A program made the translations under genes and the position numbers. Shown piece by piece: positions 1 to 64,000 of a DNA stretch of 64,000 nucleotides. Source of the DNA: Deltaproteobacteria bacterium (GTDB taxonomy: Bacteria; SZUA-79; Acidulodesulfobacterales; Acidulodesulfobacteraceae); NCBI GenBank assembly GCA_023489335.1, contig JAMDCP010000002.1, positions 1 to 64,000 of the forward strand. The letters run 5' to 3'. Below the pieces are notes generated by a model. That model was not told the DNA's origin, did not search any database, and saw nothing but the letters and a program-made list of their open reading frames with translations. Each line of letters starts with the position of its first letter. Positions within the stretch are counted from its first letter, which is position 1.

Positions 1-152
1 CGGAAGGCGTCGAAATGGTAATGCCGGGAGACAATGTTTCGATGAGCGTCGAACTCATTACCCCGATAGCTGCCGAAAAGGAATTAAGGTTTGCGATAAG
101 AGAGGGAGGGCACACTGTAGGTGCCGGTGTTATAACCGAGGTTATAGAGTAA
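1..152 (+). CDS. tuf: Elongation factor Tu, C-terminal end (partial)
   Basis: The reading frame starting at base 3 encodes the last 49 residues of EF-Tu and stops with TAA at 150-152. The fragment carries the family's C-terminal beta-barrel signature, including MPGDNV, a segment ending in ELITPIA, and the closing [17 protein letters not shown]-Tu is the GTPase that delivers aminoacyl-tRNA to the ribosome. Its position just ahead of rpsJ is the common bacterial str-S10 junction, so rpsL, rpsG and fusA probably lie to the left of the window. The gene is cut by the window edge, not truncated in the genome. Confidence 0.95.
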
Positions 153-184
153 GTAAACAGAAAAAGGGGTAATATAAAATAAAG

Positions 185-496
185 ATGGACATTCAAAAAA
201 TAAGAATCAGACTTAAAGCGTATGATCATAGATTGTTAGACCAATCGGTTATAGAAATTGTCGAAACGGCAAAACGCACCGGTTCAAAAGTCAGCGGTCC
301 GATACCTCTGCCTACTAAAATTAATAAATATTGTGTTTTAAGGTCTCCCCATGTAGATAAAAAATCGAGAGAGGAGTTCGAGATGAGAACGCATAAAAGA
401 ATTATTGACTTATTAGAGCCAAACCAAGCCACTATAGATGCCTTAATGAAGCTGGACCTTTCGGCAGGTATCGATGTGGATATTAAGCAGATTTAA
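185..496 (+). CDS. rpsJ: 30S ribosomal protein S10
   Basis: S10 is a small-subunit protein of the 30S head and also, as NusE, part of the transcription antitermination complex. The 103-residue length is normal. The start reads [21 protein letters not shown], close to family consensus, followed by the GPIPLPTKI and [13 protein letters not shown] motifs. It opens the S10 operon, 33 bases after tuf. A purine-rich AAAAAGGGG at 161-169 lies rather far (about 15 bases) from the ATG. No promoter is obvious in the short gap, so read-through from tuf is likely. Confidence 0.97.
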
Positions 497-517
497 CTTC
501 ATGTTGGAGCCTGATAT

Positions 518-1162
518 ATGATAAAAGCACTGATTGGAAAAAAGATTGGAATGACTCAACTGTTTAACGAAGAGGGAATGATTGTTCCGGTTACTATTAT
601 TAAAGCCGGACCCTGTACGGTTGTGACAAAAAAAAATAAACAAACCGATGGATATAATGCCGTACAATTAGGATTTGAAGAAGTAAAATCTTATAGGGTA
701 AAAAAGCCTATCCTCGGCAAATTTACAAAAAATAATATATCCCCCTTAAAAGTACTGAAGGAATTTAGAGATTCGGACGAGGGCGACTTAAAAATAGGCG
801 ATACGATAGATGTCTCGGTTTTTAATGAGGCAAAGTCGGTGTCCATTAGCGGGATTACTAAAGGGAAGGGATATCAGGGGGTTGTAAAAAGATGGGGCTT
901 TTCGGGCGGCAGGGATACGCACGGCTCGATGTTTCATAGGGCGCCCGGTTCCATAGGCCAGTCGTCATTTCCTTCAAAAGTATTTAAAGGATTAAAAATG
1001 CCAGGACATATGGGGAATAATAAATGCACCGTATTAAATTTGAAAGTTGTAAAAATTGATGCCGCCGAGAATCTTTTATATGTCAAGGGTTCCGTTCCAG
1101 GGGCGGGCAATAGCATTTTATATATATATGCGGCAGATGAATCGGGAAGAAAACTTAAGTAA
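518..1162 (+). CDS. rplC: 50S ribosomal protein L3
   Basis: L3 binds 23S rRNA early in 50S assembly and reaches toward the peptidyl-transferase centre. The protein has 214 residues, usual for the family, begins MIKALIGKKIGMTQLF and holds the diagnostic central loop VVKRWGFSGG...THGSMFHRAPGSIG followed by KMPGHMG. A GGAG at 505-508 sits nine bases before the ATG. It is second in the S10 operon, 21 bases behind rpsJ. Confidence 0.97.
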   Translation: MIKALIGKKIGMTQLFNEEGMIVPVTIIKAGPCTVVTKKNKQTDGYNAVQLGFEEVKSYRVKKPILGKFTKNNISPLKVLKEFRDSDEGDLKIGDTIDVSVFNEAKSVSISGITKGKGYQGVVKRWGFSGGRDTHGSMFHRAPGSIGQSSFPSKVFKGLKMPGHMGNNKCTVLNLKVVKIDAAENLLYVKGSVPGAGNSILYIYAADESGRKLK

Positions 1163-1198
1163 GCAATTCTTTAATTAATAAATTAAGAAGGATTTATA

Positions 1199-1834
1199 AT
1201 GTCTGAGAAGGTAAATATCGTAAACAAAAATAATGAAAAGGTCGGAGATATCGAGTTAAATGAAATTATTTATTCATATCCCGTAAAAGAGGCGTTAATA
1301 AAAGAATATGTTTTATTAACCCTGGCGAATAAAAGGCTGGGTTTGGCTTCCACCAAAAACAGAAAAATTGTTTCAGGGGGCGGAATTAAGCCATGGAAAC
1401 AAAAGGGAACGGGAAGAGCAAGGGCAGGTTCGATAAGGTCTCCTTTATGGAAGGGCGGCGGAACCATTTTTGGCCCCACAAATGAGAAAAATTATAAAAA
1501 GGATATGCCGAAAAAGGCGAGGAAAGCCGCAGTAAAATCTGCGTTATCATATCTTTTCAAAGAGGGTCGCCTGACTTTTATCGAGGATTTTGATATTCCA
1601 GAAATTAAAACTAAAGAAATGGTAAAATTTTTTAGTAAATTCGGCATTGAAAAAGGGTTATTTATATTGCCCTCCGCTAATATTAACGATAAAATTGTTA
1701 AATCAACGAGAAATCTTGCCGATTTTAAAGCAACTAATGTAAATGAAATTAATATTATCGATTTACTTAAGTATAAGAAAATATTAATCAGCGTAAAAGC
1801 CAATGAAGAATTAGAGAGGAATCTTGCGATATGA
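1199..1834 (+). CDS. rplD: 50S ribosomal protein L4
   Basis: L4 (211 residues) binds 23S rRNA and its long loop lines the peptide exit tunnel. The loop region is recognisable as GGGIKPWKQKGTGRARAGS followed by SPLWKGGG and a GP motif. An AAGGA precedes the ATG. The stop codon overlaps the rplW start in an ATGA arrangement at 1831-1834, implying translational coupling. In E. coli L4 autoregulates the S10 operon through the leader; no equivalent leader can be seen here because the operon continues directly from tuf. Confidence 0.96.
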   Translation: MSEKVNIVNKNNEKVGDIELNEIIYSYPVKEALIKEYVLLTLANKRLGLASTKNRKIVSGGGIKPWKQKGTGRARAGSIRSPLWKGGGTIFGPTNEKNYKKDMPKKARKAAVKSALSYLFKEGRLTFIEDFDIPEIKTKEMVKFFSKFGIEKGLFILPSANINDKIVKSTRNLADFKATNVNEINIIDLLKYKKILISVKANEELERNLAI

Positions 1835-2118
1835 AAGAATTATATGCCGTTATCGAAAAGGCGCTGCTCTCCGAAAAAAGTTTGGGGATAAGAGAAACAA
1901 ATAATACCTATGTTTTTAATGTTAATAAAAAGGCAAATAAAAAGGACATTAAAGATATGGTGGAAAAATATTTTAATGTGAAAGTAGAAAATGTTCATAC
2001 CTTGATTAACAGGGGTAAATACAGGCGGGTTGGAAAATATGCCGGTAAATTATCAAATTTTAAAAAGGCTTATGTTAAACTTAAAGACGGCCAAAGAATT
2101 TCTGCATTAGAGGCTTAA
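1831..2118 (+). CDS. rplW: 50S ribosomal protein L23
   Basis: L23 sits at the mouth of the exit tunnel and docks trigger factor and SRP. The 95-residue product has the family pattern: ALLSEKSLG near the N-terminus, a [18 protein letters not shown] helix, [10 protein letters not shown] and the basic hairpin [11 protein letters not shown]. Its ATG overlaps the rplD stop by four bases, and rplB follows after 16 bases. Confidence 0.96.
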
Positions 2119-2134
2119 TCGGGAGACAATAGGA

Positions 2135-2962
2135 ATGCAATTAAAAAAATATAAACCTACATCGAGCGGAAGAAGATTTCAAACCGTTTCAGATTTTTCT
2201 GAAATTACGCGGGATTATCCGGAAAAGAAACTGTTATCCAAATATAAGAAAAATTCGGGAAGAAACAATAACGGAAGGATAACGACCCGCCACCAGGGCG
2301 GAGGACATAAAAAGAGATATAGGGTTATCGATTTTAAAAGGGATAAGAGAGACGTTCCGGCGCGTGTTGCAGAAATAGAGTACGATCCCAATAGGTCTGC
2401 AAGGATTGCCCTTTTAAATTATATCGATGGCGAAAAAAGGTATATATTATGTCCCGACGGATTAAAAAAAGGGGACAGCGTTATATCATCGGAAAAAGCG
2501 GATATACAACCGGGAAACTGTCTGCCTTTACATAACATTCCGGTTGGCACGATGATTCATAATATTGAATTAAAACCTAATTCCGGCGGAAAACTTGTCA
2601 GAAGCGCAGGCGCTTATGCCGAGCTTCTGGGAAAAGACGGCGGATATGCTCAAATTAAAATGCCGTCAGGCGAGTTCAGGCGGGTTCTTGAGGGATGTTG
2701 TGCTACAATAGGCCAAATCGGAAATTTAGACCATGAGAATATCAGTATCGGAAAAGCGGGCAGGTCAAGATGGTTAGGAATTAGGCCATCTGTTAGAGGC
2801 GTTGCTATGAACCCGATAGATCATCCGCACGGCGGGGGAGAGGGAAAGACTTCCGGCGGGCGTCATCCGGTTACCCCGTGGGGTGTTCCTACCAAAGGTT
2901 TTAAAACAAGGAAAAACAAGAGAACATCTAAATACATAATATCAAGAAGAAAAGTTAAATAA
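2135..2962 (+). CDS. rplB: 50S ribosomal protein L2
   Basis: L2 is a universally conserved 23S-binding protein needed for subunit association and peptidyl-transferase activity. The 275-residue product has the N-terminal [11 protein letters not shown], the [19 protein letters not shown]-fold motif, and the C-terminal [14 protein letters not shown] loop with the conserved functional histidine, ending in a basic [17 protein letters not shown] tail. It lies between rplW and rpsS, as expected. Confidence 0.97.
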
Positions 2963-2986
2963 AATTTATTAAAGGAGAGTTTGATT

Positions 2987-3289
2987 TTGGCCAGATCGAT
3001 TAAAAAGGGGCCTTTTGCCGATGAACCCCTTATAGAAAAGGTGGAAAAGGCGCTTGAAACTAATGATAAAAAAATTATAAAAACCTGGTCTAGAAGATCT
3101 ACTATTTTGCCATCTATGGTTGGATTTACATTCGCCGTTCATAACGGTAAAAAATTTATCCCCGTATTTGTCAGCGAAAATATGGTTGGGCATAAGCTTG
3201 GCGAATTCTCGCCGACCAGAACTTTTACTATGCATTCAGGGGATAGAAAAGCCAAGGTTAAATCCAGCGGTCGTCCTGCTGCAAAATAA
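2987..3289 (+). CDS. rpsS: 30S ribosomal protein S19
   Basis: S19 contacts S13 and the A-site finger in the 30S head. I set the start at the TTG at 2987, giving [10 protein letters not shown], which is the family N-terminus. An in-frame TTG two codons earlier at 2981 is only two bases from the AAAGGAGAG at 2971-2979 and is therefore unlikely. The product of about 100 residues contains [23 protein letters not shown] and [14 protein letters not shown] in shorter pieces, all standard. It is one of several ribosomal protein genes here using TTG. Confidence 0.95.
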
Positions 3290-3306
3290 ATAAAAAGGGG
3301 TTAAAG

Positions 3307-3639
3307 ATGGAGTTTAAAGCTGAAGCAAAATACATTAAGGTTTCTCCCCAGAAGGCAAGACTTGTAGTTGACCTAATACGGGGGAAGAAGGTCTATGACG
3401 CTCTTAATATACTTAAGTTTACAAAAAAAAAATCGTCGCTTACCGTGTATAAACTCTTAAAATCAGCATTAGCAAATGCTTCAAGTACAGGAAGGGTTGA
3501 CATAGATAACCTGGTTATTTCTAAAATTAGCGTAGATATGTCGTTTTCCCTTAAAAGGTTAATGCCGAAAGCTATGGGAAGGGGCGCTACAATTAAGAAG
3601 CGTATGAGTAACATTAAAATAGTTCTTGCGGAAATTTAA
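3307..3639 (+). CDS. rplV: 50S ribosomal protein L22
   Basis: L22 (110 residues) binds all 23S domains, and its hairpin lines the exit tunnel together with L4. The N-terminus reads EAKYIKVSPQKARLVVDLIRG, typical of the family, and the hairpin tip region has MPKAMGRGATIKKRMSNI. An AAAAGGGG lies nine bases ahead of the ATG. It sits between rpsS and rpsC in the conserved order. Confidence 0.96.
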   Translation: MEFKAEAKYIKVSPQKARLVVDLIRGKKVYDALNILKFTKKKSSLTVYKLLKSALANASSTGRVDIDNLVISKISVDMSFSLKRLMPKAMGRGATIKKRMSNIKIVLAEI

Positions 3640-3654
3640 AATCGGAGGTTAATT

Positions 3655-4290
3655 TTGGGGCAGAAAGTAAATCCAGTTGGATTAAGAATAGGAATAAATC
3701 AATCCTGGAATTCAATATGGTATAGTGATCGCAATTACTCTACTTTTTTGCATGAGGATTTAAAAATTAGAGATTTTTTAAAGAAAAAACTTTACTCGGC
3801 GGGAGTATCGAAAATTAATATCAGCAGAAAAGCCGAAAAATTAATTATCGATATATATACCGCCAGACCTGGAATGATATACGGGAAAAAAGGTTCCTCA
3901 GAATTTGAAAATTTAAAAACAGAGATTGCAAGACTTATTAAAATTAAAAATAAAGACATCAATATAAATATAATAGAGGTAAAGAAGCCTGAAATTGATG
4001 CTACTCTGGTAGCGGAAGGCATCGCTTCCCAGTTGGAAAAAAGGATAGCCTTCAAGAGGGCGATGAAAAAAAGTGTTTCAATGGCATTAAAAAGCGGTGC
4101 GAAAGGCATTAAAATTACATGCGGCGGCAGGCTTGCAGGAGCTGAAATTGCCAGAGCCGAATGGTATCGCGAAGGCAGGGTTCCGCTGCATACCCTCAGG
4201 GCGGATATCAACTATGGTACGGCGGAAGCCAATACGACATACGGAAAAATCGGCATTAAAGTGTGGATATATAAAGGAGATGTTCTTTAA
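3655..4290 (+). CDS. rpsC: 30S ribosomal protein S3
   Basis: S3 lies at the mRNA entry channel and contributes to helicase activity with S4 and S5. The start is TTG at 3655, giving [13 protein letters not shown], with GGAGG ten bases upstream. A KH-domain type 2 loop is visible as [13 protein letters not shown], and the C-terminal S3 domain as [23 protein letters not shown] in pieces. The 211-residue length fits the short bacterial form. A 193-aa antisense frame over its end is a shadow. Confidence 0.96.
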
Positions 4291-4336
4291 TTTCATAATT
4301 AATAGAAATAATAGAAAAAGCCAAAGGTGAATAAAT

Positions 4337-4750
4337 ATGTTAATGCCAGCTAAGACTAAATATAAAAAGCAGATGAAGGGAAGGATGAAAGGAAAAGCCT
4401 CGAGAGGCAATACTCTTGCCTTCGGTGATTTCGGGCTCAAGGTTATCGAATGCGGATATATAACTTCAAAACAAATAGAAGCCGCGAGAATTGCGATGAC
4501 AAGGTTTGTTAAAAGGGGCGGTAAAATTTGGATAAGAATATTTCCCGATAAGCCGATTACCAAAAAACCTGCCGAGACCAGAATGGGAAAAGGAAAAGGC
4601 AGCGTTGAGGAATGGGTGTGCGTTGCCAGGCCGGGATTAGTTTTGTATGAAATGGAAGGAATATCCAAGGAGATTGCTAAAGAGGCTTTAAGGCTGGCAT
4701 CTCATAAATTACCGCTTAAGACGATATTTATAGAAAGAGGGGAGTTTTAA
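4337..4750 (+). CDS. rplP: 50S ribosomal protein L16
   Basis: L16 (137 residues) organises the A-site region of the 50S. The N-terminus [19 protein letters not shown] matches the family start MLMPK.., supporting the first ATG over the internal one two codons later. Further signatures are [37 protein letters not shown] and [11 protein letters not shown]. The gap to rpmC is three bases, indicating translational coupling. Confidence 0.96.
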
Positions 4751-4753
4751 CAT

Positions 4754-4945
4754 ATGAAATATAATGAACTTAAAGCAATGAACGATGATGAACTTCTGGC
4801 TAAAGAAACCGATTTTAGAAAGGAAATTTTTAATTTAATTATTCAAAAATCCCTGGGGTCGTTAGAAAACCCTAAAAGAGTCAAGGCAGTTAAAAAGGAT
4901 ATTGCCCGGGTAAAAACGATTTTAAATGAAAGAGGCAGGAGGTAA
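4754..4945 (+). CDS. rpmC: 50S ribosomal protein L29
   Basis: L29 is a small two-helix protein next to L23 at the tunnel exit. The 63-residue product has the typical MKYNELKAMNDDELL start, the IQKSLGSLENPKR turn and a C-terminal basic IARVKTILNERGRR helix. A GAGGGGAG overlapping the rplP stop serves as ribosome binding site, and rpsQ starts two bases after the stop. Confidence 0.95.
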   Translation: MKYNELKAMNDDELLAKETDFRKEIFNLIIQKSLGSLENPKRVKAVKKDIARVKTILNERGRR

Positions 4946-4947
4946 TT

Positions 4948-5193
4948 ATGAAAAAAACCTATATAGGCATTGTAACTTCCGACAAAATGGACAAAACGAT
5001 TGTTGCCGTCGTCTCTAATATCGTGAAACATCCTTTATATAAGAAATATGTGAAAAAGAATAAGAAATTCAAGGTTCATGATGAAAAAAATACCGCAAAA
5101 ATCGGGGATAAGGTTTTATTTATTGAAACACGCCCATTATCCAAAGAGAAAAAGTGGAATTTAAAAAAGATTCTTGAAAAAAAGGCAAGTTAA
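4948..5193 (+). CDS. rpsQ: 30S ribosomal protein S17
   Basis: S17 is a primary 16S-binding OB-fold protein. The 81-residue product shows the family motifs GIVTSDKMDKTIVAVV, HPLYKKYVKKNKKFKVHDE and the GDKVLFIETRPLSKEKKW stretch. A strong GGAGG lies five bases before the ATG, and the gene is nearly contiguous with rpmC, so the two are probably translated as a coupled pair. Confidence 0.96.
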   Translation: MKKTYIGIVTSDKMDKTIVAVVSNIVKHPLYKKYVKKNKKFKVHDEKNTAKIGDKVLFIETRPLSKEKKWNLKKILEKKAS

Positions 5194-5219
5194 GATAAAT
5201 TAAACGAGAGGCTGTAATA

Positions 5220-5588
5220 ATGATTCAAATGCAAACGATATTAGGGTCTGCCGATAACTCGGGGGCGAAGAAACTTATGTGTATTAAAGTCCTCGGCGGA
5301 TCAAAACGTAAATATGCCGAAATTGGGGACATAATAGTTGTTTCCGTAAAAGAAGCAATTCCTAATTCAAAGGTTAAAAAAGGCGATGTCTCTAAAGCGG
5401 TGATTGTGAGAACGGTGAAAGAAATAAAACGCCCTGACGGAAGCTACATAAGATTCGATAACAATTCGGCTGTTTTAATAAACCCTCAGAATGAACCCAT
5501 AGGAACGCGTATTTTCGGACCTGTTGCAAGGGAGCTGAGAGCAAAAAAATTTATGAGAATTATCTCATTAGCGCCAGAGGTTTTATAA
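5220..5588 (+). CDS. rplN: 50S ribosomal protein L14
   Basis: L14 (122 residues) forms an inter-subunit bridge and is the docking site for RsfS. It begins [21 protein letters not shown], followed by the [21 protein letters not shown] motif (here without any insertion), [18 protein letters not shown] and a C-terminal [13 protein letters not shown]. It opens the spc part of the cluster and is one base away from rplX. Confidence 0.97.
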
Positions 5589-5589
5589 T

Positions 5590-5904
5590 ATGACTATAAA
5601 ATTAAAAAAGAACGACAGCGTTATGGTTTTAGCAGGAAAAGAAAAGGGTAAGGTTGGTAAAATCATTCGTATCGACAGGGATGATAACAGGGTTTATATA
5701 GAAAAGGTTAATATGATTAAAAGGCATATAAAACCCAGAAGCGCCCAGGAACCCGGCGGCATTATAGACAAAGAAGCAGGGTTAGATATTTCAAATATCG
5801 GGCTTTATTGTTCAAAATGCAAAAAACCCGTCAGGTTTTCTATAAAAGTCGATGAAAATAATAAGAAGATTAGAATTTGCAAAAAGTGCGGTTCTGAAGT
5901 TTAA
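5590..5904 (+). CDS. rplX: 50S ribosomal protein L24
   Basis: L24 initiates 50S assembly. The 104-residue protein has an N-terminal KOW motif ([19 protein letters not shown]) and the [17 protein letters not shown] loop. Its C-terminal extension carries two CxxC pairs (CSKC and CKKC), so it is the zinc-ribbon-bearing form found in many bacteria. The gene starts one base after the rplN stop. Confidence 0.96.
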
Positions 5905-5921
5905 TTCCGGAGGGTTTAAAA

Positions 5922-6464
5922 TTGGCTTCGAGATATAAAGAATTTTATAAAAATGAGGTTGCTCCTAAGTTAATGAAAGAAACAGGTTATAAAAATGTCC
6001 ACCAAATACCGAAATTGTCAAAAATCGTTATCAATATGGGTCTTGGGGAAGCGACATCAAATTCAAAGATTATTGAGCAATCCATGGCGGAACTTGCTAA
6101 AATAGCGGGTCAGAAGCCCGTGGTTGCAAAGGCGAAAAAATCTATTGCGGCATTCAAATTAAAAGAAAATCAGGAGATAGGCTGCTTTGTTACCTTAAGA
6201 AGTGAAAAGATGTACGACTTTTTCGACAAACTTATCAATATAGCTCTTCCGAGGGTCAGGGATTTTAAAGGCCTGTCAAAAAAGTCTTTTGACGGCTATG
6301 GGAATTACACATTTGGAGTTAAAGAACAGGTGATATTTCCGGAAATTAGTTACGAACTTATCGATAAGATTAAAGGTATGAATATAACTATCGTAACAAC
6401 TGCAAAAAATAATGATGACGGGTATAAACTTTTAAAAGGTTTTAATTTTCCTTTTAGAAATTAG
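5922..6464 (+). CDS. rplE: 50S ribosomal protein L5
   Basis: L5 binds 5S rRNA and contacts the P-site tRNA. The TTG at 5922 with GGAGGG eight bases upstream gives [15 protein letters not shown]. Diagnostic segments are [47 protein letters not shown] and [15 protein letters not shown]. The 180-residue length is normal. It lies between rplX and rpsN. Confidence 0.96.
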
Positions 6465-6476
6465 GAGACAAAATAT

Positions 6477-6662
6477 ATGGCAAAAAAGTCTATGATTATT
6501 AAAGCGATTAGGAAGCCAAAGTTTAAAGTTCGCGTGCATAACAGGTGTCCGATATGCGGAAGACCGAGAGGATACTATCGGAAGTTCGATATGTGCAGAA
6601 TCTGTTTTAGAACTTTGTCGAGCAAGGGACTCATCCCCGGTGTCACAAAATCTAGCTGGTAG
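6477..6662 (+). CDS. rpsN: 30S ribosomal protein S14, zinc-binding type Z
   Basis: This 61-residue S14 is the short zinc-binding form: the ligands are CPIC and, further on, CRIC, matching the CxxC...CxxC pattern. It ends [11 protein letters not shown], as expected for type Z. S14 assembles late in the 30S head. TTAGGAG precedes the ATG. The long zinc-free form, seen in many gammaproteobacteria, is absent from this site. Confidence 0.96.
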
Positions 6663-6709
6663 CAGATAGTTTAATTTATTTAAATGTATTTAATGAGGAT
6701 GAATAAAAT

Positions 6710-7108
6710 ATGACATATCCAATATCTGATATGATTATAAGAATTAAAAATGCATACAAAGCCGGCAAGGAAAGTGTAAATTTACCATATTCCGGAATCA
6801 AGGAAAATATATGCATGATTCTTAAAAGAGAGGGTTTTATCGATGATTACGCAATAAATAACATAAAAGACAGCGTTTTTAAAAACATAGAAATTAAGCT
6901 AAGTTATTTTGAAAATAAAAAACCTACCATTATAGATATTAAAGCTACAAGCACTCCGGGGTTAAGATTTTACAAAAGGGCATTAGATATTAAGCCGTAT
7001 AAAAACGGCTTAGGTATGGAGGTATTTTCAACCTCTGCAGGAATTTTGTCGGATGTTGAATGCAGAGAAAAAAATATCGGCGGACTATCGCTGCTGAAAG
7101 TTTTTTAA
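6710..7108 (+). CDS. rpsH: 30S ribosomal protein S8
   Basis: S8 is a primary 16S binder in the central domain and, in E. coli, the spc-operon translational repressor. The 132-residue product starts MTYPISDMIIRIKNAYKA and ends with the conserved STSAGILSDVECREKNIGG region, here STSAGILSD where many species have ST(S/P)KGI. Spacing to neighbours is about 35-50 bases. No obvious L5-site mimic for S8 was identified. Confidence 0.95.
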   Translation: MTYPISDMIIRIKNAYKAGKESVNLPYSGIKENICMILKREGFIDDYAINNIKDSVFKNIEIKLSYFENKKPTIIDIKATSTPGLRFYKRALDIKPYKNGLGMEVFSTSAGILSDVECREKNIGGLSLLKVF

Positions 7109-7142
7109 CAAGATAAAAAAAATTAAATAAGGTGTCTGTGAA

Positions 7143-7682
7143 ATGTCTAGAATAGGTAAAAAAGCTATCGAGATTCCCAAAAATGTTTCCGCGAGCATTG
7201 CGGGTAATTTATTTACATGTACGGGACCTTTGGGGAAATTAACAAAAAAACTTCCCGAAGGCGTAATCGTAAAAATAGACGGGTCAAGCATATCCGTGGC
7301 ATTAAAGGATGACAATCGCGATTTCGAAAAATATACGGGCTTAACAAGAACAATCATTGCAAATTCTATTAATGGCGTTGTCAATGGATTTACAAAGGAG
7401 CTGGAAATTATCGGAGTCGGGTACAGGGCGGAAATTAAGAGTAAAAACCTATCTTTAAATTTGGGATTTTCGCATCCGGTAACTTTTATAATTCCGGAAG
7501 GGATTAGTATCGGCGTTGAAAAAAATACCTTATTGAAAATTTCCGGTTACGATAAGGAGCTTGTGGGATTTGTTGCTTCGAGAATTCGGAGTTTAAAGAA
7601 ACCGGAGCCTTATAAGGGAAAAGGCATTAAGTATTCAAGTGAAATTATTAAAAGAAAGGTTGGCAAGGCTTCAGGAAAATAA
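7143..7682 (+). CDS. rplF: 50S ribosomal protein L6
   Basis: L6 (179 residues) has two related domains near the sarcin-ricin loop. The start MSRIGKKAIEIPKNV, the central IEIIGVGYRAEIKSKNLSLNLGFSHPV (split) and the C-terminal RIRSLKKPEPYKGKGI are all family hallmarks. AAGGTG lies about ten bases ahead of the ATG. It is followed by rplR. Confidence 0.97.
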   Translation: MSRIGKKAIEIPKNVSASIAGNLFTCTGPLGKLTKKLPEGVIVKIDGSSISVALKDDNRDFEKYTGLTRTIIANSINGVVNGFTKELEIIGVGYRAEIKSKNLSLNLGFSHPVTFIIPEGISIGVEKNTLLKISGYDKELVGFVASRIRSLKKPEPYKGKGIKYSSEIIKRKVGKASGK

Positions 7683-7709
7683 ATAAATAGAAAAATAAAG
7701 GAATATTCT

Positions 7710-8066
7710 ATGAAAGGTAAAAGTGAAAAAAGATTTCGCAGGAAAGCGCATATAAACAAGGTTTTAAAAAATAGCACAAAACCAAGGTTATGTGTTTTTA
7801 AAAGTTTAAACAATATATATGTGCAGGTATTTTCGCCTGACAATAAAGTCCTGGCGCAAGTCTCGTCGCTTTCGAAAGAATTAAAAGGTGAAATTAAAGG
7901 TCATGCGGGAAATATACCCGCCGCAAAAATTGTGGGAAGCAAAATAGCTGAATTATGTGCGCAAAAATCTATAACAGAGGTTGCATTTGATCGAAACGGC
8001 TATATTTATCACGGGAGAGTGAAGGCCCTTGCCGATGCCGCGAGAGAAAATGGTTTGAATTTTTAG
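7710..8066 (+). CDS. rplR: 50S ribosomal protein L18
   Basis: L18 (118 residues) binds 5S rRNA together with L5. The basic N-terminus MKGKSEKRFRRKAHINKVL, the RLCVFKSLNNIYVQVF strand and the C-terminal EVAFDRNGYIYHGRVKALAD are recognisable. AAAGGA precedes the start. rpsE follows nine bases after the stop. Confidence 0.96.
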   Translation: MKGKSEKRFRRKAHINKVLKNSTKPRLCVFKSLNNIYVQVFSPDNKVLAQVSSLSKELKGEIKGHAGNIPAAKIVGSKIAELCAQKSITEVAFDRNGYIYHGRVKALADAARENGLNF

Positions 8067-8075
8067 GAGGGTAAT

Positions 8076-8570
8076 TTGCAAAAAATAGGTATCGAAGATT
8101 TAAATATTCAGGATAAAGTAATCCATGTTTCCCGGGTTGCTAAGGTTGTTAAGGGAGGTAGAAGGTTTGGCTTTTCGGCATTAGTTGCCGTCGGCGACCC
8201 GGATGCAAATTTTGTCGGGATTGGACTTGGTAAAGCAAAAGAGGTTCCCGAAGCAATTCGCAAGGGTTCGGAACAGGCCAAAAAGAACATGATAAGAGTT
8301 AAAGTCCATAAGAACACCATTCCACATGAGCAGTATGGCAAGGATGGAGCAGGTTACGTGTTTATGAAACCTGCGCCTGAAGGAACAGGTATTATCGCAG
8401 GTGGAGCAATGAGGGCAATATTTGAGCTTTCGGGAATCAAGAATGTTTATGCAAAATCTATTGGTTCGTCAAATCCTCACAATGTCGCCAATGCCACATT
8501 AAAATGCATATCATCGTTTTATTTTAAGGGCGAATTATTAAAAAGAAGAAAGAATAAATCATTATCGTAA
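8076..8570 (+). CDS. rpsE: 30S ribosomal protein S5
   Basis: S5 contributes to mRNA unwinding and decoding fidelity. The start is TTG at 8076 with TAGGAGGG upstream. The 164-residue protein has the dsRBD-like N-terminal domain (DKVIHVSRVAKVVKGGRRF, FSALVAVGD, GLGKAKEVPEAIRKG) and the C-terminal domain with APEGTGIIAGG and AKSIGSSNPHNV. The next gene is rplO; rpmD, which usually follows, is not present in the 21-base gap. Confidence 0.96.
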   Translation: MQKIGIEDLNIQDKVIHVSRVAKVVKGGRRFGFSALVAVGDPDANFVGIGLGKAKEVPEAIRKGSEQAKKNMIRVKVHKNTIPHEQYGKDGAGYVFMKPAPEGTGIIAGGAMRAIFELSGIKNVYAKSIGSSNPHNVANATLKCISSFYFKGELLKRRKNKSLS

Positions 8571-8591
8571 TAATAGAGGAATATAAATAAA

Positions 8592-9026
8592 ATGATAAAT
8601 TTAAGCGAGCTTGGCAAACATAATAACAAAAAAAGAAAAAGGTTAGGAAGGGGTTCGGGATCCGGGCACGGCCAGACATCTGGAAAAGGCAATAAAGGCC
8701 AGAATGCAAGAGCAGGCGGCGGAGTCAGGCCGGGTTTTGAAGGCGGACAGATGCCGTATATCAGAAGGGTTCCCAAAAGGGGATTCAATAATCCATTAAA
8801 GGAACGATATGCAATAGTCAACCTTGATGCTCTGGCGAATCTAAAAGACGAGAATATCGATATAGATATTTTAAAACAGAATGGGATATTGAAAAGGGGC
8901 GAAAAGAGCTTTAAACTTTTGGGCAGCGGAGAGATTGATCGAAAATTGAATATAGTTTGCAATAAAATCTCAAAAAAAGCAAAGGAAAAGATAGAGAGTA
9001 ATGGTGGAGCCGTAAGGATAATATAA
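8592..9026 (+). CDS. rplO: 50S ribosomal protein L15
   Basis: L15 (144 residues) is a late 50S assembly protein. Its glycine- and basic-rich N-terminal arm is clear: RLGRGSGSGHGQTSGKGNKG then GFEGGQMP and RRVPKRGF. The C-terminal part ends KIESNGGAVRII. The stop overlaps the secY start by one base (TAATG), a standard coupling between rplO and secY. Confidence 0.96.
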   Translation: MINLSELGKHNNKKRKRLGRGSGSGHGQTSGKGNKGQNARAGGGVRPGFEGGQMPYIRRVPKRGFNNPLKERYAIVNLDALANLKDENIDIDILKQNGILKRGEKSFKLLGSGEIDRKLNIVCNKISKKAKEKIESNGGAVRII

Positions 9027-10330
9027 TGGCGCAAAGCTTTGAAAATTTAGGGAAAATTCCGGAATTAAGAAACCGTATTCTTTATACGCTCTTAATGTTC
9101 ATAGTTTTTAGGATCGGGGTTTATATTACGACCCCGGGTGTTAATCCGGTTGCCCTGACGCAATTTTTTCATGCCTCGAACAGTAATTTGTTCGGGCTTT
9201 TTAATATGTTTACGGGGGGCGCATTATCCAGATTTTCGATATTTTCCTTAGGCATTATGCCGTATATAAGTTCTTCCATTATATTTCAAATGCTGCCCAT
9301 GGTTATTCCTTCGTTGGAGAGATTGCAAAAAGAGGGCGGGGACGCCGGAAGAAAGAAATTTATGCAATATATAAGATACGGGACGGTCGTTCTTTCCCTA
9401 TTTCAATCTATCGGCATTAGCTACGGCATTGAATTAATGAAAAGCCCCAGCGGAATGCCCGTTGTCGGCCACCCGGGGTTAAATTTTATGATGATATCGG
9501 TAATAGCCTTAACTGCCGGCACGGTTTTTGTGATGTGGATAGGAGAAGAGATTTCGGAGCACGGGATAGGAAACGGCATATCCCTTATAATATTTGCAGG
9601 GATTGTCGCCGCTATACCGGCGGCAGTGATAAACACCGTAAAGATCGTTCAAACCGGCGAACTTAATGTAATGCTTCTGATACTGATTGCCGCAATGATG
9701 ATTCTTGTGATAGGATTTATCGTTTTTGTAGAGTCTGCCCAGAGAAGAATACCCGTTCAGTATGCCAAAAAAATGGTTGGAAGGAAATTATATTCGGGTC
9801 AAAGCAGCTATCTCCCGATAAAGGTTAATACGCCCGGCGTCATTCCTCCTATTTTTGCGATGTCGATACTTCTTTTTCCGGCTACTATTGCAAATTTTAT
9901 TAAACTTCCCGCTTTTGAGGGGATATCAAGTTATTTAAACCCTACAGGTTTAGTATATAATATACTGTTTGTCGCATTAATTTTTTTCTTTTGTTATTTT
10001 TATACCGCAATTACATTTAAAGTCGATGATGTTGCGGATGATTTGCGTAAATACGGCGGGAATATTCCGGGAATTAAGCCAGGCAAATCCACCGCCCATT
10101 ACATCGATAAAATTTTAAACAGGGTTACATTTATTGGAGCCATTTATGTTTCGGCAATTTGTTTATTGCCGACTATTTTAATTAATAAATTTCATGTCCC
10201 TTTTTACTTTGGCGGAACAGGACTTTTAATAGTGGTGGTTGTAGCGATAGATACCATAGTTCAGATTCAATCGCATTTATTGTACCGGAATTATGATAGC
10301 TTACTTAAAAAAGTTTCTAAAAATAAATAA
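9026..10330 (+). CDS. secY: Preprotein translocase subunit SecY
   Basis: SecY is the channel of the Sec translocon in the inner membrane. The 434-residue product has ten predicted membrane helices. Signatures include the helix-2 plug region GALSRFSIFSLGIMPYIS, the WIGEEISEHGIGNGISLIIF loop and the cytoplasmic RRIPVQYAKKMVGRK segment. LRKYGGNIPGIKPGK marks the helix 8-9 loop. The gene follows rplO with a one-base overlap, and adk follows after 61 bases. Confidence 0.97.
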   Translation: MAQSFENLGKIPELRNRILYTLLMFIVFRIGVYITTPGVNPVALTQFFHASNSNLFGLFNMFTGGALSRFSIFSLGIMPYISSSIIFQMLPMVIPSLERLQKEGGDAGRKKFMQYIRYGTVVLSLFQSIGISYGIELMKSPSGMPVVGHPGLNFMMISVIALTAGTVFVMWIGEEISEHGIGNGISLIIFAGIVAAIPAAVINTVKIVQTGELNVMLLILIAAMMILVIGFIVFVESAQRRIPVQYAKKMVGRKLYSGQSSYLPIKVNTPGVIPPIFAMSILLFPATIANFIKLPAFEGISSYLNPTGLVYNILFVALIFFFCYFYTAITFKVDDVADDLRKYGGNIPGIKPGKSTAHYIDKILNRVTFIGAIYVSAICLLPTILINKFHVPFYFGGTGLLIVVVVAIDTIVQIQSHLLYRNYDSLLKKVSKNK

Positions 10331-10391
10331 TATCTCGGATTTTTTTAATTCATAAGGCATATAAACTAATAATTACAATTTGAGGTGAAGA

Positions 10392-11039
10392 ATGAAGAGC
10401 AGAATTTTTATTTTAATCGGTCCTCCGGGGGCAGGCAAGGGAACTCAGGCTAAAAATATTTCAAATTTAAAGGATTTTGTTCTTATTTCCACCGGCGACC
10501 TTTTAAGGGAAAATGTCGAAAAAAAGACTGAACTTGGAATTACCGCAAAATCGTATATGGATAAAGGAGAACTTGTTCCCACCGAATTAGTTGCCCGCAT
10601 GATAAAAGCCAATATCAAACAGAATATCGGTAAAAACGGATTTTTATTTGACGGGTTTCCAAGGGACTTAACGCAAAATACTCTTTTAAGCGATATGCTG
10701 AAAGAATTTAATCTGGATGTTGACAGGGTAATTTACATAGATGTGAAAGATGAAGCAATTTATGAAAGGCTCACTAACAGGAGAATATGCCCTAAATGCA
10801 AAAGGGTTTACCACATGAAGTATAATGCTCCGAAACATGACGAGTTATGCGATGATTGCAATGTATCCCTTATCACCAGAGACGACGATAAAATAGATGT
10901 GATTAAAAAAAGATTAGAAGTTTACCACAAATTAACCCAGCCCTTAGTTGATTACTTTGAGCATAGCGGTAGGATTACTAAAATTAATGGCGAAAGAACG
11001 CCCAGAGAAGTTGAGGATGAGATTATCTCGAATATATAA
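10392..11039 (+). CDS. adk: Adenylate kinase
   Basis: Adenylate kinase interconverts ATP + AMP and 2 ADP. The P-loop GPPGAGKGTQ is at residues 10-19, the STGDLLRE AMP site follows, and FDGFPRDLTQ marks the core. The long LID is present and carries CPKC...CDDC, so this is the zinc-containing form found in Gram-positives and many anaerobes. Length is 215 residues. GAGGTG lies seven bases ahead of the ATG. Confidence 0.97.
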   Translation: MKSRIFILIGPPGAGKGTQAKNISNLKDFVLISTGDLLRENVEKKTELGITAKSYMDKGELVPTELVARMIKANIKQNIGKNGFLFDGFPRDLTQNTLLSDMLKEFNLDVDRVIYIDVKDEAIYERLTNRRICPKCKRVYHMKYNAPKHDELCDDCNVSLITRDDDKIDVIKKRLEVYHKLTQPLVDYFEHSGRITKINGERTPREVEDEIISNI

Positions 11040-11046
11040 GTATTAA

Positions 11047-11787
11047 ATGATAAACCTTAAAAGTGAAGTTGATATCGAAGGAATAAGAAGTGCAGGAGCA
11101 ATTGTCAGAAAAGTGCTCGATGAGCTTTCAAGCATTACTAAGCCTGGAATTACAACAATAGAGTATAACAGCATTTGTGAAGAGATTACATTTTCAATGA
11201 ATGCCGTACCGGCATTTAAAGGATATAACGGATTTCCTTATTCAGTATGCGTTTCGGTTAACGAAGAAGTAGTTCACGGTTTTCCGTCAAAAAGAAAGCT
11301 TAGAGAAGGCGATATCGTAAGTATCGATTTTGGAGCGTATTACAAAGATTATTATGCCGATGCCGCTGTTACTGTTGCGGTTGGGGATATTTCAAGTAAA
11401 GCCTTAAAGTTGATAGAAGTAACCAAAGAGGCATTAAATCTTGGAATATCTAAGGCTGTGTCAGGAAATAAACTTAACGATATTTCAAGAACAATTGAAG
11501 AATATGTGGTGAAAAATAATTTTGCAGTTGTGAGAGACTTTGTGGGACATGGGGTTGGATTTAAATTGCACGAAGATCCCCAGGTCCCCAATTATTACAT
11601 TAAAGATAACGATATATTACTGGAAGAAGGGTTAGTTATCGCGATTGAACCCATGATAAACGAGTTTGGTTATAAAGTTAAAGTTAAGAAGAACGGATGG
11701 ACGGTCGTTACGCGGGATAAAGGCCTATCGGCGCACTTCGAACATACTGTTGCCATAACAAAAAATGGTCCACAAATCTTAACATAA
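11047..11787 (+). CDS. map: Methionine aminopeptidase, type I
   Basis: MetAP removes the initiator methionine from nascent proteins. The 246-residue product has the pita-bread metal ligands in [20 protein letters not shown] (the two Asp), [12 protein letters not shown] (His) and IAIEPMI (Glu), with the last Glu in [19 protein letters not shown] is typical of type I. It starts seven bases after adk with no Shine-Dalgarno sequence, so translation probably depends on coupling. Confidence 0.96.
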
Positions 11788-11798
11788 GGAAAAATTTA

Positions 11799-12020
11799 AT
11801 GGCAAGCAAGGAAGATTTAATAGAGGTCGAAGGAACGGTTGTGGAACCGCTGCCCAATGCAATGTTTAGGGTTGAGCTCGAAAATGGGCACAAAGTATTA
11901 GCTCACATATCCGGAAAAATGCGCATGCATTACATTAAAATTCTTCCCGGCGATAAAGTGACCGTTCAGCTTTCACCTTATGATTTAACCCGGGGACGGA
12001 TTATATTCAGAAGCAAGTAA
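11799..12020 (+). CDS. infA: Translation initiation factor IF-1
   Basis: IF-1 occupies the A site during initiation. The 73-residue OB-fold protein shows the family sequence almost complete: [39 protein letters not shown] and [21 protein letters not shown] in turn, with the RGRI(I/T)FR ending. AAGGA lies nine bases before the ATG. Its place between map and rpmJ is conserved. Confidence 0.97.
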
Positions 12021-12060
12021 ATAAAATAAAAGCAAAAAGAAATTATAAAGGAGTTTAAAA

Positions 12061-12174
12061 TTGAAAGTCAGATCGTCGGTTAAAAAAATATGCGATAAAT
12101 GCAAGGTTGTGAAGCGGAAGGGCGTTGTAAGAATAATTTGTGAAAATCCAAAACATAAACAGCGTCAAGGTTAA
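12061..12174 (+). CDS. rpmJ: 50S ribosomal protein L36
   Basis: A 37-residue frame starting with TTG at 12061 reads [20 protein letters not shown] and ends with [12 protein letters not shown]. This is the canonical zinc-binding L36, with ligands C11, C14, C27 and H32 (CxxC...C....H). AAAGGAG lies seven bases ahead of the TTG. The gene fits the 166-base gap between infA and rpsM, exactly where rpmJ is expected. Confidence 0.96.
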
Positions 12175-12186
12175 TAAGGAGGAAAA

Positions 12187-12552
12187 ATGGCTAGAATTTC
12201 AGGAATTGACCTGCCAAAGGATAAAAGAATAGAAATTGCCTTAACTTATATTTTTGGGCTGGGAAGACCGTTGTCAAAAAGAATTTTAGAAAAAGCCGGT
12301 ATTAGCCCGGATTTAAAGACAAAAGATTTGACCGATGTCCAGGTTAACCTTATAAGGCAAATAATTGACGGTGAATATAAGGTTGAGGGTGATTTAAGAA
12401 GGGAAGTCCAGATGAACATAAAAAGGTTAATCGATATCGGGAGTTACAGGGGCCTCAGGCATAAAAGAGGATTGCCTGTAAGGGGACAGAGAACAAAAAC
12501 TAACGCCAGAACAAGAAAGGGACCGAGGAAATCTACAACCGCGGGCAAATAA
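12187..12552 (+). CDS. rpsM: 30S ribosomal protein S13
   Basis: S13 (121 residues) lies in the 30S head and contacts the P-site tRNA and the 50S subunit. It starts [22 protein letters not shown], contains the [29 protein letters not shown]-binding tail (given here in overlapping motif form) and ends KSTTAGK. An AAGGAGG sits five bases before the ATG, one of the best ribosome binding sites in the window. Confidence 0.96.
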
Positions 12553-12588
12553 CTTTTTTAATAACGATTTTATTTTTAAGAGGTATAA

Positions 12589-12984
12589 ATGGCAAATACA
12601 AAAAAAAATATAGTAAAAAAGAAAAAAGAAAAGAAAAATATTCAAAATGCAATTGCTCACATAAAATCGACATTTAACAACACAATTGTTAGCATAACCG
12701 ATTTAAGCGGCAATGTTCTTGCATGGTCTAGCGCAGGAACAAGCGGATTTAAGGGTTCCAGAAAAAGCACCCCTTATGCGGGACAGGTTGCAGCCGAACA
12801 GGTAGCTAAAAAGGTATCCGATTACGGAGTTTCTAATATCGAAGTATTCATTAAAGGTCCGGGCGGCGGAAGAGAATCGGCTCTTAGAGCTCTTCAAAGT
12901 TCCGGTTTTAACATTACAATGATTAAAGATGTAACGCCTATACCGCATAACGGATGCAGGCCTCCTAAAAGGAGAAGGGTGTAG
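12589..12984 (+). CDS. rpsK: 30S ribosomal protein S11
   Basis: S11 forms part of the 30S platform. The 131-residue protein has a lysine-rich N-terminal extension ([17 protein letters not shown]) before the conserved core [47 protein letters not shown] and the C-terminal [25 protein letters not shown] precedes the ATG. Confidence 0.96.
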
Positions 12985-13041
12985 CTATATATTTTTTTAA
13001 TTCTATTTTTTAGTAATATCGAAAAATTTACGAGGTGAAAT

Positions 13042-13668
13042 GTGGCTAAATATAATGATGCCGTTTGCAAAATCTGTAGAAGAGAAGGGGCGAAGCTCTT
13101 TTTAAAAGGCGACAGATGTTATTCCGATAAATGTTCATATGATAAAAGAGAATATGCTCCGGGTGAACATAAAGGCGCCAGAAGAAAATTATCGGAGTAC
13201 GGGGAGCAGTTAAGGGAGAAACAGAAATTAAAAAGAACGTACGGGCTTATGGAAAGGCAATTTAAAAAAACATATAGAACCGGTGAAAAAATGAAAGGAA
13301 TAACCGGTGAAAATTTGTTATCTTTATTGGAAAGAAGGCTTGATAATGCGGTTTATGCTTTTGGATTTGCAAATTCCAGGAAATTAGCAAGACTTTTAGT
13401 TGCCCACGGGCATTTTATGGTTAACGGAAGGAAGGTAAATATTCCTTCATATGTTTTAAAGCCGGGCGATGAAGTTATAGTATGCGAAAAGAGTAGAAAA
13501 TGCGATCTTATCAATAGTTCATTGGAGTCTTCCGTGAGAAAGATACGCCCCGGATATTTTGAACTGGATAAGGATGCATATAAAGGCGTGATAAAGAGCA
13601 TTCCGGAAAGAGACGAAATTATCTCGACAGCTAATGAAAAACTTATAGTTGAGCTTTATTCTAAATAG
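13042..13668 (+). CDS. rpsD: 30S ribosomal protein S4
   Basis: S4 starts 30S assembly and forms part of the mRNA entrance. The GTG at 13042 with GAGGTG upstream gives [16 protein letters not shown]. This is the zinc-binding (C+) form, with four cysteines in CKIC, RCYS and KCSY positions. The S4 RNA-binding domain is at about residues 97-160 ([21 protein letters not shown], then [18 protein letters not shown]). Length is 208 residues. Confidence 0.96.
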
Positions 13669-13700
13669 ATAAGCGCCTAATAAAAAATTTTGGAGGCAAT

Positions 13701-14705
13701 ATGAAAAAAAATTGGCTTTCGCTTATTAAGCCAAAAAAAATCGAGTTTGAAAAAGAAACATACACGGATTATTATGGAAAATTAGTAGTCGAACCTTTAG
13801 AAAGAGGGTTCGGGGTTACCATTGGTAATTCACTCAGGAGGGTTCTTTTGTCTTCGATAGTCGGCTATAAGATATCGGAGGTTAAGATAGACGGCATATC
13901 CCATGAATTTTCACCTATTCAGGGCGTCGCGGAAGATGTTTCGGAAATTATTTTAAATTTAAAGGATATTGATTTTAACATGGCTACAGGCCAGCCTGAA
14001 TTGGTATATCTTGACATAGACAGGGAAGGAGATGTTTATGCTTCGGATATAAAAACATCTCAAAATATCGAAGTTGTCAATAAAGAAAAAAAGATATTAA
14101 GGATAGCGAAGGGCGGCCATTTTAAAGCCGAGATGCTTGTTAGAGGCGGAAGAGGATATGTGCCGAGCGAACTCAATGTACGGGAAGACGCGCCGATTGG
14201 AACGATAACCTTAGATGTGGCCTATTCCCCGATTAAAAAGGTTACAATGGATGTATCATACGCAAGAGTCGGCGGAATAACGGACTATGATAAACTCATA
14301 ATGGAGATATATACCAACGGATTTATTACTCCGGAGGATGCGCTTAACGAATCGGCTTTGATTTTACAGGAGCAAATTTCGGTTTTTGTCGCCTTCGAGG
14401 AAATGGAGCAGTTAATTGAAAAAAAACCGCAATTCGAGAGCGAAAAACCTAAAGAAAATCAGCTCAATGAAAATCTTTTTAAAAATGTCGATGAGCTTGA
14501 ACTTTCGGTTAGATCTGCAAATTGCCTAAAAAATGCCAATATAAAAACCATTTATGAGCTGGTTCAAAAAACCGAGGGAGAAATGCTTAGAACAAAGAAT
14601 TTTGGAAGAAAATCCCTTAATGAGATAAAAGAGGTTTTGTCCACGATGGGCTTAAGTTTTGGAATGAAACTTGACAATGTAAGCATCCCAAAACAAGAGA
14701 AATAA
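13701..14705 (+). CDS. rpoA: DNA-directed RNA polymerase subunit alpha
   Basis: The alpha subunit nucleates polymerase assembly and binds UP elements and activators. The 334-residue product has the N-terminal dimerisation domain ([21 protein letters not shown] split, then [15 protein letters not shown]) and the alpha-CTD helix-hairpin-helix region near residues 250-320 ([17 protein letters not shown], then [13 protein letters not shown]). TTGGAGG precedes the ATG. It lies between rpsD and rplQ, as usual. Confidence 0.97.
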
Positions 14706-14733
14706 TTTATTATAAATAATATAGAGGTATAAA

Positions 14734-15099
14734 ATGCGACACAGGAAAATTAAAACCAGGTTAAATAGGACATCTTCACATAGAACCGCACTCCTAAGAA
14801 ATATGGCATCCTCTCTTATTGAACATGAAAGGATTGAGACCACTTTGCCAAAGGCAAAGGTCCTGAGAAGTTATGTAGAAAAACTTATTACACTGGGTAA
14901 AATAGATTCTGTTGCTAAAAGAAGGCTTGCATTTTCAAGGCTTAGAAGTAAAGAGGCTACTACTAAGCTCTTTAAAGAATTGGGACCAAGATATAAAGAT
15001 AGGCCGGGAGGATATGTCAGAATTATAAAAACAGGGTTTAGACCCGGGGATTTAAGTCCTATGGGTTTTATAGAATTTGTCGTGAAAGAAGAAAAATAG
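14734..15099 (+). CDS. rplQ: 50S ribosomal protein L17
   Basis: L17 (121 residues) lies near the tunnel exit. It starts [20 protein letters not shown] and continues with [21 protein letters not shown], ending in a [15 protein letters not shown] segment. It closes the ribosomal cluster. No hairpin with a T-run follows it, so part of the ribosomal transcription may continue into trpE 68 bases downstream. Confidence 0.96.
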
Positions 15100-15113
15100 T
15101 CTTACAAAATTGT

Positions 15114-15177
15114 TCATAGGCAATAAACTATAATAAAGATTAAAAGTATGATATAATCAACGATGTTATGCCTATGA
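15114..15177 (+). promoter_or_regulatory. Inverted repeat pairing with the trpE start codon
   Basis: TCATAGGCA at 15114-15122 is perfectly complementary to TGCCTATGA at 15169-15177; after a one-base bulge (15123), TAA at 15124-15126 pairs with TTA at 15166-15168. The 12 base pairs enclose a 39-base AT-rich loop and bury the trpE ATG at 15168. In a transcript running through from rplQ this could hide the trpE start, whereas the transcript from the internal promoter would lack the 5' arm. The pairing is visible; the regulatory role is inference. Confidence 0.35.
15149..15157 (+). promoter_or_regulatory. Extended -10 promoter for the trp operon
   Basis: TGATATAAT at 15149-15157 is a perfect extended -10 (TGnTATAAT). 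No good -35 lies 17 bases upstream, which is tolerable for extended -10 promoters. The predicted transcription start is near 15164, only about four bases before the trpE ATG, so the mRNA would be almost leaderless. That agrees with the absence of a ribosome binding site before trpE. Confidence 0.45.
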
Positions 15178-16691
15178 TAAGCTTTGAGGATATTTTAAAT
15201 ATACCGGACACATTTAATGTAATCCCTATAATACAAGAAATAAGCGGGGATATGGATACCCCGATATCCATATTTTCTTCCTTCCAGAAAGAATCTTACG
15301 CATTTTTTTTTGAAAGCGCCGAAGGTGTCGGTAAATGGGGAAGATATTCATTTATATGTTTAAACCCATTTTTGACCGTTAGCCTGTATAAAGATATATT
15401 AAGCATTGACAATTTTAGCAATTCAAGCCATAGGTTTCCCGCAGCTATTAATCTCAAAGATTTAAACGAAGATATATTTTCATATTTAAAAAAAATCCTG
15501 TCTAACTTTAGGCTATACGGAAAAGACCTGCCCGAAGCTTTTACGGGGGGGTTATTCGGCTATTTAAGTTACGAGATAAGCAGCCTTATCGAAAAGCTTC
15601 CCCCCCATAAAGCCGATATTACGGATGTTTACGACCTTTTTTTTATGCTTCCTAAGGATATCATAATTTATGACTCTTTAACCCAGGCTATCATAGTAAT
15701 GTCGTTTTTATTTAAAGATAATTTAGAACAGCGTGACCTTAAAAAAGAATATGAATCCTCATTAAATAGAATAAATAAAATAATCTCTTTGATTAAAAAA
15801 AGGGCGCCGGAAACAGATGCAGGTGTGGATAAAAGCTCAAATATTAAGGTTGTCGATGAAATAGATTTTGACGAATATAAACAAAAGGTTCTAATGGCCA
15901 AAGAGTACATTCTGCGCGGGGATATATTTCAGGTGCAGGTGTCCAGAAGGAAAAAAATCCTAAATCCGCCGCCTCCGTTTCTTTTTTATCGTGCGCTAAG
16001 GATTGTCAATCCTTCCCCATATATGTTTTATCTTAAAATTAAAGATTTTGCTATTGTAGGTTCTTCGCCGGAAAACTTAGTAAAAGTCGCCGGAGACTTC
16101 ATCGAAACCAGACCCATAGCGGGAACAATTAAACGGGGGGAAAATCCGGGCGAAGACGATTACCTTGCGGTTAAACTATTAAACGATCCAAAGGAGCGGG
16201 CGGAACATATCATGCTTGTGGATTTGGGTAGAAACGATATCGGAAGGGTTTCTAAAAAAGGGACAGTTAAGGTTGAAAGACTTATGTATATCGAAAAATA
16301 TTCACATGTCCAACATATAGTTACAAGCGTAGTTTCGGAAATAGAAAACGGCAAAGACGGATTTGATTTAATCAGGGCAACATATCCCGCAGGTACGGTA
16401 ACCGGCGCTCCAAAAGTCAGGGCAATGGAAATAATCAATGAGCTTGAGGACTCAAAAAGGGGTGTTTATGCGGGAGGAGTTGGATATTTTGGGTTTTTAG
16501 AAGATAACAGATGTCAAAAAATGGAATTTTGCATAACGATTAGAACGGCGTTATTTAAGGAAGATGCCGCATACATTCAGGCGGCAGGCGGAATAGTATA
16601 TGATTCCACACCCGAAAACGAATTTATGGAAACGGAAAATAAATTAAAACACTTGATAGCGGCATTTGATCTTGTCAATAGACTTAATTAG
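15168..16691 (+). CDS. trpE: Anthranilate synthase component I
   Basis: TrpE converts chorismate and ammonia to anthranilate, the first step to tryptophan. The 507-residue protein has the N-terminal regulatory domain with a FFESAEGVGKWGRYSF motif (the LLES-type region of feedback-sensitive enzymes) and the C-terminal chorismate-binding domain. The latter shows FQVQVSRR, SSPENLVKV, RPIAGTIKRG, LVDLGRNDIGRVS, AGTVTGAPKVRAMEII and IQAAGGIVYDS. No Shine-Dalgarno sequence precedes the ATG at 15168; a second ATG lies two codons later. trpG follows after five bases, so the two subunits are separate genes. Confidence 0.96.
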   Translation: MPMISFEDILNIPDTFNVIPIIQEISGDMDTPISIFSSFQKESYAFFFESAEGVGKWGRYSFICLNPFLTVSLYKDILSIDNFSNSSHRFPAAINLKDLNEDIFSYLKKILSNFRLYGKDLPEAFTGGLFGYLSYEISSLIEKLPPHKADITDVYDLFFMLPKDIIIYDSLTQAIIVMSFLFKDNLEQRDLKKEYESSLNRINKIISLIKKRAPETDAGVDKSSNIKVVDEIDFDEYKQKVLMAKEYILRGDIFQVQVSRRKKILNPPPPFLFYRALRIVNPSPYMFYLKIKDFAIVGSSPENLVKVAGDFIETRPIAGTIKRGENPGEDDYLAVKLLNDPKERAEHIMLVDLGRNDIGRVSKKGTVKVERLMYIEKYSHVQHIVTSVVSEIENGKDGFDLIRATYPAGTVTGAPKVRAMEIINELEDSKRGVYAGGVGYFGFLEDNRCQKMEFCITIRTALFKEDAAYIQAAGGIVYDSTPENEFMETENKLKHLIAAFDLVNRLN

Positions 16692-16696
16692 AACTT

Positions 16697-17263
16697 ATGA
16701 TACTAATTATAGATAATTATGATTCGTTTACTTACAATATAGTTCAATATGTGGGCGAATTAGGGCGGGAAGCGGCTGTTTTTAGAAATGACGCCACTAA
16801 TATCCCGTCGGTTAAAAAGATGAACCCCGAGAAAATTATTATATCCCCCGGGCCAAAATCCCCGCTTGAAGCTGGAATTACGGTTGATATTATTAAAAAT
16901 TTTTATGACAAAATCCCAATATTAGGCGTTTGCCTCGGCCACCAAGCTATCGGCTATGCCTTTGGGGCAGAAATAGTTCGCGCCAAAAATATAATGCACG
17001 GAAAGGTTTCGTCTATCAAACACGATTCGTCCATCATTTACAAAGATATACCGAATCCGTTTGAAGCTACAAGGTATCACTCGCTTATTATAAAAAAAGA
17101 AAAACTTCCGGACATTATAAATATTACCGCAACAAGCGAGGATGACAGAGAGATTATGGGTATCGAGCTTAAAGGTTACAAGGTTTACGGGGTTCAGTTC
17201 CATCCCGAGTCCGTTCTTACGGTTTATGGCAAGCAAATAATTGGCAATTTTTTATCTATTTAA
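16697..17263 (+). CDS. trpG: Anthranilate synthase component II (glutamine amidotransferase)
   Basis: TrpG hydrolyses glutamine and feeds ammonia to TrpE. The 188-residue class I amidotransferase begins LIIDNYDSFTYNIVQYV. Its nucleophile cysteine is in GVCLGHQAIGYAFG, and the catalytic His/Glu are in VQFHPESV; SPGPKSP marks the oxyanion region. In some bacteria this subunit also serves PabB. It begins five bases after trpE without a clear ribosome binding site. Confidence 0.95.
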   Translation: MILIIDNYDSFTYNIVQYVGELGREAAVFRNDATNIPSVKKMNPEKIIISPGPKSPLEAGITVDIIKNFYDKIPILGVCLGHQAIGYAFGAEIVRAKNIMHGKVSSIKHDSSIIYKDIPNPFEATRYHSLIIKKEKLPDIINITATSEDDREIMGIELKGYKVYGVQFHPESVLTVYGKQIIGNFLSI

Positions 17264-17278
17264 TTTTACGAGCTAAAA

Positions 17279-18310
17279 ATGGAAGAAAATTTTATAAAAA
17301 CCATAATAGAGCAAGTTGCTAATAACGCCGCTTTAAGCAAAGACGAGTCTTATAAGGCTTTCAATATGATTTTAAACGGCGGGTTCACAAACGCGCAAAT
17401 CGGTTCTTTTTTGACATCCCTTAAAATAAAAGGAGAAAATGTCGAGGAGATAGCCGGAGCCGCATTGGCTATGAGAGAAAATGTCCTTTCAATACCATTG
17501 GAGAATTCTATCCAATTGGAATTAGTAGATACATGCGGGACAGGCGGGGATTGTAAAAACACTTTTAATATTTCTACTTGCGCTGCCTTAATTGCCGCAG
17601 GAGCGGGAGTTAAAATAGCAAAACACGGAAACTATGGCGTTTCCTCGAAGTCCGGCAGCGCCGATGTTTTGAAAGAGCTGGGCGTAAACATATTTATGGA
17701 ACCGCAAAAGGTTTTGAAATCCATAGAATATGCAAATATCGGTTTTTTATTTGCGCCGAACTTCCATACGGCAATGAAATTTGCTGCTCCCGTAAGAAAG
17801 GAATTAGGATTTAAAACCATATTTAACATATTGGGGCCATTAACTAATCCATTCGGGGCTAAAAAACAAATTATTGGGGCATACTCTAAAAATTTAGCGG
17901 AAAAAATTGTCGAAGTTTTGAGATTATTAAATACCGAAAGGGCTTTTGTCGTATATGGCAGGGATGGAATAGATGAAGTCAGCCTTTCGTCTATTACGGA
18001 TATTTACGAGTTAAACTCCAAAGGCATAAGGCATTTCGAATTCAACCCGAAAGAACATGGATTTGATTTTTCTGAGCAGGCCGTATTTCAATCGTTTTCG
18101 GTTGCCGAAAATGCGAAAATTATATATGATATTATCAGCGGTAAGCCTGGCCCTAAGACCGATATAGCGCTTTTAAATGCAGGATTTGCTATTTTGGTTT
18201 CGGGGAAAACTGGCAGCTTAAGTGAAGCGCTTGATGCGGCAAGGTATTCTATCCTGTCCGGAAGGGCAATGAAATCTTTACAAAACCTGATTGAAATTTC
18301 CAATAAATAA
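17279..18310 (+). CDS. trpD: Anthranilate phosphoribosyltransferase
   Basis: TrpD joins anthranilate to phosphoribosyl pyrophosphate. The 343-residue protein shows the family signatures VDTCGTGGDCKNTFNIST (PRPP site), KHGNYGVSSKSGSADVLKELG, FAPNFHTAMKFAAPVRKELG and RTIFNILGPLTNP (here KTIFNILGPLTNPFG). DGIDEVS near residue 225 carries the Mg-binding acidic pair. It is 15 bases downstream of trpG. Confidence 0.96.
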   Translation: MEENFIKTIIEQVANNAALSKDESYKAFNMILNGGFTNAQIGSFLTSLKIKGENVEEIAGAALAMRENVLSIPLENSIQLELVDTCGTGGDCKNTFNISTCAALIAAGAGVKIAKHGNYGVSSKSGSADVLKELGVNIFMEPQKVLKSIEYANIGFLFAPNFHTAMKFAAPVRKELGFKTIFNILGPLTNPFGAKKQIIGAYSKNLAEKIVEVLRLLNTERAFVVYGRDGIDEVSLSSITDIYELNSKGIRHFEFNPKEHGFDFSEQAVFQSFSVAENAKIIYDIISGKPGPKTDIALLNAGFAILVSGKTGSLSEALDAARYSILSGRAMKSLQNLIEISNK

Positions 18311-18353
18311 TGAAATAATAGTTGGAACACGGTATTAACAATGGGATAATAAT

Positions 18354-19178
18354 ATGATTTTAGACGATATATTAAAAGAAAAAACAAAAGAGGTAGAAAA
18401 ATTTAAAGCTTCCATAAACGGGCCCGAATATAAAGCCCAGGCTTATCAGACCTTTTATGGATTAAGAAGTTTAAAAAAAGCCTTAAAGCCGAGATCTAAC
18501 GGAGAAGCTGTGTCTTACCGGATTTGCAGCATAATCGCGGAAGTAAAAAAGGCTTCCCCGTCAAAAGGAGTTTTGATTCGCGATTTTAAACCTGATGAAA
18601 TTGCCGGAGTTTATGAAAAAGCGGGAGCAAGCGCCATTTCCGTTTTAACCGATAAGACGTTTTTTATGGGCAGTCCCTCGGATATATTAAAAGTCAGGAA
18701 TGCGGTTAGTCTTCCTATTTTAAGAAAAGATTTTATTATCGATGAAATCCAAGTTTTTGAGTCTAAAATGATAGGGGCGGATGCAATTCTTTTAATTATT
18801 AAAGCATTGTCCCCCGAACAATATAAAAACCTCCTTTCTCTTGCCAAAGAACTTTCTTTAGAAGTTCTTACCGAAATCTCGGATGACGAGGAGCTTGATA
18901 TAGCAATGAAATATAATGCCGAAATTATAGGGATTAATAGCAGGGACCTTTTGACATTCAAAACCGATTTATTTAAAACGGCAAGGGTTGCGGAGAAAAT
19001 ACCCCTTGGCAAGCTGGTCGTTGCAGAAAGCGGCATTAGCGGAAGGGGGGATATCGAAATGCTGATGAAAAGAGGAATCAATTCTTTTCTTATAGGCGAA
19101 GCCCTCGTTACTTCGGATGATGCGTTAAAAAAATTAAAAGACCTTTTATTGCCGTACACGATAAACAGCTATTTATAA
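18354..19178 (+). CDS. trpC: Indole-3-glycerol phosphate synthase
   Basis: TrpC closes the indole ring from CdRP. The 274-residue TIM barrel starts MILDDILKEKTKEVEKFK and has the catalytic lysine segments IIAEVKKASPSKG and LRKDFIIDEIQ. LLIIKALS, EVLTEISDDEELD, IIGINSRDL and VAESGISGRGDIE follow, then the phosphate-binding FLIGEALV. It is a stand-alone protein, not fused to TrpF. Confidence 0.96.
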   Translation: MILDDILKEKTKEVEKFKASINGPEYKAQAYQTFYGLRSLKKALKPRSNGEAVSYRICSIIAEVKKASPSKGVLIRDFKPDEIAGVYEKAGASAISVLTDKTFFMGSPSDILKVRNAVSLPILRKDFIIDEIQVFESKMIGADAILLIIKALSPEQYKNLLSLAKELSLEVLTEISDDEELDIAMKYNAEIIGINSRDLLTFKTDLFKTARVAEKIPLGKLVVAESGISGRGDIEMLMKRGINSFLIGEALVTSDDALKKLKDLLLPYTINSYL

Positions 19179-19192
19179 GATTTAAGTTTAAA

Positions 19193-19885
19193 ATGCAAAA
19201 TATTCCAAAGATAAAAATATGCGGGATAACTAATCTTGATGATGCCTTTGATGCCGTAAAGCTGGGCGCAGACAGCATAGGTTTTATATTTTACGACAAA
19301 TCAAAAAGAGGCATAATTCCAAAAAAGGCAAAAGAAATTATCGGCGCTTTGCGTAAAACTGAAGAAAAATTTTCTAAAGAATTTTTAAGTGTTAACCGGG
19401 ATATTGTTATTGCCGGTGTTTTTGTTAATGAAGAGCCGGAAAAGATTAAAGCCATCGTTAATGATTTGGGCATCGATATCGTTCAGCTATCCGGCGCGGA
19501 GTCAACAGGCTATATCGAAGATTTAAATTTAGACAAAAACAGGATTATTAAAGCCGTTCATATGAAAAATGAAGCCGATATCGAGCATGTTTATTATTAT
19601 AAAAATGCCGGCGTTAATATACTTTTAGATACTTATGCAGGCGGAGGCGTTTACGGAGGGACGGGTTTGCCGCTTAACTTAAATCTTATAAAAAATCTTG
19701 ATTTAAGCTCTATAGTTATAGCAGGGGGAATAGGCCCCGATAATATAAAGCATATTATCAAAACCGTAATGCCTTACGGTTTTGATCTTTCTTCGAAAAT
19801 AGAGGAGTTCCCCGGGAAAAAAGATTATAAAAAAATGAGCAGTTTTTTTGATAATTTTAAAGGAGCTATATATGAAACTGCCTGA
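19193..19885 (+). CDS. trpF: Phosphoribosylanthranilate isomerase
   Basis: TrpF catalyses the Amadori rearrangement of PRA to CdRP. The protein starts with the KICGIT signature (catalytic Cys) and has [24 protein letters not shown]-like [29 protein letters not shown] and the phosphate site [10 protein letters not shown] with C-terminal [15 protein letters not shown] (catalytic Asp). At 230 residues it is about 25 longer than usual, owing to an insertion after the second helix ([14 protein letters not shown]). Its end overlaps trpB by 14 bases. Confidence 0.95.
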
Positions 19886-21041
19886 TAATATGGGGCATTT
19901 TGGGGATTACGGCGGAAGGTATATATCCGAGACATTGATGCCCGCGATAATCGAACTTGAAGAATTTTATAAAAAGATTCGAAGAGACAATAGTTTTAAA
20001 AAAGAGTTTAACTATTATTTAAAAAATTATGTCGGAAGGCCAACCCCTTTATTTTACGCAAAAAGGCTTTCGGATATTTATAAATCCGAAATTTACCTTA
20101 AAAGGGAAGATTTAAACCATACGGGAGCCCATAAAATAAATAATACGATTGGCCAGGCGTTACTTGCGGTAAAGATGGGGAAAAAAAGAATTATTGCCGA
20201 AACAGGGGCAGGCCAGCATGGCGTTGCAACGGCAACGGTCTGCGCCCTTTTTGATCTTGAATGTGAGATATTCATGGGAAAAAAGGATGTTGAAAGGCAG
20301 GAGCAGAATGTTTTTAGAATGGAGCTTCTGGGAGCGCATGTTAATCCTGTGGAATCAGGCTCTCAAACGCTTAAGGATGCCATGAACGAGGCGCTAAGAG
20401 ACTGGATTGCAAATGTAAAAAATACTTACTATATGATAGGAACCGTTGCAGGCCCGCACCCTTATCCTCAAATAGTGAGAGATTTTCAATCGGTTATAGG
20501 GAAAGAAGTTTTAAAGCAAATTAAAAAGCTTCCCGATATTATGATAGCCTGCATAGGCGGGGGAAGCAACGCCATGGGACTATTTTACCCGTTTATAAAA
20601 TATAACAAAGTTAAAATGTACGGCGTAGAGGCAGGCGGTTTAGGAATTAAAACGGGAATGCATGCCGCATCCATTTCGGGCGGGCGTCCGGGGGTGCTTC
20701 ACGGAAATAAAACTTACCTGCTTCAGGATGAATTCGGCAGAATAAAAAATGCGCATTCTATTGCAGCCGGTCTGGATTATCCGGGCGTCGGTCCAGAACA
20801 CAGCTATTTTGCCGATAAAAAAAGAATTATTTTTGACAGCGTAACAGATAAAGAGGCGGTTTCGGCTTTTCAGATGCTCTGTAAATTGGAAGGCATTATT
20901 CCTGCGCTGGAAAGCGCGCATGCTGTTGCATATTTGGAAAAAATTAAAAGCGAGATAAAAGGAAAATCGGTTATTATAAATCTTTCCGGCAGAGGCGATA
21001 AAGATATGCACACGGTCTCGGACTTTCTTCTATCTAAATAA
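19872..21041 (+). CDS. trpB: Tryptophan synthase beta chain
   Basis: TrpB condenses indole with serine using PLP. I use the ATG at 19872 ([18 protein letters not shown]), with AAAGGAG seven bases upstream inside trpF; an in-frame earlier start at 19848 is not supported. The PLP lysine lies in [12 protein letters not shown], with [20 protein letters not shown], the phosphate-binding GGGSNAMG and the C-terminal [11 protein letters not shown]. It is the TrpB1 type paired with TrpA. The length is 389 residues. Confidence 0.96.
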
Positions 21042-21098
21042 ATAATAAATCTAAAACCCCTGCTTTTAGGCTGGGGAGATAAATAATAAATAATAAAA

Positions 21099-21893
21099 AT
21101 GAATAAAATTGATACTTTTTTTAATAAACTTAAGGCTGCGGACAGAACGGCTTTTATACCGTTTATCTCTATCGGGGATCCCGACATCGAAACATCTTTT
21201 GAAATAGCTAAAACATTAATAAATAATGGCGCGGACATGATTGAATTAGGCTTTCCCTTTTCCGATCCTATGGCGGACGGAAAGGTCATACAAAAATCAT
21301 ACGAAAGGGCGTTAAAAAACACAATTTCAATGCAGGATGCCTTTGATTTTATAAAAAGGCTTAAGGCTTATCAGGACATTCCCGTTATTTTTTTCACATA
21401 TTACAACCCCGTTTTTGTTTTAGGGCCTAAATTTGCGGATGGCGCCCGTAATGCCGGAGTTGACGGTGTTTTAATTGTGGATTTACCACCCGAAGAGAGC
21501 GATGAATTTACCAAATATATTAAGAAAAAGGATATATACCAGATTTTTTTGCTTGCGCCGACAACCGATACTGGTAGAATGAGGTATATACTGTCCTATG
21601 CCAAAGGGTTTGTTTATTATGTCAGCGTGACCGGGGTCACGGGGGCAAGGGAAACCCTCCCCGCGGCTATTCGCTCCAAAGTAGAAGAGATTAGGAAGAT
21701 AAGCGAAATTCCCGTAGGAATAGGTTTTGGGATCTCCACTAAAGAACAGGTAAAAGAAATAAGCGGATATGCGGATGCCGTCATAATCGGGTCGAAAATT
21801 ATTCAGTTTATAGAAAATAATATTAATGATAAATCACGGATCTTAAAAGAAATAGCCGAATTTTCATCCAATATTAAATCAAGCCTTTCGTAA
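21099..21893 (+). CDS. trpA: Tryptophan synthase alpha chain
   Basis: TrpA cleaves indole-3-glycerol phosphate and channels indole to TrpB. The 264-residue TIM barrel has the catalytic Glu in MIELGFPFSDPMADG and catalytic Asp in GVDGVLIVDLPPEE; VSVTGVTGARETLP is the flexible loop 6, and GFGISTKEQV binds phosphate. It ends the trp operon, separated from trpB by 57 bases that hold a small GC-rich hairpin (21057-21076). Confidence 0.96.
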   Translation: MNKIDTFFNKLKAADRTAFIPFISIGDPDIETSFEIAKTLINNGADMIELGFPFSDPMADGKVIQKSYERALKNTISMQDAFDFIKRLKAYQDIPVIFFTYYNPVFVLGPKFADGARNAGVDGVLIVDLPPEESDEFTKYIKKKDIYQIFLLAPTTDTGRMRYILSYAKGFVYYVSVTGVTGARETLPAAIRSKVEEIRKISEIPVGIGFGISTKEQVKEISGYADAVIIGSKIIQFIENNINDKSRILKEIAEFSSNIKSSLS

Positions 21894-21943
21894 TTGAATT
21901 TTTCTGCGAATAATTTATCTAATTTATACTTTATTATTATATT

Positions 21944-22783
21944 ATGCTTTTATTTAAGTCTAAAAACGGAAAGAAGGAACAGGGAAAGCTGGCGATACCC
22001 GAAGGTCTATGGATAAAATGCCCGAGTTGCAGCGAGATTATTTACAAAAAAGAACTTGAAAGAAATCTCGAGGTTTGCCCAAAATGTAATTATCATTTCA
22101 GGATTAATGCGGACAGAAGGATTGACATAATCTTCGATGAAGGCAGTTTCAAAAGGCTTTTTGAGGATATTATGCCGCAAGATTTGCTTGATTTTACGGA
22201 CACAAAAAAATATAAGGACAGGCTCAAGGAAGACAGCAAAAAAACCGGACTTACGGATGCGGTTATTTCAGGAGAAGGAACTATAGATAAAATAAGGGTA
22301 GCGGCCACCCTTTTTGATTTTAATTTTATGGGCGGTTCCATGGGCAGGGTTGTGGGAGAGAAGATAGCAAAGACTTTTGAATACGCCATCCAAAAAAAAC
22401 TTCCCGTAATAATTTTTTCCAGCTCAGGCGGCGCCAGAATGCAGGAAGGAATTTTTTCGCTGATGCAAATGGCCAAAACCGTGGCTTTTGTTTCGGAATT
22501 TAAAAAGGTTTCACTTCCTTATATATCCGTCGTAACCGACCCTACAACCGGCGGCGTATCGGCAAGTTTTGCGAGTTTGGGCGATGTTATAATTGCAGAA
22601 CCCAAAGCATTAATAGGGTTTGCAGGTCCAAGGGTTATCGAAAAAACCATACATCAAAGCCTTCCTGAGGGATTCCAGAGGTCAGAGTATCTTTTGGAAC
22701 ACGGAATGATAGACATGATAGTCGAAAGAAAAGATATTAAAAATACGCTAAAAAACCTGTTGCTTCTTCTTGTAAATGAGTAA
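21944..22783 (+). CDS. accD: Acetyl-CoA carboxylase carboxyltransferase subunit beta
   Basis: AccD is the carboxyltransferase half that, with AccA, transfers CO2 from biotin to acetyl-CoA in fatty-acid synthesis. The 279-residue protein has the N-terminal zinc ribbon CPSC...CPKC (about residues 27-49) and the crotonase-fold core with [23 protein letters not shown] and [19 protein letters not shown]. It is followed by folC with an eight-base overlap, the common accD-folC pairing. Confidence 0.96.
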
Positions 22784-24068
22784 ATTTGACGACCTTCACG
22801 ACAAAAGCGGCTTTATTATAAATTTGGGTCTGGAACGAATAACAGCCTTATTGAGCTATGCAGGCAACCCTCAGGAAAGATTAAAAATAATACATATAAC
22901 GGGAACTAACGGGAAGGGCTCGGTAAGCAGGTTTATATATGCAATATTAAAGGAGCATGGTTTTAAAACCGGCCTTTATACATCGCCTCATCTTGTAAGC
23001 TTTAACGAAAGAATAATAGTAGGCGATAAAAAAATAGACGATTACGATCTGGAAAGGCTTAACCTTTTTTTTAAAAAAATTATTTTAAACAATAAAGAAT
23101 TTGAGAAATTAGGCGAACCTTCGTTTTTTGAACTTACTACGGCAGTATGTTTTAAATATTTCGAGGAACAGCATGTCGATATAGCCATAATAGAAGCAGG
23201 CCTTGGCGGAAGATTAGATGCGACGAATGTAATTAAAAGACCGCTCCTGTCGGTAATTACAAACATATCGATGGACCATAAAGAGATTTTGGGTCGTTCT
23301 TTAAAAAAGATTGCGAGCGACAAAGCGGGGATTATCAAAAAGGGGTCATTTGTTGTAACGGGCGAAAAAAAAAATAAAATAAAAGGGGTTATAAAAGAAT
23401 GCGCCCTAAGGTTAGATGTTCCGTTTTTTTCTACCGGACAGGTAAAACTTTATAAAATAAAAGATCTTTATAATTATAGCGGCTTAAAATTAACATTAAA
23501 GGGTATAAAATTTCATAATCAGGCGTGGTATCAAAAATATAATTTGGGTCTTGCCCTTTTATCTTTAGAAATTATTTATGATAACTATAAGGATATTTTA
23601 GGGCTAAAAATTAAAAAGAACCTGATTAAAACCGGCATATCTAAGTTTAATAACGAGGGAAGGTTAGAAATAATAAAATATAAAAATTCCGATTTGATTT
23701 TAGACGGGGCGCACAACCCTGATGGGATTAAGAACCTTGTCATATCTTTAAAAAGAGGATTTAAAAATAGCAGATTCATTATCATTTTTGCCGTCATGCA
23801 AGATAAAGATTATAAAACGATGCTAAGGAGGCTGTCGGCTTTAAATGGGTCTATAATTTTCACGGATTTGAATATGGGCAGGGCAAAAGATATAAAAGAA
23901 TTGGAAAAGGTATCTAAGGAGCATAATTATTTTAAAAATACTTTTTGCTCAAAAAATATAAAAGAGGGGTTGGATTTAGCTTTTAAATATAAAGAAAAAA
24001 ATGATTCAATACTCATTTGCGGTTCGCTTTATTTGGTTGGGGAATTCAAACGAATAGTTCTTACTTAA
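22776..24068 (+). CDS. folC: Folylpolyglutamate / dihydrofolate synthase
   Basis: FolC adds glutamate to dihydropteroate and tetrahydrofolates. This 430-residue Mur-ligase-fold protein has the P-loop [13 protein letters not shown] near residue 45, the [11 protein letters not shown] motif, [13 protein letters not shown] and the linker DGAHNPDGI. The start overlaps the end of accD by eight bases, so the two are coupled. The C-terminal domain is divergent but complete. Confidence 0.93.
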
Positions 24069-24091
24069 TATAGATATATAAATTTAAATTT

Positions 24092-26365
24092 ATGAAAAGG
24101 CTAATTGCAGGTTATACGAAAATAATCCTACTTTTTCTCTGCGCCATTTCTATTTTATGTATTTCTAATATCGAAGCATCTTTCGCTGCACCGAAACCAG
24201 AAAATAACCAGGCAAACTTGCCTATCAATATCTCCGCAAACAAGATAGTTTATAATAAAAAGGATAACACCTATATTATCACCGGCAATGCAATAATAAC
24301 CCGGAAAAATTTTCGCTTAAAAGCCGATAAGGTCATATACTATTACAAAACCGATTTTGCCATTGCCACCGGAAATGTTGTCGTTTACTCAAAAGGTACT
24401 TTGACGAAAGCCAAAATGCTAAAAGTATATTTGAGCAATAGAGTCGGCACTATATACGACTCTCATATACATTATCTCACAAGAAACATATATGTTTACG
24501 GGAAGGAAATTTACCATAGAGGCAAAGGATTTTATCAGGTTAAGGATGGTTATTTGACATCCTGCTCAGGAAAACCTCCTTCATGGAAAATATACTCCGG
24601 GTTTTCGGATATCTATATGGGCAACTACGCTTTTTCTTATAACTCGGTTTTTTATATTCATAATGTTCCTATTTTGTATTTTCCCATTATGGTTACGCCC
24701 ATTAAGACGAAAAAATCTTCTGGACTTTTGATTCCGACAATGGGCTATAGCGCTCTTACCGGATACCAGGCTGGAGACGGATACTATTTCGATTTGGGCA
24801 GGTCTTCGGATTTAACTTATTATCTTAACTATTACAGCTTTTTAGGTATCGGCAATTCACTAAAGTACAGGTATAGCCTTAATCCATATTCCCATGGCTC
24901 GGTTTACGGATTTTATATGAAAGAGATGGACAATGCGAAAAGCCTCGCTCTGGCGCCAAGCCTCACAAGATACCTGCTTTTTTCGCATAATATGGATTTT
25001 TTGGATGGACTATCGGTTAAAACTAATATCAATGTTCCATCCGACCCCGCTTTTTATTATAATTTTTCGACGAATGTCTATCAGATGACAAAAAACAGGC
25101 TTTCATCCAATCTTTCGGTTACCGGCAATGCGGGTAGTTATTCTGCAAGAATGAACTTCTTAAGACTCGATAATCTATTTTTTCCAAACCATGCGACAGT
25201 CGATGAATATCCTTCGATTTATTTTAACGGGGAGTCTAAAATCAGGAATTTATTAAATAACCCTTTATATTTCAATTTCGGCTCGTCTTTTGATGTCTTT
25301 CGAAGCGCAAGCTATCTAAATGACGATAGGTTGGATTTGTTTCCCGAGGTTTATTTGCCGCTAAATATTATCAGCGGAATTCATATTACCCCGAAAGCCG
25401 GGTTCAGATATACGGGATATTATAATATAAGAAACGGTTATACCGGTATTTCGGAGCCCGATAGAAATAGGGAAATTTATTATGCTTCCATAGACAACAA
25501 TACAACGCTTTTTAAAGATTTTATTACCTCAAATAAAAATAATACCGGATATTTAGCATTTGTTACGCCTTATGTAAATTATAACCTTATAAGGCCTGTT
25601 AATCAGGCCGGCGTCCCGCTAATTGACCAAACCGACTATATTCCCTATGAAAGCGCATTTAAATATGGATTTAATTTTAATTTAGAGGGTTATTCCGCCC
25701 ATGGGATAAAAAATTTATTGAGATTCAGCCTTTACCAGTACCATTCCCTGTCAGGAAATTTTATAAATCCGATAAACTATTTTAATTATAATAATGCAAA
25801 TTCCGATATAATAGCCAGGATAAAAATACATCCGCTTTCAAACCTTTATTTCTTTGGAAACGGCAGTTACGACGGTTATAATTACATTTTTCACGATTAT
25901 AATATCAGCTCTCAAATAACCGATCCCAGGGGGGATTCTTTTGGAATCGGATATACGGAAATCAACGATGTTCAGGGGTATCTTACGGCGTTAAATATGT
26001 TTAATTCGACAAATGCCGCCCTTTTTCCGCAGACATCGGCTCCCATAACAAATCTCGATACGCTTTCCTATGCCAGTTTATCCGCAAATTTAAAAATTGC
26101 ATACGGTTTTAGCATAAATACATCCGAAAATATAGATTTAACTATACACAAGGATATATCAAACTCCGTAGGAGTAATTTATCAAAAGGGGTGCATCGGT
26201 TTTATCGCCAATTATATGAATTTGCCATATTTCCATCAATGGGCTTTTTCTTTTGGTATAATATTAAAAGGTATCGGAACCTACGGCTTCGGCAATATGG
26301 TTTCGCCGGGCGCCTCCGCTTCAGGCTTGTCGATGAGCGGCCCGAACTTTAATAGCAGCTTTTAA
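24092..26365 (+). CDS. lptD: LPS-assembly outer-membrane protein LptD
   Basis: LptD is the outer-membrane beta-barrel that, with LptE, inserts LPS into the outer leaflet. The 757-residue protein has a signal peptide (hydrophobic residues about 9-32), an OstA/LptA-like beta-jellyroll at about 45-150 (ISANKIVYNKKDNTYIITG, NFRLKADKVIYY) and a long aromatic-rich barrel. The LptD-core motif appears as LTSCSGKPPSWKI, VPILYFPIM and KSSGLLIPTMGYS. Only one cysteine stands at the domain boundary, so the E. coli-style disulphide pairing looks reduced. Its presence shows an LPS-bearing diderm. Confidence 0.9.
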   Translation: MKRLIAGYTKIILLFLCAISILCISNIEASFAAPKPENNQANLPINISANKIVYNKKDNTYIITGNAIITRKNFRLKADKVIYYYKTDFAIATGNVVVYSKGTLTKAKMLKVYLSNRVGTIYDSHIHYLTRNIYVYGKEIYHRGKGFYQVKDGYLTSCSGKPPSWKIYSGFSDIYMGNYAFSYNSVFYIHNVPILYFPIMVTPIKTKKSSGLLIPTMGYSALTGYQAGDGYYFDLGRSSDLTYYLNYYSFLGIGNSLKYRYSLNPYSHGSVYGFYMKEMDNAKSLALAPSLTRYLLFSHNMDFLDGLSVKTNINVPSDPAFYYNFSTNVYQMTKNRLSSNLSVTGNAGSYSARMNFLRLDNLFFPNHATVDEYPSIYFNGESKIRNLLNNPLYFNFGSSFDVFRSASYLNDDRLDLFPEVYLPLNIISGIHITPKAGFRYTGYYNIRNGYTGISEPDRNREIYYASIDNNTTLFKDFITSNKNNTGYLAFVTPYVNYNLIRPVNQAGVPLIDQTDYIPYESAFKYGFNFNLEGYSAHGIKNLLRFSLYQYHSLSGNFINPINYFNYNNANSDIIARIKIHPLSNLYFFGNGSYDGYNYIFHDYNISSQITDPRGDSFGIGYTEINDVQGYLTALNMFNSTNAALFPQTSAPITNLDTLSYASLSANLKIAYGFSINTSENIDLTIHKDISNSVGVIYQKGCIGFIANYMNLPYFHQWAFSFGIILKGIGTYGFGNMVSPGASASGLSMSGPNFNSSF

Positions 26366-26386
26366 GGAGGTCTAAATAAAATTATT

Positions 26387-27394
26387 ATGAAAACATGTCT
26401 TATAACCGGCGGTTTTGGATTTATCGGGTCAAATTTTATACGGTTTGTTTTGGAAGAAAAAAAAGATATTATGGTTATTAACATAGATAAGCTCACTTAT
26501 GCCGCCAATCCCAAAAACCTTCCCGATAATCTTGGGAATTACAAGTTTTACAAAATCGATATTGCCGATAAGTTAGAATTATCAAAAGTTTTTGATGAAA
26601 ATAACATAGATTATGTAATTAATTTTGCCGCAGAATCCCATGTGGACAGGTCAATTATGGACCCTTCCGTTTTTATTAAAACTAATGTGGCTGGAACTTT
26701 AAATTTATTGGAGTTATCCCTTAAGCGCTCCGTTAAGAGATTTTTGCAAATCTCGACCGATGAAGTTTATGGTTCTTTGGGTTTGACGGGAAAATTCAGC
26801 GAAAAAACTCCTCTTTCGCCAAGGAGCCCCTATTCCGCCTCAAAAGCTGCCGCAGATATGCTGGTAATGTCCTTTTTCCATACTTACGGCATGCCTGTTC
26901 TAATATCAAGATGTTCAAATAATTACGGACAATACCAGTTTCCGGAAAAATTGATTCCCCTTGTCATTATAAACGCATTAAATAACAAGGATATACCGCT
27001 TTACGGGGATGGAAAGAATATCAGGGATTGGATATATGTTTTAGACCATGTTAAGGCCATATACTCTATTCTCGAGCGCGGCAAGGCTGGAGAGGCATAT
27101 AACATTGGAGGTGGCGCCGAGATGGAAAATGAGGGGATAATAAAATATATCTTGAATAAACTTAATAAACCATTTTCTTTAATAAAATATGTTAAGGACA
27201 GGCCCGGGCATGACAGGCGGTATGCAATGGATTTTTCCAAAATTGCCGGCGAATTGGGATTTTCACCCGATTATGATATAGAAAAAGGACTGAATTTAAC
27301 GATAAATTGGTATTTAAATAACGAAAATTGGTGGAGAGAAATATTATCTGGAGATTATAAAGAATACTATAAAACAATGTATGATTATAGATGA
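26387..27394 (+). CDS. rfbB: dTDP-glucose 4,6-dehydratase
   Basis: RfbB (RmlB) converts dTDP-glucose to dTDP-4-keto-6-deoxyglucose, toward rhamnose for LPS. The 335-residue extended SDR has the GGFGFIGSNFIRF NAD motif, NFAAESHVDRSI, STDEVYGSL and the YSASKAAADMLV active-site Tyr/Lys. An AAGGAGG at 26364-26370 overlaps the lptD stop but is 16 bases from the ATG. rfbD follows; rfbA and rfbC are not in this window. Confidence 0.95.
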   Translation: MKTCLITGGFGFIGSNFIRFVLEEKKDIMVINIDKLTYAANPKNLPDNLGNYKFYKIDIADKLELSKVFDENNIDYVINFAAESHVDRSIMDPSVFIKTNVAGTLNLLELSLKRSVKRFLQISTDEVYGSLGLTGKFSEKTPLSPRSPYSASKAAADMLVMSFFHTYGMPVLISRCSNNYGQYQFPEKLIPLVIINALNNKDIPLYGDGKNIRDWIYVLDHVKAIYSILERGKAGEAYNIGGGAEMENEGIIKYILNKLNKPFSLIKYVKDRPGHDRRYAMDFSKIAGELGFSPDYDIEKGLNLTINWYLNNENWWREILSGDYKEYYKTMYDYR

Positions 27395-27403
27395 GGTTTT
27401 GCA

Positions 27404-28270
27404 ATGCTGAAGATTGCGCTTATAGGTTCGACCGGAATGCTGGGCATCGATGTCAATGCCGCGCTAAAAGGGGTTAATTTTCTGCTTAAAAATTATAATT
27501 CTAAAAATCTGGACATAACGGATGCAAGGCTGACACAGGATGCGATGAATAGTTTTAAGCCGGATTATATCATAAACTGCGCTGCATATACCAATGTGGA
27601 TCTGGCCGAAGAAGAAAAAGAAAAGGCGGATGCCGTTAATCATCTGGGCGCGCAAAATTTAGCCGAAGCGGCGCTGGCATTAGACTCAAGAATAGTGCAT
27701 ATAAGCACCGATTATGTGTTTGACGGAACAAAAAAAACGCCGTATTCCGAAGATGATGCGGCAAACCCGATAAATGAATACGGTTTATCTAAGCTCAAAG
27801 GTGAAAATGCCATAAAAGAATCGGGAGCAAGCTATGTAATCCTGCGTACTTCGTGGCTATATGGGAAAAATGGGAAGAATTTTGTCAATACGATACTGAA
27901 ATTAGCCGATAATCAAAAAAAAATAGAGGTTGTAAACGACCAGTTTGGATGTCCAACATACACAAAGGATGTAGCTTATGCAATATCCGAAATTATCCTT
28001 AAGGATAATTCAAAAAATGAAATATACCATTTAACTAACAGCGGCTCGGCTTCGTGGTATGAATTTGCGCTTGAAATAATTCATGTATTCAAGAGAACAA
28101 ATTGTGAAATAATTCCCGTAAGCTCGGATAAGTTTGTCAGGCCGGCAAAAAGACCTTTTAATAGCATATTGGATAGCTCGAAGATTAAAGAGGATTATAA
28201 TATTGAACTCAGGCACTGGAAGGATGCCCTCAAAAAATATTGCAACGATATAGGATATTTTATCAGATAG
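27404..28270 (+). CDS. rfbD: dTDP-4-dehydrorhamnose reductase
   Basis: RfbD (RmlD) reduces dTDP-4-keto-rhamnose to dTDP-rhamnose. The 288-residue SDR begins IALIGSTGMLG and has NCAAYTNVDLAEEE, HISTDYVFDGTKKTPYSE, YGLSKLKGE and LRTSWLYGKNGKNFV, all RmlD hallmarks. GAGG lies nine bases before the start. With rfbB it forms a partial nucleotide-sugar operon; the rhamnose may decorate LPS exported by the preceding lptD. Confidence 0.94.
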   Translation: MLKIALIGSTGMLGIDVNAALKGVNFLLKNYNSKNLDITDARLTQDAMNSFKPDYIINCAAYTNVDLAEEEKEKADAVNHLGAQNLAEAALALDSRIVHISTDYVFDGTKKTPYSEDDAANPINEYGLSKLKGENAIKESGASYVILRTSWLYGKNGKNFVNTILKLADNQKKIEVVNDQFGCPTYTKDVAYAISEIILKDNSKNEIYHLTNSGSASWYEFALEIIHVFKRTNCEIIPVSSDKFVRPAKRPFNSILDSSKIKEDYNIELRHWKDALKKYCNDIGYFIR

Positions 28271-28301
28271 CCTTATAGTTTTACATCATAATATCGCAGC
28301 C

Positions 28302-28329
28302 TTGAAAAAACAAATTTCCAATATATAAT
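28302..28329 (+). promoter_or_regulatory. Near-consensus sigma-70 promoter for the cytochrome gene
   Basis: TTGAAA at 28302-28307 and TATAAT at 28324-28329 are separated by 16 bases. This gives 5/6 and 6/6 matches to the housekeeping consensus, the best promoter in the window. Predicted transcription starts near 28336, leaving a leader of about 58 bases before the ATG at 28394, which has a strong AAGGAGG. Confidence 0.65.
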
Positions 28330-28393
28330 ATAAGTATTAACATTAAATATTAGGCCATAAATTAATAAAACAATTTAATATCAAGGAGGTCTT

Positions 28394-28879
28394 ATGAAAA
28401 CTAAGTTCGCCGCGGAAAAGCATGGCTTTTCCGTCCAAAAGTTTTTTTTATCAGCGCTTTTCATTTTAACGGCCGTGTTTGTCGTTACCCCGTTAGTTTC
28501 GGCAACCGCGCATATGATGACAAAAAAGATGATGATGCCGGAAAAAGCAAAAATGATGAAGAAAATGAACCCGGAGCAGGCAAGATTAATAGCCGAAGGG
28601 AAGAAGCTGTTTTATTCCAAAAGTATCGGAACCACAGGTTTTTCATGCGCTACCTGCCATGTATATAGCGCAGGCACTTATATAAAAATGCACGGAATGG
28701 GAATGGTTATAAGGCCGCTTAAAAATGCCGCCGAAAAAATTATGGTATTCGATAAAATGCACCATGCCCGCATGACGGTTGAAAAAAAGATTGCGATGTG
28801 CGTCAGGTTTAACCTGAAAGGGTCAGTATCGAAAGGTGAGTTAGAGGCATTAACCGCTTATGTCGATTCATTAAAATAA
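28394..28879 (+). CDS. Periplasmic single-heme c-type cytochrome
   Basis: The 161-residue product has an N-terminal signal peptide (hydrophobic about 18-36, ending LVSA), then a Met/Lys-rich segment, and one heme-binding CATCH motif near residues 85-89. Several methionines downstream could be the sixth ligand. The C-terminal part (KIAMCVRFNLKGSVSKGELEALTAY in pieces) resembles the SoxA/class-I cytochrome end that closes with an LTAYV segment. Role is probably periplasmic electron transfer; a link to sulfur metabolism is only suggested by that similarity. It has its own promoter, an AAGGAGG and a terminator, so it is monocistronic and probably well expressed. Confidence 0.8.
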   Translation: MKTKFAAEKHGFSVQKFFLSALFILTAVFVVTPLVSATAHMMTKKMMMPEKAKMMKKMNPEQARLIAEGKKLFYSKSIGTTGFSCATCHVYSAGTYIKMHGMGMVIRPLKNAAEKIMVFDKMHHARMTVEKKIAMCVRFNLKGSVSKGELEALTAYVDSLK

Positions 28880-28913
28880 CAATAATAATAAATTTCGAGA
28901 CGATAAATTTTTT

Positions 28914-28954
28914 AAAGCGCTTTCTTTTACCTAAAAGGGGAGCGCTTTGTTTTT
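28914..28954 (+). terminator. Rho-independent terminator after the cytochrome gene
   Basis: AAAGCGCT at 28914-28921 is the perfect complement of AGCGCTTT at 28941-28948, with an inner CTTTT/AAAAG pairing and an ACCT turn. A G and five Ts follow. It lies 35 bases past the cytochrome stop and ahead of the DUF502 gene. Confidence 0.75.
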
Positions 28955-28999
28955 ATCCTGCGCAAATTTATATTAAAGCTAAAAAGTAAAAAGGTGTTT

Positions 29000-29599
29000 A
29001 TGCATATAAATTTATTAGGTAAAATTAAAAATAGATTTTTGGCTGGTTTAACCGTAGTTATTCCGGGTGTTATCACGGTTTTTGTCATCTTATGGCTTTT
29101 AAAGGAAGTCAACCTTTTATTTAGTCCATTTTCTCTCTTTTTAAAGCGATATATTCACATATATATACCCGATATCGGGTTAATATTGCTGTTTGTTTTA
29201 ATTCTCTTTGCAGGTTTCCTTATCACGAATTGGATAGGCAGGGGCATTGTTAATCTTTATGAAAATGTTATGCTTAAAATTCCTCTTGTAAATTTGTTGT
29301 ATAAATCCACAAAGCAGTGGGTCGATATATTTTCCCCGGATAAAACTTCATTTAAAAAATTTATTTTAGTAAAATATAAAGATAATAAATATATTTACGG
29401 TTTTTTAACATCTAATACCCGGATAAAAGAAGGCAGCGATGAAAGCGATTATGTGGTCGTATATGTGCCGACGAATCATCTCTACATCGGGGTTAACATA
29501 ATTGCAAGTAAAAATGATATAATAGAAACTAATCTTAGCGTCGAGCAGGGGATTAATATTGTTCTTTCCGCCGGCATAGCATTTCCGGATAAATTGTGA
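29000..29599 (+). CDS. DUF502 family integral membrane protein
   Basis: This protein of about 199 residues has two membrane helices in its N-terminal half (about 13-38 and 55-80; VVIPGVITVFVILWLL and LILLFVLILFAGFLI) and then a soluble C-terminal part with KSTKQWVDIFSPDK and VYVPTNHLYIG. The layout and RFLAGLTVVIPGVIT start match DUF502 proteins, whose function is unknown. I prefer ATG 29000 to the GTG at 28994 because AAAAAGG then lies at suitable distance. It follows the terminator and begins a new unit. Confidence 0.85.
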   Translation: MHINLLGKIKNRFLAGLTVVIPGVITVFVILWLLKEVNLLFSPFSLFLKRYIHIYIPDIGLILLFVLILFAGFLITNWIGRGIVNLYENVMLKIPLVNLLYKSTKQWVDIFSPDKTSFKKFILVKYKDNKYIYGFLTSNTRIKEGSDESDYVVVYVPTNHLYIGVNIIASKNDIIETNLSVEQGINIVLSAGIAFPDKL

Positions 29600-29636
29600 T
29601 TATTTAACTTTAAAGGGAACCAAATCTAAAACCTTT

Positions 29637-30653
29637 ATGAACATATTAGTAACAGGCGGGGCAGGCTACATCGGATCGCATACAATCGTTAGTTTGATTG
29701 ACAACGGGTTTTCGGTTGCGGTAATTGATAATTTTTGCAGCGGCCATATCGAAGCGCTTGACGCCGTGAGCAAGTACGAAAATAAAAAAATCAAAGTTTA
29801 TAATGCCGATTTTTCCGATATTAATTTACTTAAAGATATAGTTAAAAAACATGATATAAACGGGGTAATTCACTTCGCCGCCCACAGCCTTGTCGGAGAA
29901 TCGATGAATGACCCTCTTAAATACTATAAGAATAATGTTGCCAGGACAATTTTGTTCCTTGAATTTTTGAAAAAATCAGGCATAAACTATTTTGTGTTTT
30001 CGTCTTCCGCAGCCGTTTACGGTATTCCGGATAAGAATCCCATAGATGAAACGAGCCTGCTAAATCCTATAAATGTTTATGGAAGCACTAAACTGGCGAT
30101 CGAAAATTTACTTGCCGGCATGGATAGGGCTTATGGATTTAAATATATATCCCTGAGATATTTTAATGCGGCAGGGGCGCATAAATCAAGACTCATCGGG
30201 GAAGACCACCGTCCCGAGACTCACCTTATACCAAAGGTTTTAAAATCAGTTGCGGCTGGAGAAAATAAAGCGGTTGTTTTTGGCAATGACTATCCGACTA
30301 ACGATGGAACCGCAATAAGGGATTATATTCATGTGGATGATTTATCAAATGCCCATGTTTTATCGCTTAAATATTTGATAGAAAATAAAAACAGTAAAAG
30401 CGGCGCCTATAATCTTGGTTGCGAAAAAGGGTATTCCGTTATGGATATTCTCAGAAAGACGGAGGAAATAACGGGAAAGAAATTAAAAATAGAGTTTGCG
30501 GGAAGAAGGGAAGGCGACCCCGCCGTTTTAGTGGCAAGTTATGAAAAGATAAAAAGAGAACTGGGCTTTGAATTTAAATATAATATAGGCGACATTATTA
30601 GTTCCGCATGGGACTGGCATTCAAATCATTTAAACGGCTATATTAAAACTTAG
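29637..30653 (+). CDS. galE: UDP-glucose 4-epimerase
   Basis: GalE interconverts UDP-glucose and UDP-galactose. The 338-residue extended SDR has VTGGAGYIGSHTIVSLID, FAAHSLVGESM, SSSAAVYGIPD, the YGSTKLAIE catalytic Tyr/Lys, and RYFNAAGA; the C-terminal EGDPAVLVAS motif completes the family pattern. No ribosome binding site is evident. A GalT-like gene sits 23 kb away, so the Leloir genes are not clustered. Confidence 0.95.
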   Translation: MNILVTGGAGYIGSHTIVSLIDNGFSVAVIDNFCSGHIEALDAVSKYENKKIKVYNADFSDINLLKDIVKKHDINGVIHFAAHSLVGESMNDPLKYYKNNVARTILFLEFLKKSGINYFVFSSSAAVYGIPDKNPIDETSLLNPINVYGSTKLAIENLLAGMDRAYGFKYISLRYFNAAGAHKSRLIGEDHRPETHLIPKVLKSVAAGENKAVVFGNDYPTNDGTAIRDYIHVDDLSNAHVLSLKYLIENKNSKSGAYNLGCEKGYSVMDILRKTEEITGKKLKIEFAGRREGDPAVLVASYEKIKRELGFEFKYNIGDIISSAWDWHSNHLNGYIKT

Positions 30654-30679
30654 AGGCATGTTTTGTTTATGAAGCTAAA

Positions 30680-31423
30680 ATGCACAACAGATTTTATATA
30701 GAAGAAGAAATTAGTCCTTATTTGGGAAAGGAAATAACCTTAAGTTCAATAACAAACCATATTAAAGCGTTTCGTAAAAAAGCGGAAGATGAAATCAGGC
30801 TATATGATGGGTTTGGAAATGTCTATTTCGCAAAGGTTATCCAAATTTCAAAAAAATTTACTAAAGTTAAGCTAATATCAAAAGAGACCTTTTCGAAAAA
30901 AAGCACCAAAATTAACCTTTTTTTACCACTTATCACATCTCATTTAATGGATCAGCTTCTTTCGAGATTGTGCGAAATGGAAATAAGCGAAATTTTTCCT
31001 GTGATTACCGAAAGATCCATTAATTTAAAAGACGGCAAAGAAATAGATAGTAAATTATTAAAATGGAATAAGATTTCAAAAGGGGCCTGCGTTTTAGCGG
31101 GTAAAGCCTTTGCAACGATAATTAATAAACCCGTAAGTTTAAAAGATTCGTTTAGATTGGCGGCGAATTTCGATATTAAATTGATAGCGTCCCCGCATGC
31201 CAAAATGTTTTTAAAGGATTACATAGCGTCTAAAGATTTTCTTTCTAAGGACTTTTCCGCAGGATTATTTATAGGGCCGGAGGGCGATTTTTCAGGGCAG
31301 GAAATAAAGCTATCCGAGGAGTTTGGTTTTATACCCGTAAAGTTGTCTAATTATATTATGAGCACATTTGTTGCATCAATCTATTTTGCCTCTAATTTAA
31401 CCTGTTTCGCCTTTTCCGGATGA
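30680..31423 (+). CDS. rsmE: 16S rRNA m3U1498 methyltransferase
   Basis: RsmE methylates N3 of U1498 in 16S rRNA. This 247-residue SPOUT enzyme begins MHNRFYIEE and has an N-terminal PUA-like part, EIFPVITERSIN, and the C-terminal knot with GLFIGPEGDFSGQE (the usual IGPEGG is GDF here) and KLSNYIMSTFVASIYF, where most members have LG..ILR.ETA. The catalytic knot is therefore somewhat divergent. It ends four bases before smc. Confidence 0.88.
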   Translation: MHNRFYIEEEISPYLGKEITLSSITNHIKAFRKKAEDEIRLYDGFGNVYFAKVIQISKKFTKVKLISKETFSKKSTKINLFLPLITSHLMDQLLSRLCEMEISEIFPVITERSINLKDGKEIDSKLLKWNKISKGACVLAGKAFATIINKPVSLKDSFRLAANFDIKLIASPHAKMFLKDYIASKDFLSKDFSAGLFIGPEGDFSGQEIKLSEEFGFIPVKLSNYIMSTFVASIYFASNLTCFAFSG

Positions 31424-31427
31424 AAAT

Positions 31428-34400
31428 ATGTATCTTAAATTTATAGAACTTTTTGGATTTAAAACCTTTCCAGATAAAATAAGAATACCTTTTGATACAG
31501 GCATAAATATCATCGTAGGGCCGAACGGATGCGGGAAGACCAATATCGTCGATGCAATTAGATTTATTCTGGGGGAGCAAACGCTTAAGGATTTACGCTT
31601 AAGAAATATGAACGATATTATATTTCACGGCTCTAATTTAAGGGGGCAATCTTCCGTTGCCTTATGCAGGGGTGTTTTTGTAAATGACCCGCCCCTTGAT
31701 TTTAAATATAAGGATTTTTCGGAAATTATGGTGGAAAGAAGGCATTTTAAAAATAAAGAGACCGAATATAGGATAAACGGGTTTGTGGTTCCCTACAGGG
31801 AATATTTAGGTTTTTTTAATGAAGGCGGTTTATCGAAATACTATTCTATTGTGGATTCTTCCAAAATTAACGCACTGTTAAACTATAAGCCTAACGATTT
31901 AAGGTTGTTTTTTGAGGAGGCATCGGGGATAACAAAGTATAAAACGCAAAAAAAATCGGCTTCGAAGAAATTAGAAGCGGCGCAATTAAACCTGTTAAGA
32001 ATTAATGACCTGTATGGCGAGGTTGAGAGACAGTTAACTTCATTAAAAGGCCAGTCCGAGGTATTAGAAAAGTATAAAGAACTTGAAAAGGAGAAAAGGC
32101 TGTGTGATTATGTTTTATATGATAGATTGAAAAGAAAAATAAATTCGGATATAGATAAGCATAATGAAGATTTAGATAATTATTCTTCGCTTTTTACCTT
32201 ACTTACGACAAAAACCGTTTCCATTGAAAATAATTTAACGGAACTAAAAACATTAGCAGATAATCTTAACGATAAATATAAACTGATAGCGAATGAAAAA
32301 AATAAAATTCTAATCGATATAACAAAATTAAATTCCGATATCGATTACGGAACCTTAACGATAAAAAAATTAGAATCGGAAATTGAAAAGAAAAATAAAG
32401 AAATAAGCGAACAAAATGATATAAGAAATAGAAATGCGGGTAAACTTGGAGATTATAAAAACAAGGAGTTATCTGATGAATTAAGCATAAAGGTTTTATA
32501 TGAAAAGTTAAATGATTTAAATGCGGTGGTTGCGGGGAAAAAGGAATCGGTTTTAAAGATTAAAGGCGAAGCGGAAATTATTAACGATGATATTTTAGAT
32601 ATAACGGAGAAATCCCAAAATGTCAACAATAAATTAATTTTTAACGTTAAAAATATAAAAAATATAGATGCAAGAATTTATGATACAGAAGATGTTATAT
32701 CGAAAATTTCCCGGGAAATTAAAACCCTTGAAGACAGTTTGGCCGTAAAAAACGATTTTGCCATTGAAGCCGTAAAAGATATTAAAAACTTAAAGGAGAG
32801 ACAGGTTTTAGAAAACGAAAAACTATTAAAATCGTCAAATGAATTGGAAGCGCTTAAACTGGCTAAAGATAATTTAGAAAAAGGGCTTGTAGAAATAGAT
32901 GTTACAATATCCAAGCTTTCGGATTTTATTACTAATCGCGAGGGTTTTTCCGAAGGGACAAAAAGGCTTTTGAATTCAAACAGGGATTATGAGGCTTATC
33001 CTTTATCCGATTTATTAGAGGCAGAAACAGGATTCGAAAATATTATATGGGCAGGTTTTGAAGATTTGCTTGAGGCCGTGGTGGTAAAGGATATCGAAGA
33101 TGCCAAAAAGGCGTTGGATTATCTTAATAATGATAAAGCGGGGCAGGCAAAAATATTTATTCCGGGGACAAAAAGCATTGGGTTACCACGGAAGGACTTG
33201 CAGGAACTTGCGGGTTGGCAGGACTTGCTCAAACAAAAAGGCATTGTCCCGTTACAGGGTAAAATTATATTAAATCAAAAGAGTTGTTTTAGCAGCTCCC
33301 TTGACTTAGATGCTCTCGGGATGAATTTTTATTATTCTGAAAATGCGCAAGATATTTTAGATTATATAAAACAAACCGGTTTTTTCCCCGAAGTTAATAT
33401 AATAACAAACGACGGCGTAATCTTTCTTTCGAACGGATTTATTATTGCAGGCAAAAATAAAAATGCCGAAAGCCAGAATTTGTTTATTAATAAGAAAAAA
33501 TTATCCGAATATAAAAATTTAAAAGCGGATAAAGAAAAGGAACTGAATAAAAAGAATTTGTTATTCGAGGAAATGCGTTTAAAAATAAAAGAGACGGAGT
33601 TCAACATAGATAAACTAAATAAAGATATAAGGTCAAAGGAGATGGACGAACTAACGGCGAAAAATGATATAAAACATATAGATGGTCAGATAATTAAATC
33701 TAAAGAAAGGCTTAATATATTAAAAAGAGAGTTAGAAAATCTTGAATCGGAAAAAGCTAAAGCGCTTAAAGAAGATGAAATTCTAAAAGAAGAACAGTTA
33801 TTATTGGAAAATGAATTAAAAATAAAGTCTCAAGAAAAGCTAATCCTCGAAACAAAACTAAAATCTTTCGAGGATGAATTTGAAAATGCAAAAGAGAATG
33901 AATTAAAATTAAAAATAGAAATCAATTCGGCAGAGCAAAATCTTAATTTTTTAAAAAAGGGAATTAAAGATTTGGAAGGCTTATTACAGGGTTACTCGAA
34001 AAGACTTGATAATTTAAATCTTCAGGTTGACAATATTAAAAATGAAATAAAGGCGGCGGCCGCCGATATATCCAGCAAACAAAAGAATGTCGAAGGTTTA
34101 AACGAAGCCCTTAAGTCTAAAGAGTCCGAAATTAAAGCCCTCGAGGTTGATTTAGAGAGCACAAGGGATAATATAAATAATATCGAAAAAGACCTGGAAA
34201 ACGCAAAAAGAGAAAAAAGCAATATAGAAAAGAAAAGGGATACTGCGTTAACATATATAAATATGTATAAAGAAAAATTGGCGGAATTAAATTTAGGCGA
34301 GTTTTCCGAAAACGAACCGTTTAATTTTTCGGATGCCGAAGGAAGATACGATAAATTAAGCGAAGAAGGCATTAAAAAAAATATAGAAGAACTTAGAATT

Positions 34401-35024
34401 GCAATGTCGAGCCTCGGAGATATTAATATGAATGCAACAAATGAGTACGGGGAGGCTTTAAACCGTTTAGATTTTTTACTGGCGCAAAAAACCGATCTTG
34501 AAGGCTCCATTAAATCCTTAGAAAATATAATAAAGAAATTAGACATAGTATCGAAAGAAAAATTTAGTGCAAGTTTGAAGCAGATAAGGCTCAAATTTAA
34601 CGAATTATTTGTTTTTTTATTCGGAGGCGGACACGCGGATATTTTAAATGTGTTATTGGAAGATAGGAGTGAAGAGGGCGAAAATGATATACAGGGGATG
34701 GAAATTAATGTGCAAATACCGGGGAAAAAGTTTTCGGGTATAAATATTCTATCCCAGGGAGAAAAGGTTTTAGTTGCGATAAGCCTGCTTTTTTCCATTT
34801 TTTTGGTGAAAAAGACGCCTTTTTGCGTGATAGATGAAGTGGATGCGCCGTTGGATTATGCAAATAATGCCAGGTATAACAGGCTTATAGGCGAGATATC
34901 CAATTATTCCCAGGTAATTTTGATAACCCATAACAAGAAAACTATGGAGATAGGCAAAAATATATTTGGAGTAACATCGAAACAGCCCGGGATTTCAAAA
35001 ATAGTTTCGGTTTCAATGAATTAA
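31428..35024 (+). CDS. smc: Chromosome segregation protein SMC (divergent)
   Basis: SMC is the condensin ATPase that, with ScpAB, compacts and segregates DNA. The 1198-residue protein has the Walker A GPNGCGKTNIVDAIRFIL near residue 35, then long coiled coils, a hinge at about 500-680 (GTKRLLNSNRDYEAYPLSDL), the returning coil, and Walker B FCVIDEVDAPLD near 1131. Departures are visible: the usual YSIIGQGQ region reads YSIVDSSKINALL, the signature LSGGEK is LSQGEK, and DEVDAALDDAN is DEVDAPLDYAN. Length and order match true SMC rather than Rad50. ftsY follows. Confidence 0.92.
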   Translation: MYLKFIELFGFKTFPDKIRIPFDTGINIIVGPNGCGKTNIVDAIRFILGEQTLKDLRLRNMNDIIFHGSNLRGQSSVALCRGVFVNDPPLDFKYKDFSEIMVERRHFKNKETEYRINGFVVPYREYLGFFNEGGLSKYYSIVDSSKINALLNYKPNDLRLFFEEASGITKYKTQKKSASKKLEAAQLNLLRINDLYGEVERQLTSLKGQSEVLEKYKELEKEKRLCDYVLYDRLKRKINSDIDKHNEDLDNYSSLFTLLTTKTVSIENNLTELKTLADNLNDKYKLIANEKNKILIDITKLNSDIDYGTLTIKKLESEIEKKNKEISEQNDIRNRNAGKLGDYKNKELSDELSIKVLYEKLNDLNAVVAGKKESVLKIKGEAEIINDDILDITEKSQNVNNKLIFNVKNIKNIDARIYDTEDVISKISREIKTLEDSLAVKNDFAIEAVKDIKNLKERQVLENEKLLKSSNELEALKLAKDNLEKGLVEIDVTISKLSDFITNREGFSEGTKRLLNSNRDYEAYPLSDLLEAETGFENIIWAGFEDLLEAVVVKDIEDAKKALDYLNNDKAGQAKIFIPGTKSIGLPRKDLQELAGWQDLLKQKGIVPLQGKIILNQKSCFSSSLDLDALGMNFYYSENAQDILDYIKQTGFFPEVNIITNDGVIFLSNGFIIAGKNKNAESQNLFINKKKLSEYKNLKADKEKELNKKNLLFEEMRLKIKETEFNIDKLNKDIRSKEMDELTAKNDIKHIDGQIIKSKERLNILKRELENLESEKAKALKEDEILKEEQLLLENELKIKSQEKLILETKLKSFEDEFENAKENELKLKIEINSAEQNLNFLKKGIKDLEGLLQGYSKRLDNLNLQVDNIKNEIKAAAADISSKQKNVEGLNEALKSKESEIKALEVDLESTRDNINNIEKDLENAKREKSNIEKKRDTALTYINMYKEKLAELNLGEFSENEPFNFSDAEGRYDKLSEEGIKKNIEELRIAMSSLGDINMNATNEYGEALNRLDFLLAQKTDLEGSIKSLENIIKKLDIVSKEKFSASLKQIRLKFNELFVFLFGGGHADILNVLLEDRSEEGENDIQGMEINVQIPGKKFSGINILSQGEKVLVAISLLFSIFLVKKTPFCVIDEVDAPLDYANNARYNRLIGEISNYSQVILITHNKKTMEIGKNIFGVTSKQPGISKIVSVSMN

Positions 35025-35070
35025 CAGGGATTTACGATAAAAATTAATTTTTAAAAATAAGGGTTAATTA

Positions 35071-36045
35071 ATGAAAGTATTTGAAAAATTTAAAAATTTT
35101 AAGGACAGCCTTGCAAAAACAAAAGAGGCGTTATCGGAAAAAATAAATTCTATTTTTAGTTTTACTAAGCTCGAACCGGCCGATTTAGACAGGCTTGAAG
35201 AGGCGTTAGTCCTATCCGATATATCTTTCCAAACGGCTAACGAAATAGTCGAGGGAATCAAAAAACGGGTCTCGAACATTAAAGGAATTGGACCCGAAGG
35301 GCAGCGCAAGCTCACCGAGGTTAGTGTGCGCTTAGGTCAGCAAGGCGCATTGACGGGGGATATTATTAAAAACGCTTTAAAAGACGAGATTAAGAGCAAA
35401 ATATCAAGAGATTTTCCCGGGATTAATATAAAAAATGAAAAAAATATTTTTTTGATTGTCGGCGTGAACGGGGTAGGAAAGACTACTACTGTGGGAAAGC
35501 TCGGCAAATATTATGCCGACAGGGGTAAAAAGGTTATTATCGCCGCCTGTGACACATTTAGAGCCGCAGGGAAAGAACAATTGGAAGCCTGGGGAAATAA
35601 GACGGGTATCGAAGTAGTATCGGGAAAAGAAAATCAAGACCCCGCGTCCGTTGCCCATGACGCCGTTCAAAAATTAAAAGACAAAGATTTTAACCTGCTG
35701 ATAATCGATACGGCAGGAAGGCTTCATAATAAAAAGCATCTGATGGAGGAATTATCGAAAATAAAAAGGATTATCTCAAAAACAAACGGACGCCCTCCCG
35801 ATGAGACATTTATTGTAATAGACGCGAGCCTGGGGCAAAACTCTCTGGTTCAGGTGGAACAATTTAAAGAGCTTATAGATATTTCAGGGGTTATAATTAC
35901 AAAATTGGACGGTTCGGCAAAAGGCGGGATAATTATCGATGTCATCCATAAACTAAATTTACCCGTCAGATTTATAGGCACGGGGGAGTCTCCCGATAAA
36001 ATATCCGAGTTTTCCCCTGAAATTTTTGCGGATAGCCTGTTTTAA
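35071..36045 (+). CDS. ftsY: Signal recognition particle receptor FtsY
   Basis: FtsY docks SRP-ribosome complexes at the membrane for cotranslational insertion. The 324-residue protein has a short N-terminal helix domain without the long acidic region of E. coli, and the NG domain with GVNGVGKTTTVGKLG (G1), DTFRAAGKEQLEAW, IDTAGRLHNKKHLM, TKLDGSAKGG and GTGESPDKISEF. In many deltaproteobacteria smc and ftsY are adjacent, as here. Confidence 0.95.
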   Translation: MKVFEKFKNFKDSLAKTKEALSEKINSIFSFTKLEPADLDRLEEALVLSDISFQTANEIVEGIKKRVSNIKGIGPEGQRKLTEVSVRLGQQGALTGDIIKNALKDEIKSKISRDFPGINIKNEKNIFLIVGVNGVGKTTTVGKLGKYYADRGKKVIIAACDTFRAAGKEQLEAWGNKTGIEVVSGKENQDPASVAHDAVQKLKDKDFNLLIIDTAGRLHNKKHLMEELSKIKRIISKTNGRPPDETFIVIDASLGQNSLVQVEQFKELIDISGVIITKLDGSAKGGIIIDVIHKLNLPVRFIGTGESPDKISEFSPEIFADSLF

Positions 36046-36099
36046 AGGGAATTTGATTTGCTTTACAAGTCTTAAAAAAAAATATAAAATAAAAAACTT

Positions 36100-37149
36100 A
36101 TGGATTATAAAAACGCAGGTGTTGACATAGAGGCCGGAAAAAAAGCGGTTGTTGATATTTCCTCAATGGTAAAAAGCACATACACTAAAGGGGTTATCGA
36201 TAACTTTGGCTTATTTGGTTCGTTATTTTCCATAGGAGAGCTCAATTTTAAAAATCCGGTTCTGGTCTCGGGAACCGACGGAGTAGGAACAAAACTTAAG
36301 GTTGCTTTTGCCGCAAATAAACACGACACCATAGGCATTGACCTTGTTGCAATGAGCATTAATGATATTGCATGTTTGGGAGCTAAACCGCTTTTTTTTC
36401 TCGATTACATATCCACTTCAAAATTAAAGCCGGATGTTATTAAGGAAATCATCTCTGGAATAGTAGAGGGGTGTAAATTGGCGAAATGTTCGCTTCTGGG
36501 TGGCGAGATGGCTGAAATGCCCTCTTTTTACCTAAAAGATGAGTACGACCTGGCAGGTTTTGCCGTCGGTATAGTCGAAAAGGATGAAATTATTAACGGT
36601 TCCAATATCGACGAAGGCGACAAAATAATAGGCGTAGCATCCAGCGGCTTGCATTCCAACGGTTATTCCTTAGCCCGTAAAATAATATTCGAACTTATGG
36701 GATTAAACATTAACGATGCCGTTTTATCCAATGGTAAAACCGTCTCCGAAGCTCTTCTGGAACCTACCGTTATTTATTCGGAGCTTATACAAAATCTCAA
36801 AAAAAACTTCGAAATAAAAGGAATTGCCCATATAACAGGGGGAGGATTACCCGAAAACCTTATTAGAATTTTACCAGGTAATATAACGGCTAAAATAGAT
36901 AAAAGTTCATGGAAAATGCCGGAGCTTTTTAGTATATTAAAAGAAAAAGGCGGTATCGAAGATAACGAATTTTATAAAGTATTTAATGCCGGCATAGGCC
37001 TGGCTATAGTGGTCGGTAAAAATGTTTTAAACGGGGCGCTTTCTTTTATTAACGATTTGGAATATATAAATTCAAAGCGGTTTGCGGCTTATGAAATCGG
37101 TGAAGCCGTTTTTTCGAAAAAATCCGTAAAGGATGTCATATTATATTAA
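36100..37149 (+). CDS. purM: Phosphoribosylformylglycinamidine cyclo-ligase (AIR synthase)
   Basis: PurM makes aminoimidazole ribonucleotide in purine synthesis. The 349-residue protein begins MDYKNAGVDIEAG and shows VSGTDGVGTKLKVAF, MSINDIACLGAKPLFFLDY, LLGGEMAEMP, DEGDKIIGVASSGLHSNGYSL and IAHITGGGLPEN, the standard motifs. No ribosome binding site is clear. purN follows after 52 bases. Confidence 0.96.
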   Translation: MDYKNAGVDIEAGKKAVVDISSMVKSTYTKGVIDNFGLFGSLFSIGELNFKNPVLVSGTDGVGTKLKVAFAANKHDTIGIDLVAMSINDIACLGAKPLFFLDYISTSKLKPDVIKEIISGIVEGCKLAKCSLLGGEMAEMPSFYLKDEYDLAGFAVGIVEKDEIINGSNIDEGDKIIGVASSGLHSNGYSLARKIIFELMGLNINDAVLSNGKTVSEALLEPTVIYSELIQNLKKNFEIKGIAHITGGGLPENLIRILPGNITAKIDKSSWKMPELFSILKEKGGIEDNEFYKVFNAGIGLAIVVGKNVLNGALSFINDLEYINSKRFAAYEIGEAVFSKKSVKDVILY

Positions 37150-37201
37150 TTAATGATTAACCGTTAACCGAAAGGCTATTTAAAATTTACAATACCGCCA
37201 G

Positions 37202-37825
37202 ATGACCTTAAATAAAATTAACCCAGGGGATAAAAAAAATTGCATTATTTTAGCGTCGGGCAATGGTTCAAATGCTTTAAATATAATTAATTATTTTTCA
37301 GCCGGCGGAAAAAATAAGGGCATTAACATAGTTGCCGTTGTTTCCAATGCGGAATTCGCCCCCGTGATAGAAAAAGTAAAAAAAATAGCTCCGTTTATTC
37401 CTGTTTTTGTTATACCGTTTAATAATTTATCGGAAAGAGAAATATTTGAGGGCGAACTCGAAAAGATAATCAAAAAATACGGTGTTGAGTTGATTATTCT
37501 TGCCGGATTCATGAAAGTGCTCTCTAAAGAATTCGTGTCAAAGTTTTCATATAAGATAATTAATGTGCACCCTTCATTACTGCCGTCTTTTAAAGGGAAA
37601 GACGCAATTAAAAAGGCCTATGATTATGGTGTAAAATACACAGGGGTGACAATACATTATGTAACGGAGGAAGTTGATTCCGGACCTATAATATTGCAAG
37701 AGGTTGTTAAAATAGAGGAAGGGGATACTATCGAATCGTTAGAGGCAAAAATACATAAGATTGAGCATAAAATTTATCCTATTGCTTTAGAGTTGCTGGC
37801 AAATAAGGCTCATAAGGCAGGGTAA
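37202..37825 (+). CDS. purN: Phosphoribosylglycinamide formyltransferase
   Basis: PurN formylates GAR using 10-formyl-THF. The 207-residue protein has the ASGNGSNALNII phosphate loop, LAGFMKVLS, the catalytic Asn/His region NVHPSLLPSFKG and the Asp-bearing TIHYVTEEVDSGPII. It is paired with purM, giving two consecutive-path purine genes, with purA further downstream at 48532. Confidence 0.95.
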   Translation: MTLNKINPGDKKNCIILASGNGSNALNIINYFSAGGKNKGINIVAVVSNAEFAPVIEKVKKIAPFIPVFVIPFNNLSEREIFEGELEKIIKKYGVELIILAGFMKVLSKEFVSKFSYKIINVHPSLLPSFKGKDAIKKAYDYGVKYTGVTIHYVTEEVDSGPIILQEVVKIEEGDTIESLEAKIHKIEHKIYPIALELLANKAHKAG

Positions 37826-37942
37826 TTTAATATCCCAAAATTATTAAACATATATCCATATATACCCGCTGCAATATTTTAATTTATTCCTCTTAGTTCT
37901 AAATTAAGGTAATTTAATAGTTAATTTATTATTGGTATAAAT

Positions 37943-38839
37943 TTGAATCCAGCCATTAATCGAGAAAATATATTTAACAAATTAAGGTTTATATCTTATA
38001 TCGGTATATCTATAAATCTGTTTTTAACGCTGGCCAAGTTTTATGTCGGGATTACCGGACATTCTTACGCCCTTGTGGCAGACGGTTTTAATTCACTTTC
38101 CGATATATTCGCGGGTTTTGTTGTTTATCTATCTTTTAAAATATCAAGCAAACCTGAAGATAAAGAACATCCCTATGGCCACGCAAAGGCTGAAATGATC
38201 GCGACTTTTGTCGTTGCCTTAATTCTGTTTCTTTTCGGGTTTTCGATTATAGTCGGGTCATCTTTAAAACTATATTTTCATCAATACGAAAAGCCTGCTT
38301 TAGATACATTAATCGTTGCATTATCGACCGTTATTATAAAGGAAATTCTTTATAAATGGACCTTAAGATGGGGAAAACTTTTAAAATCCTCTGGTTTGGT
38401 TGCCACGGCTTATGACCACAGGAGCGATGTTTTTGCGTCGATTGCCGTTGTGATCGGTATTTTGTTTGCGATAAAGGGCTATTTTTATATGGACCCTATT
38501 GCCGGAATTGTCGTTAGTTTTTTTATTTTTCGTCTTGCGGTAAAACTTATAAAGGAATCCATCGGTAATCTTATGGATGAAAGCCCGCCCGCCTTTGTTA
38601 TAGATAAAATAAAAGCCGTGATTACAGGAGTAAAAGGGGTAGAAAGAATTACAAGCATCAAAGTTAGAAGGTCGGGGCCGTATCTTTATGTGGATGTCGA
38701 AATAGAGATTAATCCGAATATGACCGTGAAAATGTCCCATGATATTGCGGAAAATGTTAAAGAAAGATTAATAATTTCAAATCCGTACATAAACGAGGTT
38801 ATGGTTCATATAAACCCTTATGATAATCCCGGGTCCTAA
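37943..38839 (+). CDS. Cation diffusion facilitator family metal transporter
   Basis: Members export Zn, Fe, Cd or Mn from the cytoplasm in exchange for protons. The 298-residue protein has about six membrane helices and the two CDF metal sites: ADGFNSLSDI (D..D) in helix 2 and AYDHRSDVFAS (H..D) in helix 5, which is the FieF/YiiP-like H-D pattern. A cytoplasmic ferredoxin-like domain follows (about 210-295: GVERITSIKVRRSGPYLYVDVEI in pieces). Start is a TTG with no clear ribosome binding site. Substrate cannot be read from the sequence. Confidence 0.9.
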   Translation: MNPAINRENIFNKLRFISYIGISINLFLTLAKFYVGITGHSYALVADGFNSLSDIFAGFVVYLSFKISSKPEDKEHPYGHAKAEMIATFVVALILFLFGFSIIVGSSLKLYFHQYEKPALDTLIVALSTVIIKEILYKWTLRWGKLLKSSGLVATAYDHRSDVFASIAVVIGILFAIKGYFYMDPIAGIVVSFFIFRLAVKLIKESIGNLMDESPPAFVIDKIKAVITGVKGVERITSIKVRRSGPYLYVDVEIEINPNMTVKMSHDIAENVKERLIISNPYINEVMVHINPYDNPGS

Positions 38840-38929
38840 AGATGAATTTTGACAAAAGTCACATAGACATTGGATAAATACGGTTATAATATACCTGAAT
38901 ATTATATATGGAGAGAGGCGCATATACTT

Positions 38930-39469
38930 ATGGATATTTATGTTCAAATAAAAAATAAAAAAGGGGAGGTATTTAAGGTTATAAATTTAGGCAGGGATGA
39001 ATATTTTGAATTTTTTAAAGAACATATCGGCGAAATAAAGGGTGAAAAAGAGTTCCCTATTTTTTTCACGGAATTTAAAATTAATAATTATCTTGATGTC
39101 AGAAAAGTTAAGCAGCTCAGGGAAGAGATTAAAAATATTGCAGCGCTTATCGGAAAAGACCTTGAAAAATACAGGGAATTGCTTGGAAAAAGGGCGCGAA
39201 TAGAGGCGGATATTCTCAACCATTCTTCTTTAAAAAATTTAATGCTCATAGGCGCAAATAGGCTTGAGGAGATGGGCGATGAAATTGATGAAGCAGTAAT
39301 CGATAATCAGCTAAAAGTTATCAAGGAAGAGATTCACAAGCTGGACGAAAACGAGCTTGCATTAGACAGGGAAAGGAATAAGCTTAAAATGCTATTCGAC
39401 ATTGAATTGTTATTTGATATATTATCGGAAAGCATTAAATCGTCATCCGGCATTTATGTTAAGAATTAA
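38930..39469 (+). CDS. Hypothetical coiled-coil protein
   Basis: I do not recognise this protein of about 179 residues. I chose the ATG at 38930 (MDIYVQIKNKKGE), preceded by GGAGAGAGG about 10 bases upstream, over the TTG at 38870, which has none. The N-terminal 50 residues look beta-rich; from about residue 55 the sequence is highly charged and helical with heptad-like spacing (VRKVKQLREEIKNIAALIGK, then KVIKEEIHKLDENELALDRE). No signal peptide, membrane segment or catalytic motif is visible. It lies between the cation transporter and the convergent sigma-54 regulator. Confidence 0.65.
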   Translation: MDIYVQIKNKKGEVFKVINLGRDEYFEFFKEHIGEIKGEKEFPIFFTEFKINNYLDVRKVKQLREEIKNIAALIGKDLEKYRELLGKRARIEADILNHSSLKNLMLIGANRLEEMGDEIDEAVIDNQLKVIKEEIHKLDENELALDRERNKLKMLFDIELLFDILSESIKSSSGIYVKN

Positions 39470-39482
39470 AAAGGTATCTGAT

Positions 39483-40931
39483 TTATTTTGGGCTTTTCAA
39501 ATTAATATTGTATTCTTTAATTTTTTTTCTTAAGGTGTTTCTGTTTATTCCCAATAGTTGAGAGGCTTTTATCTGATTACATTTGCATATATTAAGTATT
39601 TCCTCTATGACCGTCTTTTCGGTTGTTCCTATAATTGTTTTATATACATCATTTAAATTGGTATTTTTAATTTTTTCTATATAGGTTTTTATGCGCTGCC
39701 TTATAATATCCTCGAAAGAGCCGATATCGCTCATCTTATCCTTTACATCTTTTTGGGAATTTATTATGCTGCCCGTATTGATTATTTCTTTAAAATCCTC
39801 GGGCGTTAATATGGAAGACGGAGACATAACCATTGCCCTTCTTATGGCATTTTCAAGCTCTCTTATATTTCCGGGGAAATTGTAAGATTGAAGGTATATC
39901 ATTGCGTCTTCGTTTAACTGCTTTTCTGGAATAGAGAACTCTTTTGCGAATTTTTTAATAAAAAAATTTGCCAAAATCGGTATATCGGATTTTCTTTCTC
40001 TCAACGGAGGCAGTGTTATTTCTATAACATTTAACCTGTAATATAAATCCTCTCTAAATTTCGAATCTTTAATCATTGTTTTTAGATTTTTATTGGTGGC
40101 CGCTATAATCCTCACATCTATCTTTACGGGTTTGTTTGACCCAATATGTTCGACCTCTTTTTCCTGTAATACTCTTAAAAGTTTAGCTTGCAGGTTTAAC
40201 GGCATATCGCCGATTTCGTCAAGGAATATGGTGCCGCCGTTTGCCTGAAGGAATTTACCTTCCCTTTTTTCATTTGCGCCCGTGTATGACCCCTTTTCAT
40301 GGCCAAATAGCTCCGATTCGAGCAGTTCGGAAGGAACCGACGGGGTATTTACCACTACAAACGGCTTATCGCTCCTTATGCTGTTTAAATGTATCGCCCT
40401 TGCAACCAATTCCTTGCCCGTGCCTGATTCCCCAAGAATTAATACGGTAAGATTATTGTGGGATAATTTGCCTATCGTTTTGAAAACTTCCTGCATAGTC
40501 TTTGATTTTCCTACCAATAGCGTATCAAGAAAATCGTCGCTTCTAAGCCCCTCCCCCGTTTTTGAATGTTCATCTTTTTTAATTTTATTAATTATGCCTA
40601 CAATTTCGTCCAATTCAAACGGCTTGGTTATGTAATCGTAAGCCCCCTTCTTCATTGCATCTATGGCATTTATCATAGTATTTTGAGCGGTCATTATAAT
40701 GACATTAGGTTTAGAGGGCAATTTCTTTGTATATGATAGAACCTCCATGCCGTTTATTTTTGGGATTCTAATGTCTAAAAATACGGCAAAGTATTCATTC
40801 TGTTGAATATAGGAGATTGCCTTTTCTCCATCCATTGCGGTATCTATTATAAATTCGTCTTCTAAAAGCTTTTTCAGCACATATACCAGACTTTCTTCGT
40901 CATCGACTATTAATATTCTATTTTTTTGCAT
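39483..40931 (-). CDS. Sigma-54-dependent response regulator, NtrC family
   Basis: This 482-residue regulator has a receiver domain (about 1-120; phospho-acceptor Asp in FLDIRIP, with TAQ and KPF), a sigma-54 AAA+ domain (about 145-375) and a Fis-type HTH (about 435-478; IKASQLLGINRNTLRKKIKE). The ATPase has Walker A GESGTGKELVARAIH, Walker B GGTIFLDEIGDMP and an arginine finger region LRERKSDIP. The sigma-54 contact loop normally GAFTGA reads GSYTGA. No kinase is adjacent; the nearest is at 55868-57202. Its targets are unknown, and I saw no convincing sigma-54 promoter in the window. Confidence 0.94.
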   Translation of the reverse strand: MQKNRILIVDDEESLVYVLKKLLEDEFIIDTAMDGEKAISYIQQNEYFAVFLDIRIPKINGMEVLSYTKKLPSKPNVIIMTAQNTMINAIDAMKKGAYDYITKPFELDEIVGIINKIKKDEHSKTGEGLRSDDFLDTLLVGKSKTMQEVFKTIGKLSHNNLTVLILGESGTGKELVARAIHLNSIRSDKPFVVVNTPSVPSELLESELFGHEKGSYTGANEKREGKFLQANGGTIFLDEIGDMPLNLQAKLLRVLQEKEVEHIGSNKPVKIDVRIIAATNKNLKTMIKDSKFREDLYYRLNVIEITLPPLRERKSDIPILANFFIKKFAKEFSIPEKQLNEDAMIYLQSYNFPGNIRELENAIRRAMVMSPSSILTPEDFKEIINTGSIINSQKDVKDKMSDIGSFEDIIRQRIKTYIEKIKNTNLNDVYKTIIGTTEKTVIEEILNICKCNQIKASQLLGINRNTLRKKIKEYNINLKSPK

Positions 40932-40954
40932 GCTTCTAATTATATCATTAAATA

Positions 40955-42163
40955 TTATATGAAATAAACATCGATATAATCATCTTCTTCTATTTCAAAG
41001 GTATTCTCGGGGATTGATACAACGGAGTTTATATGGCCGAGGGCGCTAATCATTGCCGGCCCGTGTTTTTTGTAATTTTCGGAATAAAAACATCCATTTT
41101 TACTGTAAGTGTAGGCGGGAATAAATTCTCTTCTTTTATGGTTTTTAGCATATTTAAATAGAGACCTGGATTTTGCCGTTAGGACGCTATTTTTTATATC
41201 AATCTGGTTTCCGATAAACGGCTTTAAAAAGACGACTAAACAGGTAAAAAATGCCATAGGATTGCCCGGAAGCATGAATACGGGTACGTTGTTGTTGAAA
41301 AGCCCAAAGGAAAATGGTTTAGCAGGCTTTATTGCAACCTGTCTAAATTTAATATTAAGCCCGGATTCAATAAGCGCTTTTTCCGTAAAGTCTTTTTCTC
41401 CAAATGATGCTCCAGCCGAGGTTATTATAATCTTGCTTGATTTCAAAGCCGAACTTATTGTATTTTTAATAACGGTCAAATTGTCTTTGCATACGACATT
41501 TTCTACCACCGAACAGCCATTTTGAGATAAAAAAAGTTCTGCCAATATTCCGTTTGAGTTGAAAACCCTGCCATACCTAAATCTTTGATTTAAAGTCAAT
41601 ATTTCATTACCCGTTGAAATTATCGAGACGGGGATTTTTTCATAGACATTAATCTTTTTAATATTGCAAGAGGCAAGTAAGGCAATAGCTTCGGGTGTTA
41701 ATCGGGTATTTTTATCTAAAATCCTGTCCCCCCTTTTTATGTCCTCGCCCTTTTTCCGGACGTTTTTATTCGAGCCGATAGGCGATGTTATAATGAGGTT
41801 GCCGCTTATAACTTTTGCATCCTCTAAAGGCAAAACGGCGTCTAATTTGTCCGGTAAATATCCGCCGGTCATTATTTTTATGGCTTTATCTTCTTTAATA
41901 TTTTTTTTCGAATTATCCCCCGCATATATTGTACCCCCTTCTATTTCTAATTTTAATTCTTCTCCATGGGTTATATTTTGCGTTAGCGAAGATTTTAGGG
42001 CATAACCGTCCATTGCCGAATTATCCTCGGTCGGAAGGTCTAATTTTGAGAGCACATCCCTGCAAGATACTCTATTTAAAGAATCCAATAAGGGGATGTT
42101 TTCGGATTTTACCTTGATTTTAACGGAGTTTAATATCTTTAAAGCTTCATCAAAGCTGGTCAT
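40955..42163 (-). CDS. moeA: Molybdopterin molybdenumtransferase MoeA
   Basis: MoeA inserts molybdate into adenylylated molybdopterin. The 402-residue protein has LPTEDNSAMDGYALKS (the usual LP.FDNSAMDGYAV), KIMTGGYLPDKLDAVLPLED, GEDIKRGDRIL, STGNEIL, SAGASFGEKDF and VFMLPGNPMAFFTC; the final MoeA_C domain follows. TSAGASFGE replaces the common T(G/S)G(V/A)S(V/M)G(D/E) loop. It implies molybdoenzymes elsewhere. It lies 17 bases from the lytic transglycosylase end and shares its strand. Confidence 0.94.
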   Translation of the reverse strand: MTSFDEALKILNSVKIKVKSENIPLLDSLNRVSCRDVLSKLDLPTEDNSAMDGYALKSSLTQNITHGEELKLEIEGGTIYAGDNSKKNIKEDKAIKIMTGGYLPDKLDAVLPLEDAKVISGNLIITSPIGSNKNVRKKGEDIKRGDRILDKNTRLTPEAIALLASCNIKKINVYEKIPVSIISTGNEILTLNQRFRYGRVFNSNGILAELFLSQNGCSVVENVVCKDNLTVIKNTISSALKSSKIIITSAGASFGEKDFTEKALIESGLNIKFRQVAIKPAKPFSFGLFNNNVPVFMLPGNPMAFFTCLVVFLKPFIGNQIDIKNSVLTAKSRSLFKYAKNHKRREFIPAYTYSKNGCFYSENYKKHGPAMISALGHINSVVSIPENTFEIEEDDYIDVYFI

Positions 42164-42179
42164 AATAATGTTTTATTCT

Positions 42180-44156
42180 TCACTGATTTATTTTAAGGAT
42201 TTCCCCGGGATAAATTGCGTTAGGGTTCTTAATATTATTGTCGGCCATAATATTATTAATATTGTCATGAAATTTTAAAGCAATCGAATATAAAGAATCC
42301 CCAAATTTTACCCTGTAATGCAAAAAGCCCTGTTTTGCTCGAGGGTGATTATTATGAATGTAGGAATATCTGCTATTAAAGCCTTTTCTTTTTATGAATA
42401 TTTTTTCTCCGACATGAATATCGTTTCCGGCAATATGATTTATCAGCCTTATAGTATTTAAAGGGACATTATAATTATGGGATATGCTCCATAGCGTCAT
42501 GCCCGGTTTAACAACTACATAGGCAAGTTGAAGATTTACGGGTACTGCCTTTGCATGAGATATGCCCGGAATGGTAATTCTTTCCCCTACCCTGAGGACG
42601 GAATAGTTATTAAGGCCGTTGTACCTCTCTAATGTCCCAAGGGATATTCCATATTTAGAAGCTATTCCCATAAGGGTGTCGCCAGGCTGAATGGTGTAAT
42701 AAACACTATTTGCTATATGCCTATGAATTGTAGGCGATGAATTTATGCCCGGAATGGTAATTCTTTCCCCTACCCTGAGGACGGAATAGTTATTAAGGCC
42801 GTTGTACCTCTCTAATGTCCCAAGGGATATTCCATATTTAGAAGCTATTCCCATAAGGGTGTCGCCAGGCTGAATGGTGTAATAAACATTATTTTCCGGC
42901 CTTTCATAAGATGTGTTAACGACCTGAGGTTCTTGATTAATATATCTTTGAATATGCTTAAAATTTTTTATAAAAATTTTATATTTACTTGCAGGTATAT
43001 TAAGCATAAATCCGGGATCGTTCGGGGGAGTTGCATTCCTTAAAAGGTCTTGATTCATATGCCACAGCGTATATTCCGAAATACCGGCGCATTTTGCAAG
43101 AGCGTATAAACTGACGGAAAAAGGAACATTAACCTGTTTAAATTTTATCGGTTTTCGATAGATTATATTGTGAAACCCAAAATTTTCAGGGTCTTTTGCA
43201 ATTATTGCGGCGGCAATTATTTTAGGGACATATCTTCTTGTTTGTCCGGGCAAAAGATATGGCCTATTTTGGGATATTGTCCAGAAATTTCCTCCGGGAT
43301 ATAGCGATAGCGCCCTTTCAATGGTTAACTCGCCGGAATTATAAGCCGCGGCGGCGAGGTACCACGAACCGAACTTATTAAAGAGATCTTTTAAATATCT
43401 GCCCGCAGCATAAGTGGATTCGACAGGATTTCTTCTTTCATCGACCCACCAATTTGTGGTTAAACCAAACAGCCTTCCTGTCGATGGGATAAACTGCCAC
43501 ATTCCGCTGGCCCCGGCATAAGAATAAGCGGTAGGGGAAAAGCCGCTTTCAATCATGGCAAGATACGCCAAATCGTTTGGTATGCCCAGCTTATTAAAAA
43601 CCTTCTTTATCATCGGAATATATCTTTCCGACCTTGCAAGGGCATATTTAAAAAATTTCCTGCCCGCGGTTTGGTAATAATGTATATAATGGACAATTTC
43701 TTTATTTATTATCATCGGGAATATATGGGATAAGTTTTTTTTGTAATTTTTGAGGCTGTCGCTTTTTGCCAAAAGTCCGGATTTAATTAAACCTTCGTTT
43801 GCTCCGGGGTCACCGGAATCCGTAGATTTTTGATCCGGTTTTACTAAAATGCGCTTAGAATTTTCTTTACTATTCTTCGGCTTATCGGTTATATTGTTTT
43901 TTGATAATTTTGGGGTCTTAAGCGGAGCATTGGCCGCAACATTACCTGTAGCGTCAGAGTTTACTATGACTACGCTTGCGGAGTCTTGACGATTAACCTT
44001 ATTTTTTGTTTTATTTTTATATTTCGATGTTTTAAACCTTATCTGAATAAAATCCTGATTATTAGGATTTGATGCAAAGACATGGCGGGTTGTTGAAATG
44101 AATAATGCTAAAATTAAAAAGGTGCACAAGCCGTAACTTTTTAATCTTTTCATCAC
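42180..44156 (-). CDS. mltD: MltD-like membrane-bound lytic transglycosylase with four LysM domains
   Basis: This 658-residue envelope protein cleaves peptidoglycan glycan strands. It has a signal peptide (hydrophobic about 10-28), a Ser/Lys/Asn-rich linker to about 110, and an SLT family 1 catalytic domain at about 165-335, with the catalytic Glu in AMIESGFSP and GASGMWQFIPSTGR, WYLAAAAYNSGE. Four LysM modules follow at about 423, 484, 548 and 612. LysM1 and LysM2 are identical in protein and DNA over a 145-bp repeat. GAGAGAGAGG seven bases ahead of the ATG is a good ribosome binding site. No lipobox cysteine was seen, so anchoring is uncertain. Confidence 0.93.
   Translation of the reverse strand: MMKRLKSYGLCTFLILALFISTTRHVFASNPNNQDFIQIRFKTSKYKNKTKNKVNRQDSASVVIVNSDATGNVAANAPLKTPKLSKNNITDKPKNSKENSKRILVKPDQKSTDSGDPGANEGLIKSGLLAKSDSLKNYKKNLSHIFPMIINKEIVHYIHYYQTAGRKFFKYALARSERYIPMIKKVFNKLGIPNDLAYLAMIESGFSPTAYSYAGASGMWQFIPSTGRLFGLTTNWWVDERRNPVESTYAAGRYLKDLFNKFGSWYLAAAAYNSGELTIERALSLYPGGNFWTISQNRPYLLPGQTRRYVPKIIAAAIIAKDPENFGFHNIIYRKPIKFKQVNVPFSVSLYALAKCAGISEYTLWHMNQDLLRNATPPNDPGFMLNIPASKYKIFIKNFKHIQRYINQEPQVVNTSYERPENNVYYTIQPGDTLMGIASKYGISLGTLERYNGLNNYSVLRVGERITIPGINSSPTIHRHIANSVYYTIQPGDTLMGIASKYGISLGTLERYNGLNNYSVLRVGERITIPGISHAKAVPVNLQLAYVVVKPGMTLWSISHNYNVPLNTIRLINHIAGNDIHVGEKIFIKRKGFNSRYSYIHNNHPRAKQGFLHYRVKFGDSLYSIALKFHDNINNIMADNNIKNPNAIYPGEILKINQ
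42561..42705. repeat. Exact tandem repeat copy within mltD (encodes LysM2)
   Basis: 145 bases here are identical to 42744-42888, with an offset of 183 bases (61 codons), so reading frame is kept. It encodes the second LysM module of the minus-strand transglycosylase. Identity without any silent change points to recent duplication or gene conversion. Confidence 0.95.
42744..42888. repeat. Exact tandem repeat copy within mltD (encodes LysM1)
   Basis: Partner of 42561-42705. It encodes the first LysM module (YYTIQPGDTLMGIASKYG onward). The 38 bases between the two copies differ from the flanks and encode a short Ser/His-rich linker. Confidence 0.95.
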
Positions 44157-44402
44157 AAAACCTCTCTCTCTAAATGTTTTTGTTTCTTTATTATAAATTT
44201 ATCCGTAATAAAAACTTTTCTATTTTTCTAACAAATGATTATAATGTGGTTAAATGCAAATGTCAAATTTATTAAGAAATTCTTGACAATTTTACATAAA
44301 TTTGGTTAAGTATTTAATGTATTATATGTCATTATAGATTATCCTGATTAGTAATCTTTTAAAAATCACAATTAACCAATTAAATTTTAGAAGGGGTTAA
44401 AA

Positions 44403-45545
44403 ATGCAAAAAAAGTATTTATTGGCACCGGGTCCCACTCCTGTTCCAGAGCGCGCCTTAGCCGATATGGCGCTTCCTATTATACATCACAGGGCTCCCGA
44501 ATATTCGGTTATACTTCAAGAGGTTAGAGATAATTTAAAATATTTATTCCAGACGAAACAGGAGGTTTTAATATTTACATCAAGCGGAACGGGGGCTATG
44601 GAAGGCTGCGTGTCAAATCTTCTTTCGGCAGGAGATCATGCGCTTGCGGTAAGAGGCGGAAAATTTGGAGAAAGATGGTTTGATATATGCAAAGCATATT
44701 CCGTCAATGTGAAAGCCATAGATGTCGAATGGGGACATACCGTCTCTCCCGAAGCCATAGAAGACGCCCTAAAAAATGACCCCGAAATAAAAGCGGTTTA
44801 CATTCAAGCCTCTGAAACATCGACAGGCGTTTATCATCCGGTAAAAGAGATTGCGGACATCATTAAAAAACGGGAAAATACCATTCTTATAGTCGATGCA
44901 ATTACTGCGCTCGGAGTCGTCAGCATCCCGCAGGATGAGTGGGGAATAGATGTGATTGTTACAGGTTCTCAAAAAGCGCTTATGCTCCCCCCGGGGCTTG
45001 CATTTGCTTCTCTTAGCGAGAAAGCCTGGGGTTTTGTCGAAAAATCTACCCTTCCCAAATATTATTTTAACTTCAAAAAAGAAAAGAAGTCGTTGGAAAA
45101 AAATCAAAATGCTTATACGCCTAATGTACAGCTTATAATTGGATTAAGAGAGGTTTTAAGAGAGATTAAGGAGGAAGGGCTCGAAAAAGTCTTCGAAAGA
45201 CATGCAAGGCTTGCAAATGCTACAAGATTGGCGGTTCAAGCTTTGGGTTTAAAACTTTATACGGTAGATAAACCTTCGAATGCCCTCACGGCTGTTTGGG
45301 CGCCCGAGGGAATGGATGCGGGAAAAATAACGAAGCTTATAAGAGAAAAATACGGTATCACTATCGCCGGCGGACAGGATGCCGCAAAAGGCAAGATATT
45401 TAGAATAGCACACTTAGGTTACGCGGGCTGTTTTGATGTAATAACCGCCATTTCTGCATTAGAAGCCGTTTTAAAAGAATTAGGCTATAAATTTGAACCT
45501 GGCATCGGGCTTAAAGCCGCTCAAAAAGCCCTTTTCGGCGAGTAA
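44403..45545 (+). CDS. Class V aminotransferase (serine-glyoxylate/alanine-glyoxylate type)
   Basis: This PLP enzyme of 380 residues belongs to the AGXT/serine-pyruvate group: LAPGPTPVPERALADMALPIIHHR start, SSGTGAMEG, QASETSTGV, LIVDAITALG and the PLP lysine in VTGSQKALMLPPGLAF. AAGGGG lies eight bases before the ATG. The next gene is serA, 55 bases on. In several lineages without serC, this type of aminotransferase is thought to act on phosphoserine, so a role as the serC substitute is a reasonable inference here; glyoxylate transamination is the alternative. Confidence 0.9.
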   Translation: MQKKYLLAPGPTPVPERALADMALPIIHHRAPEYSVILQEVRDNLKYLFQTKQEVLIFTSSGTGAMEGCVSNLLSAGDHALAVRGGKFGERWFDICKAYSVNVKAIDVEWGHTVSPEAIEDALKNDPEIKAVYIQASETSTGVYHPVKEIADIIKKRENTILIVDAITALGVVSIPQDEWGIDVIVTGSQKALMLPPGLAFASLSEKAWGFVEKSTLPKYYFNFKKEKKSLEKNQNAYTPNVQLIIGLREVLREIKEEGLEKVFERHARLANATRLAVQALGLKLYTVDKPSNALTAVWAPEGMDAGKITKLIREKYGITIAGGQDAAKGKIFRIAHLGYAGCFDVITAISALEAVLKELGYKFEPGIGLKAAQKALFGE

Positions 45546-45600
45546 TTATCGGAGAGCGCGTTTTTATTTAAATATATATGGTATGATAGGAGGAGAATAA

Positions 45601-47178
45601 ATGCTTAAGGTCCTTGTCAGCGATAAACTTTCAAAAGAGGGCGTAGATATTTTAACTAAAACAGGGGAGATTCAAGTTGACATTAAAACCGGCTTGAAAC
45701 CCGAAGAGCTCAAAGCAATAATCCATGAATATCACGGCATAGTCATCAGAAGCGCAACCAAACTTACAAAGGATATAATAGATAATGCAAAAAATCTAAA
45801 AGTTATCGGAAGAGCCGGAAGCGGCCTTGATAACGTGGATAAGGCTGCGGCAACCGCGGCAGGTATAGTCGTTATGAACACGCCCGGCGGAAATACGATA
45901 ACTACCGCCGAACTTACATTTGGAATGCTGCTTGCCATGTCAAGACATATACCGCAATCATTTCTTTCGATAAAAGAAGGCAAATGGGAAAAAAGTAAGT
46001 TTCAGGGAACGGAAGTTTACGGTAAAACATTGGGCATAATCGGTATGGGAAATATTGGACAGGTTCTTTATAAAAGGGCAAAATGTTTTGGTATGAATGT
46101 CATGGGATACGATCCTTTGCTGTCTAAAGATAAGGCTTTGGAACTTGAAATAAACCTTGTAAGCTTAGACGAAATATACGCAAGTTCCGATTACATCAGC
46201 GTTCATACGCCTTTGGTGAAGGAAACCAAGGGTATGATTAACAAAGAAACTATAGCTAAAATGAAAGACGGGGTCAAACTTTTGAACATTGCAAGAGGGG
46301 GCATAATCAACGAAAACGATCTTTACGAGGCTTTAAAATCAGGGAAAGTTTCATCCTGCGCCCTTGATGTTTTTGAAGTCGAACCGCCTGCTAACAATCC
46401 TCTTTTAACGCTTGATAACCTGATTGCCACACCGCATCTCGGGGCATCGACCGAGGAGGCTCAAGTTAATGTCGCCGTTGCAATTTGCAACCAGATTGTT
46501 GACTACCTTATTAACGGAACTATAAAAAATGCGGTAAATGTTCCGTCCGTCACAAAAGAGGAAGTTGAAGTAATAGGGCCGTATCTAAATCTGGGAGAAA
46601 AAATAGGCAAGCTTTTGGGAAATATTATAACAGGCGGAATTAAATCCATTAAAATAGATTATAACGGGGCTGTTTCCTCCCACAATACTAATGCCATAAC
46701 CCCAAATATTGTCAAAGGCATTCTTTATCCGTTGCTTGGCGAAGATGTAAACTATGTTAATGCAATAGAAACCGCAAAAAAGCGAGGCATATCCATTACG
46801 GAATCAAAATCGGAACAGGCATTGGATTACACGAGTACTATCGGTATTTTTGTTGCTACCGATACAAGAACATTCTCTATTTCGGGGGCAATTTTTGGCA
46901 AAAAAAATCCCTGGATAGTTAAAATAGATGAATACTCAATCGAAGCCATTCCCGAGGGGCATATACTTGTTATATTTAATTTTGACAAGCCGGGCGTTAT
47001 ATCTTCCATTGGAGGGGTTCTCGGGAGGAATAAAATTAATATCGCAAGGATGCATTTAGGAAGATATAAGGATAAAGCGATTTCTATTTTACAGTTAGAC
47101 TCTCAAGTAGATAACGGTATCATCGAGGAGCTTAAGTCAGAACCAAATATAACCGACGCAAAATATTTAGAGTTATAG
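45601..47178 (+). CDS. serA: D-3-phosphoglycerate dehydrogenase
   Basis: SerA oxidises 3-phosphoglycerate, the first step of serine synthesis. The 525-residue long form has the substrate domain, NAD site TLGIIGMGNIGQVLYKRA, catalytic Arg in NIARGGIINENDL, DVFEVEPP, and the His in TPHLGASTEEAQ. An allosteric substrate-binding domain (about 320-450) and a C-terminal ACT domain (about 455-525; GHILVIFNFDKPGVISSIGG) follow. GGAGGAG precedes the ATG. Its stop is coincident with the hisZ start region. Confidence 0.96.
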   Translation: MLKVLVSDKLSKEGVDILTKTGEIQVDIKTGLKPEELKAIIHEYHGIVIRSATKLTKDIIDNAKNLKVIGRAGSGLDNVDKAAATAAGIVVMNTPGGNTITTAELTFGMLLAMSRHIPQSFLSIKEGKWEKSKFQGTEVYGKTLGIIGMGNIGQVLYKRAKCFGMNVMGYDPLLSKDKALELEINLVSLDEIYASSDYISVHTPLVKETKGMINKETIAKMKDGVKLLNIARGGIINENDLYEALKSGKVSSCALDVFEVEPPANNPLLTLDNLIATPHLGASTEEAQVNVAVAICNQIVDYLINGTIKNAVNVPSVTKEEVEVIGPYLNLGEKIGKLLGNIITGGIKSIKIDYNGAVSSHNTNAITPNIVKGILYPLLGEDVNYVNAIETAKKRGISITESKSEQALDYTSTIGIFVATDTRTFSISGAIFGKKNPWIVKIDEYSIEAIPEGHILVIFNFDKPGVISSIGGVLGRNKINIARMHLGRYKDKAISILQLDSQVDNGIIEELKSEPNITDAKYLEL

Positions 47179-48473
47179 TGAATAGAAAAAACACAATAAT
47201 TTCTTCTCAACCCCCTCCCGGAACAAGGGATTTTTTACCTCTTGAAGCCAAATTTATTAATATGGCCGCCAATACTTTATTAGACGAATTCTCGAAGTGG
47301 GGGTATAAGAGGGTTGTAACGCCCAGCATCGATTATCTCGATATATTTCTTTTAAGTTCAAAGGCCAATGAATTATTTAAAGTAGCCGATATAGGCTCGG
47401 GAGAGATGCTTTCTTTTAGAAGCGATTTCACGCCCCAAATCGGCAGGCTTAGCTCGGCATTAAGAAATTCCAGTATTTTGCCGTATAAATTTTCATACTT
47501 TGGACCTGTTTTGCGAAACTTTGACCCTATTTTGGGAAAGCCCCGCGAAATATGGCAGGTAGGGGCCGAATTAATAGGCCCGGAAAGTCCCGAAAGCGAT
47601 GCCGAACTCATTATTATGGGTATCGAATCCCTAAAAAAACTTAATATTAAGGATTTTAGCGTCGATATAGGAAATGTAGAATTTTTTAGAGGCATTGTTT
47701 CGGATATAGATGAGCCTGCCAGGAACAAAATCGAAGAATTTACCTTAAGGAAAGACTCCTCTGGTTTAAACGCTTTTTTGAAAGATTTATCTTTACCGGA
47801 GGGTAAAAAGGATATTATTAAAGAATTGCCTTTTATGTTCGGCGAAAAAGCCGTTATAGAAAGGGCATGGAAAATGACGGATAACGAAAGGGCGATAAAT
47901 GCTCTTGAAACTATGGAGCGGGTTATTTCGTACATAAAATCATATAAACTTGAAAAATATATCACAATCGATTTAGGAGAAATTAGAGGTTTAAATTATT
48001 ATACGGGAACTATTTTCGAGTGTTTCATACCGCATGTCGGTTATGAAATTTTTGGGGGAGGCAGATATAATAACTTAATTGGAATGTTTGGAGAAAATTG
48101 CGCAGGAGCAGGTTTTGCCGTTAATTTAGATATATTGAGCAAATATGTTGATTTTCCTGATTTTAGGAACGACGGCTTTTTAGTTTTTAATAAAACGGAT
48201 AATAAAAAATTGGAAGTCGAAATAATTATGTTTTTGAGGAAAAAAGGTTTGAAAGCCGAATCAGATTTTATGGATTATGATTATTCGGATGCCTTAAAAT
48301 ATGCGGAAGAACAGGGTATTAAACATATCGTATATATACAAAAAACGGAAGGCAAAACGCAGTTCGGGGGGGCGAAGCCTGAAGAAAAATATTACATTTT
48401 ATTAAAAAACATTTATAATAATAGCGAAAAAGGGTTTGGAACCGTCGCAGGTTTTAAAAAATATCTTGAATGA
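47178..48473 (+). CDS. hisZ: ATP phosphoribosyltransferase regulatory subunit HisZ
   Basis: HisZ is a catalytically dead HisRS paralogue that activates the short HisG, the first enzyme of histidine synthesis. The 431-residue protein starts at a GTG overlapping the serA stop by one base. It has PPPGTRDFLPLEAK (motif 1 area), LSFRSDFTPQIGRL and FSYFGPVLRNFDP (motif 2 with altered residues), and GGGRYNNLIGMFG. A C-terminal domain retains ALKYAEEQGIKHIVYI. Placement beside purA is a known arrangement. HisS is less likely because of the altered histidine-A motif and the purA neighbour. Confidence 0.87.
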   Translation: MNRKNTIISSQPPPGTRDFLPLEAKFINMAANTLLDEFSKWGYKRVVTPSIDYLDIFLLSSKANELFKVADIGSGEMLSFRSDFTPQIGRLSSALRNSSILPYKFSYFGPVLRNFDPILGKPREIWQVGAELIGPESPESDAELIIMGIESLKKLNIKDFSVDIGNVEFFRGIVSDIDEPARNKIEEFTLRKDSSGLNAFLKDLSLPEGKKDIIKELPFMFGEKAVIERAWKMTDNERAINALETMERVISYIKSYKLEKYITIDLGEIRGLNYYTGTIFECFIPHVGYEIFGGGRYNNLIGMFGENCAGAGFAVNLDILSKYVDFPDFRNDGFLVFNKTDNKKLEVEIIMFLRKKGLKAESDFMDYDYSDALKYAEEQGIKHIVYIQKTEGKTQFGGAKPEEKYYILLKNIYNNSEKGFGTVAGFKKYLE

Positions 48474-48531
48474 GAGATTATTAGCAAGGTTAAAGGTTAA
48501 TTGAATTTAATTTAATTTAAATAAAGGATTT

Positions 48532-49824
48532 ATGGGAAAGAAAAATATCATTGTCGTAGGTCTTCAGTGGGGAGACGAAGGAAAAGGAAAAATAGTGGAT
48601 TTATTGGCGAAAGATGCCGATATTATAGCCCGTTACCAGGGTGGGAATAATGCGGGGCATACCGTTGTGAACGGGAATTTGAGCCTTGTATTCAGGCTCG
48701 TTCCATCGGGGATACTTAACGAAGAGAAAATCTGTATGCTGGGCAACGGCGTAGTTGTGGATCCATCGGTGTTGTTTGAAGAATTAGACGCTTTAAAAAA
48801 AATAGGCATAGATATCAAAGATAGGTTTTTTGTTTCTAATAAATGCCACATAATTATGCCTTATCATAAAAGGCTTGACATTGCACGAGAAAGACTAAGG
48901 GGCGCCGGTATGATAGGGACAACAGGAAGAGGGATAGGCCCGGCTTACGAAGATAAGGTTGCGAGGCTTGGCATTAGAGCGGTAGATTTACTTGACAGGG
49001 AGTTATTATACGATAAGATTGTTTTAAGTTTAAAAGAAAAAAACTATTTGTTTAAAAATGTTTTGGGCGAAAATGTATTTAGCCCTGACGATTTAATCGA
49101 TGAATATTTTACATTTGGAACAAAATTAAAAGATTTTTTAATTGATTCCTCCAGCTTTGTAAACGAAAAACTGAAAAGGGGATTCAATATAATGCTTGAA
49201 GGCGCGCAGGGGACATTTCTTGATGTTGACCACGGGACATATCCTTATGTTACATCGTCTAATACGGTTGCCGGCGGCGCTCTGGCAGGCATTGGGCTGG
49301 GGCCGACCATAATCGATGAGGTAATAGGCATAACTAAGGCATACACTACGAGGGTGGGGGAAGGTTATTTTCCCACCGAACTCAAGGAAGGAACAGGCAG
49401 TATAATTCGCGATAAGGGTGAAGAATTTGGCTCTGTTACGGGAAGGCCAAGAAGATGCGGATGGTTTGATGCTAATCTTATCAGGGAGGCTAAAAATTTA
49501 AACGGCATAACCGGAATGGCCGTGACTAAGCTCGATGTTTTATCCGGTATCGCAAAAATAAGCATTTGTACGGGCTATATGTTTAAAGGCGGCATAACCG
49601 ACCATCTTCCCCCTTCTATGGCCGATTATGATAAAATAACCCCTATATATGAGGAAGTTTCGGGATGGAGCGGAGAAATATCGGGTATAAAATCGTTCAA
49701 AGATCTTCCCGTAAATGCGCAAAAATATCTTTTAAGAATAGAAGAGTTGACGGGTCTGCCGTTAAATATCGTATCCATTGGAAAAGAAAGAACGCAGACC
49801 ATAACTTTAAAAGGCATATTTTAG
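48532..49824 (+). CDS. purA: Adenylosuccinate synthetase
   Basis: PurA converts IMP, aspartate and GTP to adenylosuccinate. The 430-residue protein has the GTP loop VVGLQWGDEGKGKIVD, RYQGGNNAGHTVV, TGRGIGPAYEDKVAR, EGAQGTFLDVDHGTYPYVTSS (in parts), TRVGEGYFPTEL and the TGRPRRCGWFD segment. AAAGGA lies before the ATG. A long imperfect hairpin follows the stop. Confidence 0.97.
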   Translation: MGKKNIIVVGLQWGDEGKGKIVDLLAKDADIIARYQGGNNAGHTVVNGNLSLVFRLVPSGILNEEKICMLGNGVVVDPSVLFEELDALKKIGIDIKDRFFVSNKCHIIMPYHKRLDIARERLRGAGMIGTTGRGIGPAYEDKVARLGIRAVDLLDRELLYDKIVLSLKEKNYLFKNVLGENVFSPDDLIDEYFTFGTKLKDFLIDSSSFVNEKLKRGFNIMLEGAQGTFLDVDHGTYPYVTSSNTVAGGALAGIGLGPTIIDEVIGITKAYTTRVGEGYFPTELKEGTGSIIRDKGEEFGSVTGRPRRCGWFDANLIREAKNLNGITGMAVTKLDVLSGIAKISICTGYMFKGGITDHLPPSMADYDKITPIYEEVSGWSGEISGIKSFKDLPVNAQKYLLRIEELTGLPLNIVSIGKERTQTITLKGIF

Positions 49825-49828
49825 GCCC

Positions 49829-49902
49829 AAATTGCCGCTCGAAATTTTTATTCTGAATTCCTAAAATATTGCGATACTTTTAATAATTCCGAACGGCAAT
49901 TT
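49829..49902 (+). terminator. Long imperfect hairpin after purA
   Basis: AAATTGCCG at 49829-49837 pairs perfectly with CGGCAATTT at 49894-49902, and the inner sequences continue to pair imperfectly (TCG/CGA, then AAT runs), for roughly 20 of 25 positions. It begins five bases past the purA stop. The 3' arm ends in TTTT, so termination is possible, though the T-run is short. An alternative is a folded element separating purA from the methyltransferase. Confidence 0.45.
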
Positions 49903-49919
49903 TAAATTAGGACGGTTGC

Positions 49920-50759
49920 TTGCTTTGCGAAGAATACATTAAAATAAAAAATTCGCTAAATTATTCACCACATGTCAGGTTTTTGGCTTTTCAGTCCTAT
50001 TTGACCTCGCACTCCCTCCAGCGTCAGTTAGACGGCATTTCCTATAACTTTGATGATAAAATTGTGGCCGATATCGGAACAGGTTTGGGAATATTGCCAT
50101 GTTTGCTTAAAAATAGAAAAGCGGAAAAGATTATCGGCATAGATTCCGATATGGAGCTTTTAAGTGCGGGCAGTTCTTTAATGAAAGATAACAATGCATG
50201 TTTTATATGCGCAGACGGGTTTAATATGCCGTTCAAAGATGCATCTTTCGATGCAGTTTTTATCAGGTATGTTTTTCAACATGTAAATTTATCGAATAAC
50301 TTTCTCACTGAAGTAAAAAGAGTGATGAAAGATGACGGCATATTGATTATAATAGATATAGACGATGAACTAAATTTATTTTATCCCGATTTACCCAAAA
50401 GGTCCGAAAATTTATTTAAAATTTACTCGGAATATCAAAAGCTAAAAGGGGGAGATAGATTTATTTCAAAAAAATTACCGTCTTTTTTATCGGCCAATGG
50501 ATTTAGGGATATAAAAGTAAAACCTTATACCACAACTTTTTTTAGTAAAAAGGATAATGATTTTAATTTTTCGGGGTTGAAAGACGCTTTTTTATTAATT
50601 CAAAACGAGTTAGAACTTGTTAAAAATGACCTTTTCAGAGAAAAGCTTATAGGTATGGCGGAATTTCACAAAGGCTTAAATGACTATTTTAATTTTTTAA
50701 ATTCTAAGGATGATTTATTTGTTTCAAAAACGGAGTTTGTAATCGCCGGTAAAAAATGA
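49920..50759 (+). CDS. Class I SAM-dependent methyltransferase
   Basis: The 279-residue protein has the SAM-binding Rossmann signature IVADIGTGLGILPCLL (motif I) near residue 50, IIGIDSDMELL (acidic loop), CADGFNMPFKDASFDAVFI (motif II area) and VKRVMKDDGILIIID. The pattern is that of Methyltransf_11/25 small-molecule or lipid enzymes; substrate unknown. Start is a TTG with only a weak GGACGG ahead. Its stop overlaps the ABC permease ATG by four bases, so the two are coupled and probably serve one process. Confidence 0.85.
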   Translation: MLCEEYIKIKNSLNYSPHVRFLAFQSYLTSHSLQRQLDGISYNFDDKIVADIGTGLGILPCLLKNRKAEKIIGIDSDMELLSAGSSLMKDNNACFICADGFNMPFKDASFDAVFIRYVFQHVNLSNNFLTEVKRVMKDDGILIIIDIDDELNLFYPDLPKRSENLFKIYSEYQKLKGGDRFISKKLPSFLSANGFRDIKVKPYTTTFFSKKDNDFNFSGLKDAFLLIQNELELVKNDLFREKLIGMAEFHKGLNDYFNFLNSKDDLFVSKTEFVIAGKK

Positions 50760-51529
50760 AAACCGAATTAAGCGCATTTATCGCAATAAATAACAGGGAA
50801 ATTTTAAAATTTATAAGGCAAAGGTCAAGGCTTATCACGGACCTTTCAAGGCCGGTTATCTGGCTTTTATTCGTTGGTTTCGGCATTTCGACCATGGTTA
50901 AGATTAAAAGCGGTTCTTATATGCAGTTTATCTTTCCTGGGATACTTGTGATGACCGTTCTTTTTAGGTCTATTTTTTCTTCGATATCGATAATATGGGA
51001 TAGGGAGTTCGGGGTTCTAAAAGAGATTCTCGTTTCCCCCATATCGAGAAAAACATTCGTATCCGCAAAGATAACATCGGGCGGCATCATTAGCACCATT
51101 CAGGCAATAATAATGCTGGCTTTCGCCCCTGCGTTAGGAATTAAAATTTCTTTAAGCATTTTTATTCTTACCGTTTTTTCCCTTTTTTTAATTTCGTGTT
51201 CCATTACCGCATTCGGAATAGTTATAGCCTCAAGAATGACATCCTTTGAGGGTTTTAATTCGATTATAAACCTTATAGTCCAGCCAATGTTTTTTGTAAG
51301 CGGCGCACTTTATCCGATAAAAAGATTTCCATTTTTTTTAAAAATACTGGCTTATGTTAATCCCATAACATATTCCGTCGATATATTGAAGTATATCTTT
51401 TTTTATAACAAAAAAGTAAGTTTCTTTATCCCCGAGACCCCCATTATATTAGACTTTATTTTTATTTTATCATTTCTAATTATAATGGTTTTTCTTTCTA
51501 ATTATTTTTTTGAAAAAGAGGATAATTAA
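50756..51529 (+). CDS. ABC-2 type transporter permease
   Basis: The 257-residue integral membrane protein has six predicted helices and the ABC-2/DrrB-NodJ pattern: FRSIFSSISIIWDREFGVLKEILVSPISR (given here as the known EREFGTL..LLVTP-like cytoplasmic loop) and QPMFFVSGALYPIKRFP, NPITYSVDILKY. Such permeases export polysaccharides, lipids or drugs together with an ATPase. No ATP-binding subunit lies on either side, so it must borrow one encoded elsewhere. It overlaps the methyltransferase stop by four bases and the next frame follows immediately. Confidence 0.88.
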   Translation: MKTELSAFIAINNREILKFIRQRSRLITDLSRPVIWLLFVGFGISTMVKIKSGSYMQFIFPGILVMTVLFRSIFSSISIIWDREFGVLKEILVSPISRKTFVSAKITSGGIISTIQAIIMLAFAPALGIKISLSIFILTVFSLFLISCSITAFGIVIASRMTSFEGFNSIINLIVQPMFFVSGALYPIKRFPFFLKILAYVNPITYSVDILKYIFFYNKKVSFFIPETPIILDFIFILSFLIIMVFLSNYFFEKEDN

Positions 51530-51545
51530 AAAAACTAAAACAAAA

Positions 51546-53228
51546 ATGAAGATTAATTTAAAGATATTTAAAAAATCTATCAGAAAAATAAAGGTTAAAA
51601 AGCCTTTAGAGAAAAAAGGTTTTGTCATCTTCCAGATCGACGGGCTTTCCCATGAAGCTATAAAAAAAGCATTTTCTCTTAATTTAATGCCCCATTTAAA
51701 AAAAATCATTGCGGGGGACGGATACAGTTTTGACAAGTATTTTATAGGGGTTCCAAGCGATACCCCCTTTTTTCAGGCAGGACTTCTATACGGAGATAAC
51801 GATAATGTACCCGGTTTTAGATGGATAGAAAGAGAAACGGGAGACGAGATAATCTTTAAAAAACCTGAAAGCGCTGGTTATATCGAGGAGGCGCTTGCAA
51901 AAAAAAATCGCGGGCTTCTCACCGGAGGTTCAAGCTATGTCAATCTTTTTGCGGGCGGAGCATCCAGGTCGACTTTCACGCTTTCAACCTTTTCTATTCG
52001 TTATTTATTTAAAAGAAAGGTTCGAAATTTTGATATTTTCATTGTGTTTATGTTTCATATTTTTACTTTTTTAAAGACATTTTTTTATGTTTTTTTTGAG
52101 TTTTTAATCGAAATATGGGAAAGGGTCGTCGATGTCGTAAAAAAAAGGGATATTCGTCCCGAAGGCCTTTTTCCGTTTGCAAGGGTTATGTCTAATGTTA
52201 TATTTAAAGAAATAGAAACATTCGGCGCCATAATGGATATATCAAGGGGGGTTCCGTCTATTTATCTCGATTATATAGGCTATGACGAAATTTCTCATCA
52301 TAGAGGGCCGTATTCGCTTAGCGCTTTAAGTACATTAAAGGCTATAGACAGAAAAATATATCATATTTATAAAGAAATAAAGAAGGCCGAAAGAAAATAC
52401 GATTTTTTTATTATTTCCGACCACGGACACACACCCTCCATACCATTTTTTCATTTAAATCATAAAAAAAAGCTTGAGAATATAATCGCAGATTACATTA
52501 AAAATGATAATTTCGCTATTTATGAGTTCGACACGGGATACAATGCCGTTATAAAAAGATTGATTATATATATAAACGATTTTTTTAAAAAAGGGAAATG
52601 CAATAAAATTTTAAATAATTTTAAAGGGAAAATAGAGGCAAACAGTATGCCCTCCGGCAATTTCAATAAAAATATAAATTGGGAAAGGGATAAAATAATT
52701 TATATTATGAATTCCGGGCCAATGGCCAATATTTATTTTTCAGGGAAATCATCAAAGATGTCCGCCTCCGAAGTCGAAAAATTATTCCCGGGCATGGTTC
52801 TTATGCTTGCAAAAACCAAAGGCGTAGGGTTTATTATGGGTCAAGATGCCCATGGCGAAGCGGTTATTTTTGACAAAAACTCTCATAGGTTTCATCGTTT
52901 TTCAGACTTTTGTGAAAACGGCGCCGGCGATTGTTTAAGCCTGAAGCATATTATAGACGATTATGACAGTAAGGAAGAAAAGGATGTGGCGCTTTCATCC
53001 ATACAAAAATTTTGTAAGTTTAACAATGCGGGAGATTTAATACTATTTGGGGAATATGACGGCCGCCGCATAATAAATTTCGAAAACCAGCTGGGCGCTC
53101 ACGGCGGCATAGGCGGAAAACAGAATATGCCGTTTGCCGTGTGGCATAGCAGCACGCCGTTTGCCTTCGGGTCCGTTAATAATTCTTGTAAAATTTATGA
53201 ATTTTTGTATAATAATTATGTAGTTTGA
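51546..53228 (+). CDS. Alkaline-phosphatase-superfamily hydrolase (phosphodiesterase-like), membrane-associated
   Basis: This protein of about 560 residues has metal sites of the type I phosphodiesterase/alkaline phosphatase fold: FQIDGLSHEA (Asp), PSDTPFFQAGLL (nucleophile Thr), YIGYDEISHHRG (Asp/His), IISDHGHTPS (Asp/His) and a late GAHGGIGG (His). A strongly hydrophobic Phe-rich segment near residues 160-190 (FIVFMFHIFTFLKTFFYVFF) suggests membrane contact. I prefer ATG 51546; a TTG at 51510 inside the permease gene is also open. Neither has a good ribosome binding site. Substrate may be a lipid or nucleotide-sugar headgroup; that is inference. Confidence 0.8.
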   Translation: MKINLKIFKKSIRKIKVKKPLEKKGFVIFQIDGLSHEAIKKAFSLNLMPHLKKIIAGDGYSFDKYFIGVPSDTPFFQAGLLYGDNDNVPGFRWIERETGDEIIFKKPESAGYIEEALAKKNRGLLTGGSSYVNLFAGGASRSTFTLSTFSIRYLFKRKVRNFDIFIVFMFHIFTFLKTFFYVFFEFLIEIWERVVDVVKKRDIRPEGLFPFARVMSNVIFKEIETFGAIMDISRGVPSIYLDYIGYDEISHHRGPYSLSALSTLKAIDRKIYHIYKEIKKAERKYDFFIISDHGHTPSIPFFHLNHKKKLENIIADYIKNDNFAIYEFDTGYNAVIKRLIIYINDFFKKGKCNKILNNFKGKIEANSMPSGNFNKNINWERDKIIYIMNSGPMANIYFSGKSSKMSASEVEKLFPGMVLMLAKTKGVGFIMGQDAHGEAVIFDKNSHRFHRFSDFCENGAGDCLSLKHIIDDYDSKEEKDVALSSIQKFCKFNNAGDLILFGEYDGRRIINFENQLGAHGGIGGKQNMPFAVWHSSTPFAFGSVNNSCKIYEFLYNNYVV

Positions 53229-53275
53229 TTTACATTCGAAAAATCAAAATTATATAATATTTAATTGCACGCCTG

Positions 53276-54361
53276 ATGTCAGAATTAAGACAGGACCCAA
53301 CAACAAGGGAATGGGTTATTATTGCTACGGAAAGAAGGAGGAGGCCTCACGAATTCGACGCCTTTCCCCCGTCTAAAAAAGAAATTAGCGCAAATCTTCC
53401 CGAATATTCCGAGGATTGCCCATTTTGTTCGGGAAACGAATATCTTTCTCCAAATGAGGTTAAATCATACAGGACGCCGGGGACAAATCCTAACTCAAAA
53501 GGCTGGTGGGTTCGGGTTATTCCGAATAAATTTGCGGCCCTTTCTCTTAGTCCCGAAGTCAGCCCCTTGCCACGCGGGGATGCAAGAGTTTTTAATACTG
53601 ATTTTACAGGGTATTTTTTCCCCAAAGCCACGGAGATTTTCCGAACTAAACCAGGGATCGGCGCTCATGAGGTGGTTATAGATACCCCAAAGCACAATGA
53701 AATAATACCCTTTTTTTCCGATAAGCAGGTTCAAGAGCTATTTTTGATGTACAGAGACAGATACCTGAGTTTAAGCCGGGATGCAAGGTTTAGATATATT
53801 ATAATATTTAAAAATAACGGGGTTAATGCGGGAACGTCCATAGTCCATTCCCATTCACAGATAATTGCGACCCCTATTATTCCGCTTACATTAAGAAATA
53901 ATATTTCTCAAGCCAGGTTTTATTATGACGAAATAGGCAGATGCATTTTTTGCGATATGATACAGGGAGAGATTGTGGACGGCAGGCGAATTATCTTGCA
54001 AACCGATGATTTTATAGTTTTTCACCCGTTTGCTTCTACCAGTCCGTTTGAAACATGGATAATGCCGCTGATGCATGAGCCCTGTTTTGCCTCTATGACG
54101 ATTGATAAGACTAAGGCTTTAGGGAGTATCGTAAAAAGAGTTCTTAAAGGAATGCGTGATGCGCTAAACGACCCCGATTATAATTTCGTTTTCAACAATC
54201 CGCCTATTGCGGATGAAAAAGAGGATTATTACCACTGGAGTTTAAGGATTATTCCCCGCCTTACCATGAAGGCAGGTTTTGAAATTGGAACAGGAATGTC
54301 CATCAACACTGCGATACCCGAAGAAACTGCCGAATTTATGAGGGGATTTTTAACGGAGTAA
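53276..54361 (+). CDS. galT: GalT-family nucleotidyltransferase (galactose-1-phosphate uridylyltransferase or ADP-glucose phosphorylase)
   Basis: The 361-residue HIT-superfamily enzyme starts MSELRQDPTTREWVIIATER, with the zinc-site CPFC near residue 43 and the catalytic SIVHSHSQIIATP, plus a second-half CIFCDMI and YHWSLRIIPRL. The HSHSQ form of the active site, rather than HPHPQ/HPHGQ, resembles ADP-glucose phosphorylase-like members. galE at 29637 would allow a Leloir pathway; glycogen-related phosphorolysis is the alternative. A HAD phosphatase follows seven bases on. Confidence 0.85.
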   Translation: MSELRQDPTTREWVIIATERRRRPHEFDAFPPSKKEISANLPEYSEDCPFCSGNEYLSPNEVKSYRTPGTNPNSKGWWVRVIPNKFAALSLSPEVSPLPRGDARVFNTDFTGYFFPKATEIFRTKPGIGAHEVVIDTPKHNEIIPFFSDKQVQELFLMYRDRYLSLSRDARFRYIIIFKNNGVNAGTSIVHSHSQIIATPIIPLTLRNNISQARFYYDEIGRCIFCDMIQGEIVDGRRIILQTDDFIVFHPFASTSPFETWIMPLMHEPCFASMTIDKTKALGSIVKRVLKGMRDALNDPDYNFVFNNPPIADEKEDYYHWSLRIIPRLTMKAGFEIGTGMSINTAIPEETAEFMRGFLTE

Positions 54362-54367
54362 AACTAT

Positions 54368-55027
54368 ATGATTGAAATTTTAGAGAAATTCGATTCGATA
54401 ATTTTTGATCTCGATGGAACATTAATCGATTCTTTTGAAGCTATTAACGATGCCTTCGATGAAGTTTTTTCCAGATTTCAGGGGAGAACCATAACCTTTA
54501 AAGAGTCCAACTCTTATGTCGGTGTTCCGCTCGAAGGCCTTTTGGGCGAGCTTTTTGGAAAAGAAAATCAGGATGAGGCGATCGAGATTTTCAGAAACAA
54601 ATATAAAGAAGTTTGTTTTGAAAAAACTTCGCTGATAGGCGGGGTAAAAGAACTTTTAGTTTATTTTAAGAAAAAGGGAAAATCTTTAAATGTAGCTACA
54701 AACAAAACCGGTTCGATTTCAAGGAAATTACTGGAGCATTTAGAAATAGGTAATTTATTTGATTATGTTTTTGGCGTGTATGACGGGCTTTCAGGGAAAC
54801 CCTCCCCGGAAATGATTCAAAAAATAGCTGAAAAAACCAATATTTCTCTATCCTCGACAATATTGGTAGGAGATTCCCCCATAGACATAATGACTGCTAA
54901 GAATGCAGGTATCCGTATTTTTAGCGTTGCGTCGGGAAACCATTCCTATGAAGAACTTCAATCGTTTAACCCCGATTTCATATCAATGTCTATCTCCGGA
55001 TTAGTGCCAAACGGTATTAGTAAATGA
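54368..55027 (+). CDS. HAD-family phosphatase (phosphoglycolate phosphatase-like)
   Basis: The 219-residue protein has the four HAD motifs: IIFDLDGTLIDS (nucleophile Asp), NVATNKTG (motif II Thr), GKPSPEMI (Lys) and VGDSPIDIMTAKNAG (acidic). A small alpha-helical cap sits between motifs I and II, as in Gph/PgmB phosphatases. It could hydrolyse phosphoglycolate or a sugar phosphate; next to the GalT-like gene the latter is attractive. It overlaps mqnA by four bases. Confidence 0.88.
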   Translation: MIEILEKFDSIIFDLDGTLIDSFEAINDAFDEVFSRFQGRTITFKESNSYVGVPLEGLLGELFGKENQDEAIEIFRNKYKEVCFEKTSLIGGVKELLVYFKKKGKSLNVATNKTGSISRKLLEHLEIGNLFDYVFGVYDGLSGKPSPEMIQKIAEKTNISLSSTILVGDSPIDIMTAKNAGIRIFSVASGNHSYEELQSFNPDFISMSISGLVPNGISK

Positions 55028-55911
55028 TATACATCGGTGAAATAAACTATCTTAATGTTTATCCTATTTATTATTTTTTAAAAAAGGAAATAAAAACCCA
55101 TCCGGAATTAAATTTCTTAGAGTTTGTTTATGGGACGCCCGCTTTTTTAAATAATGGCCTAAAATTAGGAGATATCGATATAAGCCCATCCTCCTCCTCT
55201 TATTATATTTTAAATTATAAATCGTCCGTCCTGTTTCCAGATCTTTCGATAAGCTCTCAAAAAACAGTCAAAAGTATTTATTTATTTTCCCCAAAGCCCA
55301 TTGAAGATTTTAATGAAGACGAAGCTATATATATAACTCCGGAAACATTAACCTCTTTAAACTTGTTAAAGGTTTTATTGATTGAAATTTATAAATTAGA
55401 TTTGAATAATCTTAACTTTATCACCCTGCCGGCAAGCAATAATCTTGAATTTAAAACTGAATTTAACGGCGGTAAAATGAATGGCAAAAATTTTTTGCAT
55501 ATCGGCAATAATGCTTTAAAATATAGAAAATTTATCCCTGAAGGTTATTTTGCGTATGACCTTGCCGATTTGTGGTATAAATTTACAGGTTTTCCATTTG
55601 TATTTGCGTTATTTATATTAAGAAAAGACGCTTACGATAAAAAGAAAATCGAATTTGAAATTCTTTATAAGTATCTTATAAAATCTAAAGAAAATGCTAC
55701 CCGCGGTTTTAAAGAGGCTGCTTTATCTATATTGAAACAGAGTGAATATAAATTTATATCGTATGAGGAACTTATAAATTACTGGACAGACTGTTTAAGC
55801 TTTGATTTTGGGGAAAGAGAAATTGCAGGATTTAATCTTTATTGTGAATTATTGTATAAAAATAGGCTTATAGATTCTTTTCCGGCATTAAATTTTGTAA
55901 ATTTTGCTTAG
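55024..55911 (+). CDS. mqnA: Chorismate dehydratase MqnA (futalosine menaquinone pathway)
   Basis: MqnA dehydrates chorismate to 3-enolpyruvoylbenzoate, the first step of the futalosine route. The 295-residue periplasmic-binding-protein-like fold starts IYIGEINYLNVYPIYYF, with GTPAFLNNGLKLGDIDISPSSS (the family's P..LN..L..G.(I/L)D...(I/V)SS region), and FAYDLADLWYKFTGFPFVFALF, typical of MqnA. Lineages using it have menaquinone without the classical men genes. Its 3' end overlaps the convergent kinase gene by 44 bases. Confidence 0.88.
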   Translation: MIYIGEINYLNVYPIYYFLKKEIKTHPELNFLEFVYGTPAFLNNGLKLGDIDISPSSSSYYILNYKSSVLFPDLSISSQKTVKSIYLFSPKPIEDFNEDEAIYITPETLTSLNLLKVLLIEIYKLDLNNLNFITLPASNNLEFKTEFNGGKMNGKNFLHIGNNALKYRKFIPEGYFAYDLADLWYKFTGFPFVFALFILRKDAYDKKKIEFEILYKYLIKSKENATRGFKEAALSILKQSEYKFISYEELINYWTDCLSFDFGEREIAGFNLYCELLYKNRLIDSFPALNFVNFA

Positions 55912-57202
55912 GCGGTGCGGCCTGCCCTTCATCTTTAACATTAATATAATCTTGGGATAAAGGTATCATAAAGGTAAACATAAAGCCGTTTCCTAAGCTG
56001 CTCTTAAGTACGGCAGCGCCGTTAAGCAGTTTAAGCGTGTGCTTTACAATTGCAAGTCCAAGCCCCGTTCCTTTATATTCGGTTGTATGAGAACTGTTTA
56101 CCCTGAAAAATCTTTCCCCCAGCCTTAAAAGATTGGTATAGCTTACGCCTATGCCGGTATCCTCGACGGAAAAGAAAAAGAATTCTTTATTGTTTTCGGC
56201 TCTGTTCAAATTATCCCATAAAATAGATGTCTCCTCGGCCTCGGCTATAAAGTTATAGGCGGTTTTGCTATCCTTAATAGATCCTTCGATTTTAATAATT
56301 CCTCCCTTTTCGGTGTATTTAACGGCATTTTGAATTAGATTTATTATAATCTGGTTAATTTTAGAGAAGTCTGAAACAAATAACCCATTACCTATGTTTT
56401 TAACTATGTCTATTTTTTTTTCTTTTATTTCTTTTTCAAACAGCGATAAGGAATGTTCAACCGAAGATTTAATATTAATTTTTTCTAATTTTACCTGCGC
56501 CCTTCCCGTTTCTATTTTAGTTAATGTTATCAGATCGTCGATAAGGTAATTAAGCCTTTTTGTGTGGTGTTCTATTATATCGAGGAATTTAATGCCGGTA
56601 TCATGATTATCCATAGCGCCGTTTTTTAAAGTTTCGACAAAACCCATTATGGCGGTAATCGGCGTTTTAACCTCATGTGATATATTTTGAATGAATGTCG
56701 ATCTTATATTTTCTACTTTTTGCAGATATGTTACATCTCTTACTATAATGGCATATTTTTCGGCATCCTTAATTTTAAATGCCGTGCAGTTTACTGTTTT
56801 TTCGTCGGCTCTATCGAAATACGATACTCTTTTGCAGGCAGAATCAAGCTCATCTTTGTTAATTATATTATCGACAAGGCTATTTATCTCAAAATTTCTT
56901 ATTAAAAATTCAAATTTTTTAATGCTGTACGGAAATGCAGCCGATCTTATATTGTCTTTAAAAGCGGGATTCACGAATAATATATTCTTATCTTTATCTA
57001 TAATAGCTAAACCGTCATTTAAATTATTTAAAATATACAAATAAAGATTTATCTGTTTTTCATATTCTTTAATCGTATTTTTAGTTAAAAATTTTTTTAT
57101 TAGAATATCCTTGTATATTTTTTTTTGCAAAAAGATATACAAAAAAAATATAAATAATGATAATATTAAAATCAAAGCTATTATTATAGGCAAACCATTC
57201 AT
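55868..57202 (-). CDS. PhoR-like sensor histidine kinase
   Basis: The 444-residue kinase has one N-terminal membrane helix (about 5-27), a PAS-like region at about 45-160 (LNDGLAIIDKDKNILFVNPAF), a HisKA dimerisation domain with phospho-acceptor His in FIQNISHEVKTPITAI, and a HATPase with N box NLIQNAVKYTEKGG, G1 VEDTGIGV and G2 GTGLGLAIVKH. No large periplasmic sensor is present, so sensing is probably at the membrane or through PAS. No response regulator is adjacent; the sigma-54 regulator at 39483 is a possible but unproven partner. Confidence 0.92.
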   Translation of the reverse strand: MNGLPIIIALILILSLFIFFLYIFLQKKIYKDILIKKFLTKNTIKEYEKQINLYLYILNNLNDGLAIIDKDKNILFVNPAFKDNIRSAAFPYSIKKFEFLIRNFEINSLVDNIINKDELDSACKRVSYFDRADEKTVNCTAFKIKDAEKYAIIVRDVTYLQKVENIRSTFIQNISHEVKTPITAIMGFVETLKNGAMDNHDTGIKFLDIIEHHTKRLNYLIDDLITLTKIETGRAQVKLEKINIKSSVEHSLSLFEKEIKEKKIDIVKNIGNGLFVSDFSKINQIIINLIQNAVKYTEKGGIIKIEGSIKDSKTAYNFIAEAEETSILWDNLNRAENNKEFFFFSVEDTGIGVSYTNLLRLGERFFRVNSSHTTEYKGTGLGLAIVKHTLKLLNGAAVLKSSLGNGFMFTFMIPLSQDYINVKDEGQAAPPKQNLQNLMPEKNL

Positions 57203-57246
57203 ATTAAAATTTTATATTATATCATTATTATTTTCTATAAAAATAA

Positions 57247-57846
57247 ATGTATAAAAAACTAGCATATAGTTCTTTTTTTTTATTTTTTCTTTTTTTATGT
57301 AAGAACTCTTATGGATTCTTAATAAACGAAATTGCGGGAACAGTGAACGGCACGCCTATAACATTGAACGAATTATATTTTTTCGCCAATGTCAACCAGA
57401 TTAACGAGTTAAAATGCAATGAATTAAATCATAGATTTTCAAAAAGCAGCTTTAAAAGAAATTTGAACATTTATATCAACAGATTAATAATTTTAGAGCA
57501 GGAAAAAAAAATCGGAATGATAAAAGTATCAAAAAACCAAATAGACGCTTATATAAAAAGTTTCAAAAAAAAATTCAAGGCAGCATGTAAAAATATGCAA
57601 TTTTCGACATTTTTAAAAAAATACGGGTTCGATAAAATAATGTTCTTTGATTATGTAAAAAATACATTGCTCGAAAAAGAATTTATCTCCGAAAGATTGC
57701 GTTTTTTATTATATAGTCCCGAAAGCGGCATAAGTACCCTTAATAATAAAAAGAAGATGCAAAGCAAGGAACTATTATCTAAGTTAGAAGCCTGGGTTCA
57801 GAGGCTAAGAAAACATGCCGATATCGAAATTAACGACAATTATTAA
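57247..57846 (+). CDS. SurA N-terminal-domain-like periplasmic protein
   Basis: The 199-residue protein has a signal peptide (Phe-rich hydrophobic about 5-22) followed by a SurA/PrsA-type chaperone start: INEIAGTVNGTPITLNEL, then a conserved INRLIILEQEKKIGMIKVS helix and KKYGFDKIMFFDYVKNTLLEK. The family would continue with a parvulin PPIase domain, but none is present, so this is a chaperone-only or truncated form. Such proteins assist folding of exported or outer-membrane proteins such as LptD. The Phe/Lys-rich composition follows the local AT content. Confidence 0.72.
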   Translation: MYKKLAYSSFFLFFLFLCKNSYGFLINEIAGTVNGTPITLNELYFFANVNQINELKCNELNHRFSKSSFKRNLNIYINRLIILEQEKKIGMIKVSKNQIDAYIKSFKKKFKAACKNMQFSTFLKKYGFDKIMFFDYVKNTLLEKEFISERLRFLLYSPESGISTLNNKKKMQSKELLSKLEAWVQRLRKHADIEINDNY

Positions 57847-57922
57847 TTATATTTTTTACATAATCAATATAATTAATGATTATATTTTATTTAAATGTTT
57901 TTATAAAATATCCGTATAATAT

Positions 57923-58312
57923 ATGTATGAATTAAAAGTATTATCGAGTTTCTCTTCCGCCCACGCGCTCAGGGGATATAACGGCAAGTGCGAAAATATT
58001 CATGGGCATAACTGGCAGGTTGAAACCATGGTTGCTTCCAATGTATTAAATGAAATAGGTTTAGTTATCGATTTCAAATTGCTAAAAAAGTATATCGGCG
58101 GGATAATGGAAATGCTTGACCATAAATTTTTAAATGAACTAGATTTTTTTAGAGAAGTTAACCCGTCTGCCGAAAATATTGCAAGATACATATACGAAGA
58201 GCTTGAAAAAATAATCGGTCTTAATGAATACAACGAATGTAAAGATATTAGGATAACAAGGGTTAATGTTTACGAAACTTCTTCGTCGATGGCATCATAT
58301 TATAAAAATTGA
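57923..58312 (+). CDS. queD: 6-carboxytetrahydropterin synthase QueD
   Basis: QueD turns 7,8-dihydroneopterin triphosphate into 6-carboxytetrahydropterin for queuosine. The 129-residue protein has zinc ligands His in SSAHAL and the pair in ENIHGH, with the catalytic Cys in KCENIHGHNW (CxxxHGH, which favours QueD over mammalian PTPS or folate-type PTPS-III). LDHKFLNEL and the C-terminal VNVYETSSS follow. The other queuosine genes (queC, queE, queF) are not in the window. Confidence 0.9.
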   Translation: MYELKVLSSFSSAHALRGYNGKCENIHGHNWQVETMVASNVLNEIGLVIDFKLLKKYIGGIMEMLDHKFLNELDFFREVNPSAENIARYIYEELEKIIGLNEYNECKDIRITRVNVYETSSSMASYYKN

Positions 58313-58398
58313 TTGACTAAAATTCTTGAATATATTAAAAGATTATTGATATACAAAAATTAAAATTAAAATAACGAATTAAATTTAATACTTCTTCC

Positions 58399-59493
58399 GT
58401 GAAACCAAATAATAAAAAAATTTTTAATTCAATTCTTGCAATAATCCTGGTCATCTCTATTTTCGTTTTTTATTTATTTTTTCAAAACGCCGTTGAAAAA
58501 GAAAAAAAAATGAATTCTAAAATAGACAAGAAAGTTAACCGCTTAAAAATAATACAAAAAGATATTGCCGAAAATATAGGTAAAATTAAGGAAATAGGCA
58601 TTCCCTCCCTTAGATACGGATATTCTTTTAATGAAAACGACCAATATTTTATTTCAAAAGTTTTGAATGATTCCAAAAAATATTATGTAAAATTAAGCTA
58701 TATTAAATTAAACTATATTAAAAAACATAAAAACAGGGAACTATATTCCTTTAAAATTTCCGGGCACGGGAAACCAAAAAATATTTATTTATTTATAAAA
58801 ACATTAGAATATAACGATAAAATCCAATTAAATAAATTTTTAATTAAAAACAAAACGAGCAAAGATTATGTCTCGTTTTATTCGGATTTATCCGTATATG
58901 CCATAAAAAAAACATATGTCTTAACAGATATTTTAAAATATAAACGCAATCTAACCCCGCCCCCGCAAACATTTGGAACTATTAATCCCTTTTTTGCCCC
59001 TGCCGTGTCTAAAATATACGCAAAAAAAATTGAATCTGCCAAAAAATACCCGCCGGAAATAAAAAGTAAAAAATTAAAAATTGAAAAAGAAAAAATTTCT
59101 AATAAAGTTTATGAAAAGTTGACATATAAATCAAAACTAAAAAAATCCGATTATTATAACAAAAAAGGAGTTGCATTTTTTGTGCGGGAAGATTATGGCA
59201 GGGCTTTTGAAATGTTTAAAAAAGCTATAGCCCTAAACCCTTCAAATTATCAGGCTCTATCAAATGCGGCTCTTGATAATTACGAAAAAAAAGATTACAA
59301 TATTGCTTTGCTTTATGGCAAAGAGGCGTTAAGACAAAAAAATGTATGGCAAATTAATTTTATTTTAGGGCTGATTTATTTGCGCAGCAGCGATTTTTTA
59401 AAAGCGAAACATTATTTTACACGGTCATTAGAATTAAATCCTTCAAATTACAAAATTAAATATTATTTAAATATCGCCGAAAAAGGACGATAA
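58399..59493 (+). CDS. Membrane-anchored PilO-like / TPR protein
   Basis: I do not recognise a named family for the whole. The 364-residue protein starts with GTG and has a membrane anchor at about 9-30, a charged coiled coil at about 32-60, then a mixed alpha/beta region at about 85-175 (FKISGHGKPKNIYLFIKTLE, YSDLSVYAIK) like the ferredoxin-fold of PilO/GspM. An FGTINPFFAP segment near 190 recalls the PilP linker motif. Three TPRs occupy about 252-361 (KKGVAFFVREDYGRAFEMFK, ALNPSNYQALSNAAL). The fit to a pilus/secretion inner-membrane scaffold is inference. An Ig-like secreted gene follows. Confidence 0.7.
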   Translation: MKPNNKKIFNSILAIILVISIFVFYLFFQNAVEKEKKMNSKIDKKVNRLKIIQKDIAENIGKIKEIGIPSLRYGYSFNENDQYFISKVLNDSKKYYVKLSYIKLNYIKKHKNRELYSFKISGHGKPKNIYLFIKTLEYNDKIQLNKFLIKNKTSKDYVSFYSDLSVYAIKKTYVLTDILKYKRNLTPPPQTFGTINPFFAPAVSKIYAKKIESAKKYPPEIKSKKLKIEKEKISNKVYEKLTYKSKLKKSDYYNKKGVAFFVREDYGRAFEMFKKAIALNPSNYQALSNAALDNYEKKDYNIALLYGKEALRQKNVWQINFILGLIYLRSSDFLKAKHYFTRSLELNPSNYKIKYYLNIAEKGR

Positions 59494-59542
59494 ATATATG
59501 TTATGAGTTTATTACACTATTATTTTATTGAGGGAACCTATT

Positions 59543-60625
59543 ATGAATATTAATTCTATTAAAAAGGTGATATTTTTTTGGGCAGCTTTATTTTTATTTA
59601 GTTTTTTCTTATTCAACAAAGCATCCGCCTTTACCACCATTACAATTATGCCCGGCAAGTTAAGTACCTTTAGGATAAGCGTTCCTCATAAAGTTGTAGC
59701 TGGAAGAAAATTTAGAATTAAAATCGTTGCATTAGACGATTACGGAAATGTAATTACAGATTTTGCCGCTAAATATGAAGGGTTAAATGTCGGAGTAACT
59801 ATCGGCAATTATTATATAGAACATTTAAATATTCCCGCTTCCGAATTTAAAAACGGGATAGTCGGTTTTAATCTTTCTTATAAAAAAGCTGGAAAAGTGA
59901 ATTTAACCGCATCATTTGAAGGAGTTGTGAATTCAAGTTCGCCCATAAGAGTGGTGCCTGGTCCGTTCCATGATTTAAAAATAGTTTCCCCCGCAAAAGT
60001 TATAGCAGGGCAGCCGTTTAATGTTAAAGTATATGCCGCTGACCAATACGGCAATCCCGTTAACTTTATGCCTAACGGCGACATACAGGTTTATCTTACC
60101 GGCGATAATTTTAAAATCCGTCCGAGGGTTATTCCTTCAGGTTATATAAAAAACGGGGCAGGAGAATTTAATTTTATTTCCGATAGGGCAGGCATGAGCC
60201 AGCTTAATTTTGAAGTGCATTATGATGGAAAGAGCCATGTTTTTATAAGCAAGAATATCGATATAGAGCCTTCGAATTTTGATAAGTTTCTTATATCGAC
60301 TAATATCGCTAAGGTTCCGGCCGGCAAGCCTTTTATAATTAAGATTGTCTCCGTAGATAGATATAATAATGTTATCGGAAATATTAATAAAACGAAGGGG
60401 GAAGTAAAGCTTATCTTAATTTCCAAATTAGGGATAGAAAGAAGTTCCGTATTTAGCTTTAAATCTTTCCATAAAGGCATTGCCTTAGTAAAAACTGTTT
60501 TCAATAGGGTCGGAACATTTTCTATCTACGCAAAACCTGTGGGGCTAACTTTAAAGAAAATAAAGGAACCTTCAAAGGTTTTTAAAAATAAGATACCGGC
60601 TAAAAGCCTTCTTTTGTATAAGTAA
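59543..60625 (+). CDS. Secreted protein with three Ig-like repeats
   Basis: I use ATG 59543 (MNINSIKKVIFF), with GAGGGA eight bases before it; an in-frame TTG lies five codons earlier. The 360-residue product has a signal peptide ending near ASA and three Ig-like repeats, each opening with a strand, then V(V/I)AG or VPAG, F.IK(V/I) and D.YGN: at about residues 43, 144 and 249. The spacing of about 100 residues fits bacterial Ig-like (Big/invasin-type) domains. No anchor or catalytic motif is visible. It could be a surface or periplasmic structural protein working with the preceding TPR protein. Confidence 0.72.
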   Translation: MNINSIKKVIFFWAALFLFSFFLFNKASAFTTITIMPGKLSTFRISVPHKVVAGRKFRIKIVALDDYGNVITDFAAKYEGLNVGVTIGNYYIEHLNIPASEFKNGIVGFNLSYKKAGKVNLTASFEGVVNSSSPIRVVPGPFHDLKIVSPAKVIAGQPFNVKVYAADQYGNPVNFMPNGDIQVYLTGDNFKIRPRVIPSGYIKNGAGEFNFISDRAGMSQLNFEVHYDGKSHVFISKNIDIEPSNFDKFLISTNIAKVPAGKPFIIKIVSVDRYNNVIGNINKTKGEVKLILISKLGIERSSVFSFKSFHKGIALVKTVFNRVGTFSIYAKPVGLTLKKIKEPSKVFKNKIPAKSLLLYK

Positions 60626-60632
60626 CTAAAAT

Positions 60633-60658
60633 TTTTTATTTTATAAAAAAAATAAAAA
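60633..60658 (+). terminator. A/T-only hairpin after the Ig-like protein gene
   Basis: TTTTTATTTT at 60633-60642 is perfectly complementary to AAAATAAAAA at 60649-60658, with a six-base loop. It begins eight bases past the stop. With no G-C pairs and no following T-run it would be a weak terminator on the plus strand, and chance in AT-rich DNA cannot be excluded. Confidence 0.3.
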
Positions 60659-60667
60659 TGCTATAAT
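60659..60667 (+). promoter_or_regulatory. Extended -10 promoter ahead of tRNA-Cys
   Basis: TGCTATAAT at 60659-60667 is a perfect extended -10 (TGnTATAAT). Transcription would begin near 60674 and run through an imperfect hairpin (GGCGC at 60690-60694 with GCGCC at 60721-60725, plus inner TTCC/GGAA) to the tRNA at 60779. A second TATAAT at 60760-60765 is closer to the tRNA but lacks a -35, so which one is used is unclear. Confidence 0.45.
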
Positions 60668-60778
60668 GATATATACATTAATGGAATATGGCGCAATTTC
60701 CGAAAAATGGAAGCCTATCCGCGCCTAACAATCTGTAACATATCCAGAGTTAATTAAGTTATAATATTTTATTTTTTC

Positions 60779-60853
60779 GGCGGCATAGCCAAGTGGTAAG
60801 GCAAAGGTCTGCAAAACCTTTATACCTCGGTTCAAATCCGAGTGCCGCCTCCA
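60779..60853 (+). tRNA. tRNA-Cys (GCA)
   Basis: The acceptor arms GGCGGCA (60779-60785) and TGCCGCC (60843-60849) pair fully. The anticodon stem AAGGT/ACCTT encloses loop CTGCAAA, giving anticodon GCA for cysteine. The T arm is CTCGG-TTCAAAT-CCGAG, and the discriminator is T at 60850, the cysteine identity base. CCA is encoded at 60851-60853. nfnA begins 27 bases later. Confidence 0.95.
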
Positions 60854-60880
60854 TAATATTTGTCTTATGAGGGACATCAT

Positions 60881-61720
60881 ATGTATGAAATAGTCGGCAG
60901 AAAAAGCATGGGAGAAGGCATTAATTTATATAATATTTTAGCTCCCGATATTGCCTCGAAGGCTTTGCCCGGACAGTTCATAATCTTAAGGGTTTACGAA
61001 AAAGGGGAAAGAATACCTATAACTATTGCAAAAACCGATAAAAATGACGGAACCGTTACTATATTGGTTCAAACGCTTGGTAAAACAACACATATGCTTA
61101 GCGAATTGAATGTGGGAGATAGTTTGGCAGATGTGGTAGGTCCGCTGGGTATTCCTACGGAAATCCTTAAATTCGGGACCGTCGTTTGTATTGGCGGAGG
61201 ATTTGGCATAGCGGCAATTTACCCTATTGCCAGGGCTTTAAAAGAGAGCGGGAATAAAGTTATTTCCATTATAGGAGCGAGAAGCAAGAACCTTTTGTTA
61301 ATGGAAGATGAAATGAGGGAGGCCAGTACGGAGCTTCTGGTTGCGACAAACGACGGCAGTTACGGAACGAAGGGTATTGTTACGGATGTTTTAAAAGAGC
61401 TTATATATGATAAAAAAGAACCCGTGGATAGAGTTATCGCAATTGGACCGGTAATCATGATGAAGGCCGTTAGCGATTTAACGAGGGATAAGTCTATTAA
61501 GACTATAGTTAGTTTAAACCCGATTATGATCGACGGAACCGGTATGTGCGGCGCTTGCAGGGTGCTTGTAGATAAAAAAACCAAATTCGCCTGCGTGGAT
61601 GGACCGGACTTTGACGGGCATCTGGTTGATTTTGATAATCTTATGAACAGGCTTAAATTTTATAAGGAAGAAGAAAAGGCATCTTATGAATGCCATATAA
61701 AAGAACATCATCATGGTTAA
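60881..61720 (+). CDS. nfnA: Ferredoxin:NADP oxidoreductase small subunit (NfnA/SudB-like)
   Basis: This FAD/NAD-binding subunit pairs with the next gene as NfnAB (NADH-dependent reduced ferredoxin:NADP oxidoreductase) or sulfide dehydrogenase SudAB. Using ATG 60881 (GAGGG seven bases ahead) the protein has about 279 residues. It has an FNR-type FAD barrel (GQFIILRVYEKGERIPITIA), NAD-binding VVCIGGGFGIAAIYPIARAL, and a [2Fe-2S] cluster motif near the C-terminus, GTGMCGACRVLV, with a fourth Cys in KFACVDGPDFDGHLV. The TTG at 60860 would only add seven residues. tRNA-Cys lies just upstream. Confidence 0.88.
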   Translation: MYEIVGRKSMGEGINLYNILAPDIASKALPGQFIILRVYEKGERIPITIAKTDKNDGTVTILVQTLGKTTHMLSELNVGDSLADVVGPLGIPTEILKFGTVVCIGGGFGIAAIYPIARALKESGNKVISIIGARSKNLLLMEDEMREASTELLVATNDGSYGTKGIVTDVLKELIYDKKEPVDRVIAIGPVIMMKAVSDLTRDKSIKTIVSLNPIMIDGTGMCGACRVLVDKKTKFACVDGPDFDGHLVDFDNLMNRLKFYKEEEKASYECHIKEHHHG

Positions 61721-61784
61721 CCGTTTTTCATTTTTAATTTGTGGACGAACTAAATTAAATATTTTATTTATATACTGTGAGTAA

Positions 61785-63248
<1,464 letters not shown>

Positions 63249-63341
63249 AGTTAAAACCCGCCGCAGCATAGTTTTCAATAGAATACAGTAAAATAATATT
63301 TTAAGGCGTGATTAAGGTTATCTTACGATTACGATAATAAA

Positions 63342-63370
63342 TTGACAAATCGTATTATTTATGAGATAAC
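63342..63370 (+). promoter_or_regulatory. Promoter for tRNA-Leu
   Basis: A perfect TTGACA at 63342-63347 and GATAAC at 63365-63370 (4/6 to TATAAT) are separated by 17 bases. Transcription would start near 63377, 44 bases ahead of the tRNA. Confidence 0.6.
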
Positions 63371-63420
63371 ATACAAATCACCCTCGTTTCTTTGCATTTT
63401 TTTATCTTTCCAAATAGCAT

Positions 63421-63508
63421 GCCGGGGTGGCGGAAATGGTAGACGCAAGGGACTTAAAATCCCTCGGAACTTTGTTCCGTGCCGGTTCGATTCCGGCCCT
63501 CGGCACCA
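63421..63508 (+). tRNA. tRNA-Leu (UAA)
   Basis: The acceptor arms GCCGGGG (63421-63427) and CCTCGGC (63498-63504) pair with one G-T. The anticodon stem AGGGA/TCCCT holds loop CTTAAAA, giving anticodon TAA for leucine. A long class-II variable arm (CGGAACTTTGTTCCG) and T arm GCCGG-TTCGATT-CCGGC follow. Discriminator A at 63505 and encoded CCA at 63506-63508 complete it. Confidence 0.95.
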
Positions 63509-63588
63509 TTCTTTTGTCGGAGATTTTAATATTTAAAGTATAGTTTTTAGTATATATAATCGTATATATTATAATATGGAGAAAAGTT

Positions 63589-64000
63589 ATGGGAGACACA
63601 ATGACAAAGAATGTAAAGAGATTACTAATTTTTGTTGTTTTCGCGGTTTTCGCCGGCGCTATTTTTAGTATTCCGTCTTACGCATCATCTTTATCCGCTA
63701 AAAAAAGTGCAGCCAAAATTGCGATGATAAGAAAATATTTCTTATCCCATTCTTATAATTTTGGTCCAATTTTTTATAAATATCATCCTGGTCCAAACTG
63801 GTATCTCCAGCATGCTAAAAGCTTAAGGCTTACCCCAAGCCAGTTAATAACCGTTAAAAAATTGGATGCGGGAATGATTAAAGATACTATTATCGGAATG
63901 CGGAATCTCAAGGCGGCTTACGCAAAATACAAAGAAGACTCAATGAAAGTCAATCCTAACATTAAAACTATCGTTAATGATATAAAAAAAGTGGGAGAAG
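63589..64000 (+). CDS. Spy/CpxP-like periplasmic protein (partial)
   Basis: An open frame runs from ATG 63589 to the window edge without a stop (about 137 residues). GGAG lies seven bases ahead; a second ATG at 63601 has GGGAGA close by and is equally possible. The product has a signal peptide (hydrophobic about 12-32, ending YASS) and a helical, Lys-rich mature part containing SLRLTPSQLITVKKLDAGM. That LTPxQ pattern resembles the Spy/CpxP and zinc-resistance-associated family of periplasmic metal/stress proteins. The family link is tentative, and the C-terminus is outside the window. Confidence 0.65.
   Translation, partial: MGDTMTKNVKRLLIFVVFAVFAGAIFSIPSYASSLSAKKSAAKIAMIRKYFLSHSYNFGPIFYKYHPGPNWYLQHAKSLRLTPSQLITVKKLDAGMIKDTIIGMRNLKAAYAKYKEDSMKVNPNIKTIVNDIKKVGE

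Follow-up and report, generated by a model that had tools for sequence, protein, structure and literature searches.

How might an export permease work when no gene for an ATP-binding subunit lies beside it, and what do the genes that do lie beside it have to do with its cargo? This question is raised by three consecutive genes on the plus strand of a 64,000-nucleotide stretch of DNA (hereafter the window), which encode a methyltransferase, an ABC-2 permease and a phosphodiesterase-type hydrolase. The window comprises positions 1-64000 of contig C3 in a 1.80 Mb assembly of 21 contigs (G000), and belongs to the uncultured, acid-mine Ca. Acidulodesulfobacterales/SZUA-79 lineage. The relatives that carry names are MAGs of SZUA-79 and Ca. 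Acididesulfobacter, which we place with the group described as Ca. Acidulodesulfobacterales (PMC6776010). An earlier interpretation made from the letters alone (the sequence-only reading) had seen in this trio a cassette that modifies, moves and trims an envelope molecule. All three open reading frames (ORFs) were confirmed, as was the 4-base ATGA overlap between the end of the methyltransferase gene and the start of the permease gene, and the three families that had been proposed were recovered as Methyltransf_11, ABC2_membrane and Phosphodiest matches (Table 1). A literature search found no paper on a methyltransferase-permease-hydrolase trio. Two other candidate identities were rejected. 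For a mobile or viral cassette, relatives of the hydrolase were absent from viral_contigs and PHROGs, and its plasmid matches were limited to two from Streptomyces at 23-29% identity; for a defence system, PADLOC gave no match for the permease or the hydrolase, and the match of the methyltransferase to mads_2 (6.2e-14, 49.7 bits) was read as a generic methyltransferase-domain match.

Table 1. Features of the trio and of the candidate ATP-binding subunit (window positions, or contig positions where a contig is named).
Feature	Position	Strand	Basis
Class I SAM-dependent methyltransferase, 279 aa, TTG start	49920..50759	+	Methyltransf_11, E 1.6e-18
DrrB-type ABC-2 permease, 257 aa, type V/ABCG-like fold	50756..51529	+	ABC2_membrane, E 1.3e-36
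NPP-fold (alkaline-phosphatase superfamily) phosphodiesterase, 560 aa	51546..53228	+	Phosphodiest PF01663, E 7.2e-10
Hydrophobic helical hairpin insertion (hydrolase residues 161-233), putative membrane anchor	52026..52244	+	Helices in model, hydropathy
Solo DrrA-type ATPase	C3:239862-240713		Top model TIGR01188 drrA

The permease has the marks of one half of a pump. An AlphaFold2 model (pLDDT 76.5, pTM 0.79) matches chains of ABCG25, ABCH-9C, ABCG5/8, ABCG1, ABCG2 and NosY at VIA Z scores of 20-22 (for the 20 best rows, 231-255 residues aligned at rmsd 3.1-4.4), and the protein as modelled has the fold of type V (ABCG-like) exporters and a complete ABC-2 fold. This class moves sterols, lipids and hydrophobic drugs, and the sole profile matches in a PDB sequence search were ABCH-9C entries, some of them solved with ceramide. 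The top NCBIfam model is TIGR01247 drrB, whose curated cut-off of 223.05 lies above the score of 204.5 bits obtained here; the two distant ATPase-linked permeases that were tested (L235, L236) likewise score just under that cut-off. Locally, the description of a permease without an ATP-binding subunit holds, in that neither the window nor any of the regions read from 21 lineage relatives has an ATP-binding gene adjoining the permease, but genome-wide it fails, because a solo DrrA-type ATPase exists. The assembly contains two PF01061 permeases, of which the other has its own adjoining ATPase, and a PF12698 search returned the same two along with a NosY-like gene. Among 14 full-length ABC ATPase matches in G000, the solo DrrA-type protein is, from the neighbourhoods read, the only one of ABC-2 class without an adjoining permease. 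Its gene lies ~190 kb from the window permease, next to genes for CbiX, a radical SAM protein and a class II aldolase and close to ftsZ, and its score of 299.5 bits against TIGR01188 drrA falls below the curated 312.45, although this is its top NCBIfam model. By our reading, the LptB-like ATPase of the assembly also lies apart from its permeases, as is usual for LptB, and two Dpp/Opp-type ATPases (L104 and L107, on C1) lie apart from Dpp/Opp-type permeases on C2, so that dispersed ABC genes are not unique to the DrrA type in this genome.

The case for pairing these two distant genes comes from genomes in which their relatives are linked. We searched 291 genomes, 30 from the lineage and 261 others, taking the best permease and the best ATPase place in each outside genome and counting the two as linked when they fell within 2 kb on one strand, with an ATPase threshold of E<=1e-54. 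Outside the lineage, the ATPase was linked in all 14 genomes with a permease at E<=1e-45 and in 20 of the 21 at E<=1e-40. At E<=1e-20 the count was 30 of 45; ten had no ATPase at the threshold and five had it elsewhere (35 of 45 thus holding one). Because the best outside homologues of both proteins sit side by side, a split DrrAB-type exporter is the most likely account of the window permease. The solo protein is also the best match among the 14 ATPases of G000 to the DrrA that adjoins a permease homologue in G025 (237 bits, 41% identity), and in alignment it keeps Walker A, the signature, Walker B, the H-loop and the C-terminal PTLxDVF...GKEIR motif. It is without ~50-55 residues that four aligned linked homologues have; the G236 protein is short too. 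Neighbours of the distant linked DrrAB pairs offered no substrate clue, with no recurring neighbour in 11 regions (the permease ORF was unidentified in L242, L243 and L244). One such pair, in L244 (G123), lies beside pqqB, pqqC, pqqD and pqqE-like genes and reads as PQQ-linked.

Within the lineage, the solo arrangement recurs in the 14 relatives' regions that were read around the ATPase (L181-L194), 13 of which hold an aldolase homologue and none a permease homologue. Permease and ATPase are each present in 26 of the 30 lineage genomes, the former not found in G001, G018, G020 and G043 and the latter not found in G005, G020, G022 and G024. We read these absences as assembly gaps, because purA is missing as well from the four permease-less genomes and the aldolase neighbour from the four ATPase-less ones; both searches ran without a positive-control genome, homologues of the two queries being found in relatives by other searches. 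A conserved ATPase gene, proposed earlier as something to look for, exists in 26 of 30 lineage genomes and is a good candidate for the missing subunit. On these sequence relationships we consider it probable that the solo ATPase pairs with the window permease, although a different ATPase, such as the one in the ABC-2 pair on C8, could serve it instead. More generally, comparing solo genes with pairs that are linked in distant genomes offers a way to resolve a permease that seems to have no ATPase.

Whether the other two genes of the trio belong with this exporter is a separate matter, and here the evidence is divided. Permease and hydrolase are adjacent in all 21 relatives' regions read, separated by 1-24 nt in 19 of them (the exceptions being G023, 151 nt, and G007, 104 nt). 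Two of the 21, G006 and G007, lack the methyltransferase that the other 19 have, and in these two purA stands immediately 5' of the permease. The distance from methyltransferase to permease varies from a 4-base overlap in two relatives (the window's genus) through gaps of 4 nt in five and 16-22 nt in five to 129-242 nt in seven. For 11 of the 19 relatives carrying the methyltransferase, the alignment begins at its TTG start (residue 1), and its identity to the window protein is 44-88%, compared with 60-92% for the hydrolase and 75-99% for the permease. The protein matches PDB entry 3mgg at 3e-16 across residues 49-255. The stable local unit is thus the permease with the hydrolase; the methyltransferase is a loose neighbour, and the variable, fast-diverging and dispensable member of the trio. 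The gap between purA and the methyltransferase (window 49825-49919) measures 95 nt, and 9-30 nt in two genus relatives.

Such adjacency need not reflect a common task. The flanking genes, namely serA, HisZ/HisS-like, purA, galT, HAD and menaquinone-biosynthesis (mqnA-like) genes, are conserved in the lineage together with their order, and the block that includes the trio runs from serA to a histidine kinase; since the trio sits within a conserved purA-galT block, its synteny is weak evidence of coupling, and the permease-hydrolase adjacency may be simple inheritance of that block. Nor is the tight spacing of the trio unusual here, because, of 57 pairs of neighbouring plus-strand genes in the window, 24 have <=24 nt between them. 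A promoter scan of 48400-55100 gave 22 matches and its shuffles 22.3, a terminator scan 5 matches and its shuffles 6.9, and with counts equal to those of shuffles the scans did not resolve the limits of an operon. It is accordingly quite conceivable, if short of an even chance, that the three genes, the permease as part of a split DrrAB exporter, have merely been inherited as neighbours in a dense purA-galT housekeeping transcription unit, with no shared substrate; the drift and loss of the methyltransferase fit this explanation, as does the separate occurrence of hydrolase and permease beyond the lineage (below). It accounts less well for the persistence of the short permease-hydrolase gap where gaps on the methyltransferase side vary up to 242 nt, and for the two relatives in which galT does not stand 3' of the hydrolase. 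In the latter (G009 and G011; L041 and L044) galT is missing from this position and the HAD gene follows directly.

The hydrolase itself could be defined with some precision. Its ORF opens at TTG 51510, and the stretch upstream of ATG 51546 carries TAA stops in two same-genus relatives, whose homologues align from the ATG at residue 1. The start is therefore most likely ATG 51546, which leaves 16 nt between the permease stop and the hydrolase and corrects the placement at or just past that stop in the sequence-only reading. The predicted structure (pLDDT 80.7, pTM 0.84) matches ENPP5, ENPP4 and Xac NPP at VIA Z ~22 and shares the alkaline-phosphatase superfamily fold (for ENPP5, Z 22.4 over 324 residues at rmsd 3.0); the first Foldseek matches were phosphonoacetate hydrolase and ENPP6. 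We take the roles of a Thr nucleophile and six Asp/His metal ligands to be as in Xac NPP. So assigned, the putative nucleophile T73 and the putative ligands D32, D247, H251, D292 and H293 are conserved in all 30 aligned homologues, and the putative ligand H519 in 28, with a gap in the other two. With this Thr and Asp/His set present, the protein is a putative metal-dependent NPP-type phosphodiesterase.

The hydrophobic, Phe-rich insertion that had been noticed in this protein is real. Its best 19-residue hydropathy is 1.97, at residue 164; the model places helices at 161-169, 172-199 and 209-233; and a hydropathy of at least 1.6 over 19 residues is reached at this position by 25 of the 30 homologues in the alignment, which marks the insertion, as judged from the alignment, as a general feature of the family. 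Putative catalytic residues flank the hairpin on both sides and must share one membrane face. The N-terminus is basic, with no recognisable hydrophobic signal-like stretch or export signal, and we infer from hydropathy and charge that the enzyme acts at the cytoplasmic face. Trimming after export, the last step of the proposed cassette and one that requires the outer face, is for this reason doubtful.

Homologues outside the lineage bear on the same point. A scan of genome contigs for the hydrolase gave 40 loci, 22 in the lineage and 18 others at 27-35% identity, the latter in Chloroflexi, Rubrobacter, Thermobaculum, Acidimicrobiia, Planctomycetota and an unclassed Proteobacteria MAG. In the 16 of these 18 in which the hydrolase ORF, or part of it, was located, no permease homologue lies within five ORFs of it on either side (gene calling missed the ORF in L221 and L232, and L227, L228 and L233 end at a contig edge that leaves downstream sequence uncovered). 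In one locus (L217) the second ORF upstream of the hydrolase weakly matches a methyltransferase domain. Hydrolase and permease both occur in G035, ~70 kb apart. The trio is thus confined to one lineage, whereas the hydrolase points to a widespread, uncharacterised family of hairpin-bearing NPP-fold phosphodiesterases that Chloroflexi, Actinobacteria and Planctomycetes share with this acidophile lineage. Two Acidimicrobiia MAGs encode a fusion of the hydrolase with a PF03372 endonuclease/exonuclease/phosphatase domain at its C-terminus (L230:4741-7077, L231:9001-11310), possibly a hint at phosphoester-lipid chemistry. In one Rubrobacter MAG the gene directly before the hydrolase ORF, and overlapping it, encodes a DUF4126 membrane protein (L223:8258-8866).

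These results leave little room for the cassette as originally conceived, in which the methyltransferase modifies an envelope glycan or lipid headgroup, the permease exports it with a borrowed ATPase and the hydrolase then trims it. It is true that all three genes are adjacent in 19 of 21 relatives, and that the hydrolase fold resembles not only nucleotide NPPs but also those that act on lipid headgroups (ENPP6, ENPP7, autotaxin); nevertheless, the loss of the methyltransferase in two genomes, the basic, signal-less N-terminus of the hydrolase and the want of any glycan-export or glycosyltransferase gene in the trio's flanks make this sequence of events very doubtful. Conservation beyond a single genome, on which the sequence-only reading had made the cassette depend, is found, but it stops at the lineage, outside which hydrolases occur without the permease and permeases have an ATPase beside them instead. 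Least credible is a permease-like protein that works with no ATPase at all, for instance as a channel or a scaffold for the hydrolase, which would suit the want of an adjoining ATPase gene in the window and 21 relatives but sits poorly with the high conservation of the permease, its complete ABC-2 fold and the pairing of relatives of the solo ATPase with relatives of the permease.

We therefore favour, with moderate confidence, a split DrrAB-type exporter accompanied by a cytoplasmic-face NPP phosphodiesterase and an auxiliary methyltransferase, our confidence in the whole being set at this level because its hydrolase part is hedged. The permease would supply the membrane-spanning portion of an exporter of the DrrAB type (type V, ABCG-like), whose ATPase gene would have parted from it in an ancestor of the lineage and now stands solo near cbiX and ftsZ. 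The assembled pump would hold two copies each of permease and ATPase and be powered by ATP hydrolysis; by analogy with the class, what it carries outward would be a lipid or a small molecule of hydrophobic or amphipathic character. The hydrolase, presumably metal-dependent and NPP-type, would be held by its hairpin on the cytoplasmic membrane face, where it might cleave a phosphodiester or pyrophosphate in the exporter substrate, a precursor or a nearby lipid. The methyltransferase, missing in two genomes, would be an auxiliary, fast-evolving tailoring enzyme. A functional link between hydrolase and permease is put forward only tentatively. The more specific idea of a lineage-specific four-part system, in which the membrane NPP processes the cargo of the split DrrAB-type exporter at the cytoplasmic face and the methyltransferase is optional, we regard as unlikely, if not to be dismissed.

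How, then, does this locus compare with systems that are understood? Its closest counterparts are the DrrAB/DrrABC drug and lipid exporters, with which it shares the top models TIGR01188 and TIGR01247 for ATPase and permease, the type V/ABCG-like permease fold, intact ATPase motifs and the C-terminal PTLxDVF motif. It differs from them in the ~190 kb between its two genes, in scores below both curated cut-offs, and in an ATPase without most of the C-terminal insert. Deletion of module G232-P305 of the mycobacterial protein is described as not abolishing the function of M. tuberculosis DrrABC (PMC11539658), and the residues missing from the solo ATPase appear to correspond to that deletion. The hydrolase resembles NPP-type phosphodiesterases (Xac NPP, ENPP4-7, phosphonoacetate hydrolase) in fold (Z ~22) and in its putative metal and nucleophile residues, and departs from them in identity (~12-16%), in its extra hydrophobic helical hairpin and in having no signal-like N-terminus that we could see. 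LptB with LptFG is an ABC exporter whose ATPase gene is unlinked from its permease genes, and to this extent it offers a parallel for an ATPase gene away from its permease gene; it belongs, however, to another transporter class, and the distant relatives of the window permease are usually ATPase-linked. The locus probably represents a small departure from an established type of pump, with its ATPase gene far off in the genome.
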